DNA from: Geminicoccaceae bacterium
GTDB taxonomy: Bacteria; Pseudomonadota; Alphaproteobacteria; Geminicoccales; Geminicoccaceae
Assembly: GCA_025062095.1 (NCBI GenBank)
Contig: JANXAZ010000017.1
Span: forward strand, 1-64,000
DNA: 64,000 nucleotides
Direction of reading: 5' to 3'
Under the pieces are notes generated by a model. That model saw only the letters and a program-made list of their open reading frames with translations. It was not told the DNA's origin and ran no database searches. Of the stretch, positions 1 to 64,000 are shown in pieces; within the stretch, counting starts at the first letter, position 1, and each line of letters starts with the position of its first letter. The position numbers and the translations under genes are program-made.

Positions 1-974
1 GGCGATTTCCGGGATATCCCCGATTTCCCGCCTTTCGCGGAAGAACGTATGGCGAGCGGCCGCGACCGGCTGAGGGGCGGCGCCGGGAACGACCTCGTTT
101 ATGGCGAGGGCTCGGGAGGACAGCAATATTTCGGCTGCAGCGACGACTGGATCGACGGCGGCCCCGGGAACGACGAGATCATCGGCGACACGGACGGGGC
201 GGCCTTCGGTGTCGCACCCGGGAACGATCGCCTGTTCGGGGGTGCCGGCAACGACGTCATCCGAGGCGATTGCCGAGGCATCGGCAGAGGGTCCCGGGGC
301 GGAGACGATCAGATTTGGGGCGGCACCGGTGACGATCTCCTGATCGGTGACGCCGAGGGGTTGAGCATCTTCGCCGCCGCCGGCAACGATTATCTCGACG
401 GGGGCACGGGCAACGACGTCCTCGTGGGCGACGGGGTGATCGAGAGCACCCACGCGGCCGCCGGCCGCGACAGCCTGTTCGGTGGTGCGGGCAACGATCG
501 GCTGTACGGCGACGTTCCGCTCGGGGCCGACTTCGAACGATTGGCTCCCTCGACCGGTATTCCGATCGAGCAGTTCTTGAGGGCCGGGAACAACGATTAT
601 CTCGACGGCGGGGACGGCGACGATCTCTTGTTCGGCGGACCCGGGGACGACGAGCTCTCGGGCGGCCTGGGTCGGGACCTGTTCGTGTTCGCACCCGGCG
701 CCGTCGGAAGCGACGTCGACCGCATCCGCGACTTTTCCCCGGGTGTCGACGAACTCGACCTCACGCGCTGGGGGCTCGACGGCTTCGCCCTCGATACCGA
801 CGAGAACGGGTGGATCGGCGAGGGCGACGATGCCGCCTTTCTCGACGACGCGGGCCATCTCGTCATCGATCTCGGCTCGGCGAGCGGTCTCGCCGATCCC
901 GGCACGGCCGTGGTGATCCTCGAAGGTCGAACGAGCCTTCCGATCGAGAGCCTCGTGCCGCTGCCCGAGGAGAT

Positions 975-978
<4 letters not shown>
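1..978 (+). CDS. RTX calcium-binding repeat protein, C-terminal part (5' partial)
   Basis: The frame is open from base 1, so the first ATG at 49 is probably internal and the gene begins outside the window. Visible are about eight glycine/aspartate-rich nonapeptide repeats of the GGxGNDxLxG type, including GGAGNDRLYGD and GGDGDDLLFGG. A C-terminal segment follows, with DRIRDFSPGVDELDLTRWG, like the end of serralysin-type and hemolysin-type RTX proteins. Such repeats bind calcium outside the cell and typically mark type I secretion substrates. No catalytic domain is in the visible part, so the activity is unknown. It converges with the peptide-transporter ATPase, and the two stop codons share the bases CTAA. 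Confidence 0.85.
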
Positions 979-2594
<1,616 letters not shown>

Positions 2595-2599
2595 GGACG

Positions 2600-2944
2600 T
2601 CAGCGCCGGCGCCGCGCCTCTCCGGGGAACCGGCAGGTCACGCGCGCGACACCCGGGGCGTCGGTCGTCTCCTCGATCACGATCTGCGCCTCGAAGTCGC
2701 AGGCAAAGGCGGCCGCGCGGCTCGCGGGCAGGCTCGCGCTCGCGACCGCGATCACGACCACGTCTTCCTTGCGACAGCGCCGGATCCGCTCGCGCAGCTG
2801 GCTCTCGCTCGCGATCGCGGTGCCGAGCTCGCACAGTTGGCTCGCATGCGCGGGCGAACAGAGCGTCGCGCCGAGGAGGACCGCCCCGGCGAGGAGGGCG
2901 GCCGGAGCCGAAGGCGGTCGAGGTTCAGGCGAGATCGACGGCAT
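2600..2944 (-). CDS. Small exported protein of unknown function with four cysteines
   Basis: I do not recognise a family. The 114-residue product starts with a proline-rich stretch and a hydrophobic segment (AALLAGAVLLGATL) ending in the possible signal-peptidase site AHAS. The roughly 80-residue mature part has cysteines in SQLCELG, RRCRKED, FACDFE and VTCRFP. That pattern would suit two disulfides in the periplasm. It lies between the DUF2237 gene, which it overlaps by 20 bases, and the transporter ATPase, which begins 6 bases after its stop. It therefore appears to be transcribed with the peptide transporter. A link to peptide uptake is only an inference from position. Confidence 0.6.
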   Translation of the reverse strand: MPSISPEPRPPSAPAALLAGAVLLGATLCSPAHASQLCELGTAIASESQLRERIRRCRKEDVVVIAVASASLPASRAAAFACDFEAQIVIEETTDAPGVARVTCRFPGEARRRR

Positions 2945-3317
2945 AGCGCTTGAGGTCCTCGAGCCGACAATAATCGAGAGCGCGGATGTGCGTGGCGGCG
3001 AGCACGACCCTCGGCGCCTTGCCGGCCTCGAGCGCCTGCTGCCAGCGCGCCGCGCACAGGCACCAGCGATCGCCGGGCACGAGGCCCGGGAAGGCGTATT
3101 CGGGGCGCGGGGTCGAGAGATCGTTGCCGACCGCTTTCGAGAAGGCGAGGAATTCTTCGGTGACGATCGCGCACACGGTGTGCGCGCCCACGTCCTCCGG
3201 ACCGGTATCGCAACAGCCGTTGCGATAAAACCCGGTGCGCGGCGCGAAGCTGCAGGGCTGCAAGGGTTCCCCCAAGACGTTGAGCCGCGGTTCGATGCCG
3301 CTCACTTCATCGCGCAT
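2925..3317 (-). CDS. DUF2237 family protein
   Basis: The 130-residue product matches the compact, cysteine-rich DUF2237 family throughout. It has NVLGEPLQPCS, TGFYRNGCCDTGPEDVGAH, FSKAVGNDLSTPRPE and PGDRWCLCAARW. The family has no established biochemical function as far as I know, although the conserved cysteines and histidine look suited to metal binding. The start is taken at the ATG at 3317, which matches the usual family length; an upstream ATG at 3377 would add 20 low-complexity residues. It sits between the dppC-like permease and the exported protein at 2600-2944, inside the peptide transporter operon, which is an unusual place for it. Confidence 0.82.
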   Translation of the reverse strand: MRDEVSGIEPRLNVLGEPLQPCSFAPRTGFYRNGCCDTGPEDVGAHTVCAIVTEEFLAFSKAVGNDLSTPRPEYAFPGLVPGDRWCLCAARWQQALEAGKAPRVVLAATHIRALDYCRLEDLKRYAVDLA

Positions 3318-3384
3318 CGTCGGTACCACCCCTCCGTTCCCTGTCGCGAAGCTGCCCCCTCTCCGGGCTTCCGACAAGCGCCGC

Positions 3385-4338
3385 TCAGATCCGCCGCACG
3401 AGCTTGGGATCGAGCACGTCGCGCAAGCCGTCGCCGAGCATGTTCACCGCGAGCACCGTGACCGCCAAGAAGAGACCGGGGAAGAGGATGTTGTGGGGAA
3501 AGACGCGGAAGAGCGTGCGCCCTTCGGCCATGATGTTTCCCCAAGTGGGGATGTCGGTGGGAATGCCCACGCCGAGGAAGGAGAGGATGGCTTCGACCAG
3601 AATGGCCGAAGCGGCGATGTAGGTGCCCTGGACGATCAGAGGCGCCACGGTATTCGGCAGCACGTGTCGCCAGAGCAACTGCGGCAGGCGCGTACCCACC
3701 GCTACCGCCGCTTCGACATAGGGCTCTTCGCGCACCTGGAGGACCACCGCGCGCACGAGCCGCACGACGCGCGGGATCTCGGGAACGACGATGGCCAGGA
3801 TGACGGTGGAGAGCCCGGCACCCCACAGCGCGACGAGCGCGAGCGCGAGGAGGATGCCGGGGATGGCCATGAGTCCGTCCATGACCCGCATGACGACGGC
3901 GTCGAGCCACCGGAGATATCCGGCCACGAGGCCGATCAGAAGGCCGATCGCCACCGCGAGCCCGGCCACGGCCGCGCCCACCACGAGCGAGATCCGCGCG
4001 CCGTAGACCACACGGGAATAAACGTCGCGGCCGAGCGCATCGGTGCCCATCCAGTGCACGATCCGCTGCTCCCGGCCCTCGACGTCGCGGACCACGCGCT
4101 CGTAGCCGGGGCGCTTGTTGCGGTTGGCGGGATCGATCGCCACCGGATCGGAGGTCGCGAGCCAAGGCGCGAAGACCGCCACGAGCATCACGAGCACGAG
4201 GAGAAGCCCGCCGAAGACCACGCCGGAATGGCGCAACAGTCGGCGCGCGAGGGGGACGTGTCGGGCCGCGGCCGCGGCCGCCGCGGCGGTGTCGACCACG
4301 GGTTCGGCGAAGGGGAGGTCCTGGACGCGGGTGCTCAA
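3385..4338 (-). CDS. Peptide ABC transporter permease, DppC/OppC type
   Basis: Inner-membrane permease of about 317 residues. It has an N-terminal cytoplasmic tail, a first transmembrane helix (GVVFGGLLLVLVMLVAVFAPW) and the GTDALGRDVYSRVVYGAR segment diagnostic of DppC proteins. The EAA-type loop VAVGTRLPQLLWRHVLPN contacts the ATPase. The start is a TTG at 4338 whose last two bases form part of the TGA of the upstream dppB-like gene, so the two permeases are translationally coupled. The frame is open further upstream but that part is a shadow of dppB. It would form a heterodimer with the 4335-5276 product. Confidence 0.9.
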   Translation of the reverse strand: MSTRVQDLPFAEPVVDTAAAAAAAARHVPLARRLLRHSGVVFGGLLLVLVMLVAVFAPWLATSDPVAIDPANRNKRPGYERVVRDVEGREQRIVHWMGTDALGRDVYSRVVYGARISLVVGAAVAGLAVAIGLLIGLVAGYLRWLDAVVMRVMDGLMAIPGILLALALVALWGAGLSTVILAIVVPEIPRVVRLVRAVVLQVREEPYVEAAVAVGTRLPQLLWRHVLPNTVAPLIVQGTYIAASAILVEAILSFLGVGIPTDIPTWGNIMAEGRTLFRVFPHNILFPGLFLAVTVLAVNMLGDGLRDVLDPKLVRRI

Positions 4339-5276
4339 TAGCGGATCCTCGGATCCAACAGAGTGTAAACGATGTCGATCACGAGATTGATCAACACGTA
4401 AGCGAAGGAGAAGACCAGCACGACGCCCTGGATCGTGGGATAATCGCGCCCGAGCACGGCATCGACGGTGAGCCGTCCCAAACCCGGAATGTTGAAGACG
4501 CTCTCGGTGACCACCACGCCGCCGATCAGAAGCGCGATCCCGAGGCCGATCACCGTGACGATGGGCACCGCCGCGTTCCTCAGACCATGGCGCAACAGGA
4601 CGATCGATTCGCGAAGCCCTTTGGCGCGCGCCGTACGCACGTAGTCCTCGCCCAGGACTTCGAGGAGGCTCGCGCGCGTGATCCGCGCCACGAGGGCGAT
4701 GTAGATCACGGCCAGCGCGCAGGACGGGAGCGCGAGCTGGGACAAGAAGGGACCGAGCCCGGCCGAAAGCGGCTTGTAACCCTGCACGGGAAACCAACCG
4801 AGCTGGATTGCGAAAACATAGATCAACACATAGCCCAGCACGAAGACCGGAACAGAAAAGCCCAGCACCGAAAAGCCCATGACGAAACGGTCCAGGAGCG
4901 AGCCGTGGCGCCAGGCGGCGAGCGTGCCGAGCGGCACCGCGACGAGCACGGTGAGGGTCATGGTCGTGGTGGCGAGCGCGATCGTGGGCCCGATGCGCTG
5001 TCCGATGAGCGTGGCAACCGGCATCTTGAAGAAGAAGGACTCGCCGAGATCGCCCTGGAGGAGCTTGCCCAGCCAGATCGCGAACTGCACGAGAAGCGGT
5101 TGATCGAGCCCGAGCTTGGCGCGGATCTCGGCGATCTGCGCGGCGGTCGCGTTCTCGCCGGCCATGATCGCGGCGGGATCGCCCGGCGTCAGGCGCAGCA
5201 TGAGGAAGACGAGAAGCGCCACGGTGAAGAGGACCGGGACCGTGGCGAGAATGCGGCGGAGGATGAAGGCGATCAC
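4335..5276 (-). CDS. Peptide ABC transporter permease, DppB/OppB type
   Basis: A 313-residue inner-membrane protein starting with the typical DppB N terminus (MIAFILRRILATVPVLF) followed by LTPGDPA. It has six predicted membrane segments and a cytoplasmic loop RAKGLRESIVLLRHGLRNA for ATPase contact. Length and motifs fit DppB/OppB. It overlaps the dppC-like gene by 4 bases and lies 238 bases downstream of the binding-protein gene. The pair should import short peptides or a related solute such as glutathione or nickel chelates; sequence alone does not settle which. Confidence 0.92.
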   Translation of the reverse strand: MIAFILRRILATVPVLFTVALLVFLMLRLTPGDPAAIMAGENATAAQIAEIRAKLGLDQPLLVQFAIWLGKLLQGDLGESFFFKMPVATLIGQRIGPTIALATTTMTLTVLVAVPLGTLAAWRHGSLLDRFVMGFSVLGFSVPVFVLGYVLIYVFAIQLGWFPVQGYKPLSAGLGPFLSQLALPSCALAVIYIALVARITRASLLEVLGEDYVRTARAKGLRESIVLLRHGLRNAAVPIVTVIGLGIALLIGGVVVTESVFNIPGLGRLTVDAVLGRDYPTIQGVVLVFSFAYVLINLVIDIVYTLLDPRIRY

Positions 5277-5415
5277 GGCCGCGCCACCGGGCTCACCGCG
5301 CCGATCCTCTCGTGCCGGGGGCGCCTCCCCGACCGCTGCGCGCGCCCGCCGCGGGCGAGACGGAAAAGATCTCCTCTCGCGGCGGAACCGGAGGTACCGC
5401 GGGGCGACTCCGCGA

Positions 5416-5451
5416 GCCGGCCGCCCGATGGTGCTCGGTCCTTCGGCCGGC
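5416..5451 (-). promoter_or_regulatory. Possible intercistronic hairpin between binding-protein and permease genes
   Basis: An 8-base inverted repeat (GCCGGCCG ... CGGCCGGC) with a 20-base loop lies in the 238-base gap between the solute-binding protein stop (5515) and the dppB-like start (5276). No T-run follows. It may protect or attenuate the message so that the binding protein is made in excess. The stem is short and the region is very GC-rich, so chance is possible. Nothing else is recognisable in the gap. Confidence 0.35.
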
Positions 5452-5514
5452 CCGGCCGCACCGGTTCCGCCCGGAGCGGACGTCCGGCGACAGACGCGGC
5501 GGCTGCGTGCGCGT

Positions 5515-7101
5515 TCACCCCTTCTTCTCGATGTTCCACATGTAGGGCACGGGCCCTTCGAGGACGCCCGAGATCGTCTTGCGGTGCGCCATCGGCTGGT
5601 ACCACTGGCCCATCCAGCCGTGGGTCGTGCCCTCGGTGGCGACGTAGACCTGAATCTCTTCGGCGATCTTCTTCTGCGTGGCGAGGTCCGGGGCCTCGGC
5701 GAACGCGCGCTTCATCGCCTCGAGCTTGGGATCGTCGAACCAGCCGAACCAGCCCTTCTCGCCCGTGGCGTTGAGGCCGGCGGTGCTGATGGGGTTCAAG
5801 ATGTCGGCGGCGACCCACGAGGTCATGAAGGCGCTCCAGCCGCCTTCGGCGGGCTTGTCCTTCTTGGCCCGGCGCGCGACCAGCGACTGCCAGTCCATCG
5901 AGAGCATCTCGACCTTGAAGCCGCCGCGCTCGAGGAGCTGCTTGGCGACGGGGGCGAGATTGGCGAGCACCGCGAGGTCGGTCGAGTGCAAGAGCACCAC
6001 GGGGGTGCCGTCGTAGCCGGCTTCCTTGAGGAGTTGCTTGGAGCGCTCGAAATCGGAGCGCAGCATGACCTCGCCGCCCTTGTCGGAGGCGAAGGTGGTG
6101 CCGCACACGAACATCGCCGCGCAGGTCTTGTAATAGCGCGGATTGCCGATCACCGCCTTCAGGAAATCCTCTTGATTGAGCGCCTCGAGCGCGGCGCGCC
6201 GGATCTTGGGGTTGTCGAAGGGGGGATGGAGGCTGTTGAAGCGGAACATGTACTGGTTGCCGAGCTTGTTCCACTCGAACAGCACGACGTTCGGATCGGC
6301 CTCGAGCACGGGCAAAAGATCGTGCGGAGGCGCCTCCATGAGGTCGATCTCGCCCGAGATGAGGGCGTTGACCGCGGTCTGGTGATCGGGCATCGAAATC
6401 CATTCGATGCGGTCGACTTTGGCGACTTTGCCACCCGCCGCCCAGGACGGCGGCTCGTTTCTCGGCTTGTAGTCCTTGAACTTTTCGTAGACGGCGATGT
6501 TCCCGGGCTTCCACAGATCCCGGCGGAAGACGAAGGGGCCGGAACCGGTGTAATCCGTGATCTGTTCGGTGGGCGGTGTTTCGGCCACCCGCTTGGGCAT
6601 CACGAAGGGCACGTTGGACGACGGCTTGCCCAAGGACTGCAAGACGAGCCCGAAGGGCTTCTTCAAGCGCAACTCGAAGGTCCTGGCGTCTTTGGCCTCC
6701 AGGCGCTCGACGTAACCCATCATGAACACGCCCATCGAGTCGCGCTGGCCCCAGCGCCTGATCGAGGCCACCGCGTCCTCGGCCCGAACCGGCTGGCCGT
6801 CGTGGAAGAGAAGCCCTTCGCGCAAGGTGAAGGTGTAGGTGAGGTTGTCGTCGCTCACCGTCCAGCGCTCGACCATCTGCGGGCGGATGTCGCCCGTAGC
6901 GTCCATGGCGAAGAGCGTGTCGTAAATGTTGTAGCCGTGGTTGCGGGTGATGTAGGCGGTGGTCCAGATCGGATCGACGATCTTGAGATCCGAGTGCATC
7001 ACCGCGCGGAGCACCGTCTCGCCGGCCGCGGGTTCCGCACCGGCGGCGAGCCCGAGCCCGACCGCAGCGACCGAAGCCAACAGGGTTTCCCGCCGGATCA
7101 T
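5515..7101 (-). CDS. Peptide ABC transporter solute-binding protein (family 5)
   Basis: First gene of the peptide transporter operon, about 528 residues. The N terminus MIRRETLLASVAAVGLGLAAG carries an RR pair and a hydrophobic core, so it is exported to the periplasm, possibly by Tat. The body matches family 5 extracellular binding proteins: TLREGLLFHDGQPVRAEDAV, followed by SGPFVFRRDLWKPGNIAVYEKF. These proteins deliver peptides or other solutes to DppBC-type permeases. The ATG at 7101 is preceded by a good ribosome-binding site (GGGGAGGAG). Upstream in-frame codons are arginine-rich and unlikely to be translated. It diverges from the barnase-like operon across a 160-base gap. Confidence 0.93.
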   Translation of the reverse strand: MIRRETLLASVAAVGLGLAAGAEPAAGETVLRAVMHSDLKIVDPIWTTAYITRNHGYNIYDTLFAMDATGDIRPQMVERWTVSDDNLTYTFTLREGLLFHDGQPVRAEDAVASIRRWGQRDSMGVFMMGYVERLEAKDARTFELRLKKPFGLVLQSLGKPSSNVPFVMPKRVAETPPTEQITDYTGSGPFVFRRDLWKPGNIAVYEKFKDYKPRNEPPSWAAGGKVAKVDRIEWISMPDHQTAVNALISGEIDLMEAPPHDLLPVLEADPNVVLFEWNKLGNQYMFRFNSLHPPFDNPKIRRAALEALNQEDFLKAVIGNPRYYKTCAAMFVCGTTFASDKGGEVMLRSDFERSKQLLKEAGYDGTPVVLLHSTDLAVLANLAPVAKQLLERGGFKVEMLSMDWQSLVARRAKKDKPAEGGWSAFMTSWVAADILNPISTAGLNATGEKGWFGWFDDPKLEAMKRAFAEAPDLATQKKIAEEIQVYVATEGTTHGWMGQWYQPMAHRKTISGVLEGPVPYMWNIEKKG

Positions 7102-7261
7102 CGTCTCCTCCCCACGGCAGTTCCACGACGAGCCGCGCGTTCGGCGCGACGCGGAGAAGTCTACCGAGGCGCGGAGGTGCCGCAAGTCGGGGACCGGCGG
7201 TCTTGGAGCGCGGACCGCGGCGGGCTATGAGCGCGGGCGCGCGTGCGAGGACGGCCGAACC

Positions 7262-7696
7262 GTGCGTTGGCTCCGACCCGTTCTGCTGCTCTTGGCTTTG
7301 CTGATCGCCGCCGCGGCGGGTGCGAGCGAAGCCGAGCTCCGCTTGTTCGCGCGCAGCGAAGGCATCGTCGACGTCGAGGGTTTCATCGAGACCGTCCAGT
7401 CGCTGCGCAAGACCAAGAAACTCCCGCCGCGCTACATGACCAAGGCGGAGGCGCGCAAACTCGGCTGGGAGCCGGGGGTGGATCTGTGCACCGTCGCGCG
7501 CGGTCGCGTGCTGGGCGGGGACCGCTTCGGCAACCGCGAGAAGAAGCTGCCCGAGAAACGCGACCGCAAGTGGTTCGAGGCCGATCTCGACTTCTTCTGC
7601 GGCTCGCGCGGGCCGAAACGCCTGGTGTGGTCGGACGACGGATTGATGTATCTGACGACCGATCACTACCAGACCTTCAAAGAGGTACCGAAGTGA
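7262..7696 (+). CDS. Secreted barnase-like guanyl ribonuclease
   Basis: The 144-residue product has a signal peptide (RWLRPVLLLLALLIAAAAGA) and a full-length barnase fold. All catalytic residues of Bacillus barnase are present: Lys27 (here K61, in TKAEARKLGW), Glu73 (E106, WFEAD), Arg83 and Arg87 (R116 and R120) and His102 (H135, in TTDHYQTF). The structural GGDRFGNRE segment is also kept. It should hydrolyse RNA after guanosine outside the cytoplasm. It has just two cysteines after the signal peptide, at positions equivalent to barnase 43 and 80, placed to form a disulfide. The start is GTG 7262, which puts the signal peptide at the N terminus. Its stop overlaps the start of the barstar-like gene. 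Confidence 0.93.
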   Translation: MRWLRPVLLLLALLIAAAAGASEAELRLFARSEGIVDVEGFIETVQSLRKTKKLPPRYMTKAEARKLGWEPGVDLCTVARGRVLGGDRFGNREKKLPEKRDRKWFEADLDFFCGSRGPKRLVWSDDGLMYLTTDHYQTFKEVPK

Positions 7697-7986
7697 ACCC
7701 GTCCGGCCGCTCCTGCCGGCTCGACGGCCGCAGCCGCACCCGGCGCGCAGCGCTCGCGCGGCTCGCCCGCGAACTCGGCTTTCCTGCCCATTTCGGCCAC
7801 AATCTCGATGCCCTTTACGACGTGCTGACCGGGGACTTGCCCGGCCCGATCGAGATCGTCTGGGCCGGCGCGGACCGGACGGAACTCGCCTCCGATCCCG
7901 AACTCGGTCCTCTTCTCCGGACGCTCGAGGCGGCGGCGCGCGAACGCCCCGACCTGCGGCTGGTGCTCGTCGGGCGCGGCCGGTGA
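7693..7986 (+). CDS. Barstar-like ribonuclease inhibitor
   Basis: A 97-residue cytoplasmic protein of the barstar family. The core FPAHFGHNLDALYDVLTG aligns with barstar LPEYYGENLDALWDCLTG. Asp35 and Asp39 of barstar, which plug the RNase active site, are kept as D39 and D43; Tyr29 is His and Trp38 is Tyr. It starts with GTG at 7693, sharing bases GTGA with the RNase stop, so inhibitor synthesis is coupled to RNase translation. It should protect the cell from RNase not yet exported. Its own stop shares GTGA with the next gene. Confidence 0.92.
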   Translation: MNPSGRSCRLDGRSRTRRAALARLARELGFPAHFGHNLDALYDVLTGDLPGPIEIVWAGADRTELASDPELGPLLRTLEAAARERPDLRLVLVGRGR

Positions 7987-8528
7987 ACGAGCGCGAACCG
8001 CGTCTCCACCTCCTCTTCGACGCCGCGACGATCGCGCGTCGGACGGAAGAGCTCGCGGAAGCGATCGCGCAGCGCCTGCCGCCCGAATTCACCCTCGTCG
8101 TGCTCTTGAAAGGGGCTTTCGTCTTCGCCGCCGATCTCGTGCGCGCCCTCGACCGCCGCGGCCTGAGGCCCCGAATCGAGTTCCTCCACGTCTCGTCCTA
8201 CGGTCTCGGCACCGAGAGCAGCGGTGCCGTGAAGGTCGTCGGGACGACGCCGGAAGCGATCGCCGGCCGCGAGGTCCTCCTCGTCGACGACATCCAGGAT
8301 ACCGGCAGAACCCTCGCCCATACGACCGAACTCCTGCTCCGCGAGGGTGCGCGGCGGGTGTGGACCTGCACCCTTCTCGACAAGCCCGCCCGCCGAACGG
8401 TGGACATCGTCCCCGACTTCGTGGGCTTCGAGATCCCCGACGTGTTCGTGGTCGGCTACGGCATCGACTGGGCCGAACGCTTCCGGCATCTGCCCTGGAT
8501 CGGCTGGATCGAGCGCGAAGGCACTTGA
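7983..8528 (+). CDS. hpt: Hypoxanthine/guanine phosphoribosyltransferase
   Basis: Purine salvage enzyme of 181 residues, transferring phosphoribose from PRPP to hypoxanthine or guanine in the cytoplasm. Visible are the substrate-binding LKGAFVFAADLVRAL, the flexible-loop region HVSSYG and the PRPP-binding motif VLLVDDIQDTGRTL. The C-terminal VDIVPDFVGFEIPDVFVVGYGID is typical. It starts with GTG overlapping the barstar-like stop, making it the third member of a coupled operon. Salvaging guanine products of RNA breakdown would fit next to a guanyl RNase, but that link is an inference. Confidence 0.95.
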   Translation: MNEREPRLHLLFDAATIARRTEELAEAIAQRLPPEFTLVVLLKGAFVFAADLVRALDRRGLRPRIEFLHVSSYGLGTESSGAVKVVGTTPEAIAGREVLLVDDIQDTGRTLAHTTELLLREGARRVWTCTLLDKPARRTVDIVPDFVGFEIPDVFVVGYGIDWAERFRHLPWIGWIEREGT

Positions 8529-8607
8529 ATGCGACGGCGCCGTCGCGGCCGTCGGTTGGCGCGACCGCGCGCGGTACCCATCTCGAACGACGGGTGTGGG
8601 CGAGGGG

Positions 8608-9174
8608 ATGTCCATGTTCCGGGCGCGATCGGCCCTGCTCGCCGCTGTTCTTCTCTCGGGTGCCGCCTGCAGTCTCGGGCCCCCGGGGCCGTGGGATCGG
8701 CCGTTCCTCGAGGACGGCTGGGGTCGTCGCTCGGTCGAGCGGTGGAGCGAGCCCAGGCCGGGGGTCCGTTGCGATCGGTTCGCGCGCGTCTGTTACGATC
8801 GCAACGGGCCGGAATTGTCGTTGACGCGCGAGTACTTCGGCAAAGAAGCTGCGAAAGAGCTCGAAGAGCGGATCGGGGGCGACTGGCGTCGCGACACGGT
8901 CTACGAGCCGGCGCCGCGGGTGCGCTGCGATCTCGAAGACGAGCTCTGCACGCGGCGCGGCGAGCCCGATTACCGGGCGACCCGAGAGCAGTTCGGGAGG
9001 AAGCCCGCACTCGCGGTCACCGAACCCGACGGGACCATCCGCCCGGATCGGCGCACGATCTGCGATCCCGCGCGCGAGCTGTGCGTGCGCGACGGACGCC
9101 CGAGCGTGGACCGCACGCGCTACGTCTTCGGCGATCGCGCCGCGCGCAAGCTCAAAAAGCAGCTCGAGGAGTGA
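8608..9174 (+). CDS. Lipoprotein with three cysteine-pair repeats (possibly YcgJ/Fels-1-like)
   Basis: The 188-residue product has a lipoprotein signal (LLAAVLLSGAAC, lipobox ending in Cys). Three copies follow of a repeat of about 30 residues: RCDRFARVCYDRNGPELSLT, RCDLEDELCTRRGEPDYRAT and ICDPARELCVRDGRPSVDRT. Each is followed by an R-x-Y/Q-F/V-FG element ending in charged residues. The repeat unit C-x6-C-x(3)-G resembles, from memory, the small YcgJ/Fels-1 prophage-like proteins, but I cannot confirm the relationship. It is probably anchored in a membrane facing the periplasm. The start used is the ATG at 8608; a second ATG two codons later would serve equally well. Confidence 0.75.
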   Translation: MSMFRARSALLAAVLLSGAACSLGPPGPWDRPFLEDGWGRRSVERWSEPRPGVRCDRFARVCYDRNGPELSLTREYFGKEAAKELEERIGGDWRRDTVYEPAPRVRCDLEDELCTRRGEPDYRATREQFGRKPALAVTEPDGTIRPDRRTICDPARELCVRDGRPSVDRTRYVFGDRAARKLKKQLEE

Positions 9175-9189
9175 TCCCGAGACGGCCGT

Positions 9190-10128
9190 TCAAGGCCGCC
9201 GGTTCAGGAAATTGAGCGGCAGCCCGGGCCTCGGCCAGTCGATCGCCACGAGCCGACCCGAGAGGGAAAGCGTCACATACGCGGTCCTGAGATCGGGCCC
9301 GCCGAAGCAGATGTTCGTCGTCATCGCATCGGGCATCGGCACGAAGTCGACGAGCTCGCCCTCGGGCGAGATCACCGAGATGCCGCCCGTCGCGAGCGTG
9401 GCGACGCAGATGTTGCCCGAGGCCTCGACGGCGAGACTGTCGAAGCGCTTGAAGGCGCGCCCGCCCGCCTGATAGACGAGGCGGCCGCCGTGAGGCGAGG
9501 GCCAGGGATGTTTTTTCACCTCGCCCGGCCCCGTGATGTCGAAGGCCCAAAGGCGGGCTCCTTCGGTCTCGGCCACGTAGAGCACGGTCTCGTCCGGGGA
9601 GAGCCCGATGCCGTTGGCGGTGAGCACCGGATAGGCGACCTCTTTGATCTCCTTCCCGTCCGGGGAGAGCCAATAGATCCCGCCCCAGTCGAGATCGTGA
9701 GGCCGACGCTTGCCCAGATCGGTGAACCAGATCGCTCCCGTGCGGTCGACGACGAGGTCGTTGGGCCCCCGCAACTTCTTCTCGGGCAGGCCGCGGGTGA
9801 GGACCTCGACCGCACCGGTACGCGGGTCGACGCGCTCGATCCGGCCGCAGACGTAGTCGTGCGCCTGCCAGGCGGGGCGCAGGCCGTGACCCGGTTCGTG
9901 GACGAACTCGAAGCCGCCGTTGTTGCAAACGTAGAGCGCGCCGTCCTTGCCGATCGCGAGCCCGTTGGGACCGCCTCCCGGGGTGGCGACGACCGAGACG
10001 GTGCCGTCCGGGGCGATCCGGCTCACGGTCCGCCGAGCGATCTCGACGACGTAAAACGAGCCGTCGGGCATCGCCACCGGTCCTTCGGGAAACAGCAACC
10101 CGCTCGCGATCGTCCGTATCGCGTTCAT
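9190..10128 (-). CDS. SMP-30/gluconolactonase/LRE family hydrolase
   Basis: A 312-residue six-bladed beta-propeller enzyme of the SMP-30/gluconolactonase family. The expected metal-binding elements are visible: FPEGPVAMPDGSFYVVE near the N terminus, GPNDLVVDRTGAIWFTD in the middle and NGIGLSPDETVLYVAET later. Members hydrolyse sugar lactones with a divalent metal; the substrate here is unknown. The ATG at 10128 has the family N terminus directly after it, and the longer open frame upstream is antisense shadow. It converges with the lipoprotein gene with only 15 bases between stops. Confidence 0.88.
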   Translation of the reverse strand: MNAIRTIASGLLFPEGPVAMPDGSFYVVEIARRTVSRIAPDGTVSVVATPGGGPNGLAIGKDGALYVCNNGGFEFVHEPGHGLRPAWQAHDYVCGRIERVDPRTGAVEVLTRGLPEKKLRGPNDLVVDRTGAIWFTDLGKRRPHDLDWGGIYWLSPDGKEIKEVAYPVLTANGIGLSPDETVLYVAETEGARLWAFDITGPGEVKKHPWPSPHGGRLVYQAGGRAFKRFDSLAVEASGNICVATLATGGISVISPEGELVDFVPMPDAMTTNICFGGPDLRTAYVTLSLSGRLVAIDWPRPGLPLNFLNRRP

Positions 10129-10214
10129 CTCGGCCTCCCCCGCGGTTCCGCGCCGCCATGGTGGAAGAGGCCGCAGCCGCGAACAATCCGCCGAGCCGAG
10201 CGATGCGCGATGCG

Positions 10215-10667
10215 TCAGCCGCGCGCCTTCTGCAAAAGATGAGCGATGTGGCGCAGGGCCAGAAGATAACCGTGCGCGCCGCAGCCGGCGATGACCGCGC
10301 TCGCCACCCTGGAGACGTAGGAGTGGTGGCGGAACGGCTCGCGCCGGTGGATGTTCGAGAGATGGACCTCGACCACGGGGAAGGAGCAGGTGGCGAGCGC
10401 GTCCATGATGGCGATCGAGGTGTGGGTGTAAGCGGCGGGATTGATCACGATCGCGGAAGCCGTTTCGCGCGCCTGTTGGATCCAGCTCACGAGCTCGCCT
10501 TCGCAATTCGACTGGCGGAAATCCACCGCGAGGCCGAGTTCGCGGGCGAGGGCGCGGCAGGCCGCCTCGATGTCGGAAAGCGTTTCGCGGCCGTAGATTT
10601 CCGGCTCGCGCTTGCCCAGGAGGTTGAGGTTGGGGCCGTTGAGGACGAAGACGATCGGCTCGGACAT
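10215..10667 (-). CDS. aroQ: Type II 3-dehydroquinate dehydratase
   Basis: A 150-residue shikimate-pathway enzyme that dehydrates 3-dehydroquinate to 3-dehydroshikimate. Family motifs are all present: [19 protein letters not shown] with the catalytic Arg and Tyr on the mobile loop, [28 protein letters not shown] and [18 protein letters not shown] with the catalytic His. Length is typical of the dodecameric type II enzyme. It stands alone, with the nrdJ terminator upstream. Confidence 0.96.
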
Positions 10668-10750
10668 GGCGGCGCTCGGATGCGATCGGCGTGGGGGAAG
10701 CTAGCCCGAAGGCGGGGCTCGCGGAACCGCCGAGGTGGAGGAAGAGGGAG

Positions 10751-10780
10751 AAAAAGGGGCCCGGGGTGGCCCCCGGGCCC
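10751..10780 (-). terminator. Rho-independent terminator of nrdJ
   Basis: Read on the minus strand, a perfect 10-base GC stem (GGGCCCGGGG/CCCCGGGCCC) with a 4-base loop is followed directly by TTTTT. It lies 60 bases past the nrdJ stop and before aroQ on the same strand. This is the clearest intrinsic terminator in the window. Confidence 0.9.
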
Positions 10781-10840
10781 GAACTCGGAGGAGAACACAA
10801 GGAAAGACGTCCCGCTTGCCCTTCGGGACGATGCGTACCT

Positions 10841-13800
10841 TCAGCTACAACCCGTGGTTGCGCCGCAGGTATCGCATTTCAGGCAGGTGCCGTTGCGCAC
10901 CAGCGTGAAGTTGCCGCAGGAGCCGCACGGATCGCCCTCGTAGCCCTTGAGGCGGGCGATCTGCGCCTGCTCCGTGCGCGACATGGGGGAAAGGCGCGCG
11001 GGCTCGCTCGAAGCGGCGACGCTCGCCGGGAAACGCTTGACCGCGACTGTTTCGACCGCCCCGCCGCCGCCCGCGAGAAGGCGCAGGTTGCCGCGGACGA
11101 AGCCGGCGGAGGCGATGCGGGCCACCTTCTCGAAGCCGAGATCCCCCTCTTTGGCGCCGACGCCGATGGCGTCGTGGCGCATCTCGCTCGGATCGATGTT
11201 CGCGAGATCCGTCCGTCCGAGATAGGAGATCGCCAGCTCGCGGAAAATGTAATCGAGCACCGAGGTCGCGAACTTGATGCTGTCGTTGCCCTGCACCGGG
11301 CCGGAGGGCTCGAAGCGCGTATAGGCGAACGCTTCTACGAACTCCTCGAGCGGCACGCCGTATTGCAGCCCGATCGAGATCGCGATCGCGAAGCTGTTCA
11401 TGAGCGAGCGGAAGGCCGCTCCCTCCTTGTGCATGTCGATGAAGATCTCGCCGAGCGTACCGTCCTCGTATTCGCCCGTGCGCAAGTAGACCTTGTGGCC
11501 GCCGACGATCGCCTTCTGGGTGTAGCCCTTGCGCCGGTTGGGGAGCTTGCGCCGTTCGGTGATCCAGCGCTCGACGACGCGTTCCGTGACCTCGATGACT
11601 TTTTGCACCGCCGGGCGCTCGCGCGCCGGCTCGTCTTCCGCCTCCTCGTCCCCGCCGACGAGGAAGCCGGCGAGCGGCTGCGAGAGCTTGGAGCCGTCGC
11701 GATAGAGCGCGAGCGCCTTCAACCCCAACCGCCAACCCTCGAGATACGCATGGGCGCAGTCCTCGACCGTCGCCTTGGCGGGCATGTTGATGGTCTTGGA
11801 AATGGCGCCGCTGATGAACGGCTGGGCCGCGGCCATCATCTCGAGATGCGCGCGGACCGACAAGAAACGCTTGCCGATGCGCCCGCAGGGGTTGGCGCAG
11901 TCGAAGACCGGCAGATGGGCTTCTTGCAGATGCGGAGCGCCCTCCACCGTCATCGTCCCGCAGCAATAGAGGTTGGCGGCTTCGATCTCTTCTTTCGTGA
12001 AGCCCAGATGCGCGAGGAGATCGAAGCGCGGATCGGCGAGCTGGGCCTCCGTGAGGCCGAGCTTCTCCTTGCAGAAGGCATCGCCCAGGACGAAGCGGTT
12101 GAACGCGAATTTGATGTCGAAAGCGGAGGGCAGGGCGGCTTCGAGGCGTCGGAGCGCCTCGTCGTCGAAGCCGCGCGCCCGCAGGCGTTCGTGGTTGACG
12201 CCCGGTGCGCCTTCGAGGGTGCCGCGACCGACCGCGTAGGCCGTGATGTCCTCGATCTGTTTCGGGCTGTAGCCGAGGACCTCCAAGGCCTTGGGAACCA
12301 TCCGGTTGATGATCTTGAAATAGCCGCCGCCGGCCAGCTTCTTGAATTTGACGAGGGCGAAGTCGGGCTCGATCCCGGTGGTGTCGCAGTCCATGACCAG
12401 CCCGATCGTGCCGGTGGGTGCGATCACCGTCACCTGCGCGTTGCGCACGCCGTGTCGTTCGGCCGCCGCGAGCGCTTCGTCCCAGGCCTTGCGCGCCGCC
12501 GCGACGAGCGCCTTGTCGCGACAGGCCGCGGCATCGAGCGGTATCGGGAGGGTGTGCAGGCCTTCGTAGCCCTCGCGCGCGCTCCACGCGGCGCGGCGAT
12601 GATTGCGCAGCACGCGCAACAGATGCTCGCGGTTCTCGGCGAATCCCGGGAAGGGGCCCAGCGCCGCGGCCATCTCCGCCGAGGTCCGATAGGCGACGGC
12701 GGTCATGAGCGCGGTGATCGCCGCGCACATCGCTCGTCCCTCGGCGCTGTCGTAAGGCAGCGCCAGAGACATCAAGAGCCCGCCGAGGTTCGCGTAGCCG
12801 AGACCGAGGGTGCGGAAGCGCCAGGAGCGCTCGGCGATGGCGCGCGAGGGGAACTGCGCCATCAGTACCGAGATCTCGAGCACGATCGTCCACAGCCGCA
12901 CGGCGTGCTCGAAGTCCTCCACGGCGAAGCTGCCGTCGTCGCGACGGAAGGCCATGAGGTTCAAGGAGGCGAGATTGCACGCCGTATCGTCGAGGAACAT
13001 GTATTCCGAGCAGGGGTTCGAGGCGTTGATCCGCCCCGAGGCCGGGCAGGTGTGCCAGTCGTTGATCGTGGTGTCGTACTGAATGCCCGGATCCGCGCTC
13101 GCCCAAGCGGCGCGGGCGATCTTCTGCCAGAGCTCGCGCGCCTTGACGGTCTTGGCGACCTTGCCGTCGGTGCGCCGGACGAGGTGCCAGTCGCGGTCCT
13201 CGAGCACCGCACGCATGAACTCGTCGGTGACGCGCACCGAATTGTTCGAGTTCTGCCCCGAGACCGTGAGATAAGCCTCGCCGTCCCAGTCCGTGTCGTA
13301 AACCGGGATCTCGATCCCTCTGAAGCCCTGCCGCGCGTAAGCGATCGCCTGCTGGATCGCTCCGTCCGGCAGAAACGCCTTGCGCGCCTCCCGCACCGCC
13401 TTTTTGAGCGCCGGATTGGCCGCCGGATCGAAGCGATCGGGCCCCTCGTAGCCGGGGTCGTGGCAGGCGGCCATGATCGCGTCGACGTGCTTCTTGAGGA
13501 GCCGCGAGCCGGCGACGAGGGCCGCGACCTTCTGCTCCTCGACCACCTTCCATTCGATGAACTGCTCGATGTCCGGATGGTCGATGTCCACGATGACCAT
13601 TTTGGCGGCGCGCCGGGTCGTGCCGCCGGACTTGATCGCCCCGGCCGCGCGATCGCCGATCTTGAGGAAGCTCATGAGGCCCGACGAACGACCGCCGCCC
13701 GAGAGCGGCTCGCCTTCGCCGCGCAAGGTGGAGAAATTCGTCCCGGTACCCGAGCCGTACTTGAACAGCCGCGCCTCGCGCACCCAGAGGTCCATGATCC

Positions 13801-14443
13801 CGCCTTCGTTGACGAGATCGTCTTTGATGCTCTGGATGAAGCAGGCGTGCGGTTGCGGCCGCTCGTACGCCGTCGTCGAGGGCCGGACTTCGCCCGTGGC
13901 CTCGTCGACGTAGAAATGCCCCTGAGAGGGACCGTCGATGCCGTAGGCCCAGTGCAGGCCGGTGTTGAACCACTGCGGGGAGTTGGGCGCGGCGATCTGG
14001 GCGGCCAGCATGTAGCGCAGCTCGTCCATGAACGCCCGCGCGTCGGCCTCGCTCGCGAAATAGCCGTTCTTCCAACCCCAATAGGTCCAGGTCCCGGCGA
14101 GCCGATCGAAGACCTGCTTGGCGCTCCGTTCGCCTCCGAACCGCCGCTCGGGGGGTAGGGCTTCGAGAGCCTCCTCGTCCGGGACGTGACGGGCCAGCCA
14201 GTCCGGCACGCCTTTCTCGCGCACCGGTCGCAGCACCTTCGCCACGCCCGCCTTACGGAAATACTTCTGAGCGAGGACGTCGATCGCTACCTGCGACCAG
14301 CCGGCCGGGACTTCGATGTCCTCGGCGCGGAACACGATCGAACCGTCCGGGTTGCGGATCTCGCTCGACGCCGTGCGGAAGGCGATCGAAGCATAAGGCG
14401 ATACGCCTTCCCGAGTGAACCTACGCTCGATCTTCAGCGCCAC
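10841..14443 (-). CDS. nrdJ: Adenosylcobalamin-dependent ribonucleotide reductase, class II
   Basis: A roughly 1200-residue reductase making deoxyribonucleotides with B12, independent of oxygen. The alphaproteobacterial NrdJ N terminus ([19 protein letters not shown]) is present. So are [28 protein letters not shown] and [20 protein letters not shown], and a C-terminal cysteine-rich tail ([27 protein letters not shown]) likely to bind zinc and relay electrons. The start is GTG 14443, with GGAGGA six bases upstream; an upstream ATG at 14533 would add residues unlike the family. No cobalamin riboswitch was recognised upstream. Confidence 0.97.
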
Positions 14444-15048
14444 CGCGATCCTCCTCCGAGGGTGGACGCTAGGTGTTCCGCTTCCGTTCGTCAACCCGGC
14501 CGGCTCGCGCGGATATGAAGATTTTCGTCCCAATCATCCCGCTCGTCGCAAATCTCATTGGGCCTGATCTCAACGAACAGTTTAGACCGGACCGCGACCG
14601 CGCGCAAGCCGAGACCGTTCCGGGCTCGACGAACGGAGCGCCCTAGCGCGCCACAAGATATGGGAACTCCCGCGGCCCGCCAACCCAGATTTTGAAGTTA
14701 TCCACGGTTTTCGCGGTCGCCCACAGGCGGGTGGTCGCACGGCGAGGGTCGCCGCGCGCGCGCCGCCGCCCGCGGCGTGCTCGGCCACGGGAAGCCGTGG
14801 CGCCGGCGCGAGCGCGGGGTCTCAACTTAATCTCAATCAACTCTCAAGACTCGAACTTTCCGCGCTTTCCACAGGGCGGCAAGCCCGGCTCAGCTTTTCT
14901 CTCAGCCTTTTATCAACTCACGGTTTGTCCACAGTCCGTCCGCACGCTCGGGCGCCGTTTCCCGCTCGCGCTCGGATTTGAGCGGAACTGGACAAGGAAC
15001 CGCGGGTCGGCCATCTCCGAGCTCGACGGTCGTTGGCGGAGGAAGGGC
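14444..15048. promoter_or_regulatory. Divergent nrdJ/ndufa12 control region with DnaA-box-like sites and phased repeats
   Basis: This 605-base gap has no convincing gene. It contains four sites resembling the DnaA box TTATNCACA in the same orientation: TTATCCACG (14698-14706), CTTTCCACA (14865-14873), TTATCAACT (14910-14918) and TTGTCCACA (14925-14933). It also contains three copies of TCTCAA starting at 14820, 14831 and 14842, exactly 11 bases apart, and another at 14568. Parts are locally AT-rich (14820-14860, 14892-14930). The region could let DnaA control nrdJ, or less likely act as a replication origin. It must also hold the promoter of the NDUFA12 gene. Confidence 0.5.
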
Positions 15049-15429
15049 GTGCTCGCCTGGCTCAGGGACAATCGCTTCGGGACCTGGTGGTTCACGCGCC
15101 GACGCGGCGAGCTCGTGGGCGTCGACGAGTACGGCAACCGCTACTACCGCGAGCGCGGGGCGCGGGACTGGCGTAGCGAACGGCGTTGGGTGGTCTACGC
15201 GGGAGAAGGCGAGATCGAGCCTTCGACGGTTCCGCCCGGGTGGAACGCCTGGCTTCATCACACTCTCGAGAAGCCCCCGAGCGAACAGCCCCTGGCCAGG
15301 AAACGTTGGGAAAAGCCGCACGAGCCCAACCGCTCGGGAACGCCCGAGGCGTGGTTTCCGCCCGGCGACGAGCGGGGCGGGGGCAAACGGGCGCGGGCGA
15401 CCGGAGACTACGAGGCCTGGCGGCCTTGA
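15049..15429 (+). CDS. NADH:ubiquinone oxidoreductase NDUFA12-family subunit
   Basis: The 126-residue product matches the NDUFA12 (B17.2) accessory subunit of complex I found in mitochondria and alphaproteobacteria. Motifs include NRFGTWWFTRRRGELVGVDE, YGNRYYRERGA, RRWVVYAGEGE and PPGWNAWLHHTLEKPP. It attaches to the peripheral arm of complex I. The start is GTG 15049, eight bases after GGAGGAA. This choice gives the family length and drops about 119 upstream open codons that lie in the control region. Its end overlaps the convergent DsbA-like gene by 22 bases. Confidence 0.88.
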   Translation: MLAWLRDNRFGTWWFTRRRGELVGVDEYGNRYYRERGARDWRSERRWVVYAGEGEIEPSTVPPGWNAWLHHTLEKPPSEQPLARKRWEKPHEPNRSGTPEAWFPPGDERGGGKRARATGDYEAWRP

Positions 15430-16052
15430 GCGGGGACGCTCGATCGCCCGAACAGCACCGCGAGCTCGAGGAAGCGTTCGAACACCTCCGCCGGCTGGGC
15501 ACCGGCGAGCACGCCCACCGCGGGCACGAGCAGGGCCGGAACGCCGTCGATGCCGGCGTCGACGGCACGACGATGGAGGGCGCGGACAGCGGCGAGGCGA
15601 TCGGCCGACCGGGCGCCGCGCGCGAGCTCGGGCGCGCAACCCGAGGCCCGCGCGAGCTCCTCGAGGCACTCGACATCGCCCAGATCCGCGCCTTCCTCGA
15701 AAAAGGCGCGAAAGAGCGCCCGCGCGAGCCCGAGCCGGCGTTCGGCCGGGGCGGCGAGGAGCAGGGCGTGCGCGGTGCTCGTTTCCGGCTGCCGACGGAT
15801 CCGCTCGAAGGCGAAGACGAGGCCGAGCTCGCGTCCGCGCCGTTGGATGCGCTCCTGCACCGCGCGCGCCGCGTCCAAAGAGCCGAACCTGCGCTCGAGG
15901 TAAATCGTCCGCGGTATCCCTGCCGGCGTCATGCCGGGATCGAGGAGAAAGGGGTGCCACGCGAGCTCGATGCCGAGCCGGGGCAAGAGCGGCAGGAGCG
16001 TGTGCAACGCGATGTGGCACCAAGGACACACGAGGTCGGCGACGAAAGCCAC
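15408..16052 (-). CDS. DsbA-family oxidoreductase, FrnE-like
   Basis: The product is a thioredoxin-fold protein of about 214 residues. It has a CPWC active site in VAFVADLVCPWCHIALH and the FrnE-type helical insertion; the later DGVPALLVPAVGVLAGAQP carries the cis-proline region (GVPAL). Related proteins are cytoplasmic disulfide oxidoreductases or 2-hydroxychromene-2-carboxylate isomerase relatives. The start is uncertain: GTG 16052 gives the expected short N terminus, while GTG 16145, just after the stop of the upstream VOC gene, would add 31 polar residues. No signal peptide is visible in either case. Confidence 0.8.
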   Translation of the reverse strand: MAFVADLVCPWCHIALHTLLPLLPRLGIELAWHPFLLDPGMTPAGIPRTIYLERRFGSLDAARAVQERIQRRGRELGLVFAFERIRRQPETSTAHALLLAAPAERRLGLARALFRAFFEEGADLGDVECLEELARASGCAPELARGARSADRLAAVRALHRRAVDAGIDGVPALLVPAVGVLAGAQPAEVFERFLELAVLFGRSSVPAQGRQAS

Positions 16053-16146
16053 GCGGGCATTATGCTGCGATGCAGCATCTCGCGATCCGTCCACAGGATT
16101 TCCATCCTGATCAGACCGCCCTGTCCGCTGCGTCGCATCCAACACT

Positions 16147-16578
16147 TCAGTCGTCCTCGAATCCCCAGATGCGCGGCGCGGCGAACTCGACGCTGTTCCC
16201 GGCCGGATCGCGGACGTACAGCGAACGACCGCCCCGCGGCCAACACTGTTCGTGTTCGATGGCCACTCCCGCCGTCAGGAGGCGCTGCTTCCAGGCGTCG
16301 AGCTCGCTCTCCGGGATCGCGAAACAGACGTGGCCCGGCCCGCGGGCTCCGTGCGCGGGCACGCCGCTCTGGTTTTCCGTCGCCCGCGGGTCGAACAAAA
16401 GCAACATGGCGCGCTCGAGCCGCAAGAACAAAAAGGCCCCGGGGCGCTCGGCGTGCACGGGCAGGCCCAACAGATCGACATAAAAGCGTCGCGCCGCGGC
16501 GAGGTCGTCGACGTAAAGACAGGTTTCGAGAACGCGGGTGATCGGGCTCGTCCCCGCCCGGCTTTCGTCGCTCCCCAC
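16147..16578 (-). CDS. VOC (glyoxalase/bleomycin resistance/dioxygenase) family protein
   Basis: A 143-residue product with two VOC beta-alpha-beta repeats: ITRVLETCLYVDDLAAARRF then YVDLLGLPV, and GPGHVCFAIPESELDAW with ending SLYVRDPAGNSVEFAAP. Metal-ligand positions look preserved (His in GHVCF, Glu in VEF). The family includes glyoxalase I, dioxygenases and antibiotic-binding proteins; no substrate can be assigned. The start is GTG 16578, downstream of the hydrolase stop at 16611, so the two genes probably share a transcript. Confidence 0.8.
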   Translation of the reverse strand: MGSDESRAGTSPITRVLETCLYVDDLAAARRFYVDLLGLPVHAERPGAFLFLRLERAMLLLFDPRATENQSGVPAHGARGPGHVCFAIPESELDAWKQRLLTAGVAIEHEQCWPRGGRSLYVRDPAGNSVEFAAPRIWGFEDD

Positions 16579-16610
16579 GGTCCTCGCTCCCCGCCCCGCG
16601 GCCGTCCGGT

Positions 16611-17498
16611 TCACGCGCCCGCCGCGGCGACGGCGCCCTCGGGCTCGCGGGCCAGGCGCAAGAGCCGGGCGTGCAGCGCCGTGGCGGGATCGAAGAGCGC
16701 ATCGAGCACGGTGAAATGGTCGGCCCCCGGCACCTCGCAATATTCGGCGATCAGGCCGCGGGCGCGATAGGCGGCCACGAAGTCTCGCGACTGCCGGCGG
16801 AACTCGGCGCTTTCCGCCCCGCCCACGGCGCACAGGAGGGGAGCTCCGCGCTCGCCGAGTTGCAGGATCGGGCTGTTGCGCACGACCTGAGCGAAATCGA
16901 GCTGCAAGAAGGGCTGCAGGAAGGACCAGGGAAAAGGCCCGAGATCGAACAAGCCGCTGAGCGCGAGCCCGGCCTTCACGACGTCCGAGGGCAGGCCGTA
17001 GCGCCGTGGCCAATCGGTGATCGCGAGCATGGCCACGAGATGGCCGCCGGCGGAATGGCCGGAGACCGTGATCCGGGCGGGATCGCAGCCCAAGTTCCGC
17101 GCCTCGCGGTACGCCCAGGCGACGGCCGCCCGCGCTTCGCGCACGATCTCGTCGATGCCGACTTCCGGACAGAGAGCGTAGTTGACCACGCCGACGGCGA
17201 TGCCCGCGGCGACGAGCGGCTCGGCGACGAAGGAGAAATCCGCGGCCGAGAACCTGCGCCAATAGCCGCCGTGGAAAAACAGATGCAGAGGCGCATCGGC
17301 GCCGGCCGGGAAGAAGTCGAGATATTCCTCGCAGGTGGGGCCGAAGCGCAGCCCCGGTCGAGCGAGCAGCGCGCTCCGCACGCGCGCGCTTCGCTCGCGC
17401 CAGCGCTCGATGATGGCCGTGCTCTCGGGGACCGCCGAGGCCGCGTCGTACTCGCGGTCGATCTCCTCCCGTGCAGTGAAGTCCCGGTAATAGCGCAT
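16611..17498 (-). CDS. Alpha/beta hydrolase, arylformamidase/carboxylesterase-like
   Basis: A 295-residue cytoplasmic hydrolase. The HGGYWRRFS segment forms the oxyanion hole as in KynB-like arylformamidases and hormone-sensitive-lipase relatives. The nucleophile elbow is GHSAGGHLV, and the catalytic His lies in VPGADHFTVLDAL. The opening RYYRDFTAREEIDREYD also fits the formamidase-like group. The substrate is not known, and no tryptophan-degradation genes are adjacent. The start is ATG 17498; an upstream ATG at 17555 would add an arginine-rich stretch. Confidence 0.88.
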   Translation of the reverse strand: MRYYRDFTAREEIDREYDAASAVPESTAIIERWRERSARVRSALLARPGLRFGPTCEEYLDFFPAGADAPLHLFFHGGYWRRFSAADFSFVAEPLVAAGIAVGVVNYALCPEVGIDEIVREARAAVAWAYREARNLGCDPARITVSGHSAGGHLVAMLAITDWPRRYGLPSDVVKAGLALSGLFDLGPFPWSFLQPFLQLDFAQVVRNSPILQLGERGAPLLCAVGGAESAEFRRQSRDFVAAYRARGLIAEYCEVPGADHFTVLDALFDPATALHARLLRLAREPEGAVAAAGA

Positions 17499-17655
17499 GG
17501 TCCTCTCGCGCCCTCCTTCGCCCCGCGAATCTCGCCTGTCGCACGCGTTCGGCAAGAGCGACGACCGAGAAGGGGTCCGCGCTCGCGCGCGGTCCGCGTC
17601 CCGGCCGTTCGTGCGCGCGACGCGGACGGCGGCCGCGCGGTTCTTCGGAATCGTT

Positions 17656-17677
17656 CGAAGTCGTGAAAGCGACTTCG
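17656..17677. promoter_or_regulatory. Inverted repeat upstream of irr
   Basis: A perfect 8-base inverted repeat CGAAGTCG-N6-CGACTTCG lies about 130 bases before the irr start, in the gap between irr and the divergent hydrolase. Its size and symmetry suit a dimeric regulator operator. It does not match a Fur or Irr consensus that I can name. Confidence 0.45.
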
Positions 17678-17804
17678 GAAGTCCGCGGATAGATCAAATC
17701 GCCACTGTCGCGGTTGCCAGGCCCGATCGCGCACTCTATATCCCGCTTCGGCGAAGGGACGTGGCGGCGTTCGGCCTTCGCCGCGATCTTCGGAACGAAG
17801 TGCC

Positions 17805-18302
17805 ATGGCCTCCGAAACGAATCCGTGCCCGATCGTAGCGCGACTGCGCGCCGTGGGTCTGCGTCCCACGCGGCCGCGCGTGGGCCTGGGCAGGCTCTTG
17901 TTCGAAGGACCGCCGCGCCACGTTTCGGCCGAACAGCTCTATCAGGAGGCGCGCAGCCGTCGGCTCTTCGTCTCTCTCGCCACCGTCTACAACACGCTGC
18001 ACCAGTTCGCCGCCGCGGGTCTGTTGCGCAAGGTCGTGGTCCACACCGGGCAGACCTTCTTCGATACCCGGGTGTGCGACCACCATCACTTCTACGACGA
18101 GCGCACGGGCTTCATCCGCGACATCGACGATTCCGAGATCGCCTTCGCCAAGCTTCCCGAAGCGCCGCCGGGCTACACGATCACGGGTGTCGAGGTGATC
18201 GTGCGCGTGGAAGCGCAAACGGCACGGCCGGTCGACGGGAGCGCGGCGGCTTCCCGACCCGGCGCCGAGGCCGAGGGATCGGCTCTTCCGCCCACAGCGT
18301 GA
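17805..18302 (+). CDS. irr: Iron response regulator Irr (Fur family)
   Basis: A 165-residue Fur-family transcription factor. It has an N-terminal winged helix (GLRPTRPRVGLGRLLF, VSLATVYNTLHQFAAAGLLR) and the Irr-diagnostic DHHHFYDERTG metal/heme-sensing segment in place of Fur's usual HHDH arrangement. The motif LPEAPPGYTITGVEVIVRV near the end of the fold is also Irr-like. In alphaproteobacteria Irr represses heme synthesis and iron storage under iron limitation and is degraded on binding heme. A bacterioferritin gene lies 493 bases downstream on the same strand. The C-terminal 25 residues are alanine-rich and unlike the family core. Confidence 0.9.
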   Translation: MASETNPCPIVARLRAVGLRPTRPRVGLGRLLFEGPPRHVSAEQLYQEARSRRLFVSLATVYNTLHQFAAAGLLRKVVVHTGQTFFDTRVCDHHHFYDERTGFIRDIDDSEIAFAKLPEAPPGYTITGVEVIVRVEAQTARPVDGSAAASRPGAEAEGSALPPTA

Positions 18303-18795
18303 GCAGGGCGCGGTGCGGCGCGGGGGACGGTGACGACCGACCCGCGACGGTGCGGCGCGGGGAGGGGCCGGTCGGCCGAGAAACGCGGTCCCGATAGCGG
18401 CGTTCGAGGCGCGGCGCTCTGCGACAAAAGGGCGCAGCGGGGCGCGCTCGGAAGAAGAGGCGCGCAGGCCGCGCGCGTGCTAAGGTGATCGACCCGTACG
18501 AGCATCCGATGCGGCGCGCGACGCGAGCGGCGGGTCGATCCGAAACGCCTCGCAGTCATCCGCGACCGAACGGCTCGGGTCGCGCGAGGGCCTGAGAAGG
18601 GGGACGACATCGGCTCGGCGAGGCGTTGTCCTCGGCGGCGCGCGGCGAGCTTCGTCCGGTTCGCGCGCTGCCGCGGAAGCTCCGCGGCTCGCGATGCGGA
18701 TGCGGTCCACCGACGGGTCGGGGCAGGGGCCGAGCCCGCCCTCGGGCGCGTTCCGGTTCGGGTGCCGGCGGCGGGCAAACCAGAGGGTTAACGGA
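18303..18795 (+). other. Long non-coding gap between irr and bacterioferritin
   Basis: This 493-base GC-rich stretch has no supportable gene. A 15-base direct repeat CGGTGCGGCGCGGGG occurs at 18311-18325 and 18348-18362. A 10-base inverted repeat GATCGACCCG (18487-18496) / CGGGTCGATC (18531-18540) encloses 34 bases. The bacterioferritin promoter and any iron-responsive operator should be here, but I recognise no consensus site. Confidence 0.5.
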
Positions 18796-19287
18796 ATGCC
18801 GAAACTGTTCAAGGGCGATCCTTCGGTCATCGCGGCGCTCAACGAGGCCCTCGGGCGCGAGGTCACCGCGCTCGATCAATATCTCGTGCACGCGCACATG
18901 CTGGAAACTTGGGGATTCGAGAAACGCGCCCGTAACGTGTACGGAGAGCATATCGACGGAAGGATGCACATCGAGAACCTCGTCGAGCGGATCTTGGCCT
19001 TGGGCGGCCGCCCCGATCTCCGGAATATCGGCACGATCTACATCGGCGAGAATCTGAAGGACGTCATCGAGTGCGATCTCCGGCTCGAGTTCGAGAACAT
19101 CCTGTGCTATCGCAAGGCGGTCGAAATCTGCGAGCAAGCGAAGGACTACGTCTCGCGCGATCTGATGGTGAGGGTCTTGAGAGACGCCGAGGGGTATCAT
19201 GACAGGTTGCGCAGGGATCTCGAGATGATCGAGATGATCGGCATCGAGAACTTCGCCCTGTCCCAGATCGGCGAGCTCGAGCTTTGA
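18796..19287 (+). CDS. Bacterioferritin-family protein with degenerate ferroxidase and heme sites
   Basis: A 163-residue protein aligning without gaps to E. coli bacterioferritin with a 4-residue offset (KGDPSVIAALNEALGREVTA, DYVSRDLMVRVLRD). Of the six di-iron ligands, Glu18, His54 and Glu94 are kept (E22, H58, E98), but Glu51 is Gly55, Glu127 is Ala131 and His130 is Tyr134. The axial heme ligand Met52 is Arg56, with a Met one position later. It probably assembles as a cage subunit without its own ferroxidase activity, perhaps mixed with a second, active bacterioferritin encoded elsewhere. The start ATG 18796 gives the normal length. Confidence 0.9.
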   Translation: MPKLFKGDPSVIAALNEALGREVTALDQYLVHAHMLETWGFEKRARNVYGEHIDGRMHIENLVERILALGGRPDLRNIGTIYIGENLKDVIECDLRLEFENILCYRKAVEICEQAKDYVSRDLMVRVLRDAEGYHDRLRRDLEMIEMIGIENFALSQIGELEL

Positions 19288-19293
19288 AAGTCG

Positions 19294-19324
19294 GCCGCCC
19301 GCTGCCTTCGAAGCGGCGGGCGGC
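19294..19324. terminator. Hairpin terminator between convergent genes
   Basis: A 12-base stem (GCCGCCCGCTGC with GCGGCGGGCGGC, one G-T pair) and a 7-base loop lie 7 bases after the bacterioferritin stop and just past the stop of the convergent gene at 19330. There is no clear T-run on either side, but the position fits bidirectional termination. Confidence 0.7.
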
Positions 19325-19329
19325 GCGTC

Positions 19330-19794
19330 TTAGCCGAACCCCGCGTCTTCCCGCGACAGCTCGGCGCGCCAGCGGAACGCGCCGAGCTCTCGCGCACGAG
19401 CGAGAAGCTCGGGGGCGGCATCCGCGACGAGAGCGCGCGCGAGCGCCTCGGCTTTTCCCCGCCGCACCGCGAACACGAGCTCCAAGAGCCGCTCCTCGTC
19501 CGTGCTCACGCAGGGACAACGCAACGGCAACAACCCGAAGTCGCGCACGCCCCGACGTTCCAGGCAATCGCAGAAGGCTTCGAAGGCGGCGAGAGCGGGT
19601 TCGAGGTAGGCGAGCCCGAAGGCGAGCCGGAAGCCGTGGACGAGGACGGCCGAGGTCCGGCCGCCGTCGGCGACCCGCCGGCGCAACGCCCAGAGCAAGA
19701 ATTGTTCGAACGAACCGAGCTGACCGATGACACGACCCGAAAGTCGATGCGGATCAGACGGGTCCCGATACCATGTGTCGAACCGATCCGACAT
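19330..19794 (-). CDS. Conserved-looking protein of unknown function
   Basis: I do not recognise this 154-residue product. It has a plausible ribosome-binding site (GGAGGCAGCG before ATG 19794) and no signal peptide. It is helical, with a central segment LRCPCVSTDEERLLELV holding a CPC motif that might bind metal. An alanine-rich helical C terminus follows. It converges with the bacterioferritin gene across a shared hairpin. Codon use resembles its neighbours, supporting a real gene. Confidence 0.6.
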   Translation of the reverse strand: MSDRFDTWYRDPSDPHRLSGRVIGQLGSFEQFLLWALRRRVADGGRTSAVLVHGFRLAFGLAYLEPALAAFEAFCDCLERRGVRDFGLLPLRCPCVSTDEERLLELVFAVRRGKAEALARALVADAAPELLARARELGAFRWRAELSREDAGFG

Positions 19795-20016
19795 CGCTGC
19801 CTCCTCGAGTAAGAGTCGGGCTCGGTTTTTCTAGAGCACCGGAAAAGCTCCCCGTAAATACAGAAAGCGCAGCTTCTGATCACGATCGAAATCGAAGAAT
19901 TCCAACCAAGACCACACCGAGACGATGCGAACTCGGGGGCGCGGCAGGGGCCGAACCCGCAGCCGCACGGAACCCCGAAGGGCCCTCGGACGGAGCCTTC
20001 GGCCGCGGCCGGGCGA

Positions 20017-20250
20017 TCAGGGCGAGGCGCGTCCGCTCGGAAGCGGACCTTCGAAGAGAAGCCAGGCGAGGACGGCGGCCACGATCCACAGCGGCAGGGG
20101 CGAGGGGAGGAGGTCCGAGAGGCCCCCGCGCGCGCCGCTCCATCGCGCGATCACATCCAACGCCGCGATCCCCAGAAGCGGTCCCAGCCATTTGCCGCCG
20201 ACGTAGAAAGGCGGCACCGGAGCCGCGAGGAGGAGGGCGAGATGGACCAT
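20017..20250 (-). CDS. Possible small membrane protein
   Basis: A 77-residue candidate with two hydrophobic segments (LALLLAAPVPPFYVGGKW and LWIVAAVLAWLLFEG) and a short polar link. The frame is open well upstream, but that part is proline/serine-rich shadow of the gamma-glutamyltransferase gene. No family is recognised and the start (ATG 20250) is uncertain. The bases on either side, 19795-20016 and 20251-20407, show no further gene. Confidence 0.4.
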   Translation of the reverse strand: MVHLALLLAAPVPPFYVGGKWLGPLLGIAALDVIARWSGARGGLSDLLPSPLPLWIVAAVLAWLLFEGPLPSGRASP

Positions 20251-20407
20251 CGCTCGGCGCACCGATCCGATCGCCGCGCGCACTCTGGTGAAAAATCCCT
20301 TGCCGAGGCAGCCCGCGCCGCGCGTCGCGCGCACCGAAGGATGCGTCTCGGCCGGAGCGTCCGGAGGCGACGGGCTCGGCGCCGGGACGACGCTCGGGCG
20401 TGCCGCT

Positions 20408-22006
20408 TCAGCTCGGGCGCGGGGCGGCCTCGGCCCGGCCGCCGGCCCAGGGATGGAGCGGCTCGGCGATCCCGAAGCGGCGGTCGGAGGCGAGCTCGTG
20501 GAGCACGGCCGAGGGGCAGGCGAAGAGGAGGGGATAGACGAGCGGAGGCGAGCCCCGCACCAGCGCGAGCGTCTCGAGCGCCCGCACGATCTCCGCGCCG
20601 AGTCGCTCGTCCGCGACGATCCCCGCGAGCTCGGCGGTGTCGATGCGCGGGGTGTGAAAGGCGGTCTCGAGGTCCATCCCGAAGTCGAGAAGAAAGCTCG
20701 CGAGCTGGAAAACCGCGGGCAGGATCCGACGTCCACCGGAGGCCCCGAGGGCGAAGCGACGCTCCGGGGCGAGCCCGAGAAGGGGACACATGTTGGCGAG
20801 AGGACGCTTGCCGGGCCCGATGCTGTTGGGCCGGCCGGCACGCGGATCGAACCACATCACCCCGTTGTTCAAGAGAATGCCGGTGCGCGGGGAGAGCACC
20901 TTGCTGCCGAAGAGCGAAAGGAGGGTCTGGGTGAGGGAGACGAGATTGCCCTTGCGGTCGACGACGCAGAGGTGGCTCGTGCAGGAGGCGCCGGGTCCGA
21001 TGTCCCCCAGCCGTGCGAGCCGTTCTTCTTGGGCGGCGCGCAGGGCACGGGCGTACGCGAGATAGGCGGCTGCGCTCGGATGCGCCCCGCCCAGAGCCTC
21101 CCGCGCGAGGAGCGCGGCCGCCCGGGCGAAACTCGCCCCGCCGAAAAGGCCGGGCATCGCGAGGATCTGCGCCGGGCCCCAGGGCACGGGCAGCGGCTCG
21201 ACCGGGCGGGCCTCGTAAGAGGCCAGGTCTTCGGCCGAAAGGCGCGCTCCGACCTGGGCGAGATCGCACGCGAGATCGGCGGCGATCCCGCCGCGATAGA
21301 AGCTCTCCGCCCCTTCGCGAGCGAGCCGCTCGAGCGTCCGAGCGAGGGCGGGCAACGGCAGGACCGCCGGCTCGCCGCTCCAGCTCGGAGCGGGAGGCTG
21401 GCCCTCGGGCAGGAAGACCGCCTTCGCTTCCGGATGACGGGCGAGAGCGGTGGCGCTCGAAGCGATCATCAACGAGGCGTACCAATCGATCGCCAGCCCT
21501 TCGCGGGCGAGGGCGATCGCGGGAGCGAGGAGCTCCGCCAGAGGCATGGTGCCCAGACGCGTACGCGCGAGCTCCACGCCGGCGAGCCAGCTCGGAACAC
21601 AGATGGAAAGCGGGCCTTCGAGGTTGCGATCGGCCACGACTTCCGGCCAGCCGAAGAGATCCCCGCCCGGCCGACCGGTGAGCGGGAAGTCGGCGGGATC
21701 GAGGGCGCGCGGTGCGACCATGCCCATGTCGATCGCGAAGCCGCGGCTCTGGGCGGCGTCCCAGACGAGCATCGCCCCGCCCCCTCCGAGCCCGCTCATC
21801 CAAGGCTCGACGACACCGAGCGCGAAGCCGGCGGCGATCGCGGCATCGACCGCGTTGCCCCCGGCCTCGAGCACGGCGACGCCGGCGCGGGCGGCTTTCT
21901 GGTTCTGAGCGACGACGATCCCCGCGCGGCTTTCGACGGCCGACTTGTGAACGCGCCATTCGGGCGCGAAGGCGGAACCCGGTGGGACAGCGAGCACGGC
22001 ACTCAT
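20408..22006 (-). CDS. Gamma-glutamyltransferase family protein
   Basis: A 532-residue Ntn-hydrolase precursor. The expected autocleavage site precedes CTSHLCVVDRKGNLVSLTQ, where the Thr aligns with the nucleophile Thr391 of E. coli GGT. Also visible are VLEAGGNAVDAAIAAGFALG near the N terminus, GSKVLSPRTGILLNNGVMWF and PNSIGPGKRPLANMCP. The enzyme cleaves or transfers gamma-glutamyl groups from glutathione-like compounds. I see no clear signal peptide, so it may be cytoplasmic. Its ATG at 22006 overlaps the stop of the M81 peptidase (ATGA), so the two are coupled. Confidence 0.9.
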   Translation of the reverse strand: MSAVLAVPPGSAFAPEWRVHKSAVESRAGIVVAQNQKAARAGVAVLEAGGNAVDAAIAAGFALGVVEPWMSGLGGGGAMLVWDAAQSRGFAIDMGMVAPRALDPADFPLTGRPGGDLFGWPEVVADRNLEGPLSICVPSWLAGVELARTRLGTMPLAELLAPAIALAREGLAIDWYASLMIASSATALARHPEAKAVFLPEGQPPAPSWSGEPAVLPLPALARTLERLAREGAESFYRGGIAADLACDLAQVGARLSAEDLASYEARPVEPLPVPWGPAQILAMPGLFGGASFARAAALLAREALGGAHPSAAAYLAYARALRAAQEERLARLGDIGPGASCTSHLCVVDRKGNLVSLTQTLLSLFGSKVLSPRTGILLNNGVMWFDPRAGRPNSIGPGKRPLANMCPLLGLAPERRFALGASGGRRILPAVFQLASFLLDFGMDLETAFHTPRIDTAELAGIVADERLGAEIVRALETLALVRGSPPLVYPLLFACPSAVLHELASDRRFGIAEPLHPWAGGRAEAAPRPS

Positions 22007-23478
22007 CCTCCGATCGCATCGGCGAAGGCCACCTCGGGCGGATCGAGCGGCCAGATCGGCCGACGGACGCGTCGATAGGGTAGGCGCGCGAAGTCCTGGG
22101 ATAGTGCTCCCGGCCCGTTGATCCACAGCACCCGGGCGGCGATGGGGGCGAAGCCGGCGTAAAAATGCTGCATGGATTTGACGACCACGAGCTTCTTGTC
22201 GTCGAGGCGGATGCCGTGCGCGGTGAACAGCGCGGGATCGAAGGCCTGGGTACGCACGCTGTTGAGCAGCACCTCGATGCCGCCGATGCGGATCGCCGCC
22301 ACGTCGCCGAGCCGGGTGCGGCCGGGGCCGAAGCGCTGTTCGGCGTCGCGGGCGAGACCCACGACCTCGGCTTCGACGTCCAGGGGCGGACCGGAGACGG
22401 CCCCGACCTTGCCGCCGATGCGCAACGAGAGCCGCGCTCCGATGCCGGCGAGATGACAGAAGCGCACCGCCACCGGATCCCACAAGGGCCCGAGACAGGC
22501 CCGCTCGACCCCCGTGGCGAGGAGCCGGGCGAGTACGAAGGTGCTGTCGGAGGGTGCCCCGCCCCCGGCGTTGTCGGCGGTGTCCGCGACCACCACCGGA
22601 CCGCCCGGATGGGCGAGGGCGCGGGCGAGGCCCTCCTCGAGGTCGAAGACGGGTTCGGTCGTGTTCCCGCGCATCGCGCGGACTTCGCGCGCGAGCTCTC
22701 GGGCGAGCGCTCGGGCGCGCTCGCGATCGCCGTCGGCGACCACGAGCACGCGAGCTCCGCAATCCGGCACGTCGCCCCAGGGAAAGCCGTGGGCGAGAGA
22801 GACGGAAAGGACGCCGTCGCGCCCTTCGAGGGCTTTCATCCGGTCGACGAAGCCGCGCACGGGCTCGCGCGGGGTATGAAAGAGCGCGAGCATGCGGCAA
22901 TCGGCCGTGGCCATGACGGGACGGATCCGACCGCGCGCCGCGCGCAGGGCGAGGTCGACGAGCTCTTCGGCCCGCTCGAGGGTATCGGTATGAGGATATT
23001 CCTTGTACAGGACCAGGATGTCGGCGTGAGCGAGCATCTGGTCGGTGAGGTGACAGTGCGGGTCGAGTTCGGCGGCGACGATCGCGCGTTCGCCCACCCG
23101 CGCGCGCACGGCGCGCAGAAGCTCCCCCTCGCAATCCTCGCAGTCCTCGGCGATCATCGCCCCGTGCAGGCTCAGCAACACCACGTCCACCGGCGAGGCC
23201 GCCTCGAGTTCGGCGAGGATCCGCGCACGCAAGCGGTGCCAGGTCTCGGCGCTCGTGGGTCCGGCGGGGGCGGCGAAGGCGTGCAGCCCCTCGATCAACG
23301 TGAAGCCCTCGCTGCGCGCGCGAGCGCGCGCGGCCACGAGAGGACCGGTGAAGAAGCGCGCTTCCTCGGGATGGGTTCCGGGTTCGAACCAGAGATACTC
23401 GCGAAAGCTCTCGAGACCGGTGGGAATGGGCGAGAAGCTATTGGTCTCGGTGCCGAGCCCGGCGGCGTACACGCGCAT
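22003..23478 (-). CDS. M81 family metallopeptidase (MlrC/microcystinase C-like)
   Basis: A 491-residue protein of the M81 family named for MlrC, which breaks down linearised microcystin. The family opening RVYAAGLGTETNSFSP is followed by LSLHGAMIAEDCEDCEGELL and the likely metal-binding ELDPHCHLT. Further on are the typical VVVADTADNAGGGAPSDST and the C-terminal DDKKLVVVKSMQHF. Most homologues act on small peptides or amides of unknown identity. Coupling with a gamma-glutamyltransferase suggests stepwise breakdown of an unusual peptide, which is an inference. Confidence 0.92.
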   Translation of the reverse strand: MRVYAAGLGTETNSFSPIPTGLESFREYLWFEPGTHPEEARFFTGPLVAARARARSEGFTLIEGLHAFAAPAGPTSAETWHRLRARILAELEAASPVDVVLLSLHGAMIAEDCEDCEGELLRAVRARVGERAIVAAELDPHCHLTDQMLAHADILVLYKEYPHTDTLERAEELVDLALRAARGRIRPVMATADCRMLALFHTPREPVRGFVDRMKALEGRDGVLSVSLAHGFPWGDVPDCGARVLVVADGDRERARALARELAREVRAMRGNTTEPVFDLEEGLARALAHPGGPVVVADTADNAGGGAPSDSTFVLARLLATGVERACLGPLWDPVAVRFCHLAGIGARLSLRIGGKVGAVSGPPLDVEAEVVGLARDAEQRFGPGRTRLGDVAAIRIGGIEVLLNSVRTQAFDPALFTAHGIRLDDKKLVVVKSMQHFYAGFAPIAARVLWINGPGALSQDFARLPYRRVRRPIWPLDPPEVAFADAIGG

Positions 23479-23573
23479 CGCTTCGTTCCCCGGCGGCTGT
23501 GCGCTCGCGGCTACCCGCGACGGGCGGCGGCGGCAAGACGGCGCGCGCGGAAAGCGCTCGGGGGGAGGCGGCG

Positions 23574-24479
23574 ATGAGCACGGATGCGCGCTCGAACGCG
23601 CGCATCGCCGAGCGGCTGCGTCGCGCCGCCGAGCTCCTCGAAGCCCAAGGGGAGAACCCCTATCGGGTGCGCGCCTACCGTCGCGCGGCCGAAACCGTGG
23701 CCACGCTCGATCGACCGATCGACGCGCTGTGGCGCGAGGGGGGAGCGGCGGCGCTCGAAGCCCTGCCCGGGATCGGGCCCTCGCTCGCGCGCGCGATCGT
23801 CGAGATGCTCACCACCGGGCGCTGGGCCCAGCTCGAGCGGCTCGAAGGGGCGGTGGCCCCCGAGGACCTCTTCGCCACCGTGCCCGGCATCGGCCCCAAG
23901 CTCGCGCGCGACATCCACGAGCATCTGCACATCGACACCCTCGAAGACCTCGAGCTCGCCGCGCACGACGGACGCCTCCTGACCGTGCCGGGAGTGGGGC
24001 CGCGGCGGGCGGCACAGATCCGCGCGAGCCTCGCCGAGATCCTCACCCGGGGTCGGCCCTGGCGACGCGGACTTCCGGCCGAAGAACCCGATGTCGCGGT
24101 GCTCCTCGACGTCGACGAGGAATACCGGCGGCGCGCGGCGGCGGACGATCTGCCCAAGATCGCGCCCCGGCGGTTCAATCCCGAGGGCAAGGCTTGGCTG
24201 CCGGTGCTGCACACCCGGCGCGGCCCTTGGTATTTCACCGCGTTGTTCTCGAATACGGCACGGGCGCACGAGCTCGGTCGGGTGGGCGACTGGGTGGTGA
24301 TCTATTTCGAGAAGGACGATGCGGTCAGCGGCCAGCGCACGATCGTGACCGAACAGCGCGGACCGCTCGCGGGCCTGCGCGTCGTGCGCGGGCGCGAGCG
24401 CGATTGTCTGCGCTTTTATCGCGGCGAGCCCTCGCGCGAGGGCGGGCCGGCGGCAGCCGCTCCCGCTCAGGGCGCATGA
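23574..24479 (+). CDS. HhH DNA-binding protein related to the N terminus of DNA polymerase X
   Basis: About 301 residues. Residues 1-160 match the lyase and helix-hairpin-helix part of bacterial PolX: ENPYRVRAYRRAAETVATLD, LPGIGPSLARAIVEML, VPGIGPKLARDIHEHL and VPGVGPRRAAQI. The catalytic palm and the PHP exonuclease domain of PolX are absent. In their place is a domain of about 130 residues containing PRRFNPEGKAWLPVLHT, WYFTALFSNTARAHELG and DWVVIYFEKD. It probably binds gapped or branched DNA in repair. The start ATG 23574 follows GGGGGGAGG. Its 3' end overlaps the convergent endonuclease V gene by 13 bases. Confidence 0.82.
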   Translation: MSTDARSNARIAERLRRAAELLEAQGENPYRVRAYRRAAETVATLDRPIDALWREGGAAALEALPGIGPSLARAIVEMLTTGRWAQLERLEGAVAPEDLFATVPGIGPKLARDIHEHLHIDTLEDLELAAHDGRLLTVPGVGPRRAAQIRASLAEILTRGRPWRRGLPAEEPDVAVLLDVDEEYRRRAAADDLPKIAPRRFNPEGKAWLPVLHTRRGPWYFTALFSNTARAHELGRVGDWVVIYFEKDDAVSGQRTIVTEQRGPLAGLRVVRGRERDCLRFYRGEPSREGGPAAAAPAQGA

Positions 24480-25183
24480 CAGCGCGAGAGGCGATCGGCC
24501 AGGCGCGTGGGTTCGGGAAGCCGGTAGCCGCGGCACAGCCGGAGCGTCCAGGCGACGGCGGTGGCGAGGCTCACCCGGTGACCGATGGACACGAAGAGCG
24601 GGCGGGCACCCGCGCGCGTGCGCACGACCGCTCCGATGACCTCCTCGCCTTCGCGCAAAAGCGTCCAACTGCCGGCGCTGCGGGGCGGCTCTGCGAAACT
24701 GCCGCACAGCCGCGACTTGGCGACCCCGATCGTGGGCAGATCGGCCAGCAGACCGATGTGCGACGCGACGCCGAGCCGGCGCGGATGGGCGAGGCCCTGG
24801 CCGTCGACGAGCAGAAGATCGGGCGGCGGGTCGAGCAGCGCGAGCGCGCGCAAGGCGGCGGGGGCCTCGCGGAAGGAGAGCAGGCCGGGGACGTAAGGGA
24901 AAACGAGGGGCGCGCAGGCGAGCGCACTCGCCTCGAGCTCCAAGCGCTCGGCGTCGAGCGCCACGGCCGCGGCGAAGGCGAGCCCGGCGCGCGGCGCGTA
25001 ATGCACGTCGAGCCCTCCGACGCGGCGCACGGGACCGAGGCGATCCTCGCGCACCACGGAAGCGGCGAGCCGGCGCTGCAGCGCGCGGGCCTGTTCGGGG
25101 TCGGTGGGCCACTCCGGCGCCGGTGCGGCGGCCGGGCGTCGCGCGGCCGCGCTCTTGCCCGCTTCCATCGCCTGCTCTCTCAT
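24467..25183 (-). CDS. nfi: Endonuclease V (deoxyinosine 3' endonuclease)
   Basis: DNA repair enzyme of 238 residues that nicks DNA one nucleotide 3' of deoxyinosine. Active-site elements are present: the first Asp in VGGLDVHYAP, the YVPGLLSFRE segment with catalytic Glu, and VDGQGLAHPRRLGVASHIG with the second Asp and the family histidines. Length is normal. It starts at ATG 25183 or the ATG 15 bases downstream (25168). It lies tail to tail with the HhH repair-type gene, perhaps by chance. Confidence 0.93.
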   Translation of the reverse strand: MREQAMEAGKSAAARRPAAAPAPEWPTDPEQARALQRRLAASVVREDRLGPVRRVGGLDVHYAPRAGLAFAAAVALDAERLELEASALACAPLVFPYVPGLLSFREAPAALRALALLDPPPDLLLVDGQGLAHPRRLGVASHIGLLADLPTIGVAKSRLCGSFAEPPRSAGSWTLLREGEEVIGAVVRTRAGARPLFVSIGHRVSLATAVAWTLRLCRGYRLPEPTRLADRLSRCHAP

Positions 25184-25215
25184 GCGCGGGTGTTCGTCGT
25201 CGGGGGGACGATGCC

Positions 25216-25524
25216 ATGACCTTGAAGCCGATCACCGACCGTGCCGAGGTCGCCATCGACTTCCCCGACAAGGCGTATATGGGGAGCTTCGGCCGCGCCT
25301 CTTCTTACGAGGCGGAGGCGGATGCGGAAGGGGTGACGATCCGGCTCGCGCGCACCGGCGAAGACAAGCGGCGGGCCGAGATCCATCTCCACTATTACCT
25401 CTTCGCGGCGGTGCTCGCCGACATCGCCGCCTCGCTCGCCAATCGTCCGCCGCTGGACGCGGCGCACCGAGCACCGCTGCTCGAGGCGGCGCGGGCGCTC
25501 GTCGCTGCCCTCGAGCGCGGCTGA
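25216..25524 (+). CDS. Small protein of unknown function
   Basis: A 102-residue soluble product: MTLKPITDRAEVAIDFPDKA, then a central beta-rich part (FGRASSYEAEADAEGVTIRL) and a helical end with HLHYYLFAAVLADIAASL. No family is recognised. The start at ATG 25216 is supported by composition; upstream in-frame codons overlap the endonuclease V start region. It appears to be a single-gene unit, divergent from nfi and convergent with the ferric-reductase operon. Confidence 0.6.
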   Translation: MTLKPITDRAEVAIDFPDKAYMGSFGRASSYEAEADAEGVTIRLARTGEDKRRAEIHLHYYLFAAVLADIAASLANRPPLDAAHRAPLLEAARALVAALERG

Positions 25525-25531
25525 GGCCCGC

Positions 25532-25630
25532 TCACGGGGCGGCCGGGCGGAAGGCGAAGGCGATCGCGACGAGAAGCAAAAAGAGGGTCAGGCCGCGATA
25601 GGCCCAAAAGAGCTGTCGGTGCGACACCAC
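25532..25630 (-). CDS. Possible 32-residue single-pass membrane peptide
   Basis: Ten bases past the ferric-reductase-like stop, a GTG-GTG start with GGGAGAT upstream opens a frame of 32 codons. The peptide begins VSHRQLFWAYRGL, continues with a hydrophobic run (TLFLLLVAIAFAF) and ends RPAAP before TGA. Charge distribution and position suggest a small membrane partner of the ferric-reductase-like protein. It could be a chance frame. Confidence 0.4.
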   Translation of the reverse strand: MVSHRQLFWAYRGLTLFLLLVAIAFAFRPAAP

Positions 25631-25640
25631 CCGATCTCCC

Positions 25641-27053
25641 TCAGCCGACGTCGTAGCGGAAGCGCTCGGCGACGATCCGGCCGCGGCGCACGCCCAACGA
25701 TACGAGCGCCTCTTCGACCGCCTCGATCATCGCCGGCGGACCGCAGACGAAGAACAGCCAGTCGGCCATGCGCGCGGGGTCGACATGGCGCGCGAGGAGC
25801 GCGCGGTCGAGCTGCCCGACCTCGCCCTTCCAACCCTCGGGCGGTTCGCCGAGGACGTGCACGATCCGCAGGTCGAGCCGGCTCGCGAGGGATTCGAGTT
25901 CCTCGCGGTGGACGATCTGACCCGCGTGGCGATTGCCGTAGATCAACAGCCAAGGACGCGGATCGCGCTCGGCCGCGGCTTGGCGCAGCAGCGACAACAC
26001 GGGTGCGACGCCCACTCCGCCCGCGACCAGAGCCACGCCCGCGGCATCGCGCCCCTCGAGGGTGAAATTGCCGTGCGGACCTTCGAGATAAGCGCGCCCG
26101 CCGATCCGCAGGCGATCGAGCCGGCTCGTGAAATCGCCGGCTTCCTTGATCACGAACTCCACGCGCGGCAGATCCGCCGGCGCCGAGGCGATGGAGAAGG
26201 GATGCTCGACGAGCGAGAAGGGCGAACGGTCGAGGGTCGCCCAGGCGAACTGACCGGCACGGAAGGCGAAGCGTCCCGGCCGCTCCTCGACGAGGCGCAC
26301 CGACCAGGTGCGATCGGCGATCTTCTCCACCGCTTCGATGCGGAAGGGGCGCGCGAGCAACCCGAGCGGGCGCAAGACGTAGACGTTGAGGAGCGTGAAG
26401 GCGGCGAGCGCCAAAAGCGCGAGCCAGAAACCGGCGAGCCAGGGATCGGCGCTGTAGCGCCCGGCCTCGAGGGCGTGATGGGTGCCGAGCCCGGCGACGA
26501 GCAACGCCCCCAAGCCGTGGCTCGCCCGCCAAGCCTCGTAGGGATAAGGGAGGAGGTCGCGGCCGATGGCGAGGAGGACGAGCAGGGCGAACAGAAGCCA
26601 AGCGACGACACCGGAGAGAATCGAGGGCCCGCCGAGCCCGAGGCTCGCCCGGCCCGTCGGGTCGAAGGGCAGATCCCAGGGCACGAGCGCCGTCGTGTAC
26701 AGGAAGGGATGGACGAGGACGAACAGAAGCGCGGTGCGGGCGAGCAGTTGATGGATCCGCATCGTGCGATCGATCCCGATCCGCCCGGAGACGAAGCGGA
26801 ACCGCCCGGAAAGCAGGAACTCCATGAAAAACACGGAAAAGCCCAAAAGCGCGAGGGCGCTCGCGAGCTCGTCGCGCCAATGACGGGGCGGCCCGCCGCG
26901 CAGCGCCGCCAACACGAGCGGGGCGAGGACCACGGCGAGGTACAAGAGGAGCAGGAGCGGAGGCGGCAGCCCCCGCGGACGCGGGACGGCGGTCGCGCGC
27001 GCCGGGGCGGCGCGCGGTCGGGCGGGCTGCTCGCTCGCGAGCGCTTCGGCCAT
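25641..27053 (-). CDS. Ferric-reductase-like transmembrane FAD/NAD(P)H oxidoreductase
   Basis: A 470-residue membrane flavocytochrome. The N-terminal half has about six membrane segments with paired histidines for heme (RIHQLLARTALLFVLVH and ASHGLGALLVAGLGTHH). The C-terminal half is a ferredoxin-NADP-reductase-like module with HPFSIAS for FAD, VAGGVGVAPVLSLL for NAD(P)H and a final FFVCGPPAMIE. Relatives transfer electrons across the membrane to iron chelates or other acceptors. The first 35 residues are proline/alanine-rich. Its role could link to the iron genes around irr, but it is not adjacent to them. Confidence 0.88.
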   Translation of the reverse strand: MAEALASEQPARPRAAPARATAVPRPRGLPPPLLLLLYLAVVLAPLVLAALRGGPPRHWRDELASALALLGFSVFFMEFLLSGRFRFVSGRIGIDRTMRIHQLLARTALLFVLVHPFLYTTALVPWDLPFDPTGRASLGLGGPSILSGVVAWLLFALLVLLAIGRDLLPYPYEAWRASHGLGALLVAGLGTHHALEAGRYSADPWLAGFWLALLALAAFTLLNVYVLRPLGLLARPFRIEAVEKIADRTWSVRLVEERPGRFAFRAGQFAWATLDRSPFSLVEHPFSIASAPADLPRVEFVIKEAGDFTSRLDRLRIGGRAYLEGPHGNFTLEGRDAAGVALVAGGVGVAPVLSLLRQAAAERDPRPWLLIYGNRHAGQIVHREELESLASRLDLRIVHVLGEPPEGWKGEVGQLDRALLARHVDPARMADWLFFVCGPPAMIEAVEEALVSLGVRRGRIVAERFRYDVG

Positions 27054-27066
27054 CGGCGGTCTCCCT

Positions 27067-28272
27067 TCAGAGCCGACTGGTCACGATCCTGGCATCGGGT
27101 CGCGCGAAGACCTCGGGCAGGAGATCGGTGCCGAGGCCCGGGCCTTCCATCGGAAGGATCCAACCCTGCTCGATGCGCGGCAGCTCGGTGACGAGCTCGC
27201 GGTACCAACCGGTGTAAAAGGCGCGCACGCTCTCTTGGACGAGAGCGTTGGGCGCACTCAAGGAGAGATGACAAGAGGCGACGAAGACGATCGGTCCCGT
27301 ACAGTCGTGCGGGGCGACGGGCAGCTGATGCGCTTCCGCCAGGGCCGCGATCTTCTTCGCTTCCGTGAGACCCCCGCACCAGGCGACGTCGAGCATGACG
27401 ACGCCGACCGCGCGCCGGGCCATGAGCGCACGGAACACCGGCCGCGTGGCCAGGGTCTCGGAAGCGGTGATCGGCACCCGCGTGCTCGCCGCGAGCTCCG
27501 CCAGGGCCTCGAAGTCGGTCATCTTGATCGGGTCTTCGAACCAGAAGGGCTCGAATTCCTCGAGCGCGGCGAAGATCCGCTTGGCGGTCGGCAGGTTCCA
27601 CAGAGAATGGAACTCGACCATGATGTCCATCCTCGAGCCCACCGCCGCGCGGATCTTGCGGAAGGGTTCGAGCGCGGCATCGAGTTCGTCGGGCGCGATG
27701 TAACATCCGTCCCACCGTTCCGCCGCGGGATCGAACGGCCAGATCTTCATGGCCGTGATCCCCTGCTCGAGAAGCGAACGGGCGAGCTCGTCGGCGCGGT
27801 GCAAAAAGGCGTCGAGATCTTCGTAAGGGCCTTCTTTGCGCTCGAGCCCCCAGTTCTCGGTGAGCTGTCCTTTGGCGCTGCGCACGTAGCGATAGCCGGC
27901 ACAGGTGTTGTAGGTGCGGATCTTCGGGCGCGCGAGGCCGCCCAAGAGCCGCCACAAGGGCTGGCCGGTGGCCTTGCCGAAAAGATCCCACAGCGCGATG
28001 TCGATCGCCGAGGCCCCGCGCATCTCCGCCCCGCTGCCCGAGAACCCGACGTATTGGCGGTGGAGGAGGGTGCGAGCATGGCGTTCGATCGCGAGCGCGT
28101 CTTGGCCCAGAAGGCGCGGCGCCGCGGTCTCGTGGACGTAGGCCTCCACCGCTCGGGGTCCGAAAAAGGTCTCCCCGAGCCCGATCAGACCCTCGTCGGT
28201 GTGCACCCGAACCCACAGGAGGTTCGGGAACTCCTCGAGCCGCAGGGTTTCGATCGCGGTGATCGTGAGCAC
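27067..28272 (-). CDS. Mandelate racemase/muconate lactonizing enzyme family (enolase superfamily)
   Basis: A 401-residue acid-sugar dehydratase or racemase candidate. The capping domain has TDEGLIGLGETFFG; the barrel carries the metal ligand cluster in DIMVEFHSLW, FWFEDPIK and PITASETLA. The catalytic His is in LPVAPHDCTGP, and a possible basic residue is in MKIWPFD. The pattern fits the sugar-acid dehydratase (GalD-like) branch, but the substrate is not predictable. The start at 28272 gives the normal MLTITAIETLRL opening. The next 273 bases to wecB hold no gene. Confidence 0.9.
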   Translation of the reverse strand: MLTITAIETLRLEEFPNLLWVRVHTDEGLIGLGETFFGPRAVEAYVHETAAPRLLGQDALAIERHARTLLHRQYVGFSGSGAEMRGASAIDIALWDLFGKATGQPLWRLLGGLARPKIRTYNTCAGYRYVRSAKGQLTENWGLERKEGPYEDLDAFLHRADELARSLLEQGITAMKIWPFDPAAERWDGCYIAPDELDAALEPFRKIRAAVGSRMDIMVEFHSLWNLPTAKRIFAALEEFEPFWFEDPIKMTDFEALAELAASTRVPITASETLATRPVFRALMARRAVGVVMLDVAWCGGLTEAKKIAALAEAHQLPVAPHDCTGPIVFVASCHLSLSAPNALVQESVRAFYTGWYRELVTELPRIEQGWILPMEGPGLGTDLLPEVFARPDARIVTSRL

Positions 28273-28545
28273 GCGCGCCTCCCCGAGCCTTCGTCTCGCG
28301 CCGTTGTGCCCGCGGCCGGGCGATCGCGGAAGAGCGGATCGAGAAGAACACCCCCTCGAGCGGCGATCGCGGGCGAGCGCACGGTGACGCCCGGAAGCGC
28401 GGCGTTCCGGATCGCTCGGGGGCTTCCGCCGTGCGGCCGGGGTGCGCGGGGTTCCCGGGCCCGCGCGCTTCGCGGGCGGCGTTCCCGGCGCTCGTTTCGG
28501 GTCGATTCGGCGTTCGCGAGCGCCGGCTCGGGACCGGCGCGTCGT

Positions 28546-29763
28546 TCACGCCTCGGCGGCGCGTCGGATGCCGTGGGCTTCTTCGAGCGCGGCGACGATG
28601 CGCTCGCTCGCGCGTCCGTCGCCGTAGGGATTGATGGCGGTGGCCATGCGCCGATAGGCGAGCTCGTCGCTCAACAGGCGCTCGGTCTCCTCGACGATGC
28701 GGACGAAATCGGTGCCCACGAGGCGCACGGTTCCGGCCTCCACCGCTTCCGGCCGTTCGGTGACCTCGCGCATGACGAGCACCGGCTTGCCGAGCGAGGG
28801 GGCTTCTTCTTGGATGCCGCCCGAGTCGGTCAGGATCAAATGTGCGCGCGACATCAAATAGACGAAGGGGAGATATTCGACCGGATCGATGAGGTGGACG
28901 TTGGCGAGGCCGCCCAAGATACGAAAGACAGGCTCGCGGACGTTCGGATTGAGGTGCACCGGGTAGAGGAGATCGAGGTCGGGGTGGCGGCGCGCGAGCT
29001 CGGCGAGCGCGCGGCAGATATTCTCGAAACCGGCACCGAAGTTCTCGCGACGGTGGCCGGTGACGAGCAACAGCCGCGCGTGCGGTCGCAGAAAGCCGAA
29101 GCGCTCGGCGAAGCGGCCGCGCAGCGCGCGATCGCCGAGGATGCGCGCGCGGGCGAGGAACAGCGCATCGATCACCGTGTTCCCGGTGACGCGGATGCGC
29201 TGTTCGGGCACGCCTTCGGCGAGAAGCGCGGATCTGGCGCGTTCGGTGGGCGCGAAATGGAGATCGGTGACGACCGCGGTGATCCGACGGTTGGCCTCTT
29301 CCGGCCAGGGGGCGTCGAGATTGCCGGTCCGGAGCCCGGCCTCGACGTGGGCCACGGGCACGCGGTTGTAGAAGGCGGCGAGGCTCGCGGCCAAGGTCGT
29401 GGTGGTGTCGCCGTGGACGAGAACGCGATCGGGGCGGAAGGACTCGAGGACGTCTTGCAAGCCCGTGAGCACGCGCGCGGCGATTTCGGTGAGTTTCTGG
29501 CCGGCGCGCATGACGTCGAGGTCGAAATCGGGGCGGATCGCGAAGTCCTCGAGCACCGTGTCCAGCATGCTGCGGTGCTGGGCGGTCACGCAGACTTTCG
29601 CGTCGAACGCCGGGTGCGCGGCCAGGCGCAGCACGACGGGTGCCATCTTGATCGCCTCGGGGCGGGTCCCGAAGACCGAGAGCAGACGGATGCGACCGGT
29701 GCGCTCGGCGCTCGCGCCTCCGCGCGGGGCCTGTCCCCGGATCTGGCCGGAGGGAGGCGTCAC
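28546..29763 (-). CDS. wecB: UDP-N-acetylglucosamine 2-epimerase
   Basis: A 405-residue cytoplasmic enzyme interconverting UDP-GlcNAc and UDP-ManNAc for surface polysaccharide synthesis. Family hallmarks are present: [56 protein letters not shown] and [20 protein letters not shown]. It starts at GTG 29763, sharing GTGA with the stop of the glycosyltransferase gene, and is the third gene of the operon that begins at 32659. Confidence 0.95.
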
Positions 29764-31016
29764 GGTGCCTCGCGCGCGGCCGCGCTCGGGGCGGCGCGGA
29801 CGGAGCGGGCGGCGAGGGCCCGCAGCCGCGCCGCCACGGGGCCGATGTTCTCGCGCCAGGTGAAGCGCGCGACGTTCGCCCGGGCGCGGGCGACCATCGC
29901 CGCACGCGCGTCTTCCGAGAGCGCGAGCGCGCGCTCGATGCCTCCGGCGAGAGCGGCGTCGTCGTCGGGGGGAACGAGGATGCCGGCGCCGTCGCGCAAC
30001 AGGAAGGCGCAGCCGCTGACCGGCGTCGAGACGATCGGTTTGCCCGCGGCCATGTACTCCGGCATCTGCGAGACGAAGCCGCTGCGCGTGATGCTGTTGT
30101 CGACGCGCGGCGAGACGAGGACGTCGGCGAGCCGCAGCCAGTGGACGACGTCGGCGTGGGGGACGAGCCCGGGCATGAGCAGGCGGTCGGCGATGCCGCG
30201 CGCGCGCGCGATACGCTCGTAATCGGACCGGCAGGGACCGTCACCCACGAGGAGGAGGCGGAGGTCGGGATACCGGGGCGCGATCGCCGCGAACGCCCGG
30301 ACGAGACCGTCCACACCCTGATAGTCCTTGAACATCCCGACATAGGCGACGAGCCGCGTACCGGGAGGCTTGAAGCGCGCTTCGAGTTCCGCGATCCGCA
30401 GCGGATCGATGCGCGCCGGGTCGAACAGCGCGAGATCGACGTAATCGAACAGCACGCTCGTCCGCTCGCGGCCGATCTTCGCGGCGATCGTCTCGGCCAG
30501 CCCTTCGTTGGAGGCGAAAACGTGATCGCAGGCGCGCAAGAGCGCGGTTTCGAGCAGCGCGAAGGGGGCGCGGGCGAGGCGCCGGTCGGGAATCATCCCG
30601 TAGTGCACGAGTTCGGGCACGAACGGACCGTGCAGGTCGGCGCAAATCGGCACGCGCCGCCGGGTCGAGGCTTTGAAGGCGAGGGCGATGGCGAGGCCCT
30701 CGAAGGTGTGCGCGTAGAGTACATCGATGCGCTCGCGGGCGGCGCGTAGAGCGCCCAATAAACCGAGATCGGCCACGAGCTTGTTGCGCCAGCGGTAATA
30801 GCGCGCCTTGTCGGCATCGAAGCCGGAAACGCGGTGGACGCGCAGCCGCGGATGGGGATCGAACGATCCGCCCTCGTAGGCGAAGAGTTCGACGAAGAGC
30901 TCGGGATCGCAGTCGAGCAGGGCGCGCAGGATGTTGCCCGCGCGGATGGAGGAGGCCTTGGCCGCGGGCCAGGGCATGGCCGCGACCATGCCCACCGTCA
31001 GGCGGCGGTCCGACAC
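29760..31016 (-). CDS. Glycosyltransferase family 4 type
   Basis: A roughly 418-residue GT-B fold glycosyltransferase. The N-terminal [20 protein letters not shown] resembles GT4 acceptor domains. The C-terminal half has [28 protein letters not shown], and the donor-binding Glu region [18 protein letters not shown]. It probably adds a sugar to a lipid-linked surface polysaccharide. The start GTG 31016 follows GGAGAGGA and overlaps the upstream deacetylase-like gene by 19 bases; ATG 30989 is an alternative. Confidence 0.88.
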
Positions 31017-32659
31017 GCGGTCCTCTCCGGAAAGATCCGATCGACGTCGGGCCGGTTGGCGCTTCGCGTGCGCTCGCGCAAGAAGCGGGCGAAAGCCTTC
31101 CAGCTCGCTTCGACCGTGGGCAGTGCCATGCCGCGCGCGGGATCGTGCAAGTAAAGATGGCAATGGCCCCAGGTCGTGCCGAGAACCTTGGTGTGGGTGA
31201 CGAAGCAGAGGAAACTCCCCGCAAACCGCGCCATCACCGCGAGACGGTCGAGATAGGCGTCGACGCGCCTCCGATCGCGAGTGCGCAAGATCTTGTCGAC
31301 GAAAAGACAAGGGATCTCGCGGATGCGCGTACGGCGTACGGTGCGATCGCGCTCGACCAGCAGCCGGTAGGGATGGACCGGAAGGGGCGGATCGGGCTCG
31401 AACAGATCCGAGCTGTCCACGGTGTCCCGAAAACACCGATCGAAGGCCTCGAGCGTGGCGGGGGAGCGGACGAAGCCGGGATAGCGGACGAAGATCCGCT
31501 CCTCGCGCCAGTCCACGAGCCGACACCAGCGCTCGATGTCGGCGAGCATCTCCGCTTCCGTGAAAGGCTGGCCGCGGCTGCGCTCGCGCGCCTTCTTCGC
31601 GGCGCGGGCGCGGGCGAGCTCGCGCCGATGGCGCCACAAGAAGCGCAAGCCGCCCAGAAGGATCCGCAGATCACCGCTCGTCTCGAAGAAATAACGCAAC
31701 TTCTCGGCGGCGCTCAGCGGAGGGTTCGCCGAGTAACCCTTGCCGAGCCACCATTCGTGATCGAAACCGTGAAAGCCGAGGCCGTGACCCCGCGCCACGA
31801 TCTCGTCGAGTACCTTTCGGTTGTCGTCGAGCCCGAGGAGCGGATCTCCGAAGGCGTCGCGGAACGAGGGGTCGAGCTCGTCGCCCGTGACCATGAAGAT
31901 CGCCGCGAGACCTTCGGCCTCGCAGCGCTCCATGATCGTGCGGCAGCTCTTGGTGAAGAGGAGATCGTCGTCGGGCGTGCCGACGACCGTCGAGCAATGG
32001 CCGGCACGGTTGAGGAAGTAGCGTTGCTGGTCTTCCGCGTCGACGGTGAGAAGCGAGATCGGCCGCGCATCCGCACCCGGGATCGGAACCAGACGAGCGA
32101 GGATCCAGCGCAAAGCGAGATCCGCCGAAAGAACCGCGCGCACGTCGCTCGAGGCGTCGCCGTGGCCGAGGATTTCCTCCGCGCGCCGCAGCGGCAGATC
32201 GGCGAGAAGGGCGACGAGTTCGCCCGCGCGCAGGGCGAGGGGGCCGCTCGCGTCGACCAGAAGAGGCCGGGCATCGCCGAAGAGACCGTCCGCGAGCGCG
32301 GGCTCGGCGCGGCCCAGGGCGGGAAACGGGAGCGGACCGAGATCCGCGTGCGGGCCGTCGGGAAAGGCGAGGAGGGTGTCGCGGAGCCGGTCACCCGGCC
32401 GCCACCAGAGGGTGGGCCCCTCGATCGTCGCGGGCGCCGCCCGAGCGACGCGCAGCCGCAGGCGCAAGGGCGGACCCGGTCGCTCGGCCGGGCGAACGCC
32501 GAGGCCGAGGACGTCCTCGACCGCGCAGGCCAGCGCGAAGGCGTGGACCTCGAGGCCGGGCTCCGTTTCCAGGCCGATGGTGCCGTCCTCGCGCAGGAGC
32601 GAGCCGAAATCCACGCTGCGCCCGAGAAGGCGCGAGGGTCGCGGCGGAGCCGGCGTCAC
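30998..32659 (-). CDS. Polysaccharide deacetylase-like (NodB-fold) protein
   Basis: A 553-residue protein. Its second half resembles NodB-type deacetylases: an acidic motif in SLLTVDAEDQQRYFLN and a HGLGFHGFDHEWW segment placed like the metal-binding His motif. The N-terminal 200 residues (beginning SVDFGSLLREDGTIGLETE) match nothing I know. The C-terminal part includes THTKVLGTTWGHCHLYLHDP, rich in histidine. It is first in an operon with a glycosyltransferase and wecB, so it likely trims a surface glycan. No signal peptide is obvious, which is odd for an extracellular deacetylase. Confidence 0.75.
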   Translation of the reverse strand: MTPAPPRPSRLLGRSVDFGSLLREDGTIGLETEPGLEVHAFALACAVEDVLGLGVRPAERPGPPLRLRLRVARAAPATIEGPTLWWRPGDRLRDTLLAFPDGPHADLGPLPFPALGRAEPALADGLFGDARPLLVDASGPLALRAGELVALLADLPLRRAEEILGHGDASSDVRAVLSADLALRWILARLVPIPGADARPISLLTVDAEDQQRYFLNRAGHCSTVVGTPDDDLLFTKSCRTIMERCEAEGLAAIFMVTGDELDPSFRDAFGDPLLGLDDNRKVLDEIVARGHGLGFHGFDHEWWLGKGYSANPPLSAAEKLRYFFETSGDLRILLGGLRFLWRHRRELARARAAKKARERSRGQPFTEAEMLADIERWCRLVDWREERIFVRYPGFVRSPATLEAFDRCFRDTVDSSDLFEPDPPLPVHPYRLLVERDRTVRRTRIREIPCLFVDKILRTRDRRRVDAYLDRLAVMARFAGSFLCFVTHTKVLGTTWGHCHLYLHDPARGMALPTVEASWKAFARFLRERTRSANRPDVDRIFPERTACRTAA

Positions 32660-32826
32660 GAGGGTTCTCCCGGGGCGGCCGCCCGGCGCCGGAGCCGAGA
32701 TCCCGGTGCGCTCGCGGCCGCGGGCAGTATCCTCGTCGACTCTCCCTAATACAAGGTTAACGGGCGGGCGGCCTCGCCCGGGCGTACCCGGGAATGCTCG
32801 CCTACCGCGCCCGCCGCCGTCCCTTT

Positions 32827-33855
32827 ATGATCCCCGCCGTGCCCCGTCGTGCGACGATCAAAGACGTGGCGCGCATGGCCGGGACCTCGACGGTGACGGT
32901 CTCGCGCGTCGTCAACAGCCCGCATCTCGTCCAGGCCGAGACCCGCGCGCGGGTCGAAGCGGCGATGCGCGCGCTCGGTTACGTGCCGAACCTGGCGGCG
33001 CGGGCGATGCGCACGCGCCTGACGCGCTCGATCGGCTTTCTCACCCCCGAGCTCACGAGCCTGCCGAACGCCGCGGTGGCGGAGGCGACGGCGCGCGCGC
33101 TGTTCGAGGCCGGCTACGGCATGCTCCTCGTGTCGAGCGATTACCGAGTCGAGCGCGAGCTGCGCGCGATCGAGCTCCTGCGCCAGCGTCAGGTCGACGG
33201 CCTCATGCTCTACGTCTCCGACGACCGCGACGAAGAGCTGCGCGCGGCCGTCGCCGCGCTCGACGTTCCGCTCGTCGTGCTCGACCGCGACCTGCCGCTG
33301 GGCGACCGCGTGCTGAGCGATCATCGAAGCGCGCTCGAGCTCGCCTTGCGGCGTCTGCTCGCCATGGGCCATCGGCGGTTCGCTCTCGTCCAGCCCGACG
33401 TCCCGATCCGCCCGGTGCGCGAGCGGCTCGCCGCGACGGAGGCGACGCTCGCCGCCGCCGGCCTCCCGAAAGAGACGCTCGTTCGGATCGCGGTCCCGCC
33501 GGCGGCGCTCGACCGCGCGGCGCTGCCGAGCGAGCTCTTCACCGGCAGCGACCGCCCGACCGCCTTTCTCGTGGAGGGCGGACGACTGCTGCGCGCCGCG
33601 CTTCTCGCCTTCCGCGGAGCCGGCTTGGAGGTGCCGCGCGACGTCTCGCTCGTCGCCATCGACGCCGAGGAGACGGCGGCGCTCCTGGTGCCCGAGACCA
33701 CCCGCGTGGTGCGCGACTTCGCCGCCATCGGCCGCACCGCGGCGACGCTCTTGCTGAACCGCCTCGAGAAGGCGCACGCACCGCGCCGCGAGGTGGTCTT
33801 GGAGAGCCGGTTGTTGCTCGGTGCCAGCTGCGCACCACCCGCGCGGCCGGCGTGA
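32827..33855 (+). CDS. LacI family transcriptional regulator
   Basis: A 342-residue repressor-type protein. The N-terminal helix-turn-helix and hinge are clear: ATIKDVARMAGTSTVTVSRV, then GYVPNLAARAMRTRL. The rest is a periplasmic-binding-protein-like effector domain with LVVLDRDLPLGDRV and VSLVAIDAEETAALLVPETT. It starts at ATG 32827. It is followed 84 bases later by a TRAP transporter on the same strand and probably controls it. A palindromic site after its stop (33861-33874) resembles a site before the dioxygenase gene (37871-37884). Confidence 0.92.
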   Translation: MIPAVPRRATIKDVARMAGTSTVTVSRVVNSPHLVQAETRARVEAAMRALGYVPNLAARAMRTRLTRSIGFLTPELTSLPNAAVAEATARALFEAGYGMLLVSSDYRVERELRAIELLRQRQVDGLMLYVSDDRDEELRAAVAALDVPLVVLDRDLPLGDRVLSDHRSALELALRRLLAMGHRRFALVQPDVPIRPVRERLAATEATLAAAGLPKETLVRIAVPPAALDRAALPSELFTGSDRPTAFLVEGGRLLRAALLAFRGAGLEVPRDVSLVAIDAEETAALLVPETTRVVRDFAAIGRTAATLLLNRLEKAHAPRREVVLESRLLLGASCAPPARPA

Positions 33856-33860
33856 GCCGC

Positions 33861-33874
33861 TGTTGACGTTACCA
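33861..33874 (+). promoter_or_regulatory. Candidate LacI-family operator before the TRAP operon
   Basis: TGTTGACGTTACCA lies between the LacI-type gene and dctP. Its reverse complement TGGTAACGTCAACA agrees at 11 of 14 positions with TGGAAACGTTTACA at 37871-37884. The central ACGT with flanking A/T bases fits operators of LacI-family regulators. Confidence 0.5.
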
Positions 33875-33938
33875 TCGCGGTCGGGCAAGCTGCGACTACT
33901 CGCCGCAGCGAGACGGCACGCAGATCGGGGAGGGGAAG

Positions 33939-34973
33939 ATGCGGGCAGGTGCGGCTCTTCTGGCCGCCGCGTTGGGCGCGGCGGCGATCGCCGCCTCCGT
34001 GCAGGCGCAGCAGGTCTGGAAGGTCCAGACCTCGATGCAGGCTGGCGAGTTCTTCTATCAGGTGATCGACAAACACTGGGTGCCGGTGCTCGCCGAAATG
34101 ACCGAGGGCAGGCTCAGGATCGAGCTCACCCCGGCCAATTCGGTCGTGCCCTACAACGAGACCATGGATGCGATCGCCCAAGGGGTGCTGCAGGGCGATC
34201 TCACGGCCACCGTGTATTTCTCGGGCCGCAGCAAGGCGTTCGCGATCCTGGGCGATCTCGTCGCCGGCTACGATCATCCCGATCAGCTCATGACCTATTG
34301 CTATCACGGCGGCGGGCGCGAGCTCTTACAAGAGGCCTACGACAAATTCACGGGCGGAGCGGTCAAAGTGATCGGCTGCGCGCCGGTGGCGCGCGAGTCC
34401 TTCACCGCCAAGGTCCCGATCCGCACCATCGACGACCTCAAGGGCAAGAAGATGCGCTCGCCCGAAGGTCTCACCGCCGAGGTGTTCAAGCGCGCCGGGG
34501 CCTCCACCGTCGCCCTGCCGGCCTCCGAGGTCTACACCGCGCTCGAGAAAGGAGTCGTGGACATCGCCGATTTCTCGACTTACACCATGGACAAGAGTTT
34601 CGGTCTTCACAAGATCGCCAAATATCCGATCTATCCGGGCATCCATTCGATGCCGGTGCTCCAGTTCACGGTCAACAAGGCGGCATACGACAAGCTGCCG
34701 AAGTCGCTGCAGACGATCCTGGACGTCTGGTACCGGGCGATGATCCACGATCTGCGGATGCGCAACGACATCTCCGATCGCGAGCTGGTCGCTAAAGACA
34801 TGGCGGACAAAGCGAGCGGAATGGAGATCATCAATTGGAGCCAAAAGGATCGTGACGCGCTCCGCAGGATCGCCCGCGGCGCCTGGGAAGACTTCGCCAA
34901 GGGCGACCCGCTCGCCCAGAAGGCCTACGAATCGAACCTCGCCTTCATGAGGAAGATGGGTCTTCTGGACTGA
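33939..34973 (+). CDS. TRAP transporter solute-binding protein, DctP family
   Basis: A 344-residue periplasmic binding protein with a signal peptide (RAGAALLAAALGAAAIAASV, cleaved after VQAQ). The DctP body shows VPYNETMDAIAQGVLQGDLT, the substrate-carboxylate Arg region KGKKMRSPEGLTAEVFKRAG and VYTALEKGVVDIADF. It would capture an organic acid or similar anion for the membrane subunits encoded next. The ATG follows GGGGAGGGGAAG. The ligand is unknown. Confidence 0.93.
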   Translation: MRAGAALLAAALGAAAIAASVQAQQVWKVQTSMQAGEFFYQVIDKHWVPVLAEMTEGRLRIELTPANSVVPYNETMDAIAQGVLQGDLTATVYFSGRSKAFAILGDLVAGYDHPDQLMTYCYHGGGRELLQEAYDKFTGGAVKVIGCAPVARESFTAKVPIRTIDDLKGKKMRSPEGLTAEVFKRAGASTVALPASEVYTALEKGVVDIADFSTYTMDKSFGLHKIAKYPIYPGIHSMPVLQFTVNKAAYDKLPKSLQTILDVWYRAMIHDLRMRNDISDRELVAKDMADKASGMEIINWSQKDRDALRRIARGAWEDFAKGDPLAQKAYESNLAFMRKMGLLD

Positions 34974-34994
34974 GCGGAGAGGGAATATCGGAAG

Positions 34995-35024
34995 GCGGCG
35001 GCCGGTTTCGGAACCGGCCGCCGC
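34995..35024 (+). promoter_or_regulatory. Intercistronic hairpin between TRAP binding protein and permease genes
   Basis: A perfect 13-base stem (GCGGCGGCCGGTT / AACCGGCCGCCGC) with loop TCGG lies 21 bases after the dctP stop and 18 bases before dctQ. No T-run follows, so it is more likely an RNA-stabilising or attenuating element, allowing more binding protein than permease, than a full terminator. Confidence 0.75.
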
Positions 35025-35042
35025 GGCGGGGAGGGCGGGACG

Positions 35043-35519
35043 GTGATCGACCGGCTCAATCGCTGGCTGGGGGAAAATTTGTGCTGGCTCTACCTCGTCG
35101 CGGTGATCGTCACCGCCTACGAGGTCGTCATGCGTTATCTCTTCAACGCGCCGACCGATTGGGCCTTCGAGCTCACGATCCTGCTCTGTGCCGTTTGCTA
35201 CCTGCTCGCGGGCGGCTGGGTCACGCAGAAAGACGCGCACATCGCGATCACCTCCTTGCCTCAGCTCGCGCCACCGCGCGTGCGGCACGGGCTGAAGCTC
35301 TTCGCCGCGATCGTCGGCGCCTGCGCCATGGTCGGGCTCGCCTGGTCCGCCTGGCGGCCGGGCCTGCGCGCGCTCGCGATCGTCGAGCGGACGGGTAGCG
35401 CCTGGAACTCGCCCGCACCCGCGATCATCAAGCCGCTGATCTTCGTCGCGGCGGTGCTCGTCTTCCTCCAGCTCTTCGTCAACATCTCGCGCCTGGTGCG
35501 CGCCGGCCCCGGAGATTGA
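35043..35519 (+). CDS. TRAP transporter small permease, DctQ family
   Basis: A 158-residue inner-membrane protein with four hydrophobic segments. Typical DctQ features are WLYLVAVIVTAYEVVMRYLF, TDWAFELTILLCAVCYLLAG and the KDAHIAI motif. It pairs with the large permease encoded 45 bases downstream. It starts at GTG 35043. Confidence 0.92.
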   Translation: MIDRLNRWLGENLCWLYLVAVIVTAYEVVMRYLFNAPTDWAFELTILLCAVCYLLAGGWVTQKDAHIAITSLPQLAPPRVRHGLKLFAAIVGACAMVGLAWSAWRPGLRALAIVERTGSAWNSPAPAIIKPLIFVAAVLVFLQLFVNISRLVRAGPGD

Positions 35520-35564
35520 GCGCCCCGCGGGTTCCCCGACCGCGCAGAGCCGGAGGAAAGCGGC

Positions 35565-36878
35565 GTGTCGATCGAGACGATCACCCTGCTCGTCGTGGGT
35601 GCGATGCTGCTCTTGATGCTCGCGGGCGTGCCGCTCGCCTGGATCATGATGACGATCGCGGTCGTTTGCACGCTTCTGTGGCTGGGGCCGGCCGGGCTGC
35701 CGCTCGTGGCGAGCCGGGTCTACGGCTTCGTCTCCGAATATGTTTTCGTCGCGGTCCCGCTCTTCGTGTTCATGGCCTGTATCCTCGAGCGCTCGGGCGT
35801 GGCCAGGGACCTCTACGACGCGATGCGGTTGCTCGCCGGCGGGCTTCCCGGCGGGGTGGCGGTGCAGACCACGCTCGTCGCGATCGTCATGGCGGCGATG
35901 ACCGGGATCATCGGCGGCGAGGTGGTGCTCTTGGGGCTCATCGCGCTCCCCCAGATGCTGCGCCTCGGCTACGATCGGAGGCTCGCGATCGGCGTGATCT
36001 GCGCCGGGGGATCCCTCGGCACCATGATCCCGCCCTCGGTCGTGCTCCTCGTCTACGGCCTCACGGCGGGTGTTTCGATCGGCGATCTCTTCCTCGCCGC
36101 GGTCGTCCCGGGGCTGCTCCTGGGCTCGCTCTACGTCGGCTACGTGCTCGTTCGCTGCTGGCTCGATCCGAGTCTCGGCCCGCCGGCACCACCCGAGGAA
36201 CGCGCCGTCCCGCGGGCGGAGAAGTTGCGACTGCTCGGCGGCTTGGTCCTGCCGATCCTGATCATCGTATGGGTCTTGGGATCGATCTACGGCGGCATCG
36301 CCTCGGTCACCGAATCCGCCGGTGTGGGCTGCGTCGGGGCTCTCTTGTCGGCGGCGTTGCGCCGAGAACTCTCCCTCGAAATGGTCAAGGGTGCGCTCGT
36401 GCAGACCATGACGACGGTGGGGGTGATCATCTGGCTCACTCTCGGCGCCAACGCCTTCATCGGGATCTACAACATCATGGGCGGTACGGCTTACTTGCGC
36501 GGCCTGATCGCCGGTCTGCCGCTGCCGCCTCTCGGCATCGTCCTGGTGATGATGCTGATCCTCTTGGTGCTGGGCTGCATCATCGACTGGATCGGTATTT
36601 GTCTTCTGACCATGCCGATCTTCGTGCCGGTGATCAAGTCGTTGGGCTTCGACCCCGTCTGGTTCGGCGTGCTCTTTTGCATGAACATGCAGGTGAGCTA
36701 TCTCTCCCCGCCCTTCGGCCCCGCCGCCTTCTATTTGAAGGGCGTGGCACCGCCGGACATCAGCCTGCAGGAGATCTTCGCCTCCGTCTGGCCCTTCATC
36801 GGCCTGCAGATCCTGGGCCTTTCGATCGTGCTCGCGTTCCCCGAGATCGCGCTCTGGCTGCCCTCGCTCGCGGGCTGA
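35565..36878 (+). CDS. TRAP transporter large permease, DctM family
   Basis: A 437-residue, roughly 12-helix sodium-coupled permease. Typical elements are PLFVFMACILERSGVARDLYD, the GGSLGTMIPPSVVLLVYG substrate-site region and IDWIGICLLTMPIFVPVIKS. Near the end is the SYLSPPFGPAAFYLKGVAPP stretch. It starts at GTG 35565. It completes the three-gene TRAP system and ends just before a strong terminator hairpin. Confidence 0.94.
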   Translation: MSIETITLLVVGAMLLLMLAGVPLAWIMMTIAVVCTLLWLGPAGLPLVASRVYGFVSEYVFVAVPLFVFMACILERSGVARDLYDAMRLLAGGLPGGVAVQTTLVAIVMAAMTGIIGGEVVLLGLIALPQMLRLGYDRRLAIGVICAGGSLGTMIPPSVVLLVYGLTAGVSIGDLFLAAVVPGLLLGSLYVGYVLVRCWLDPSLGPPAPPEERAVPRAEKLRLLGGLVLPILIIVWVLGSIYGGIASVTESAGVGCVGALLSAALRRELSLEMVKGALVQTMTTVGVIIWLTLGANAFIGIYNIMGGTAYLRGLIAGLPLPPLGIVLVMMLILLVLGCIIDWIGICLLTMPIFVPVIKSLGFDPVWFGVLFCMNMQVSYLSPPFGPAAFYLKGVAPPDISLQEIFASVWPFIGLQILGLSIVLAFPEIALWLPSLAG

Positions 36879-36887
36879 GAACGTTCG

Positions 36888-36924
36888 GCGCCTCCCTCCG
36901 CCGCGCCGCGGCGGAGGGAGGCGC
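36888..36924. terminator. Strong bidirectional terminator hairpin
   Basis: A perfect 17-base stem (left arm 36888-36904, right arm 36908-36924, beginning GCGCCTCCC) closes a 3-base loop. It sits between the converging stops of dctM (36878) and the dioxygenase gene (36948), as expected for a bidirectional terminator, although no long T-run follows. Confidence 0.85.
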
Positions 36925-36947
36925 GAGGGCGGGCCCGGGGAACGGCC

Positions 36948-37856
36948 TCAGGCCTGCACCGGCACTTTCTTCGGCGCCGCTGCCGTGCCGAAGTAGCGGT
37001 GCTTGAGCGTGCGCTGGTTCTCGTAGATCGAGCCCTGGAACCGCGCCGGCGGCAGGGGCAGGCGTACGGGCACCGGAGCGAGGCGGGGAGCGACCGGGTC
37101 GGTCGTGCCGCACAAGAGCAGGGCGTTCCACTCCTCCATGCTCTTGGGCATGAGCGAGGGCACGAGCGGCCAGGCGTCGGCCGCGCGGTACTGGTAGAGC
37201 AACAGCCGGCGCGGCCGGCCGGAGGTGTTGACCGCCGAGCCGTGGACGACGCGGGCGTGGTGGATCGAAATCGAGCCCGCGGGCCCCAGACAGGGCACGG
37301 CCTCCTCGTAGGCGACCTCGCGCCGATCGGGGTCCATGGCGCCGCAGAAATAGCCTTCGTCGTCGTGGTGGTCGTAGATCGGGCCTTTGTGCGTGCCGGG
37401 GATGCACAGGAGCGGCCCGTTGTCGAGCCCGATGTCGTCGATGAACACGCCCACCGCCGCGAGGTCGTCGTTGGTGTGGGGGTAGAACGCCCAGTCCTGG
37501 TGCCATTCCACCGCCGCCCCGTAGCCCGCCGCCTTCACGTTGAGCTTGGAGGTGTCGAAGCGGATCGCGGGACCGATCAGCTTCTGCAGGATGGCGAGGA
37601 TGTCGGGATGGCGCATCACCCGATCGAAGACCGGGTGCACCTTGTGCGGTGCCTTGATGCGTCGGACCTTGGGCTCTTCGGGGGTGTGATCGTCTTCGAG
37701 ATCGTAGACCTCGTCGTGGGTGCGCAGCCCGCGCGCTTTCGCCACGAGCTCGTCGGTGACCGCGCGCAGTTCCGCCACCTCTTCGGGGCTCAAGACGTTC
37801 TCGACGACGATGAAGCCGTCGCGGCGGTACCGCTCGACCTGGGCTTCGCTGATCAT
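36948..37856 (-). CDS. Phytanoyl-CoA dioxygenase (PhyH) family protein
   Basis: A 302-residue Fe(II)/2-oxoglutarate-dependent oxygenase candidate. The iron-binding motif is HxD in VEWHQDWAFYPH, with the distal His in RVVHGSAVNTSGRPRR, whose Arg binds 2-oxoglutarate. The N-terminal YRRDGFIVVENVLSPEEVAE is typical of PhyH proteins. The start at ATG 37856 follows GGGAGG; ATG 37871 is possible but overlaps a likely operator. It converges with the TRAP operon. A TRAP solute might be its substrate or that of the neighbouring oxidase, which is an inference. Confidence 0.9.
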   Translation of the reverse strand: MISEAQVERYRRDGFIVVENVLSPEEVAELRAVTDELVAKARGLRTHDEVYDLEDDHTPEEPKVRRIKAPHKVHPVFDRVMRHPDILAILQKLIGPAIRFDTSKLNVKAAGYGAAVEWHQDWAFYPHTNDDLAAVGVFIDDIGLDNGPLLCIPGTHKGPIYDHHDDEGYFCGAMDPDRREVAYEEAVPCLGPAGSISIHHARVVHGSAVNTSGRPRRLLLYQYRAADAWPLVPSLMPKSMEEWNALLLCGTTDPVAPRLAPVPVRLPLPPARFQGSIYENQRTLKHRYFGTAAAPKKVPVQA

Positions 37857-37870
37857 GGCTCGGCCTCCCA

Positions 37871-37884
37871 TGGAAACGTTTACA
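37871..37884 (-). promoter_or_regulatory. Candidate LacI-family operator before the PhyH-like gene
   Basis: TGGAAACGTTTACA, with a perfect AAACGTTT core, lies directly upstream of the ribosome-binding site of the PhyH-like gene. The form is typical of LacI-family operators, and it resembles the site at 33861-33874 beside the LacI gene. Confidence 0.6.
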
Positions 37885-38161
37885 TCCTACCGCGAGCCGG
37901 ATCGGCGAGCAACGGCGGGCAACGACGACCCCGGCTGCGGGGGCACGGGTCGGCGGCGCTGGGCCACCGGCCGGACGCCGCCGAAAGGGACGCTCGAGCG
38001 GACGGTCGGAAACGATGAACCGCCCCGGTCGCCGCGGCCGGGGAGAGATACGATGATCGCGCGACGCCGCACCGGCCTTCCCGGTGGCCGCGCTTGTTGT
38101 CCTCGTCCCTGTTCCTTAGGCTGGGACCGTGCGGAGGACGAGCTGGGACGCTTCAGGGCCG

Positions 38162-39460
38162 ATGATCCCGGACGAGATCGAACCGCTCGCGCGGAGCCTG
38201 TGGGCGGCCACCGCCCCGCCCGAGCCCGAGCTCGAGACGCTCGACGGGGAGGAAGAGACCGAGGCCGCGATCGTCGGGGGCGGCTATACGGGGCTGTCGG
38301 CGGCGCTCCATCTCGCCGAGCGCGGCATCGCCTGCGCGCTCCTCGAAGCCCGGGGTCCGGGCTGGGGAGCCTCCGGGCGCAACGGCGGGCAGGTCATCGC
38401 CGGCCTCAAAGAAGATCCCGACACGGTCGAGCGCATCCTCGGTCCCTCGGCCGGCAAGCGCGCCGTCGCCCTTTCCGCCCGCGCCCCCGATCTCGTCTTC
38501 GATCTCGTCGGCCGCTACGGCATCGCCTGCGACGCGGTGCGCTCGGGCTGGATCCAGCCGGCCGCGGATCCCGCCTCGGCGCGGCTGCAGCGCGCACGGC
38601 TCGAGCAGTGGCAGCGCCGCGGCGCTCCCGTCGAATGGCTCGACCGCAAGGCGACGGCACAGGCGCTCGGCACGGAACTATACGCGAGCGCGCTCCTCGA
38701 CCACCGCGGCGGGACCTTGAACCCCTTGGCTTACGCGCGCGGGCTCGCCCGCGCCGCGCTTTCGAAGGGCGCGCGGATCTTCGCCCGCTCGCGCGCGATC
38801 GCCGTCGAGCGGGACGGCGCCGGCTGGCGCGTGCGCACCCGGCGCGGTGCGTTGCGCGCGCGCTTTTTGCTCCTCTGCACGAACGCCTACACCGACGGGC
38901 TGCACCGCGAGATGGCGCGCTCGCTCCTCCCCGTCGTCTCGGTGCAGGTGGCGAGCGCGCCGCTTTCGGCGAACCTCCGCGCCTCGATCCTGCCCGAGGG
39001 ACGCGCGGCCTCCGATACGCGGCGGCTCCTCGTCTATTTCCGGCTCGATCCGCAGGGCCGGCTCGTGATCGGCGGGCGCGGGGCCTACAGCGCGCGCGGG
39101 ATCCGTGCCGCGCAGGCGCGGCTGCGGCGGCTGGCCAAAAGGATGTTCCCGCAATTGCCGGACGACCTTCCTTTCGAGTTCGCCTGGGGCGGCCTCGTCG
39201 CCTTGACCGAGGACCGTCTGCCCTTTCTCGTCGAGCCCGAACCCGGTCTTCTCCTCGCCGGCGGTTACAACGGCCGCGGCGTCGCCATGGCCACGGCGAT
39301 GGGCAAGGTGCTCGCGGACAAGGTCGCGGGCGTGCCGGATGCGGAGCTCGACTTCCCCTTGCGCAAGCGGCTGCGCCCGATGCCGTTGTACGGGCTGCGC
39401 AAGCCCTTGGTGAGCCTCGCGGTGGCGATCGAGGAGCTGCAGGACCGCGCGGGCCTGTGA
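38162..39460 (+). CDS. FAD-dependent amine/amino-acid oxidase (DAO family, PuuB/OrdL-like)
   Basis: A 432-residue flavoprotein of the DAO superfamily. The Rossmann dinucleotide motif is AIVGGGYTGLSAALHLAERG, followed by GPGWGASGRNGGQVIAGLK, a signature of gamma-glutamylputrescine oxidase-like enzymes. The C-terminal FAD-contact segment is LLLAGGYNGRGVAMATAMGK. It would oxidise an amine or N-methylated amino acid. The start at ATG 38162 omits 11 arginine/serine-rich codons. It diverges from the PhyH-like gene and may belong to the same catabolic locus. Confidence 0.9.
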   Translation: MIPDEIEPLARSLWAATAPPEPELETLDGEEETEAAIVGGGYTGLSAALHLAERGIACALLEARGPGWGASGRNGGQVIAGLKEDPDTVERILGPSAGKRAVALSARAPDLVFDLVGRYGIACDAVRSGWIQPAADPASARLQRARLEQWQRRGAPVEWLDRKATAQALGTELYASALLDHRGGTLNPLAYARGLARAALSKGARIFARSRAIAVERDGAGWRVRTRRGALRARFLLLCTNAYTDGLHREMARSLLPVVSVQVASAPLSANLRASILPEGRAASDTRRLLVYFRLDPQGRLVIGGRGAYSARGIRAAQARLRRLAKRMFPQLPDDLPFEFAWGGLVALTEDRLPFLVEPEPGLLLAGGYNGRGVAMATAMGKVLADKVAGVPDAELDFPLRKRLRPMPLYGLRKPLVSLAVAIEELQDRAGL

Positions 39461-39468
39461 GCCCGCGC

Positions 39469-40443
39469 TCAGTGCAGCCTGGGTCGGCGGAGCATCTGCT
39501 CGCGGTCGATCGAGCGCAAGACGCGGTCGATGCGCCGCCCGTTGCGGACGAGCATGAGCGGCACCTCGATCCCGGCCTCGCCCAAGGCCCAGACCTTGCG
39601 CCAGAGATCGGCGAGATCGACCACCGCGCGTCCGGCCACCGCGACGACGAGATCGCCGCGCTCGACTCCCGCCTTGTGCGCGGGGCCGCCGGGAGCGACC
39701 CCGCTCACCACGAGCCGGTCGCCGGCTTCGACCACGTAGAGCCCGAGCCAGGGGCGCGGCGGCCGGTCCACGCGCCCCTTGCGCACGAGCTGGTCGAGGA
39801 TCGGCACGAGGATGTCCGTGGGCACGACCATGTTCGCCGCCGCCGGCCGTCCGGGTCCCGCCTCGGCTTCGATGAGAAGCGAGCCGACGCCCACGAGCTT
39901 GCCGTCGGGACCGATGAGCCCGGCTCCGCCCCAATGGGGATGGGCGGGGGCGGTGAAATAGGCCTCTTCGAGGAGATATTCCCAATAGCCCGCGAATTCG
40001 TGCCGCGCGAGCAGCCGCGCCTGGACCGCGGCCGAGGGGCCACCGCTCGCGGCGAGGATCACGGGATCGCCGAGCCGGAGGGCGGCACCGCTGCCGAGAG
40101 CGAGGCCGGCGACCGGCAGGCGCCCGAGAAGGAGGAGCACGCCGAAGCCGGTCACGAAATCGTAGCCCAGGAGGTGCGCTTCCACCGCCCCGCGTTCCGA
40201 TCCGAGCCACACCCGTTCGGCCTCGGCCACGAGATAACCGATGGTGACCGCGAGGCGACCGCCTTCGAGCAGCACCGCGCTGCCTTCGCGCTCGGTGCCG
40301 AGGATCGGGGCGGTGAACGCGTCCTCGGGCACTTGGGCGCGCAAGCTGACGACCGCCTCGAGCGCGCGCTCGAGGTCGAAGTCGCAGAGCTCGGGTCGCG
40401 GCCGCAGGACGGGCGGGATCGACCAATCGGACTCGTCGCTCAC
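39469..40443 (-). CDS. HtrA/S1C-like PDZ protein lacking the catalytic triad
   Basis: A 324-residue protein with a trypsin-like S1C body (about residues 25-215) and one C-terminal PDZ domain (about 230-310, RPWLGLYVVEAGDRLVVSG). Aligned to DegP, the catalytic His in VTNNHVV is Tyr70 (VTIGYLV), the Asp in RSDIAL is Gly99 (VTGFGVL) and the Ser in GNSGGAL is Gly172 (HWGGAGL). It is therefore very unlikely to be a protease. It has no signal peptide, so it is probably a cytoplasmic binding protein. Its ATG overlaps the GntR-type regulator stop (ATGA), so the two are co-translated. Confidence 0.85.
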   Translation of the reverse strand: MSDESDWSIPPVLRPRPELCDFDLERALEAVVSLRAQVPEDAFTAPILGTEREGSAVLLEGGRLAVTIGYLVAEAERVWLGSERGAVEAHLLGYDFVTGFGVLLLLGRLPVAGLALGSGAALRLGDPVILAASGGPSAAVQARLLARHEFAGYWEYLLEEAYFTAPAHPHWGGAGLIGPDGKLVGVGSLLIEAEAGPGRPAAANMVVPTDILVPILDQLVRKGRVDRPPRPWLGLYVVEAGDRLVVSGVAPGGPAHKAGVERGDLVVAVAGRAVVDLADLWRKVWALGEAGIEVPLMLVRNGRRIDRVLRSIDREQMLRRPRLH

Positions 40444-41216
40444 GCGCGGACTCCGGGAAGCGTGGGGACGACATCCTCCAACACCCGCTTCGTGCCGGCG
40501 TCAATCGCGGACCCGCTTTCCGAGCCCGGCACCGGTTCGAGACCGAGCGCGGCGAACAGGCGGGCGCGCACGCTCGCCAGATGCCGTCGCATGGCGGTCG
40601 CCGCGGCTTGAGGATCGCGCTCCGCGATCGCCGCGACCACGGCTTCGTGTTCGGCGAAGCTGTGGTGATCGGGCGGAGGGCGTTGGGGGCCGCGGCGCAA
40701 CCGCCCCCAGGCGATCGCCCGACGGATGGTGTCGAGCCCGTCGAGGAGCGCCAAGAGCACCGTATTGCCGGTGGCTTGGGCGATGCCCCGGTGCAAGCGG
40801 TTGTCCCAATACTCGTAGGAGCGCCAGTCGGGAGCGAGTCGGCTCTGGCGCAAGCACAAGCGCAGCTCGTCGAGATCGGCGGCGGTTCCGTTGAGCGCGG
40901 CGAGTCGCGCGAGCTCGGGTTCGAGCAGAAAACGCGCCTCCATGACGTGCGCGGGGCTCGTCCGCCGGATCACGTCCGAGAGGTCGAGTAGGGGCTCGAC
41001 CGGCCGGTCGCCCACGAAGGTGCCGCGGCCGACGTGGCGCCAGATCGTCCCTTCCGCCTCGAGCACGGCCAGGGCCTTGCGCAAGGTGCCGCGACTCACC
41101 CCGAGCATGCGCGCGAGTTCGCGCTCCGGGGGCAAGCGCTTGTCCGCGTCGGCGGGGCGGTTGGCGAGCCAGGCTCGCAGCCGGATCAGAGCGCCCTCCG
41201 TTTCGCCGCTGCCCAT
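40440..41216 (-). CDS. FadR-type GntR family transcriptional regulator
   Basis: A 258-residue regulator. The N-terminal winged helix is KRLPPERELARMLGVSRGTL then RKALAVLEAEGTIWRHVGRGTF. The C-terminal FCD domain has the metal-binding pattern WDNRLHRGIAQATGN, AEHEAVVAAI and RRHLASVRARL. It starts at ATG 41216; the open frame further upstream is not family-like. It is coupled to the HtrA-like gene and diverges from a decayed ABC transporter operon, which it may once have controlled. Confidence 0.92.
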   Translation of the reverse strand: MGSGETEGALIRLRAWLANRPADADKRLPPERELARMLGVSRGTLRKALAVLEAEGTIWRHVGRGTFVGDRPVEPLLDLSDVIRRTSPAHVMEARFLLEPELARLAALNGTAADLDELRLCLRQSRLAPDWRSYEYWDNRLHRGIAQATGNTVLLALLDGLDTIRRAIAWGRLRRGPQRPPPDHHSFAEHEAVVAAIAERDPQAAATAMRRHLASVRARLFAALGLEPVPGSESGSAIDAGTKRVLEDVVPTLPGVRA

Positions 41217-41340
41217 GGACCAATTCCCGATGGCGCTGGCGAACGCTAGCGTCCTCGCGCCGCGCCAGCAAGGCGGGACGAGCCGGGGACACTCGTCGAC
41301 AGGACGAACCAATCCGAAAATGGTCCAAATACAGTGGTCA
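41216..41340. promoter_or_regulatory. Candidate operator sites between the GntR gene and the decayed ABC operon
   Basis: TGGACCA overlaps the GntR-type start (41216-41222). Its inverted copy TGGTCCA (41321-41327) and a further TGGTCA (41335-41340) occur 100 bases away. FadR-type regulators often bind TGGT-containing palindromes, so these are possible autoregulatory sites. Confidence 0.35.
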
Positions 41341-41389
41341 GAAAGGCACGACCGCGCTTCCGGGGACGCGAAAGACGAGCGGGGTCCAT

Positions 41390-42379
41390 GTGATCGAATC
41401 GGCCGGCCCGCGCACGTCCGCGACGGCGGCCCTGGTGGCGCGCGCGGCCGGCGGGAGGGGCGAGCACGGTCCGGGTGGCTCTCGGAGACGTGCTCTCGGT
41501 CGAAACCCTGGCCGTGCCGATCGCCTTCGAGCGCGCCGAAGAGCGCGGCGTCGCATACGACACGACCTCTTTTTTAAAGAGAACCCAGCCGTCCGGGCGG
41601 TGGCGAGCGGGCGGGCCGATCTCTATATCGGCGCGCCTTATGCCATTATTCAGAAGACTGAAGGTCTTCTCAAAATCCTTTTCCGGGTCGACCGCCTCGT
41701 CTTTATCTCGGTTGCCGACGAAGCCGACAAGAGCTGGAAGGATCTCGATGGCCAGCCTTTCGCCTTCCACGCTCGCGGCAGCGGTACCGAAGCCATCGGC
41801 GACATCATCGCCCGGCGGGAGGGCATCACCTCCGGCCAACGCATCTACATCCCCGGTTCCGAGAACCGTCTGGTCGCCATGCTCAACGGGCAGATCAAAG
41901 CGACGATCCTGGATCTCACGAACAAAAATCTGCTGCTCGAGAAAGCGGGCGACCGTTTTCACGTCCTTCCCGGTGTGGATCGTCCGGCCTCCGACGAGAC
42001 TCTGTTCGGCCGCGTCGATTGGATCGCGACCAATAGGCGACTGGTCGAGACCATTGTCACCGAGATGCTCGCTACCTGGCGGCAGCTCGTGAGCGATCCG
42101 GGTTGGGTCGAAGCGGAGCGCGCGCGGCGCGGCCTTCTCGCCGATCGCCCGAAAGAGATCCTCGCCGGGGTGGAGCGCGATTACCGCGAGGGTGTCGCGG
42201 CCGGCATGTTCGCCGCCGACGGCGGTGGAGCCGAGGCGGCGCGCACCGACTTCGAGTTCTACACCGAAGCCGGCCAGCTCGAGGGGCCGGCGCGCGATCT
42301 GGCGATCGGCGACTTCCGGGACCTCGGGCCGCTGCAGGCGGCGCGGAGGAACCTCGGGATCCGAGCGCGAGGGAGAGCG
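41390..42379 (+). pseudogene. Decayed ABC solute-binding protein gene (SsuA/NMT1-like)
   Basis: The mature binding-protein sequence is spread over frames. RVALGDVLSVETLAVPIAFE is in the frame of 41475. The continuation KENPAVRAVASGRADLYIGA, through GSENRLVAMLNGQIKATILD, is in the frame of 41390, after a shift at a TTTTTT run (41570-41575). No clean signal peptide is in frame; a remnant ATAALVARAAGG in the other frame suggests a second shift near 41455. The expected stop after GPLQAARRNLG is missing, so the frame runs on into the permease. These are the marks of a lost transporter for a sulfonate-, nitrate- or pyrimidine-like solute. Confidence 0.8.
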
Positions 42380-43942
<1,563 letters not shown>

Positions 43943-43943
<1 letters not shown>

Positions 43944-44717
43944 TGCGGATCGGGAGCGTCCGCCTGCCGGCGAGCAGTTCGTTGCTGTCGTGGCTGCTCG
44001 CTCGGGAGATCGTCGGTCGAGCCGAGGTCACCTTGCTCCTACCACCGGTGAGTGCGATCTTCGCGCGTCTGGTCGCCCCGCTCCCGAGCCTCAGCTGTTG
44101 GACGCGATGGCGATCACGGCGCGGTGTTTCCTGATCGGTTGCACGATCGCCGTGGTCGCGGGTGTGCCGTTGGGCGTGCTCATGGGAGGGTTTCGCCTCG
44201 TCGACGAGCTCTTCTTGCCGCGGGTCGATTTTTTTCGTGAGCGCTCCTATCTCCGCGCTCGCGCCCATCCTCATGATCCTCTTCGGGATCGGCGAGCGGA
44301 CGGTCGTGCTCAGCGTCGTGCTCTTCGCGTTGTGGATCGTCGTGCTCGACGCGGGTGCAAGCCTGCGCGGGATCCCTCCCTCGCTGGTCGAGATGGCGCG
44401 CGTCTTCGGTGCCGGGCCGGAGCGGACATTTTTCGAGACGGATCTCTGGGCGGCCTTGCCCGAGATCCTCGCCTGTGTCCGCACGGGCGTGATCCGGGGC
44501 GTCGAGGGCGTGGTGGTCGGACAGCTTTTGGTCTCGGTGGTCGGCTTCGGCCAGCTCTTCGAGATCTACTCCTCCCGTTTCTCGATGGAGCACTTCTGGG
44601 CGTTGTCGTCGGTCTTGTTCCTCGCCGCCGTGCCGATCGCCGAAGGTCTCGCCGCGCTCGAACGCCGCATCGAACACTTCGCCTCGGCCCGTCATCGACC
44701 TCGGAGGAGACGGGGAT
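43943..44717 (+). pseudogene. Decayed second ABC permease gene (SsuC-like)
   Basis: Homology to a permease is spread over three frames. LLSWLLAREIVGRAEVTLLL comes first, then LLDAMAITARCFLIGCTIAV after a shift near 44085. VSAPISALAPILMILFGIGE to RGVEGVVVGQLLVSVVGFGQ follows a second shift at a seven-T run (44229-44235). The coupling loop PPSLVEMARVFGAG is still readable. The ATG at 43943 overlaps the stop of the broken ATPase gene, so the original operon order is still visible. Confidence 0.88.
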
Positions 44718-45396
44718 GTCGTACGTGATCGCGCCGCCGCCCGTGGTCGCCGTGCCCGTCGAGGGCGGCGGGCTCTTCCCGGTCCGCCGCGTCTATTGCA
44801 TCGGGCGCAACTACGCCGCCCATGCGATCGAGATGGGGGGCGATCCCGATCGCGAACCGCCCTTCTTCTTCCAGAAGAACCCCGACGATCTCGATCCCTC
44901 CGGCCGCTTTCCCTATCCGCGGCGCTCGTCCGACGTTCAGCACGAGGTCGAGCTCGCGGTGGCGCTCGCACGAGGCGGGGAGGACATCCCGGTCGAGCGA
45001 GCGCTCGCCTGCGTGTGGGGCTATGCGGTGGCGATCGACATGACCCGGCGCGATCTGCAAGACGAAGCCAAGCGGTTGCGGCGGCCGTTGGAGATCGCCA
45101 AAGCCTTCGCCCGCTCGGCACCGATCGGCCCGCTGGTTCCCGCGAGCCGCATCGGGCATCCGAGCCGCGGAGCGATCACGCTTTCGGTCGACGGAGCGCT
45201 GCGCCAATCGGGCGATCTCGCCCAGATGATCTGGAAGGTGCCCGAAATCATCGCGATCCTTTCGCAATACTTCACGCTCGCGGCCGGGGACGTGATCCTC
45301 ACCGGCACGCCGGCGGGCGTGGGACCGGTCGCGCGCGGCCAGGTGATGGAGGCGGCGATCGAGGGCGTGGGCGCGATCCGCGTCGAGGTGGTCTAA
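44716..45396 (+). CDS. Fumarylacetoacetate hydrolase family protein
   Basis: A 226-residue FAH-fold hydrolase, close in size to acylpyruvate hydrolase (FAHD1-type). Motifs are VYCIGRNYAAHAIEMGG, the metal-binding HEVELAVAL, WGYAVAIDMTRRDLQ and LTGTPAGVGPV. It would cleave a carbon-carbon bond in an acylpyruvate-like catabolite. The start ATG 44716 follows GGAGGAGACGGGG. Unlike the four preceding genes it is intact. Its TAA overlaps the stop of the convergent LivF-type gene within CTAA. Confidence 0.9.
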   Translation: MSYVIAPPPVVAVPVEGGGLFPVRRVYCIGRNYAAHAIEMGGDPDREPPFFFQKNPDDLDPSGRFPYPRRSSDVQHEVELAVALARGGEDIPVERALACVWGYAVAIDMTRRDLQDEAKRLRRPLEIAKAFARSAPIGPLVPASRIGHPSRGAITLSVDGALRQSGDLAQMIWKVPEIIAILSQYFTLAAGDVILTGTPAGVGPVARGQVMEAAIEGVGAIRVEVV

Positions 45397-46067
45397 AGGC
45401 CCGGTTTTCTGGTGACGGCCGCGATCTCGCCTCGCTCGATGGTGACGACGGCGTCGACGAAAGGAGCGACGAGCTCCGGATTGCTTTCGCTCACGAGAAG
45501 CGCAAGGCCGCGCTCCCGCGCCACCAGACGCGCGAGGATCTCGCCGTAGCGCCGCGCGAGCGCCGGAGCGAGGCCCTGGAACGGCTCGTCGAGGAGCAAC
45601 AGCCGCGTTCCGGTGACGAGGGCGCGGCCCAGGGCCGCTATCTTGCCCTGGCCTCCGGAGAGGGCGCCCGCTCTGCGGTCGCGCAGCTCGCGCAGCTCGG
45701 GCAGAAGATCCCACACCCGCTCGAGCCGTCGCTGCCGTTCTGCCGGCGCGAGCCCGAGGGCTTCAGCGGGAAGGCGCAGGTTCTCCTCCACCGTGAGGTT
45801 CGGGAAGAGCCTGCGGTCCTCGGGTGCGTAACCGATGCCGAGTGCGACGCGCCGATGCGCGGGCCATCGCGCGAGCGAAGCGCCGTCGAAGAGGATGCCT
45901 CCGCGCTCGAGCGGCAGAAGCCCCATGATCGCGCGAAAGGTCGTCGTCTTCCCGGCACCGTTGCGACCGACGAGCCCGATCCGCCCGCCTTCCGGCACGC
46001 GCAGCGTCACTCCGCGCAGGATTTTGGCGCCCTGGATCGCGACCTCGACCTCCTCGAGGCTCAACAC
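45393..46067 (-). CDS. Branched-chain amino acid-type ABC transporter ATPase, LivF type
   Basis: About 224 residues with Walker A VGRNGAGKTTT, the LivF-typical IGYAPEDRRLFPNLTVEENL, signature ALSGGQGKIAALGRAL and Walker B LLLLDEPFQGLAPAL. The signature has GGQGK rather than the usual GGQQQ. The H-loop region reads LLVSESNPELVA, where the usual histidine is replaced by Ser/Asn, as happens in LivF-type proteins (often EQN). The start GTG 46067 overlaps the LivG-type stop. It is the last gene of the liv-type operon. Confidence 0.87.
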   Translation of the reverse strand: MLSLEEVEVAIQGAKILRGVTLRVPEGGRIGLVGRNGAGKTTTFRAIMGLLPLERGGILFDGASLARWPAHRRVALGIGYAPEDRRLFPNLTVEENLRLPAEALGLAPAERQRRLERVWDLLPELRELRDRRAGALSGGQGKIAALGRALVTGTRLLLLDEPFQGLAPALARRYGEILARLVARERGLALLVSESNPELVAPFVDAVVTIERGEIAAVTRKPGL

Positions 46068-46819
46068 GGGGCGACCTCCACCCCGAGCACCTCGCGGTGC
46101 ACGGCGGGATCGGCGAGCACGGTGGCGGGCGGTCCCTGAGCGAGGATCTTGCCGTTGCTCCACACCGCCACGCGATCGGCGTGCCGCGCCACCACTTCCA
46201 TGTCGTGCTCAACGAAGACCGCGGTCACACCCTCGCGCCGCAGCGCCGAGACGAGCCGGTCCATGATCGCGTGTTTCTCCGAGGCGGCCACGCCCGAGGT
46301 CGGCTCGTCCATGAGCAGCAGGCGGGGAGCGAGGGCGGTGGCCATGGCCACGTCCACGAGCTTGCGCGCTCCCTCGTCGAGGGCGTCGGCGCGCACGGAA
46401 GCGAGCTCCCCGAGGCCGAACCGTTCGAGAAGGGCGAGCGCCCGCTCGCTGCGTGCCCGGCTCAGAAGCGGGGCGAAGGGCGCCCAGAAGCCTTCGCGAG
46501 CGGCGAGCTGGAGGGCCAGGTTCTCGAGCACCGTGTGTTCGGTGAACAGCTGCGGGATCTGGAAGCTGCGCGCGATGCCCAGGCGCACGATCCGGCGCGG
46601 GGTGAGGCCGGTGATCTCGCGGCCCCGGAAGCGGATCGATCCCGCCTGCGGACGCAGGTAACCCGTCACCATGTTGAGGAAGGTGGTCTTGCCGGCACCG
46701 TTGGGCCCGATGATCGCGAGGATTTCTCCCTCGTTCACGTCGAGGTCGATCCCGTCCGCGGCGCGCACCCCGCCGAAGGCGAGCACGAGACCGCGCGCCT
46801 CGAGAAGCGGGGAGCTCAC
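46061..46819 (-). CDS. Branched-chain amino acid-type ABC transporter ATPase, LivG type
   Basis: A roughly 252-residue ATPase. Walker A is IGPNGAGKTTFLNMVTG, the LivG-typical GIARSFQIPQLFTEHTVLEN follows, Walker B is LLLMDEPTSGVAASE and the H-loop is VFVEHDMEVV. The signature segment is unusual: DALDEGARKLVDVAMA, where LSxGxQ is expected. The start is either GTG 46819, overlapping the LivM-type stop, or ATG 46837. Confidence 0.88.
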   Translation of the reverse strand: MSSPLLEARGLVLAFGGVRAADGIDLDVNEGEILAIIGPNGAGKTTFLNMVTGYLRPQAGSIRFRGREITGLTPRRIVRLGIARSFQIPQLFTEHTVLENLALQLAAREGFWAPFAPLLSRARSERALALLERFGLGELASVRADALDEGARKLVDVAMATALAPRLLLMDEPTSGVAASEKHAIMDRLVSALRREGVTAVFVEHDMEVVARHADRVAVWSNGKILAQGPPATVLADPAVHREVLGVEVAPC

Positions 46820-47751
46820 ACGCGTCTCCCCCACCATCGGCCGAGCTCTTCGAGCAGACCTACGAGGCCGCGCGCCGCCAACAGAACGATGCCCAGCAGG
46901 ACGAGCCCCAGGATCATCTGCCAGGCGTCGGGAAAGGCGGCGGCCGCGTGCACGCGCACGAGCTCGAAGACCACCGCACCCAGAAAGGGCCCCAAGACAT
47001 TGGCGGTGCCACCGAGAATGGCCACGAACACGAGTTCGCCCGAATGCGTCCAGTACACGAGAAGAGGCGTGACGTGGAGGGTCGCGAGCGCCGTGATCCC
47101 CCCGCCCAGACCGGCGAGACCGGCGGATACGACATAGGCCTGGAAGAGCACCCGGCGGGCCGAGACGCCCGCGAACTCCAGCCGCGTCTCGCGGGTCTTG
47201 AGGGCGGAGAGCGCCTCGCCCGCGGGCGCGCGCAGATAGCGCGCGACGAGCGCCGCCGCGATCGCGACGCACACGAGGGCGAGAGCGAACAACGCCCATT
47301 CGTAACGCGCCCCTTCGAGCGCGACACCGAAAAGACGCGGGCGGGCGACGCGAATGCCGTCCGTGCCGCGGGTCAGCCAATAGAGCTTCTCGAGCAGGGA
47401 ATAGACCACCATCGAAAAGGCGAGATTGAGCATGCCGAAGAAAATATCGCGATAACGACTGACGAAAAGGCCGACGAGGATCCCGGCGACGACCGCGGCG
47501 AGCACGGCCGCGGCCAACAGCAGAAGGACATCGTCGAGCTGAGGCCGCGCGAACGCGATCGTGTAGGCGCCGACCGCGACATAGAGCGCGTGGCCGAAGC
47601 TCACTTGGCCCGCACGCAGGAGCATCATGATCCCGAGCACGGCGAGCCCGGTCGCGAGCGCGAGCGTGAGAACGAAGCGCAGCCAGGGTTGCAGGGCCGC
47701 GAGCAGGGCGAGCGCGAGGAAACCGACCGCGAACGCGAGGCGCAGCGGCAT
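46816..47751 (-). CDS. Branched-chain amino acid-type ABC transporter permease, LivM type
   Basis: A 311-residue permease with eight to ten hydrophobic segments. It has the LivM-typical RAGQVSFGHALYVAVGAY, RGTDGIRVARPRLFG and the coupling region LSALKTRETRLEFAGVSARR. Its ATG overlaps the LivH-type stop (TGATG). It pairs with the LivH-type permease to form the channel. Confidence 0.92.
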   Translation of the reverse strand: MPLRLAFAVGFLALALLAALQPWLRFVLTLALATGLAVLGIMMLLRAGQVSFGHALYVAVGAYTIAFARPQLDDVLLLLAAAVLAAVVAGILVGLFVSRYRDIFFGMLNLAFSMVVYSLLEKLYWLTRGTDGIRVARPRLFGVALEGARYEWALFALALVCVAIAAALVARYLRAPAGEALSALKTRETRLEFAGVSARRVLFQAYVVSAGLAGLGGGITALATLHVTPLLVYWTHSGELVFVAILGGTANVLGPFLGAVVFELVRVHAAAAFPDAWQMILGLVLLGIVLLAARGLVGLLEELGRWWGRRV

Positions 47752-48641
47752 CAGATCCGTCGCAGCTCGCGGCCACCGAACAGACCGGACGGCCGCAGGA
47801 CGAGGACGATGACCATGAGGAGGTAGGGAACCACGACCTCGAGTTCGGGCGCGAAATAGACGGCGAAGGACCGGCCGAGGCCCACGAGAAGGGCGGTCGC
47901 CGCCGCTCCCTCGATCTGGCCGAGGCCGGCGGTGGCGACGACGGCGAAGGAAAGGACGATCGTTTGGACGCCGACCCCGGGTACGAGGCTCGTCGTGGGT
48001 GCGGCGAGCGCACCGCCGAGCGCGGCGAGACCCGCTCCGATCGTGAACGCCAAAAGATAAATCCGGCGCGAATCGATCCCGATCGCTTCCGCCGCCTCCC
48101 GATCGTGGGCGACGGCGAGGATCATGCGGCCGGTGACGGTGCGGCGCAAAAACCAGACCAGAAAAAGAAGACAGACGACCGCCAAACCCGGCAAGAGGAT
48201 CAACTGATAAGCCGTATAGACGATGCCGCCTACGACCACGGGGCCGAGAGCGCGCACGGGCGCGTCCTCGAAGACCGGCTGCACGCCCCAGACGAGCTTT
48301 TGCACGTCTTCGAGAATCATGAAAAGAGCGAACGTCAACAGGAGCTGCAACACCTGCTCCTTGTCGTAGATGCGGGCGAGAAGCCCGCGCTCGATCGAGG
48401 GACCGGCGATTGCGCCCACGGCGAGCGCCGCGAGGGCGAGGGCGAGAAGAGAAAGCCAAGGGGTTCCGGCGAGGGCCGCGAGGGTGGAAGCGGAGTAAGC
48501 GCCGATCGCGAACAGGCTGCCGTGCGCGACGTTGAGGATCTTGAGCACACCGAAGACGAGCGTGAGCCCGACCGCGACCATGAACAGCTGCGCGGCGTAG
48601 GCGAGCCCGTCGAGAAGAGCGAGGAGGAGAAGGAGTTCCAC
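47751..48641 (-). CDS. Branched-chain amino acid-type ABC transporter permease, LivH type
   Basis: A 296-residue permease starting at GTG 48641, with FGVLKILNVAHGSLFAIGAY typical of LivH. The coupling loop is AVAHDREAAEAIGIDSRRIY. The C-terminal VLVLRPSGLFGGRELRRI is diagnostic of the family. It lies 49 bases after the binding-protein gene, with a hairpin between. Confidence 0.93.
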   Translation of the reverse strand: MELLLLLALLDGLAYAAQLFMVAVGLTLVFGVLKILNVAHGSLFAIGAYSASTLAALAGTPWLSLLALALAALAVGAIAGPSIERGLLARIYDKEQVLQLLLTFALFMILEDVQKLVWGVQPVFEDAPVRALGPVVVGGIVYTAYQLILLPGLAVVCLLFLVWFLRRTVTGRMILAVAHDREAAEAIGIDSRRIYLLAFTIGAGLAALGGALAAPTTSLVPGVGVQTIVLSFAVVATAGLGQIEGAAATALLVGLGRSFAVYFAPELEVVVPYLLMVIVLVLRPSGLFGGRELRRI

Positions 48642-48656
48642 GGGCGGAAGGTCGAG

Positions 48657-48685
48657 GAAGCCCGGAGCGCGCGGCTCCGGGCTTC
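48657..48685 (-). promoter_or_regulatory. Intercistronic hairpin between LivK-type and LivH-type genes
   Basis: A perfect 11-base stem (GAAGCCCGGAG / CTCCGGGCTTC) with a 7-base loop fills most of the 49-base gap. No T-run follows. It likely stabilises the upstream message or attenuates read-through, favouring the binding protein. Confidence 0.75.
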
Positions 48686-48690
48686 GCGGG

Positions 48691-50010
48691 TCAGGCCTTG
48701 TAGGGGATCGGGGCCGGAGCCTTGGCCACGGTCTCCATCGTGAGCCCTTTCACCCATTCGAGGCCCTTGGTGCCCATGGGGTTCATGGTGAGCTCGGGCG
48801 GGAAGAGCACCATCTGGTCCAGCACCGGGAAGGGGTATTCGGGTACGTGCTTGGTGACGCCGACGAGCATGGGCTCGAGTCCCTGGCCGTCCTCGCGGAT
48901 CTTCATGCGTCCAGTGAGATGTTCGAACTCGAGGCCGCGCAGGGTGTCCATGAGCTGCTCGCGCGAGGGCCACGCCCCGCCGTTGGCGGCGATCGCCTTG
49001 GTGTAGGCGGCTTCGAGGGCGAAGAGGGCTTGGGCCATGTGGTAGGTCGGATAGATGGGATACTGGCCGTAACGCTTGCGGTATTCGCTCACGAAATTCT
49101 TGAGCCGATCGGTGTCCTTGGCGATCGGGTGCAAGAACCAGTGATCGCCGCGCGCACCCACGATGACGCCCTCGGGCAACGTCTTGCCGACCCGCTCGAG
49201 CGACGATTCGGCGAGGGGCAAGACGAAGAGCGAACGCTCGAACAGCCGGCGCTCCGCCGCCTGACGGAGGAAGGTGTCGAGCTCGCCACCCCAACTCGTC
49301 GAAAAGACGACGTCAGGTCTGAGCGCCTGCAGGCGGGTGATCTCGGTGGAGAAATCGGTGGCGCCGAATTTGGGGAAGAGCTCGGCGAGCACCCGGATGC
49401 CGGGTTTGATCGCCTCCATGGCCGTCTTCCAGATCGCCCACGAGTCTCGACCCCAGGCGTAGTCCTGGTTGACCACCGCCACGGTCTGCACATCGGGCCG
49501 CATCTTGAGGAGATAGAGAAGTGGCGCCACGATCTCGGGGACGGCATTGGCCTGTGTGCGCACCGAATAACGCCATTTGCCCTCTTCGAAGATCCGCTGC
49601 GTGCCGCAGTCCCACATGATATTGGGAAGCCTCAGTTCTTCCGCGAGCGGAGCGACAGCGAGGCAGCTCGCGGACGAGATCGATGCGAACATCACGTCCA
49701 CGTTTTCGTTCTGTGCGAGCCTGCGGCATTCACCGAGAAGGAAATTCACGCCCGGTGCTTCGTCGATCACCAAGGCTTTGATCGGAACGCCTTGGATGCC
49801 GCCGCGCGCGTTCATCTGTTCGATCAAAAGATCGGCGGCATTCCGACCGGGCACGCCGAACACGCTCGCGGGACCGGAAAGGAAGGTCGAGATCCCGATG
49901 CGGATCTCGCTCGGCTTCTGTTGCCCGATGGCGCTGCGCGGAAGAATCCAGGGCGCGGCGAGCGCACTCGCGGCGACCGCCACGGCCTGCCGACGGGTCG
50001 TGCGGATCAT
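48691..50010 (-). CDS. Branched-chain amino acid-type ABC transporter binding protein, LivK type
   Basis: A 439-residue periplasmic binding protein with an RR-containing signal (RTTRRQAVAVAASALAAPW), possibly Tat-exported. The binding domain opens EIRIGISTFLSGPASVFGVP and includes NARGGIQGVPIKALVIDEAP and NQDYAWGRDSWAIW. The size and the aromatic-rich C terminus fit the amide/aromatic-acid binders of this large family as well as amino-acid binders, so the ligand is open. It is the first gene of the operon running to 45393. Confidence 0.92.
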   Translation of the reverse strand: MIRTTRRQAVAVAASALAAPWILPRSAIGQQKPSEIRIGISTFLSGPASVFGVPGRNAADLLIEQMNARGGIQGVPIKALVIDEAPGVNFLLGECRRLAQNENVDVMFASISSASCLAVAPLAEELRLPNIMWDCGTQRIFEEGKWRYSVRTQANAVPEIVAPLLYLLKMRPDVQTVAVVNQDYAWGRDSWAIWKTAMEAIKPGIRVLAELFPKFGATDFSTEITRLQALRPDVVFSTSWGGELDTFLRQAAERRLFERSLFVLPLAESSLERVGKTLPEGVIVGARGDHWFLHPIAKDTDRLKNFVSEYRKRYGQYPIYPTYHMAQALFALEAAYTKAIAANGGAWPSREQLMDTLRGLEFEHLTGRMKIREDGQGLEPMLVGVTKHVPEYPFPVLDQMVLFPPELTMNPMGTKGLEWVKGLTMETVAKAPAPIPYKA

Positions 50011-50121
50011 CGGTAAAGCCTCCCTTCGGTTGGCGCTCCGCTCCTCCCTGCCTAGGCGGGCGACGAGGAGCCGGCAAGCGGTGACCCGGAGGTGCCCGCG
50101 GGCGACCCGGGCGCGCCGGGT

Positions 50122-51078
50122 TCAATCCCCGATCGTCTCGGAGACCTCCCGCTTGTGCCGCAGAAGCGCCATGAGCCGCCGGTCGCGCCAGCGCTGCCGG
50201 TGCGGAATCTCCTCTGCGAGAAGACGCAACCTCCGGCTGTGTTCGATCTCGTCGAGGACGGGGCCGGTCCAGTCGGGCCGGGGCAGGGCGCTCGCGAGAA
50301 CCGACTCGAAGACGTCGCGGTAACGCACGACATAATCACGGATCCCACCGGGCGCGTTGAGATCGCCCACCTCGAACGGACCGGCGAAGCACCAGCGCAA
50401 GGCGAGGCCGTCGCGCAGGGCGATGTCAATCTCCTCGGCGGTGCAGATGCCGGCCGCGACGAGCTTGAACGCCTCTTCAACGAGCGCCGCCTGCAGACGG
50501 TTCATGACGAAGCCGTCGATCTCGCGCGCGAGCCGAATGACCGAATGGCCGAGCCCGCGCACGACCTCTTCGGCGCGCAGGATCGTCTCCAGACTCGTCC
50601 AAGGAGCGGGGCAGAGCTCGACCGCGGGGACGAGATGAGGCGGGTTGAGCGGATGGACGACGAGAGCCCGCGCCCGACCGGGAAGATCATCGGTGAAGCG
50701 GGAAGGCAGAATGGCCGAGGTCGACGACGCGAGCACGGCCTCGGGCGGGGCGAGCCGGTCGAGCGCGCGCCAGAGCTCGCGCTTGATCTCCAGGCGCTCG
50801 GGGGCGTTCTCCTGCACCCACGCCGCACCCGCGAGCGCCGCTTCGAGGCTGGATGCGGGAAGAAGGCGGGAGCGCGCTTCGTCTTTCGCAGGGGCTTCGA
50901 GGAGCCGGCTCGCGACGAGGTCGGAGAGCATTCCGTCGATCGCGGAAAGGGCCGCATCGACGACACCCGCGACCGGATCGAAGAGGCGAACGGTCCAGCC
51001 CCCTCGGGCGAAGTCGACCGCCCAGGCGCGGCCGATCAGGCCGCAGCCCACGATCGCACAGATCCGTTCCTCGCTCAT
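50122..51078 (-). CDS. 3-hydroxyacyl-CoA dehydrogenase family protein (carnitine dehydrogenase/lambda-crystallin-like)
   Basis: A 318-residue NAD-dependent dehydrogenase. The Rossmann motif is AIVGCGLIGRAWAVDFARGG, followed by the active-site Ser region ASSTSAILPSRF and the catalytic His in VVHPLNPPHLVPAVEL. The C-terminal dimerisation domain begins DGFVMNRLQAALVEEAF. The size fits single-domain members such as L-carnitine dehydrogenase or lambda-crystallin-like gulonate dehydrogenase. The start is ATG 51078. Confidence 0.88.
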   Translation of the reverse strand: MSEERICAIVGCGLIGRAWAVDFARGGWTVRLFDPVAGVVDAALSAIDGMLSDLVASRLLEAPAKDEARSRLLPASSLEAALAGAAWVQENAPERLEIKRELWRALDRLAPPEAVLASSTSAILPSRFTDDLPGRARALVVHPLNPPHLVPAVELCPAPWTSLETILRAEEVVRGLGHSVIRLAREIDGFVMNRLQAALVEEAFKLVAAGICTAEEIDIALRDGLALRWCFAGPFEVGDLNAPGGIRDYVVRYRDVFESVLASALPRPDWTGPVLDEIEHSRRLRLLAEEIPHRQRWRDRRLMALLRHKREVSETIGD

Positions 51079-51162
51079 CGACGGCCTCCCCGGGCTGGTC
51101 GCGGGCTGGCTAGACGGTGGCGCGGGGAGCGTCAACGCTCGCAGGACCGACCGGAACCCGCC

Positions 51163-52248
51163 GTGGCTCGCGTGACCATTCTCTCCGGACTGGCGGTCAA
51201 AGGTCCGGCGGCGATCCTGGTCGAGACCGGGCGGTCGCGGCTTTTGCTCGACCTCGGTCGCGGACCGGAGCCGGGGGCCGAGGTGCCCCTCGCGCCGGTC
51301 GGCAGGGTCGACGCGGTCTTGGTGACCCACGGCCACGCCGACCACGCCGGTGCGCTCGATCGGCTCGTGGAGATCGGCGACCCGCCCGTTTGGGCCACGG
51401 CCGAGCTGCGGGCGCTGTGCCCGCTCCCCCCGGGCGGGACGCTGCCGCTGCGCGGCACCGCGGAGGTGGCGGGCGTGCGCGTGACGACGGGACGAGCCGG
51501 TCACGCCCCGGGCGGGATCTGGCTCCACCTCGGCACGGGCGGGGGGATCCTCTACACGGGCGACCTTTTCGATCGCTCCCCGATCTGGGCCTTCGACCCG
51601 CCGCCGGCCGCCGACACCCTGCTCGTCGACGCCTCCTACGATCTCGACCCGACGCCTCTCGAGACCCGACGCGCGGCCGTTCTCGCGCTGCTCGATCGGC
51701 CGCGGCTGCTCTTTCCGGCACCGGCCGACGGGCGCGGGCTCGAACTCGCCCTCTTTCTGTTCGAGCGGACCGGACGCGCGCCCGTCCTGTGCCCGCGCAC
51801 GCGAGCGGCCCTCGCCCGCGTGCGCGCTCGTGCGCGGGCGAGCCTGCGCGCCGGAGCGGAGCGGCGACTGGCGGCGCTCGCCGCCGCCGCTCCGGCGTGG
51901 TCCGAGGAGCCGCAAGGCGCGGTCGTCGCCGAAGGAGCCAAGCTCGATCGCGGTCCGGCGGCGACTCTCGCCCGCTTCTGGGCCGATCGGGCCGATGCGC
52001 GGATCGTGCTCACCGGCCACGTGCCGCGCGGTTGTCCGGCCCACGACCTCCTGACCGCGGGTCGTGCGCTCGCGTGCCGGTGGCCCGTGCATCCGGATCG
52101 GGCGACGATCGAAGCCCTGCTCGCCCGCGTTCGTCCCCGCCGGCTCGTACCGCTGTTCCGTCCCGCACCCGATCTCGCGACCTGGCGCACCGCGGCGCCC
52201 GGGACCGATATTCTGTTCGATCCGGTCCTCGCTCCGACCGACGCGTGA
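51163..52248 (+). CDS. MBL-fold metallohydrolase with beta-CASP-like features
   Basis: About 361 residues. The metallo-beta-lactamase core has VLVTHGHADHAGALDRL (HxHxDH), a later metal His in TGRAGHAPGGIWLH and the Asp in ILYTGDLFD. A long insertion and GHVPRGCPAHDLL resemble the beta-CASP group of RNA/DNA-processing nucleases. It might act on nucleic acids, but this is uncertain. The start is uncertain: GTG 51163 or GTG 51172; no strong ribosome-binding site is seen. It diverges from the dehydrogenase gene. Confidence 0.8.
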   Translation: MARVTILSGLAVKGPAAILVETGRSRLLLDLGRGPEPGAEVPLAPVGRVDAVLVTHGHADHAGALDRLVEIGDPPVWATAELRALCPLPPGGTLPLRGTAEVAGVRVTTGRAGHAPGGIWLHLGTGGGILYTGDLFDRSPIWAFDPPPAADTLLVDASYDLDPTPLETRRAAVLALLDRPRLLFPAPADGRGLELALFLFERTGRAPVLCPRTRAALARVRARARASLRAGAERRLAALAAAAPAWSEEPQGAVVAEGAKLDRGPAATLARFWADRADARIVLTGHVPRGCPAHDLLTAGRALACRWPVHPDRATIEALLARVRPRRLVPLFRPAPDLATWRTAAPGTDILFDPVLAPTDA

Positions 52249-52319
52249 GCCTCGCGGTCACGCGGCGGTCATCGGAGAGTCTTAACGCCGGAAGCGGTGC
52301 AGACGGGGAGAACGGGACG

Positions 52320-53300
52320 ATGCGCGCGCGTTGGACGGTGCTCTTGGCCGTCGCCTTGGCGGCCGTGACGAGCGAGGTGCGGGCGAGCGAAAAGCTGGTG
52401 CTCTACACCTCGCAACCCACCGATCAGATGAAGGCGGTCCTCGATCTTTTCAAAACCGTCGCACCCGAGATCGAGGTCGAGATGTTCCGCTCGGGCACGA
52501 CGGAAGTCTTGAACAAGCTCGCCGCCGAATTCGCCGCCGGTTCGCCGCGGGCCGATGTCCTCTTGATCGCCGACGAAATCGCAATGATGCAGCTCGCGCG
52601 CGACAATCGACTCTTGCCCTATCCGGAAGCTCCGGTCGCCCGTTTCCCGAAGACCTTCTACGATCCCCAGATGCGTTGGTTCGGGACCAAGGTGATCACG
52701 ACCGGCATCGTTTACAACACCAATCTCGTCAAAGAACCTCCCAAGAGCTGGAAGGATCTCCTGCGGCCGGAGGCCAAGGGGCGGGTGATCATGCCCTCGC
52801 CGCTGTATTCCGGGGCGGCGGTGATCCACGTCGGCACGCTGGTCGAGCAGCCCGAGTTCGGTTGGTCGTACTTCGAGAAGCTGGCCGAAGCGGGCGCGTT
52901 GTCGGCGCGCGGCAACGGCGCGGTCCTCGATGCGGTCGCCAAGGGCGAGCGGGCCTACGGCGTGCTCATCGACTACATGGCGCTGAACGCCAAGGCCAAG
53001 GGCTCGCCGGTCGACTTCGTCTTCCCGATGGAGGGGGTGACCGCCGTCACCCAGCCGGTGGCGATCCTCGCCACGACCAAGAACCCCCGTGCCGCGAAGA
53101 AGTTCGTCGACTTCCAGCTGTCGGAAGCGGCCCAGCGCCAGGCCGTGGAGCAGGGCTACATCCCGGCCATGGAGGGCATCGCGCCGCCGCCCTACTTCCC
53201 GGACCCGAAGACGATCAAGCTGCTCTCGGTCGACCCCGCCGTGCTCCTCGCCAAGGACGAGCCAAACAAGAAGCGCTTCGCCGATCTCTTCGGCGGCTGA
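52320..53300 (+). CDS. Iron(III)- or phosphonate-type ABC transporter binding protein (FbpA-like)
   Basis: A 326-residue periplasmic protein with a signal peptide (RWTVLLAVALAAVTSEVRAS). The body is FbpA/AfuA-like: LVLYTSQPTDQMKAVLDLF, RSGTTEVLNKLAAEF, ADVLLIADEIAMMQL and WFGTKVITTGIVYNTNLV. Related proteins bind Fe(III), 2-aminoethylphosphonate or polyamines; the tyrosines needed for Fe(III) cannot be assigned by eye. The ATG 52320 follows GGGGAGAACGGGAC. It is followed 18 bases later by its permease gene. Confidence 0.88.
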   Translation: MRARWTVLLAVALAAVTSEVRASEKLVLYTSQPTDQMKAVLDLFKTVAPEIEVEMFRSGTTEVLNKLAAEFAAGSPRADVLLIADEIAMMQLARDNRLLPYPEAPVARFPKTFYDPQMRWFGTKVITTGIVYNTNLVKEPPKSWKDLLRPEAKGRVIMPSPLYSGAAVIHVGTLVEQPEFGWSYFEKLAEAGALSARGNGAVLDAVAKGERAYGVLIDYMALNAKAKGSPVDFVFPMEGVTAVTQPVAILATTKNPRAAKKFVDFQLSEAAQRQAVEQGYIPAMEGIAPPPYFPDPKTIKLLSVDPAVLLAKDEPNKKRFADLFGG

Positions 53301-53318
53301 CGGGCCCCGCCCGTTCCC

Positions 53319-55052
53319 GTGGCGACGCGAGCGCTCGGCGCGCGCACGGGTCTCGTCGCCCGTGCCGCGCGCGGGGAGTTCGACCGAGCATTGTTGATCC
53401 TCGCGAGCGGCCTTTACATCGGCGTTTTCTGTCTTCTGCCGCTCCTCCGCCTCGCCCTCGAGCTCGTCTGGGCGGGCGAGCGGGGGCTCGTGTTCGAGGT
53501 GCTCGGCGCCCGCGCCACGCAACGCGCGCTCGCGAACACGCTCGAGGCGGCGATTCTCTCGGCGCTGATCGCCACGTTTCTGGGCGGAGGATTCGCGATC
53601 CTGCTCGCGCTCTTCGATCTGCGCGGGCGCAGGCTCGCGGCGTTGTTGTTCCTGTTGCCGGTCCTGGTGCCGGCGCAGATCGCCGCCGTCGCCTGGCTGC
53701 AGCTGGCGAGCCCGGCGAGCCCGATCCTCGCGCTCTTGGGTCTCGCACCCGAGCCCGGCGCGAAGAACCCGCTCTACTCGCGCGAAGGGGTGATCTGGTT
53801 GCTCGCCCTCGAACACGCGACCATGCCCTTTCTCACCACGCGCGCCGGTCTCGCCGCTCTGCCGGCCGATCTCTTCGAATCCGCGCGCAACCTCGGGGCC
53901 GGACCCGCGCGCATCCTCGTGCGCGTGGTCTTGCCGCTGTTGCGGCCGGCGCTCGCCGCCGGTGCCGCGCTCGCCTTCGTGGGGGCGCTGGGCAATTTCG
54001 GCATCCCGGCGCTTCTCGGCATCCCGGGCCGCTACACGCTGTTGACGAGCCTCATCTACCAGCGACTGTCGGGCTTCGGGCCGCGCGTGTTGCCCGAGGT
54101 CGCCGTGCTCGCCGGGCTGCTGGCCGGCCTCGCCGTCCTCGGCCTGCTCGTGCAGTGGTGGGCGCAACGCGGCGCGGCGGTGGAGAGCGGGCGCGGCCTG
54201 CCCGAGCGACCCTTGTTCGGCCTCGGGCGCCTGCGGCCTCTCGTGGAGGTCGCGGCGTGGAGCTTCCTCCTGCTCGTCACCGTCGCCCCTCTCGCCGCGC
54301 TCGTGGCGAGCGCGCTCGTGCCGGCGGTGGGCGTGCCCTTGACCCTCGAGACGCTCACCCTGCGCCACTTCGAGCTGTTCGCCGCGGTCCACGGCGCCGT
54401 CCCGCGCGCGTTCGTCAACAGCCTCTTGCTCGCGGCCGCGGCCGCGCTGCTCGCTGTCGCGGCGAGCCTCCCGCTCGCCTGGTCGCTGCGCTTCGCCGGC
54501 TCGCGCGCGGCCCGGCTCTTGGACCTCGCCGCCGACGCGCCGTGGGCGCTTCCCGGCATCGTCTTCGCCATCGCGGTCATCCTCGTCTACATCCGACCCT
54601 TGCCCCTCCTCGATTGGAGCCTCTACGCGACCATGGGTATCCTGGTCGTGGCCTACGCGGGTCGCTTCCTCGCCCTCGCGCTGCGTCCCGCGGTCGCCGG
54701 CTTGGGGCAGATCGAGGCATCGTTCGAGGAAGCGGGGGCGAACCTGGGGGCGCGCGCCCTGCGGCGCCTGGTCCGCATCCACCTGCCCCTCGTGCTGCCC
54801 TCGCTCGCCGCCGGCGCGCTCCTCGTCTTCATGACCGCCCTCAACGAGCTCACCGTTTCGGCTCTGCTCTGGTCGACCGGCAACGAGACCCTGGGCGTGG
54901 TGGTTTTCATGCTCTACGACGAGGGCAACACCGGCGGCGCCGCGGCGGTGGGCACGGTGGCGGTCGTCGTCGTGCTCCTCCTCGCCGCCGCGGCTTCGCT
55001 GCTCGCCCGGCTCTGCGGCCTTCCCCGCGGCGTCCTGCCCTGGCAGGGCTGA
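53319..55052 (+). CDS. Fbp/AfuB-type ABC transporter permease (two fused permease halves)
   Basis: A 577-residue protein with twelve or so membrane helices and two binding-protein-dependent permease domains. Each has a coupling loop: SARNLGAGPARILVRVVLPL in the first half and EEAGANLGARALRRLVRIHL in the second. This is the usual architecture of FbpB-like permeases. It starts at GTG 53319. No ATPase gene follows; lepA comes next. The ATPase must be encoded elsewhere or be shared with another transporter. Confidence 0.92.
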   Translation: MATRALGARTGLVARAARGEFDRALLILASGLYIGVFCLLPLLRLALELVWAGERGLVFEVLGARATQRALANTLEAAILSALIATFLGGGFAILLALFDLRGRRLAALLFLLPVLVPAQIAAVAWLQLASPASPILALLGLAPEPGAKNPLYSREGVIWLLALEHATMPFLTTRAGLAALPADLFESARNLGAGPARILVRVVLPLLRPALAAGAALAFVGALGNFGIPALLGIPGRYTLLTSLIYQRLSGFGPRVLPEVAVLAGLLAGLAVLGLLVQWWAQRGAAVESGRGLPERPLFGLGRLRPLVEVAAWSFLLLVTVAPLAALVASALVPAVGVPLTLETLTLRHFELFAAVHGAVPRAFVNSLLLAAAAALLAVAASLPLAWSLRFAGSRAARLLDLAADAPWALPGIVFAIAVILVYIRPLPLLDWSLYATMGILVVAYAGRFLALALRPAVAGLGQIEASFEEAGANLGARALRRLVRIHLPLVLPSLAAGALLVFMTALNELTVSALLWSTGNETLGVVVFMLYDEGNTGGAAAVGTVAVVVVLLLAAAASLLARLCGLPRGVLPWQG

Positions 55053-55165
55053 GACGAAGGCCGCCCCGCTGGCGCGCGCGCCATCGGTGGACTACGTAAG
55101 GTGCGAACCTCGTCGCCGCTCTTTCGACGGCGCTTTCCTCGCCATCGGGCCCGCGTGTCGCGTTC

Positions 55166-56962
55166 ATGACCGATCTCGCCCATATCCGCAACTTCGCGAT
55201 CGTCGCGCACATCGACCACGGCAAATCGACGCTCGCGGATCGGCTCATCGAGAGATGTGGTGCGCTCGATCCGCGCGAGATGACCGATCAGGTGCTCGAT
55301 TCCATGGACATCGAGCGCGAGCGGGGGATCACGATCAAAGCGCAGACCGTGCGCCTGCGCTACCGGGCGAGGAACGGCGAGGACTACGTCTTCAACCTCA
55401 TCGACACGCCCGGCCATGTCGACTTCTCGTACGAGGTCAGTCGCTCCTTGCGCGCCTGCGAGGGGGCGATTCTCCTCGTCGATGCGACCCAGGGCGTAGA
55501 AGCGCAGACCCTCGCGAACGCCTATCAAGCGATCGACGCCGATCTCGAGATCATCCCCGTCCTCAACAAGATCGACCTGCCGGCGGCCGAGCCCGAGAAG
55601 GTCAAAGAGCAGATCGAGGACATCATCGGGCTCGACGCGCACGACGCCCTTCTGATCTCGGCCAAGACCGGCCAGGGGGTGGACGAGCTCCTCGAGGCCA
55701 TCGTCCACCGCCTGCCGCCGCCCACGGGCGAACGCGAAGCCCCGCTTCAGGCTCTCGTCGTGGATTCCTGGTACGACTCGTATCTCGGGGTCGTCACCTT
55801 GGTGCGCGTGAAGAACGGCGAGCTCCGCCGCGGCCTCAAGATCCGCTTCATGGGCACGGGTGCGGTGCACACGATCGACCGCATCGGCGTGTTCACGCCC
55901 AAACGCGCCGAGGTCGACGTCCTGGGCCCGGGCGAGGTCGGCTACATCACCGCCGGCATCAAGGAGATCGCCGATGCGCGCGTGGGCGATACGATCACCG
56001 ACGAAAAACGCCCCGCGGCTGCGCCTCTGCCCGGCTTCCGGCCGAGCCAACCCGTGGTTTTCTGCGGCATGTATCCGACCGATGCCGCGGATTACGACAA
56101 TTTGCGCGATGGATTGGCCAAGCTGCGGCTGAACGATTCGAGCTTCGTGTTCGAACCCGAGAGCAGCGGTGCCCTCGGCCTCGGCTTCCGGTGCGGCTTT
56201 CTCGGGCTTCTGCACCTCGAGATCGTCCAGGAGCGCCTCGAGCGCGAGTTCGGCCTCGATCTCGTGATCACGGCACCATCCGTCGTCTATCGGCTGCACA
56301 CCACCGACGGCAAGGTGCGCGAACTCCACAGCCCCGCCGATTATCCCGATCCCACGCGGATCGCGAAGATCGAGGAGCCGTGGATCAAGGCCACCATCCT
56401 GGTCCCCGACGAATTCTTGGGCAAGGTTCTCGAGCTCTGCCAGGAAAAACGCGGCGTCCAACAGGAGCTCACCTACGTCGGTAACCGGGCGATGGTGATC
56501 TATCGCCTGCCGCTCAACGAGGTCGTCTACGATTTCTACGACAGACTCAAGTCGTGCACGCGCGGTTACGCGAGCTTCGATTATCAGCTCGACGGCTACG
56601 AGGAGTCGGATCTCGTCAAGGTCGACATCCTCGTCAACGGCGAGCGGGTGGATTCGCTGTCCATGATCGTGCACCGCAGCCAGGCCGAGCCGCGCGGCCG
56701 CGCGGTGTGCGAGAAGCTCAAGGAGCTCATCCCGCGCCAGCTCTTCGCGGTGGCGATCCAGGCAGCGATCGGCGGGCGGATCATCGCCCGCGAAACGATC
56801 AAGCCCTACCGCAAAGACGTTCTCGCCAAATGTTACGGCGGCGACGTCACGCGCAAGCGCAAACTCTTGGAAAAGCAGAAGGAAGGCAAGAAGCGCATGC
56901 GCCAGATCGGTCAGGTGGAGATCCCCCAGGAAGCCTTCCTCGCCGCCCTCAAGCTCGGGTGA
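55166..56962 (+). CDS. lepA: Elongation factor 4 (LepA), ribosome back-translocase
   Basis: A 598-residue translational GTPase of normal length. GTPase motifs are [45 protein letters not shown] and [16 protein letters not shown]. The LepA-specific C terminus is [20 protein letters not shown] then [16 protein letters not shown]-like sequence (here [20 protein letters not shown]). It acts on stalled or mistranslocated ribosomes. The start is ATG 55166. The glycosyltransferase gene begins 4 bases after its stop. Confidence 0.97.
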
Positions 56963-56966
56963 ACCG

Positions 56967-57854
56967 GTGCCCGCGGCACCGCTCGTCTCGGTTCTCGTCC
57001 CCGTCTACCGCGGCCGCGCCACGCTCGCGCGCGCCATCGCCTCGCTCCGCGCCCAGACGCTCCCGGACTGGGAGGCGATCGTCGCGGTCGACGACGGCGA
57101 TCCCGGCTATCCCGAGCTCCTGGATGCGGCCGGGCTCCTCGATCCGCGCATCCGCTTCGTGAGCACCGGAACGGTGCGCGGCGGGGTGGCGCGCGCGCGC
57201 AATTGCGCCCTCGATGCCGCCCGCGGCCGGCTCGTCGCTCCGCTCGACGCCGACGACCTCTTCGCCCCCGAGCGGCTCGCCGTCCTCGCGCCGCTGGCGC
57301 TCGCGCGCGGTGCCGCGGCCGACAACGTGGCGATCGTCGAGGAGGCCGACGGAAGGCTCCTGCGGACCTGGCTCGCCCCCGGAGAGGATGCGCTCGAGCT
57401 CGACGCCGAGCTGCTCCTCGAGGATCCCGTGCCGGTCCTGCCGGTGGTCGATCGCGGCCTGGGTCTGCGCTGGGTCGAGGTGCCGATCTGCGACGACGTC
57501 GTCTTCAACCTCTCGCTCCTCGATCGGCTGGGCGGCTTTCCGGTGGTCCGTCGCGTGCTCCGCGAATACCGCCAGCGGCCGGATTCGGAGTGCAACGCCG
57601 CCGACGCCGCCGAGCGGGCGGACGCCGGCTATCGGCGCGTGCTCGCGATGCTCGACGAAGGAAGCCTCGCGCTCGCTCCCGCGCTCGCCGCGAAAGTGCG
57701 GGAATCCTTCGCGCGTCGGATCGCCTTGAACGCCGCCTTCGCCCGCGCCCGGGCGCAGGGTTGGAAAGGCTCGTATCAGGCTTTCGTGGCCGATCTCAGC
57801 CGATCCGGCCGAGAACCGGAAAGGTCTCGAGAAGCCAATAGGAGATCTCGTTGA
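56967..57854 (+). CDS. Glycosyltransferase family 2
   Basis: A 295-residue GT-A fold transferase. VSVLVPVYRGRATLARAIAS opens the nucleotide-binding domain, and the metal-binding DxD lies in VAPLDADDLFAPERLA. The C-terminal part is helical with ECNAADAAERADAGY. It starts at GTG 56967, immediately after lepA, so it is probably co-transcribed. Its 3' end overlaps the convergent ccdA gene by 59 bases. The acceptor is unknown. Confidence 0.87.
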   Translation: MPAAPLVSVLVPVYRGRATLARAIASLRAQTLPDWEAIVAVDDGDPGYPELLDAAGLLDPRIRFVSTGTVRGGVARARNCALDAARGRLVAPLDADDLFAPERLAVLAPLALARGAAADNVAIVEEADGRLLRTWLAPGEDALELDAELLLEDPVPVLPVVDRGLGLRWVEVPICDDVVFNLSLLDRLGGFPVVRRVLREYRQRPDSECNAADAAERADAGYRRVLAMLDEGSLALAPALAAKVRESFARRIALNAAFARARAQGWKGSYQAFVADLSRSGREPERSREANRRSR

Positions 57855-58536
57855 GCCGACCGGTGAGGAAGAGCAGGCCGGTGCACACGAGAAGCGCCCC
57901 GGTCGTGCGTTCGAACACCGGGATCCAGGCGCGCAGACGGCGCAGGGCCGCGACCGCGCGGTCGAGGAGAAGCGCGGCGAGGAGAAACGGCAGGCCGAGG
58001 CCCGCGGCGTAAGCGGCGAGGAGCAACGCTCCCCGCAGCACCGTCTCTTCCGCCCCGGCCAAGAACAGGATCCCGGCCAAGACCGGACCCACGCAAGGCG
58101 TCCAGCCGAAGGCGAAGGCGAGCCCGACGACATAGGCTCCGAGCAGCCCCGCCGGCTTTTCGGGGTGGAAGCGGATGTCGCGGTTCAAGAAGGCGAGCCG
58201 GAACACGCCCAAGAAATGCAGCCCGAGCACGAGGATGACGATGCCCGCGAGCCGTCCGAGGACGAGGCTCCATTCGGCGAGGAGCCGGCCGATCGCGCTC
58301 GCCGTCGCCCCGAAGCCCACGAAGACGGTGCCGAAGCCGAGCACGAAGGCGAGGGCGGCGAGCAGAGTGCGTCGCCGCAGCGCCGCCCGCTCCTCGCCCT
58401 CGACCGCACCCTGCAGCTGCTCCATCGACAGCCCGCCGAGGAAACAGAGATACGGCGGGACGAGGGGCAGCACGCAGGGGCTCAGGAAGGAGAGCACCCC
58501 GGCGCCGAAGGCGGCGAGGAAGCCGACCTCGAGCAT
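57796..58536 (-). CDS. CcdA/DsbD-type thiol electron-transfer membrane protein (SoxV-like)
   Basis: A 246-residue inner-membrane protein with six or seven helices. The two redox cysteines are in FLSPCVLPLVPPYLCFLGG and WTPCVGPVLAGI, as in CcdA. Such proteins carry electrons from cytoplasmic thioredoxin to periplasmic thioredoxins. Lying directly downstream of soxB, it is likely the SoxV that keeps the SoxYZ carrier cysteine reduced, working with the thioredoxin-like proteins encoded at 61393-62361. Confidence 0.9.
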   Translation of the reverse strand: MLEVGFLAAFGAGVLSFLSPCVLPLVPPYLCFLGGLSMEQLQGAVEGEERAALRRRTLLAALAFVLGFGTVFVGFGATASAIGRLLAEWSLVLGRLAGIVILVLGLHFLGVFRLAFLNRDIRFHPEKPAGLLGAYVVGLAFAFGWTPCVGPVLAGILFLAGAEETVLRGALLLAAYAAGLGLPFLLAALLLDRAVAALRRLRAWIPVFERTTGALLVCTGLLFLTGRLNEISYWLLETFPVLGRIG

Positions 58537-58548
58537 CCCGGGGTCGGC

Positions 58549-60234
58549 TCAGGCGCTCTTGACGATCACGCGACCGGCGCGGGGCGCTTCGATCAGCTGG
58601 TGCCGCGCGATGTACCGGGCGACGAGCTCCCACACGGGCGGTCCCTCGACCCCCTCGTTCACCGAGGCCCAGCCGGCGACGACGTAGCGGCGGGCGGGAT
58701 CGATGGGCTCTCCCGTCGCGAGCGAGGTCATGTCGGAAATCCGCTTGCCGATCGGCTGCTCGACGTCGATCGCGAAACCGAGCCCGCCCACGCGCACCAT
58801 GTCGCCCCCGCCCTGATAATAGGGATCGGGGTTGAAAATGTTGTCGGCGACGTCTTCGAGCACCTCTTTGATCTGCGCGCCGGTCATCTCGATCCGATAG
58901 ACCTGGGGGTAGGTGATCGCCGTCTGGGCCCAGACGTCCTCCATGCGGATCGGCTCGTCGGGCAACAGCGTCGGCCCCCAGCGGAAGCCGGGCGAGAGCG
59001 CGATCTCGGCGTCGCGCTCTTCGAGAAGCGCGGCGCAGATGAGGTCGTCCCAGCTGCCCTGGAAATTGCCGCGCCGGTACAACAGGCTCTTGGTGCGGCC
59101 CAGCACCCGCTCGAGCTCGGCGGCGAAGGGGGCGCGCAGGCGGGCGACGAGTTCGGCCATCTCCGGATCCGGGCGGATGGCGTCGGCGAAGACGGGGACG
59201 AGCCGGAAGGACCAGTCCTTCACGGCGCCGTCGCGCACATCGAGATCGAGCCGAGCCAAGAATTTGCCGTGCGAGCCGGTGCCGACCACGATCGTCTTGC
59301 CCACGACGAGGGCTTCCGGCAGGGCGTCGTGCGTATGCCCGGTCAAGACGACGTCGATGCCGGGGACGCGCGAGACGAGCTTGCGGTCGACGTCGAAACC
59401 GTTGTGGCTCAACAGCACGACGAGCTCGGCCCCTTGCGCGCGCGCGTTCTCCACGAGCTCGGCGACCCGTTCCTCGCGGATCCCGAAGGACCACTGCGGG
59501 ATCATCCAGCGCGGGTTGGAGACCGGGGTGTAGGGGAAGGCCTGGCCGATGACCGCGATCTTGACCCCGCCGCGCTCGAAGAAGGCGGTCGATTCGAAGA
59601 CCGGTTCCTGCCATTCGGTGTCGAGCACGTTGCCGGCGAGGAAGGGAAATCCGAGCTCGTCGATGATTTCTTTCACGCGCTCGGCACCGAAGGTGAACTC
59701 CCAGTGCGCGGTCATGGCATCGACACCGAGCGCGCGGTACGCGGCGACGATGTCCGCGCCTTTGGTCTTGAGGGTGACCCAGGAGCCCTGCATGGCGTCG
59801 CCGCCGTCCAAGAGCAGCGTGCGCCCCGGCCGCTCGGCGCGGATCGCCTTGACGAGCGTGGCGATGCGGTCGAGGCCGCCGACCCGACCGTAGCGCCGCG
59901 CGAGCTCGACGAAGTCCTGGTCGGTGAAGGCGTAGGCCTCGGGCGTGCCGCGCGCGAGGCGGAAACGGGCGAGGAAGGCTTCGCCCGTGAGATGGGGCGG
60001 CAGGCCGCGCACCTCGCCGACCCCGATGTTCGTCGAGGGCTCGCGGAACCACAGCGGCAGGAGCTGGGCGTGCAGGTCGGTCAGGTGCAGGATCGTGACG
60101 TTGCCGACCGGCCTGAAGGCGAGAAGTTCGGCTTCGGTGAGACGGTCCCGGGCGGCGAGCCGGGCCGCGCGGCCGGGTCCCACGATCGCCGCCGCCGCGG
60201 CGGCGAGGGCGACGAAGTCGCGACGGCTGACCAC
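58549..60234 (-). CDS. soxB: Thiosulfohydrolase SoxB
   Basis: A 561-residue periplasmic dimanganese enzyme that releases sulfate from the SoxY-bound sulfur chain. The N-terminal signal has an RR motif (VSRRDFVALAAAAAAIV), suggesting Tat export. Metal-binding elements of the 5'-nucleotidase fold are visible: ILHLTDLHAQLLP, LLLDGGDAMQGSW, HWEFTFG, LLSHNGFDVD and LTGHTHDAL. The length is normal. It is downstream of soxY and soxZ with a hairpin before it, and is followed 12 bases later by ccdA. Confidence 0.96.
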   Translation of the reverse strand: MVSRRDFVALAAAAAAIVGPGRAARLAARDRLTEAELLAFRPVGNVTILHLTDLHAQLLPLWFREPSTNIGVGEVRGLPPHLTGEAFLARFRLARGTPEAYAFTDQDFVELARRYGRVGGLDRIATLVKAIRAERPGRTLLLDGGDAMQGSWVTLKTKGADIVAAYRALGVDAMTAHWEFTFGAERVKEIIDELGFPFLAGNVLDTEWQEPVFESTAFFERGGVKIAVIGQAFPYTPVSNPRWMIPQWSFGIREERVAELVENARAQGAELVVLLSHNGFDVDRKLVSRVPGIDVVLTGHTHDALPEALVVGKTIVVGTGSHGKFLARLDLDVRDGAVKDWSFRLVPVFADAIRPDPEMAELVARLRAPFAAELERVLGRTKSLLYRRGNFQGSWDDLICAALLEERDAEIALSPGFRWGPTLLPDEPIRMEDVWAQTAITYPQVYRIEMTGAQIKEVLEDVADNIFNPDPYYQGGGDMVRVGGLGFAIDVEQPIGKRISDMTSLATGEPIDPARRYVVAGWASVNEGVEGPPVWELVARYIARHQLIEAPRAGRVIVKSA

Positions 60235-60261
60235 GAGCGATCCTCCCCGAACGAGAACGAT

Positions 60262-60288
60262 GCGGGCCGCAGAAGCGATGCGGCCCGC
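60262..60288 (-). promoter_or_regulatory. Intercistronic hairpin between soxZ and soxB
   Basis: A perfect 10-base stem (GCGGGCCGCA / TGCGGCCCGC) with a 7-base loop lies in the 79-base gap between soxZ and soxB. No T-run follows. It could reduce soxB expression relative to the abundant carrier SoxYZ. Confidence 0.7.
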
Positions 60289-60313
60289 GCGGAACGTGCC
60301 GGTCGAGAAACGA

Positions 60314-60643
60314 TCAGCCGGTGACCTCGATCTTGCTCTCGGCCTTGTAGACGCTGCCGTCGTCGTCGAACCAGCTCATCTGGAGCGTACCGCTCTCTTC
60401 GACCTTGACGAAAAAGGAGATGTAGGGATTGGCCGAGATCGCCGGGTGCAACACCATGTCGCAGACCGGCTTGCCGTTGTAGGTGCAGGTGAAACGGTTG
60501 ATGATCCGGCGCGGGATGGGATTGCCCTGCGCGTCCTTGCGCTGGCCGGTCTCCATCACGTGGCTGACGAGCGTCTTGATCTCGACGATCTCGCCCTTCT
60601 TGGCGGTCTTCGGAACCTTGATGCGCGGCTTGACGTCGGTCAT
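60314..60643 (-). CDS. soxZ: Sulfur-carrier complex subunit SoxZ
   Basis: A 109-residue periplasmic protein without its own signal, probably exported with SoxY. Matches to SoxZ include PRIKVPKTAKKGEIVEIKTL, SHVMETGQRKDAQGNPIPR and NPYISFFVKVEESGTLQMSW. It supports the swinging cysteine arm of SoxY. Its start lies 22 bases after the soxY stop. Confidence 0.96.
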   Translation of the reverse strand: MTDVKPRIKVPKTAKKGEIVEIKTLVSHVMETGQRKDAQGNPIPRRIINRFTCTYNGKPVCDMVLHPAISANPYISFFVKVEESGTLQMSWFDDDGSVYKAESKIEVTG

Positions 60644-60665
60644 TGTCCTGATCCTCCCTCCTCGC

Positions 60666-61136
60666 TCAGCCGCCGCAACCGCCGATGGTCACCTTGACCT
60701 CGGTCTTCGTCATCCACACCGAGCCGTCCGACATCTCCGCCACCGCCCAGACGTTCTGAGTCTGGGCGAGCCGCATCCGGGTGGAGAATTCGGCGCGCCC
60801 GCTCAGGGGCGTGAACTTGAAGCTGCACACACCTGCCTCGGGATTACCTTCGGCGATGATGTGGATGACCTTGCAATAATTGTCGGGAGTCATCGGGCTG
60901 TCGACGGCCGCGGTCAAGGGCACGGTCTGGCCGTTCTCGGCGATCTGCGGCATCTCGAGCCGCACCTTGCCTTCCTGCGGGGTCTTGGAGCCGATGAGCT
61001 CTTTGAGGAGCTTTTCGGCCTTGGCCAGATCGGCCCGCGCGGAGCCGATCCCGAAGCCCAATCCGCCGAGGGCGAGCGCCCCCGCGCCCATGCCTTTCAT
61101 CACCGTGCGGCGGCTCGCCGCGCTGGACCGCATCAT
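60666..61136 (-). CDS. soxY: Sulfur-carrier protein SoxY
   Basis: A roughly 156-residue carrier with a Tat-type signal (SRRTVMKGMGAGALALGG). It ends in VTIGGCGG, the conserved C-terminal GGCGG whose cysteine carries the sulfur substrate during Sox oxidation. The core includes EGNPEAGVCSFKFTPLSG. The ATG at 61136 (or the next one at 61133) follows GGGAGAGGGAG. It is the first gene of the minus-strand sox operon. Confidence 0.96.
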   Translation of the reverse strand: MMRSSAASRRTVMKGMGAGALALGGLGFGIGSARADLAKAEKLLKELIGSKTPQEGKVRLEMPQIAENGQTVPLTAAVDSPMTPDNYCKVIHIIAEGNPEAGVCSFKFTPLSGRAEFSTRMRLAQTQNVWAVAEMSDGSVWMTKTEVKVTIGGCGG

Positions 61137-61315
61137 CTCCCTCTCCCGTCTCGATCGCCCACAAGACTCCGGCTCGCCGACGAGGCTCCCGCGCGCGGGC
61201 CGCACGAGCCGCTCCGCTCGACCTCCCCGAGGCGCGGGTGCGCCTTGTTCCGCTCGTCGCGCCACTCTAGACCCCGCGCCGGCGTTGTCCACCGGTTCGC
61301 CGCGCGGAGCTTGCG

Positions 61316-61340
61316 GGATTTATAAGCTGTCGATAATATA
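61316..61340. promoter_or_regulatory. AT-rich element in the divergent sox promoter region
   Basis: In the GC-rich 256-base gap between soxY and the divergent thioredoxin gene, a single AT-rich stretch occurs: TTTATAAGCTG followed by TCGATAATATAG. It could hold a -10 element or the operator of an ArsR-type sulfur regulator (SoxR/SqrR-like). The symmetry is imperfect and I cannot match it to a consensus. Confidence 0.35.
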
Positions 61341-61392
61341 GTTGGCAAGAGGCGAGGGGTTGCGACGGGCTGTCGCTCGCCCGGGAGAAGGG

Positions 61393-61788
61393 ATGAAGCG
61401 CGTCATGAGCGGATCGTGGGGGCTCGCCGCCGCGCTCGTCGCGCTCGCGCTCGCCGCTCGCGGCGCGGACGCCGCCGAACTCGTCCTGTTCGAAGCCCGC
61501 GGCTGTCCGTGGTGCGCCCGCTTCGACGCCGAGATCGGGCCCGTGTACGCCGCCACCGCGGAAGGGCGCCGGGCGCCTCTGCGCCGTATCGAGCACACCC
61601 CGGATCCGCCCGAGGGGATCGTGCTCGCCGGTCCGATCCGCTACACACCGACGTTCGTCCTCGTCGAAGGCGGGCGCGAGGTGGGCCGGATCCAGGGCTA
61701 CCCGGGAGCGGATTTCTTCTGGGGGCTGTTGAACGCTCTGCTCGAACGGCTGCCGGCGCCGCGGGCGGCCGGGTCAGGGGAGGATTGA
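61393..61788 (+). CDS. Periplasmic thioredoxin-like protein (SoxS-like)
   Basis: A 131-residue exported thioredoxin-fold protein. After the signal peptide (SGSWGLAAALVALALAARGA) comes VLFEARGCPWCARFDAEIGP with a CPWC active site. YTPTFVLVEGGREVGRIQGY gives the cis-Pro and the end of the fold. SoxS-type thioredoxins reactivate SoxYZ, fed by a CcdA/SoxV protein such as that at 57796-58536. The start at ATG 61393 follows GGGAGAAGGG. The next gene begins 3 bases after its stop. Confidence 0.88.
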   Translation: MKRVMSGSWGLAAALVALALAARGADAAELVLFEARGCPWCARFDAEIGPVYAATAEGRRAPLRRIEHTPDPPEGIVLAGPIRYTPTFVLVEGGREVGRIQGYPGADFFWGLLNALLERLPAPRAAGSGED

Positions 61789-61791
61789 GCG

Positions 61792-62361
61792 ATGGTCGCG
61801 ATCGGCACGCGTCGATCGTTTCTCGTCACCGGGCTCGCCGCCGCGGCGAGCCCGGGGACGCTCCGGGCGGCGACGGTGGAGGCGGGAGGCCTCCTGACCC
61901 AGTCCTGGTTCCTGCAGTCTTTCCTCGATCTGCGCGAGGATCTCGAGGGCGCGGCCGCCGCCGGCAAGCGGCTCGCGATCCTCGTCGAGCAGAAGGGTTG
62001 CCCGTTCTGCCGCGACCTCCACCTCGTCAATTTCGCCGACCCGGCCGTCACCGCCTACATCCGCGAGCGCTTCGAGATCGTGCAGCTCGATCTCCACGGC
62101 TCGCGCGAGATCACCGATCTCGACGGCGCCAAATACGAAGAGAAGGTCTTCGCGCGGCGGATCGCCGGTCAGATGACCCCGGTGGCGATCTTCCTTCCCG
62201 CCCGGCCGGAAGAGGTCGGCGGGCGGCCGGCGCACGAGGCGGCGGTGGCCAAGATGCCGGGCTATCTGCCCCCGGGCCCGTTTCTCGCCCTCTTCCGCTA
62301 CGTGGCGGAAGAGGCGTATCGTCGGGAGAGCTTCGAGGCCTATCTGCGGCGCGCGAGCTGA
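61792..62361 (+). CDS. Thioredoxin-like protein, SoxW-like
   Basis: A 189-residue exported thioredoxin-fold protein with RR in the signal (GTRRSFLVTGLAAAASPG). The active site is CPFC in LVEQKGCPFCRDLHLVNFAD, and the cis-Pro is in QMTPVAIFLPA. SoxW-type proteins receive electrons from SoxV/CcdA. It is second in the plus-strand operon, between the SoxS-like gene and the cytochrome gene. Two thioredoxins in a row suggest that one serves SoxYZ and the other a different client. Confidence 0.85.
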   Translation: MVAIGTRRSFLVTGLAAAASPGTLRAATVEAGGLLTQSWFLQSFLDLREDLEGAAAAGKRLAILVEQKGCPFCRDLHLVNFADPAVTAYIRERFEIVQLDLHGSREITDLDGAKYEEKVFARRIAGQMTPVAIFLPARPEEVGGRPAHEAAVAKMPGYLPPGPFLALFRYVAEEAYRRESFEAYLRRAS

Positions 62362-62494
62362 GCGGGGGCGGTGTGCGCGACGTTCCGCCGCGGCGCGAGG
62401 GGGATTGGCCGGAGGCGCATATCAGGGTTTCTGCATGTGCGGGCCGGTTGCGGCCGGGAGCACAGCCGTGCCCGACCCGAGGGAGGCCGAGAAC

Positions 62495-62785
62495 GTGAAA
62501 GGTGTGACGATCCCGTTGGCTCTGATGGCGACGCTGGCGGCCGGTAGCGCGCTCGCGGCGCCCACGGCGGAAACCATCGCGCGCAACTGCGTGGTCTGCC
62601 ACGGTCCCAAAGAGGCGGGACAGCTCGAGATCCCCAAGATCGCGAATTACCCGGCCCGCAAGATGGTCGAGATGCTCACCGGCTTCCGCGCCGGGCAGAA
62701 AGAGGCGACGATCATGGATCGCATCGCCAAGGCGCTGACCGACGAGCAGATCCAGGCGCTCGCCGCCTATTTCGCGAACCAGTGA
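62495..62785 (+). CDS. Small monoheme cytochrome c (FccA/SoxE-like)
   Basis: A 96-residue periplasmic cytochrome. The signal is [20 protein letters not shown], the heme site CxxCH is in [10 protein letters not shown], and the likely Met ligand is in the C-terminal half ([19 protein letters not shown]). Directly before a flavocytochrome-type flavoprotein gene, it should accept electrons from that subunit. The start is GTG 62495 after GGGAGG; an upstream frame from 62405 is possible but puts the signal peptide internally. Confidence 0.88.
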
Positions 62786-62799
62786 GGGGGGAGGGGATC

Positions 62800-64000
62800 A
62801 TGCGGACTTCGCGTCGCAGCTTCGTCGCCGGCGGCATCGCCGCCTCCGCGCTCGTCGGTCTGCCGCGGATCGCGCGCGGTGCCGCGCCGCGCGTGGTGGT
62901 GGTGGGCGGCGGCTTCGGCGGCGGCACCGCGGCCAAATACGTCAAGAGGTTGATGCCCGAGGCGGAGGTCACGCTCGTCGAGCGCGACCGGCAGTTCGTC
63001 ACCTGCCCCTTCTCGAATTACGTGATCGGCGGCATCGAGAAGATGCAGACGATCACCCACGGCTACGACAAGATCGCCAAGCGCGGGATCAAGGTCGTCC
63101 ACGACGAGGCGGTGGGCGTGGACGCGAACGCCAAGAAGGTGACGCTCAAGGGCGGTGCGAGCCTCGCGTACGACCGCCTCGTGCTCGCCCCGGGCATCGA
63201 TTTCGTCTGGGACGCGGTCCCGGGTTACAGCGAAGCGGCGGCGGAGATCATGCCGCACGCCTGGAAGGCGGGGCCGCAGACGCTCCTGTTGCGCAAGCAG
63301 CTCGAGGCCATGCGCGACGGCGGTACGGTCATCATCGTCGCTCCCGCCAATCCCTTCCGCTGCCCGCCGGGGCCCTACGAGCGGGCGGGGATGATCGCCT
63401 GGTATCTCAAGAACCACAAGCCGAAGTCGAAGATCCTCATCTTCGATCCCAAGGACACGTTTTCCAAGCAGGCGCTCTTCTTCGAATCGTACGAGAACCT
63501 CTATCCCGGCATGATCCAGTGGATCAGCGGCAAGCAGGGCGGCAAGGTCACCCGCGTCGATCCCAAAGCGATGACGGTGGAGGCCGAATTCGGCGAGGAG
63601 AAGGGCGACGTCATCAACTTCATCCCGCCGCAGCGCGCCGGCAAGATCGCGCAGCTCGCCGGGGTGACGGACGAGAAGGGGTGGTGCCCGATCGACCCCA
63701 AGACGATGGAATCGACCAAGGTCAAGGGCATCTACGTCGTGGGCGACGCCTCCATCGCCGGTGCGATGCCGAAATCCGGCACTTCGGCGAACAGCCAGGC
63801 GCGCAACGCCGCGGCGGCGCTCGTCGCCTCCTTGCGCGGCCAGGAGCCGCCCGAGCCGTCGTATGCCAACACCTGCTATTCGATCGTGGCGCCGGGCTAC
63901 GGCTTCTCGGTGACCGCCATGTACGCGGCGACCCCCGAGGGCATCAAAGAGATCGCGGGCGGGGTGAGCAGGCTCAAGGCGCCGGCCAAGGACCGCGACC
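62800..64000 (+). CDS. fccB: Flavocytochrome c sulfide dehydrogenase flavoprotein, FccB/SoxF-like (3' partial)
   Basis: The first 400 residues are in the window; the frame is open at the right edge. A Tat-type signal ([19 protein letters not shown]) is followed by the FAD-binding [20 protein letters not shown]. The Cys in [12 protein letters not shown] aligns with the FAD-linked Cys of FccB. Further on are [53 protein letters not shown] and [15 protein letters not shown]. The cysteines of RCPP and NTCYS would form the redox disulfide. It oxidises sulfide in the periplasm with the adjacent cytochrome. Confidence 0.94.

Follow-up and report, generated by a model that had tools for sequence, protein, structure and literature searches.

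In Escherichia coli, DnaA boxes lie upstream of the ribonucleotide reductase genes nrdAB, which also carry NrdR boxes, according to the available passages of three papers (PMC8203912, PMC11317965, PMC12176259). In one of these passages, DnaA activates nrdAB at low DnaA-ATP (PMC8203912); in another, nrdD, a class III gene and the second reductase class concerned, is bound upstream by DnaA in ChIP-seq (PMC11317965). Caulobacter crescentus, also an alphaproteobacterium, uses DnaA as a transcription factor whose regulon includes FtsZ, PodJ, GcrA and NrdB, as far as the accessible text goes (PMC3193534). NrdB is named among the genes directly regulated by DnaA and its control is proposed (PMC3193534, PMC8203912, both available in part). 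Among class II genes, nrdRJ of Streptomyces coelicolor has NrdR twin boxes about three helix turns apart, and the passages at hand describe two boxes so spaced as bound by NrdR (PMC9110341).

Here we analysed a 64-kb stretch of DNA (the window), which corresponds to contig C52 of a 3.30-Mb Geminicoccaceae genome in 143 contigs (G000). Its nrdJ gene resembles E. coli nrdAB in having DnaA-box-like sites upstream, together with candidate NrdR-like boxes. From the sites, the enrichment of their placement, their occurrence where NDUFA12 is not a neighbour, the NrdR-like pairs in relatives and the genes for DnaA and NrdR, we consider it probable that nrdJ is jointly controlled by DnaA and NrdR, and that the boxes couple dNTP supply to initiation.

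The region between nrdJ and NDUFA12

The nrdJ gene (10841..14443, minus strand) encodes an adenosylcobalamin-dependent (class II) ribonucleotide reductase of 1200 aa with Pfam domains PF02867, PF08471 and PF12637. Its GTG start, preceded by GGAGGAGG, was chosen from the sequence and a family alignment. The divergent plus-strand gene at 15049..15429 belongs to the NDUFA12 family (PF05071), with its start taken from alignment. A first-pass annotation had described four same-strand DnaA-box-like sites upstream of nrdJ, two with one mismatch and two with two, and all four were confirmed on the plus strand within 236 bases: TTATCCACG at 14698..14706 (one mismatch to TTATNCACA), CTTTCCACA at 14865..14873 (two mismatches), the weak site TTATCAACT at 14910..14918 (two mismatches) and TTGTCCACA at 14925..14933 (one mismatch), which has the TTRTCCACA form. 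A fifth site on the same strand, TTAATCTCA at 14827..14835, is weak (two mismatches) and probably not functional. All of the sites in the window are imperfect relative to TTATNCACA.

Beside the first of these sites is an NrdR-like twin box that the annotation had not reported. The proximal box, CCACAAGATATGGGAA (14651..14666), keeps its ATAT core in the genus alignment, and the distal box, AACCCAGATTTTGAAG (14682..14697), is abutted by the DnaA-box-like site at 14698. Both were identified in a twin-box scan with what we take to be the NrdR box consensus, the distal one together with the genus alignment. The pair has a spacing of 31 bp and a score of 17, which is within the shuffle range of 14-17; the evidence for it is the genus alignment. 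This alignment also reveals, on the nrdJ side of the NrdR-like boxes and ahead of the nrdJ start, a 25-bp block (14564..14588, minus strand; CTGATCTCAACG..AGTTTAG in the plus reading, GGTCTAAACTGTTCGTTGAGATCAG in the nrdJ sense) that is nearly invariant in six genus genomes, is partly kept in other family members and may be a promoter or leader element. A possible NDUFA12 promoter, TGGACA-N17-CATCTC (14989..15017, plus strand), was picked by eye from the same alignment, in which TGGACA is aligned in all six rows. An Rfam scan of the window returned no family at the gathering threshold; the region is therefore not explained by a B12 riboswitch or any other RNA family represented in Rfam.

The chance of such a cluster was simulated with first-order Markov sequences, counting four same-strand sites of at most two mismatches within 236 bases. 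It appeared in 11/500 sequences of 64 kb, and in 1/500 when two of the sites also had at most one mismatch. With the 605-bp intergenic region simulated alone, the corresponding counts were 17/5000 and 0/5000. Restricting the statistic to runs of four successive sites gave 10/300, and 0/300 with the stricter requirement; counted in this way, the window does not satisfy that requirement either. Taken alone, the window cluster is unusual, not overwhelming, and modestly significant.

Across the 3.30 Mb of G000, TTATCCACAG does not occur, TTDTCCACA occurs 10 times and TTRTCCACA 4 times. The latter is no commoner than its reversed control (4 vs 6); the special feature is therefore the placement of the word, not its number. 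The annotation had proposed scoring boxes genome-wide for enrichment at this locus: an overall TTRTCCACA excess is absent from G000, whereas one of the four copies does stand at nrdJ (14925).

DnaA boxes and NrdR-like pairs in relatives

We located nrdJ in 28 of 31 family (Geminicoccaceae) genomes, two of which (G006 and G008) have the upstream region truncated at a contig end; the family set thus comprises 26 genomes with 1 kb upstream of nrdJ each. TTRTCCACA occurs 27 times in these 26 kb, in 18 of the 26 genomes, where 0.069 sites are expected from each genome's own density (calculated with rounded genome sizes and over all DNA, not intergenic DNA alone). The reversed word is found 0 times in the same DNA, and 499 permuted word pairs give a mean of 0.13 and a maximum of 3. 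DnaA boxes at nrdJ exceed background in the family, as for a DnaA-controlled reductase promoter. Minus-strand TTTTCCACAAG sites in three relatives (L020, L023 and L029), which overlap NrdR-like boxes, are uncounted by the word TTRTCCACA.

The eight family genomes with no TTRTCCACA within 1 kb of nrdJ include four members of the window's genus (G021, G022, G023 and G024), a genus with imperfect or partly absent boxes. The word is present at nrdJ in 2/6 genus genomes, and TTATNCACA with one mismatch in 4/6, since a one-mismatch box of a different form is present in G021 and G023. The remaining two of the five genus-mates, G022 and G024, carry TCCACAG cores and no TTATNCACA of at most one mismatch. 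At the position of the 14698 site, G023 has TTATCCACC, which does not occur there in the other four genus-mates. The nrdJ region of G022 does not stand out: over 1.17 Mb, 22% of the clusters anchored on a site score as well.

Outside the family, a query of 16 family NrdJ N-termini matched in 258/289 genomes of the class, and the weak matches are probably other reductases. Upstream regions were read in 106 non-family genomes, made up of 26 loci and the 80 next-best places among the matches listed; G050 and G288 (too little upstream DNA) and G165 (congeneric with two others) were excluded, and one of the 80 added loci, L248, has 119 bases upstream. In these best-matching class genomes, TTRTCCACA lies upstream of nrdJ in 20/106, with 23 sites in 105 kb compared with 2 for the reversed word, and the other 86 have none within 1 kb. 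Most of the class sites are on the upstream side of an NrdR-like twin box. TTATCCACA, present in 18 of the 106, ties for 11th place among all 9-mers by genome number, alongside GC-rich words and ACAAAATCT and ATTTTGTGG of the NrdR-like boxes. In a set of 80 named genomes, 21 TTRTCCACA sites were found in 79 kb upstream (1 kb each; 19/80 loci), compared with one in the remaining 375 kb of these loci, which is largely coding. Setting aside seven genomes taken as Geminicoccaceae (L090 by guess) leaves 15/73 with a site. Besides Geminicoccaceae, 16 of the alphaproteobacterial families drawn have sites at nrdJ, and a perfect box is present in the cultured genera Rhodospira, Stappia, Microvirga, Inquilinus and Phyllobacterium. 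The nrdJ-NDUFA12 neighbourhood has itself been long kept: NDUFA12 lies within the nrdJ upstream region in 25/26 family genomes with a readable region and within 1 kb upstream in 59/106 class genomes.

NrdR-like pairs accompany nrdJ in both sets. The best pair has a spacing of 31 or 32 bp and a score of at least 19 in 20/26 family genomes (shuffles 0) and 66/105 class genomes (shuffles 2). A merged class set of 177 regions, from which seven presumed Geminicoccaceae and one near-identical region were dropped, includes 134 with an NrdR-like pair. Within these, TTATCCACA lies upstream of the pair by at most 80 bp in 13/134 and by 80-300 bp in 14/134 (permuted words 0.03 each), and it was not found in the stretch 47-200 bp beyond the pair start on the gene side. 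In five class regions TTATCCACA overlaps the pair itself and may have letters in common with an NrdR box. In the 22 family regions with a scored pair, exact TTATCCACA occurs in 0 at most 80 bp upstream, in 7 at 80-300 bp and in 2 between pair and gene.

The regulators are encoded too. The nrdR gene (TIGR00244) was found in all five genomes tested, G000 included. DnaA of G000 (Pfam PF00308) carries VARPRQ and GGRDHTTV, presumably the usual box-binding motifs, and by these motifs its box-binding domain is intact. The first-pass suggestion of a link between DnaA and a class II reductase gains support, at the sequence level, from the placement enrichment in family and class, from sites where NDUFA12 is not a neighbour and from a DnaA with box-binding motifs.

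A class I reductase small subunit was not found in 29/31 family genomes. In the class genomes, boxes within 300 bp occur in 13/66 without class I and 2/40 with it (Fisher 0.044, for both TTRTCCACA and TTATCCACA); the remaining seven comparisons gave 0.10 to 0.64, and the excess is not seen at wider cut-offs. For the value of 0.044, the four class I matches of lowest strength, three of them below the cut-off, were treated as absent; it becomes 0.043 with one of them counted as present and 0.022 with all four. Proximal boxes and lack of a class I reductase show no more than a trend towards occurring together.

Joint control and competing readings

Under joint control, the region would be the nrdJ control region, read by two regulators. 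NrdR would sit on the twin boxes 31 bp apart and repress at high dATP, and DnaA would bind the boxes at the far side of the NrdR pair. Transcription of nrdJ would then be tied to the amount and nucleotide state of DnaA, and dNTP supply would follow initiation. DnaA activates several Caulobacter targets. By analogy with these and with E. coli nrdAB, DnaA is expected to activate nrdJ. We infer the binding of DnaA and NrdR, the action of DnaA on nrdJ and the sign of this action.

The window sites could instead be chance matches or decayed relics, with working boxes kept in relatives only. Such a history would fit boxes that are all imperfect, the lack of any box of at most one mismatch in G022 and G024, and a significance of about 1 in 500 for the window by itself. 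It seems somewhat unlikely given that TTGTCCACA at 14925 is one of just four TTRTCCACA in the genome, that 17 of the 25 other family genomes carry this word in the same upstream kilobase, and that all six genus genomes, as aligned, share an unchanged CCACAG at 14869-14874. A different function for genuine boxes, as a DnaA sink or nucleotide-exchange locus (datA/DARS-like) placed here by coincidence, is suggested by several boxes of at most one mismatch close together in the relatives L007, L011 and L024. We consider this quite improbable, as only one box is present in many relatives and the boxes were not seen to form a fixed array. The boxes might also serve the divergent NDUFA12 gene, or both genes, leaving nrdJ a bystander. 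TTGTCCACA at 14925 is much closer to the NDUFA12 start (124 bp) than to nrdJ (about 480 bp), and boxes are nearer NDUFA12 than nrdJ in 11 family genomes, the window's genome included. However, six family genomes have a box 87-112 bp from the nrdJ start, and in G013, where the genes are apart (NDUFA12 is on the opposite side of nrdJ, 3.3 kb past its end; nrdJ is split over two contigs), four boxes of at most one mismatch stay with nrdJ and none is upstream of NDUFA12. Outside the family, boxes stand near the NrdR-like pair and are about equally frequent with or without NDUFA12 in the DNA at hand: 9/47 regions without and 11/59 with it in a first set, searched over 1 kb only, and 11/46 without and 4/27 with it in a second, searched over up to 2.5 kb. 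Service to NDUFA12 is therefore unlikely, and we think that nrdJ rather than NDUFA12 is the target of the boxes.

A replication origin, which the first-pass annotation had raised as a more remote reading, would be in keeping with a cluster of DnaA-box-like sites, with parts of the region being less GC-rich and with a window GC skew that dips below zero at about 13-16 kb; similar dips are however found at 33-40 and 51-58 kb. The annotation had also proposed a GC-skew analysis of the full chromosome. In the complete genus-mate G022, a single contig of 3,762,466 bases, the cumulative skew over 40 samples of 20 kb, spaced evenly, is lowest near 0.5 Mb and highest near 2.26 Mb; a continuous 490 kb refined the minimum to 542-552 kb, and the skew amplitude is weak. 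In many Alphaproteobacteria hemE is near oriC, which is often next to hemE or dnaA. In G022, hemE is at 574,724, some 25 kb from the skew minimum, whereas nrdJ is at 2,171,560, 1.6 Mb from hemE; the minimum is thus not at nrdJ (2.17 Mb), contrary to the origin reading. In G026, a box cluster is beside hemE and far from nrdJ. No clear box cluster was found next to hemE in G022 or G000, and in G000 hemE (C66), dnaA (C44) and nrdJ (C52) are on three contigs. On the basis of GC skew and of where hemE lies in the complete genome, we reject the nrdJ region as oriC for the genus, and regard an origin here as extremely improbable.

Several DnaA-box-like sites occur elsewhere. The best cluster in 1.17 Mb of G022 (C1:610214) is separated by about 60 kb from the point of minimal skew and may mark either the origin or a further DnaA target. 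Six family genomes have sites at the start of rsmH and about 400-460 bp upstream (L032:8088 and 8544, which are G000 C63:20087 and 20543; also L042, L043, L044, L047 and L313). The gene was assigned by tblastn and is the head of a murein/division cluster in G000; it is a candidate second DnaA target. In L045 and L046, which have box pairs about 210-220 bp apart, tblastn gave no rsmH match. On C8 of G001 (L041:3859-4169), two perfect boxes and one near-perfect box are just downstream of a ParB-like gene (by eye), possibly the origin region of that genome. On C4 of G005, two perfect boxes (L048:3022 and 3078) are upstream of a gene resembling a plasmid replication initiator (by eye).

Comparison with described reductase circuits

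The available passages describe E. coli nrdAB as a class Ia system of Gammaproteobacteria with a double DnaA box and demonstrated binding. In contrast, nrdJ here is class II and has single or spaced boxes with predicted DnaA binding. Caulobacter NrdB is also class I, and nrdJ is not named as a DnaA target in the accessible text of the study (PMC3193534). For class II genes, the word DnaA has 0 occurrences in the available part of the Streptomyces coelicolor nrdRJ paper (PMC9110341) and is absent from that of a Pseudomonas aeruginosa NrdR paper that covers nrdJ (PMC4409342), and the term 'class II' is absent from the available part of the review PMC8203912. DnaA at nrdJ in Alphaproteobacteria was not found in a literature search over titles, abstract openings and passages, with few subscription journals covered.

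The placement of boxes at nrdJ suggests that cells link the provision of DNA building blocks to replication initiation, and the cultured genera with a perfect box offer a directly testable nrdJ promoter. More tentatively, and leaning slightly against it ourselves, we speculate that the DnaA and NrdR module on nrdJ could be an old alphaproteobacterial circuit from initiation to a B12-dependent reductase, tightest without class I, and that in Geminicoccaceae DnaA could also mark where the division/murein cluster begins.

Measured against the literature passages available, in which class I and class III cases are already described, there is strong sequence evidence for DnaA control at a class II reductase as a new case. 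If true, it would span organisms where no class I reductase was detected, and the coupling of initiation to dNTP supply would have been kept although the type of enzyme was exchanged.
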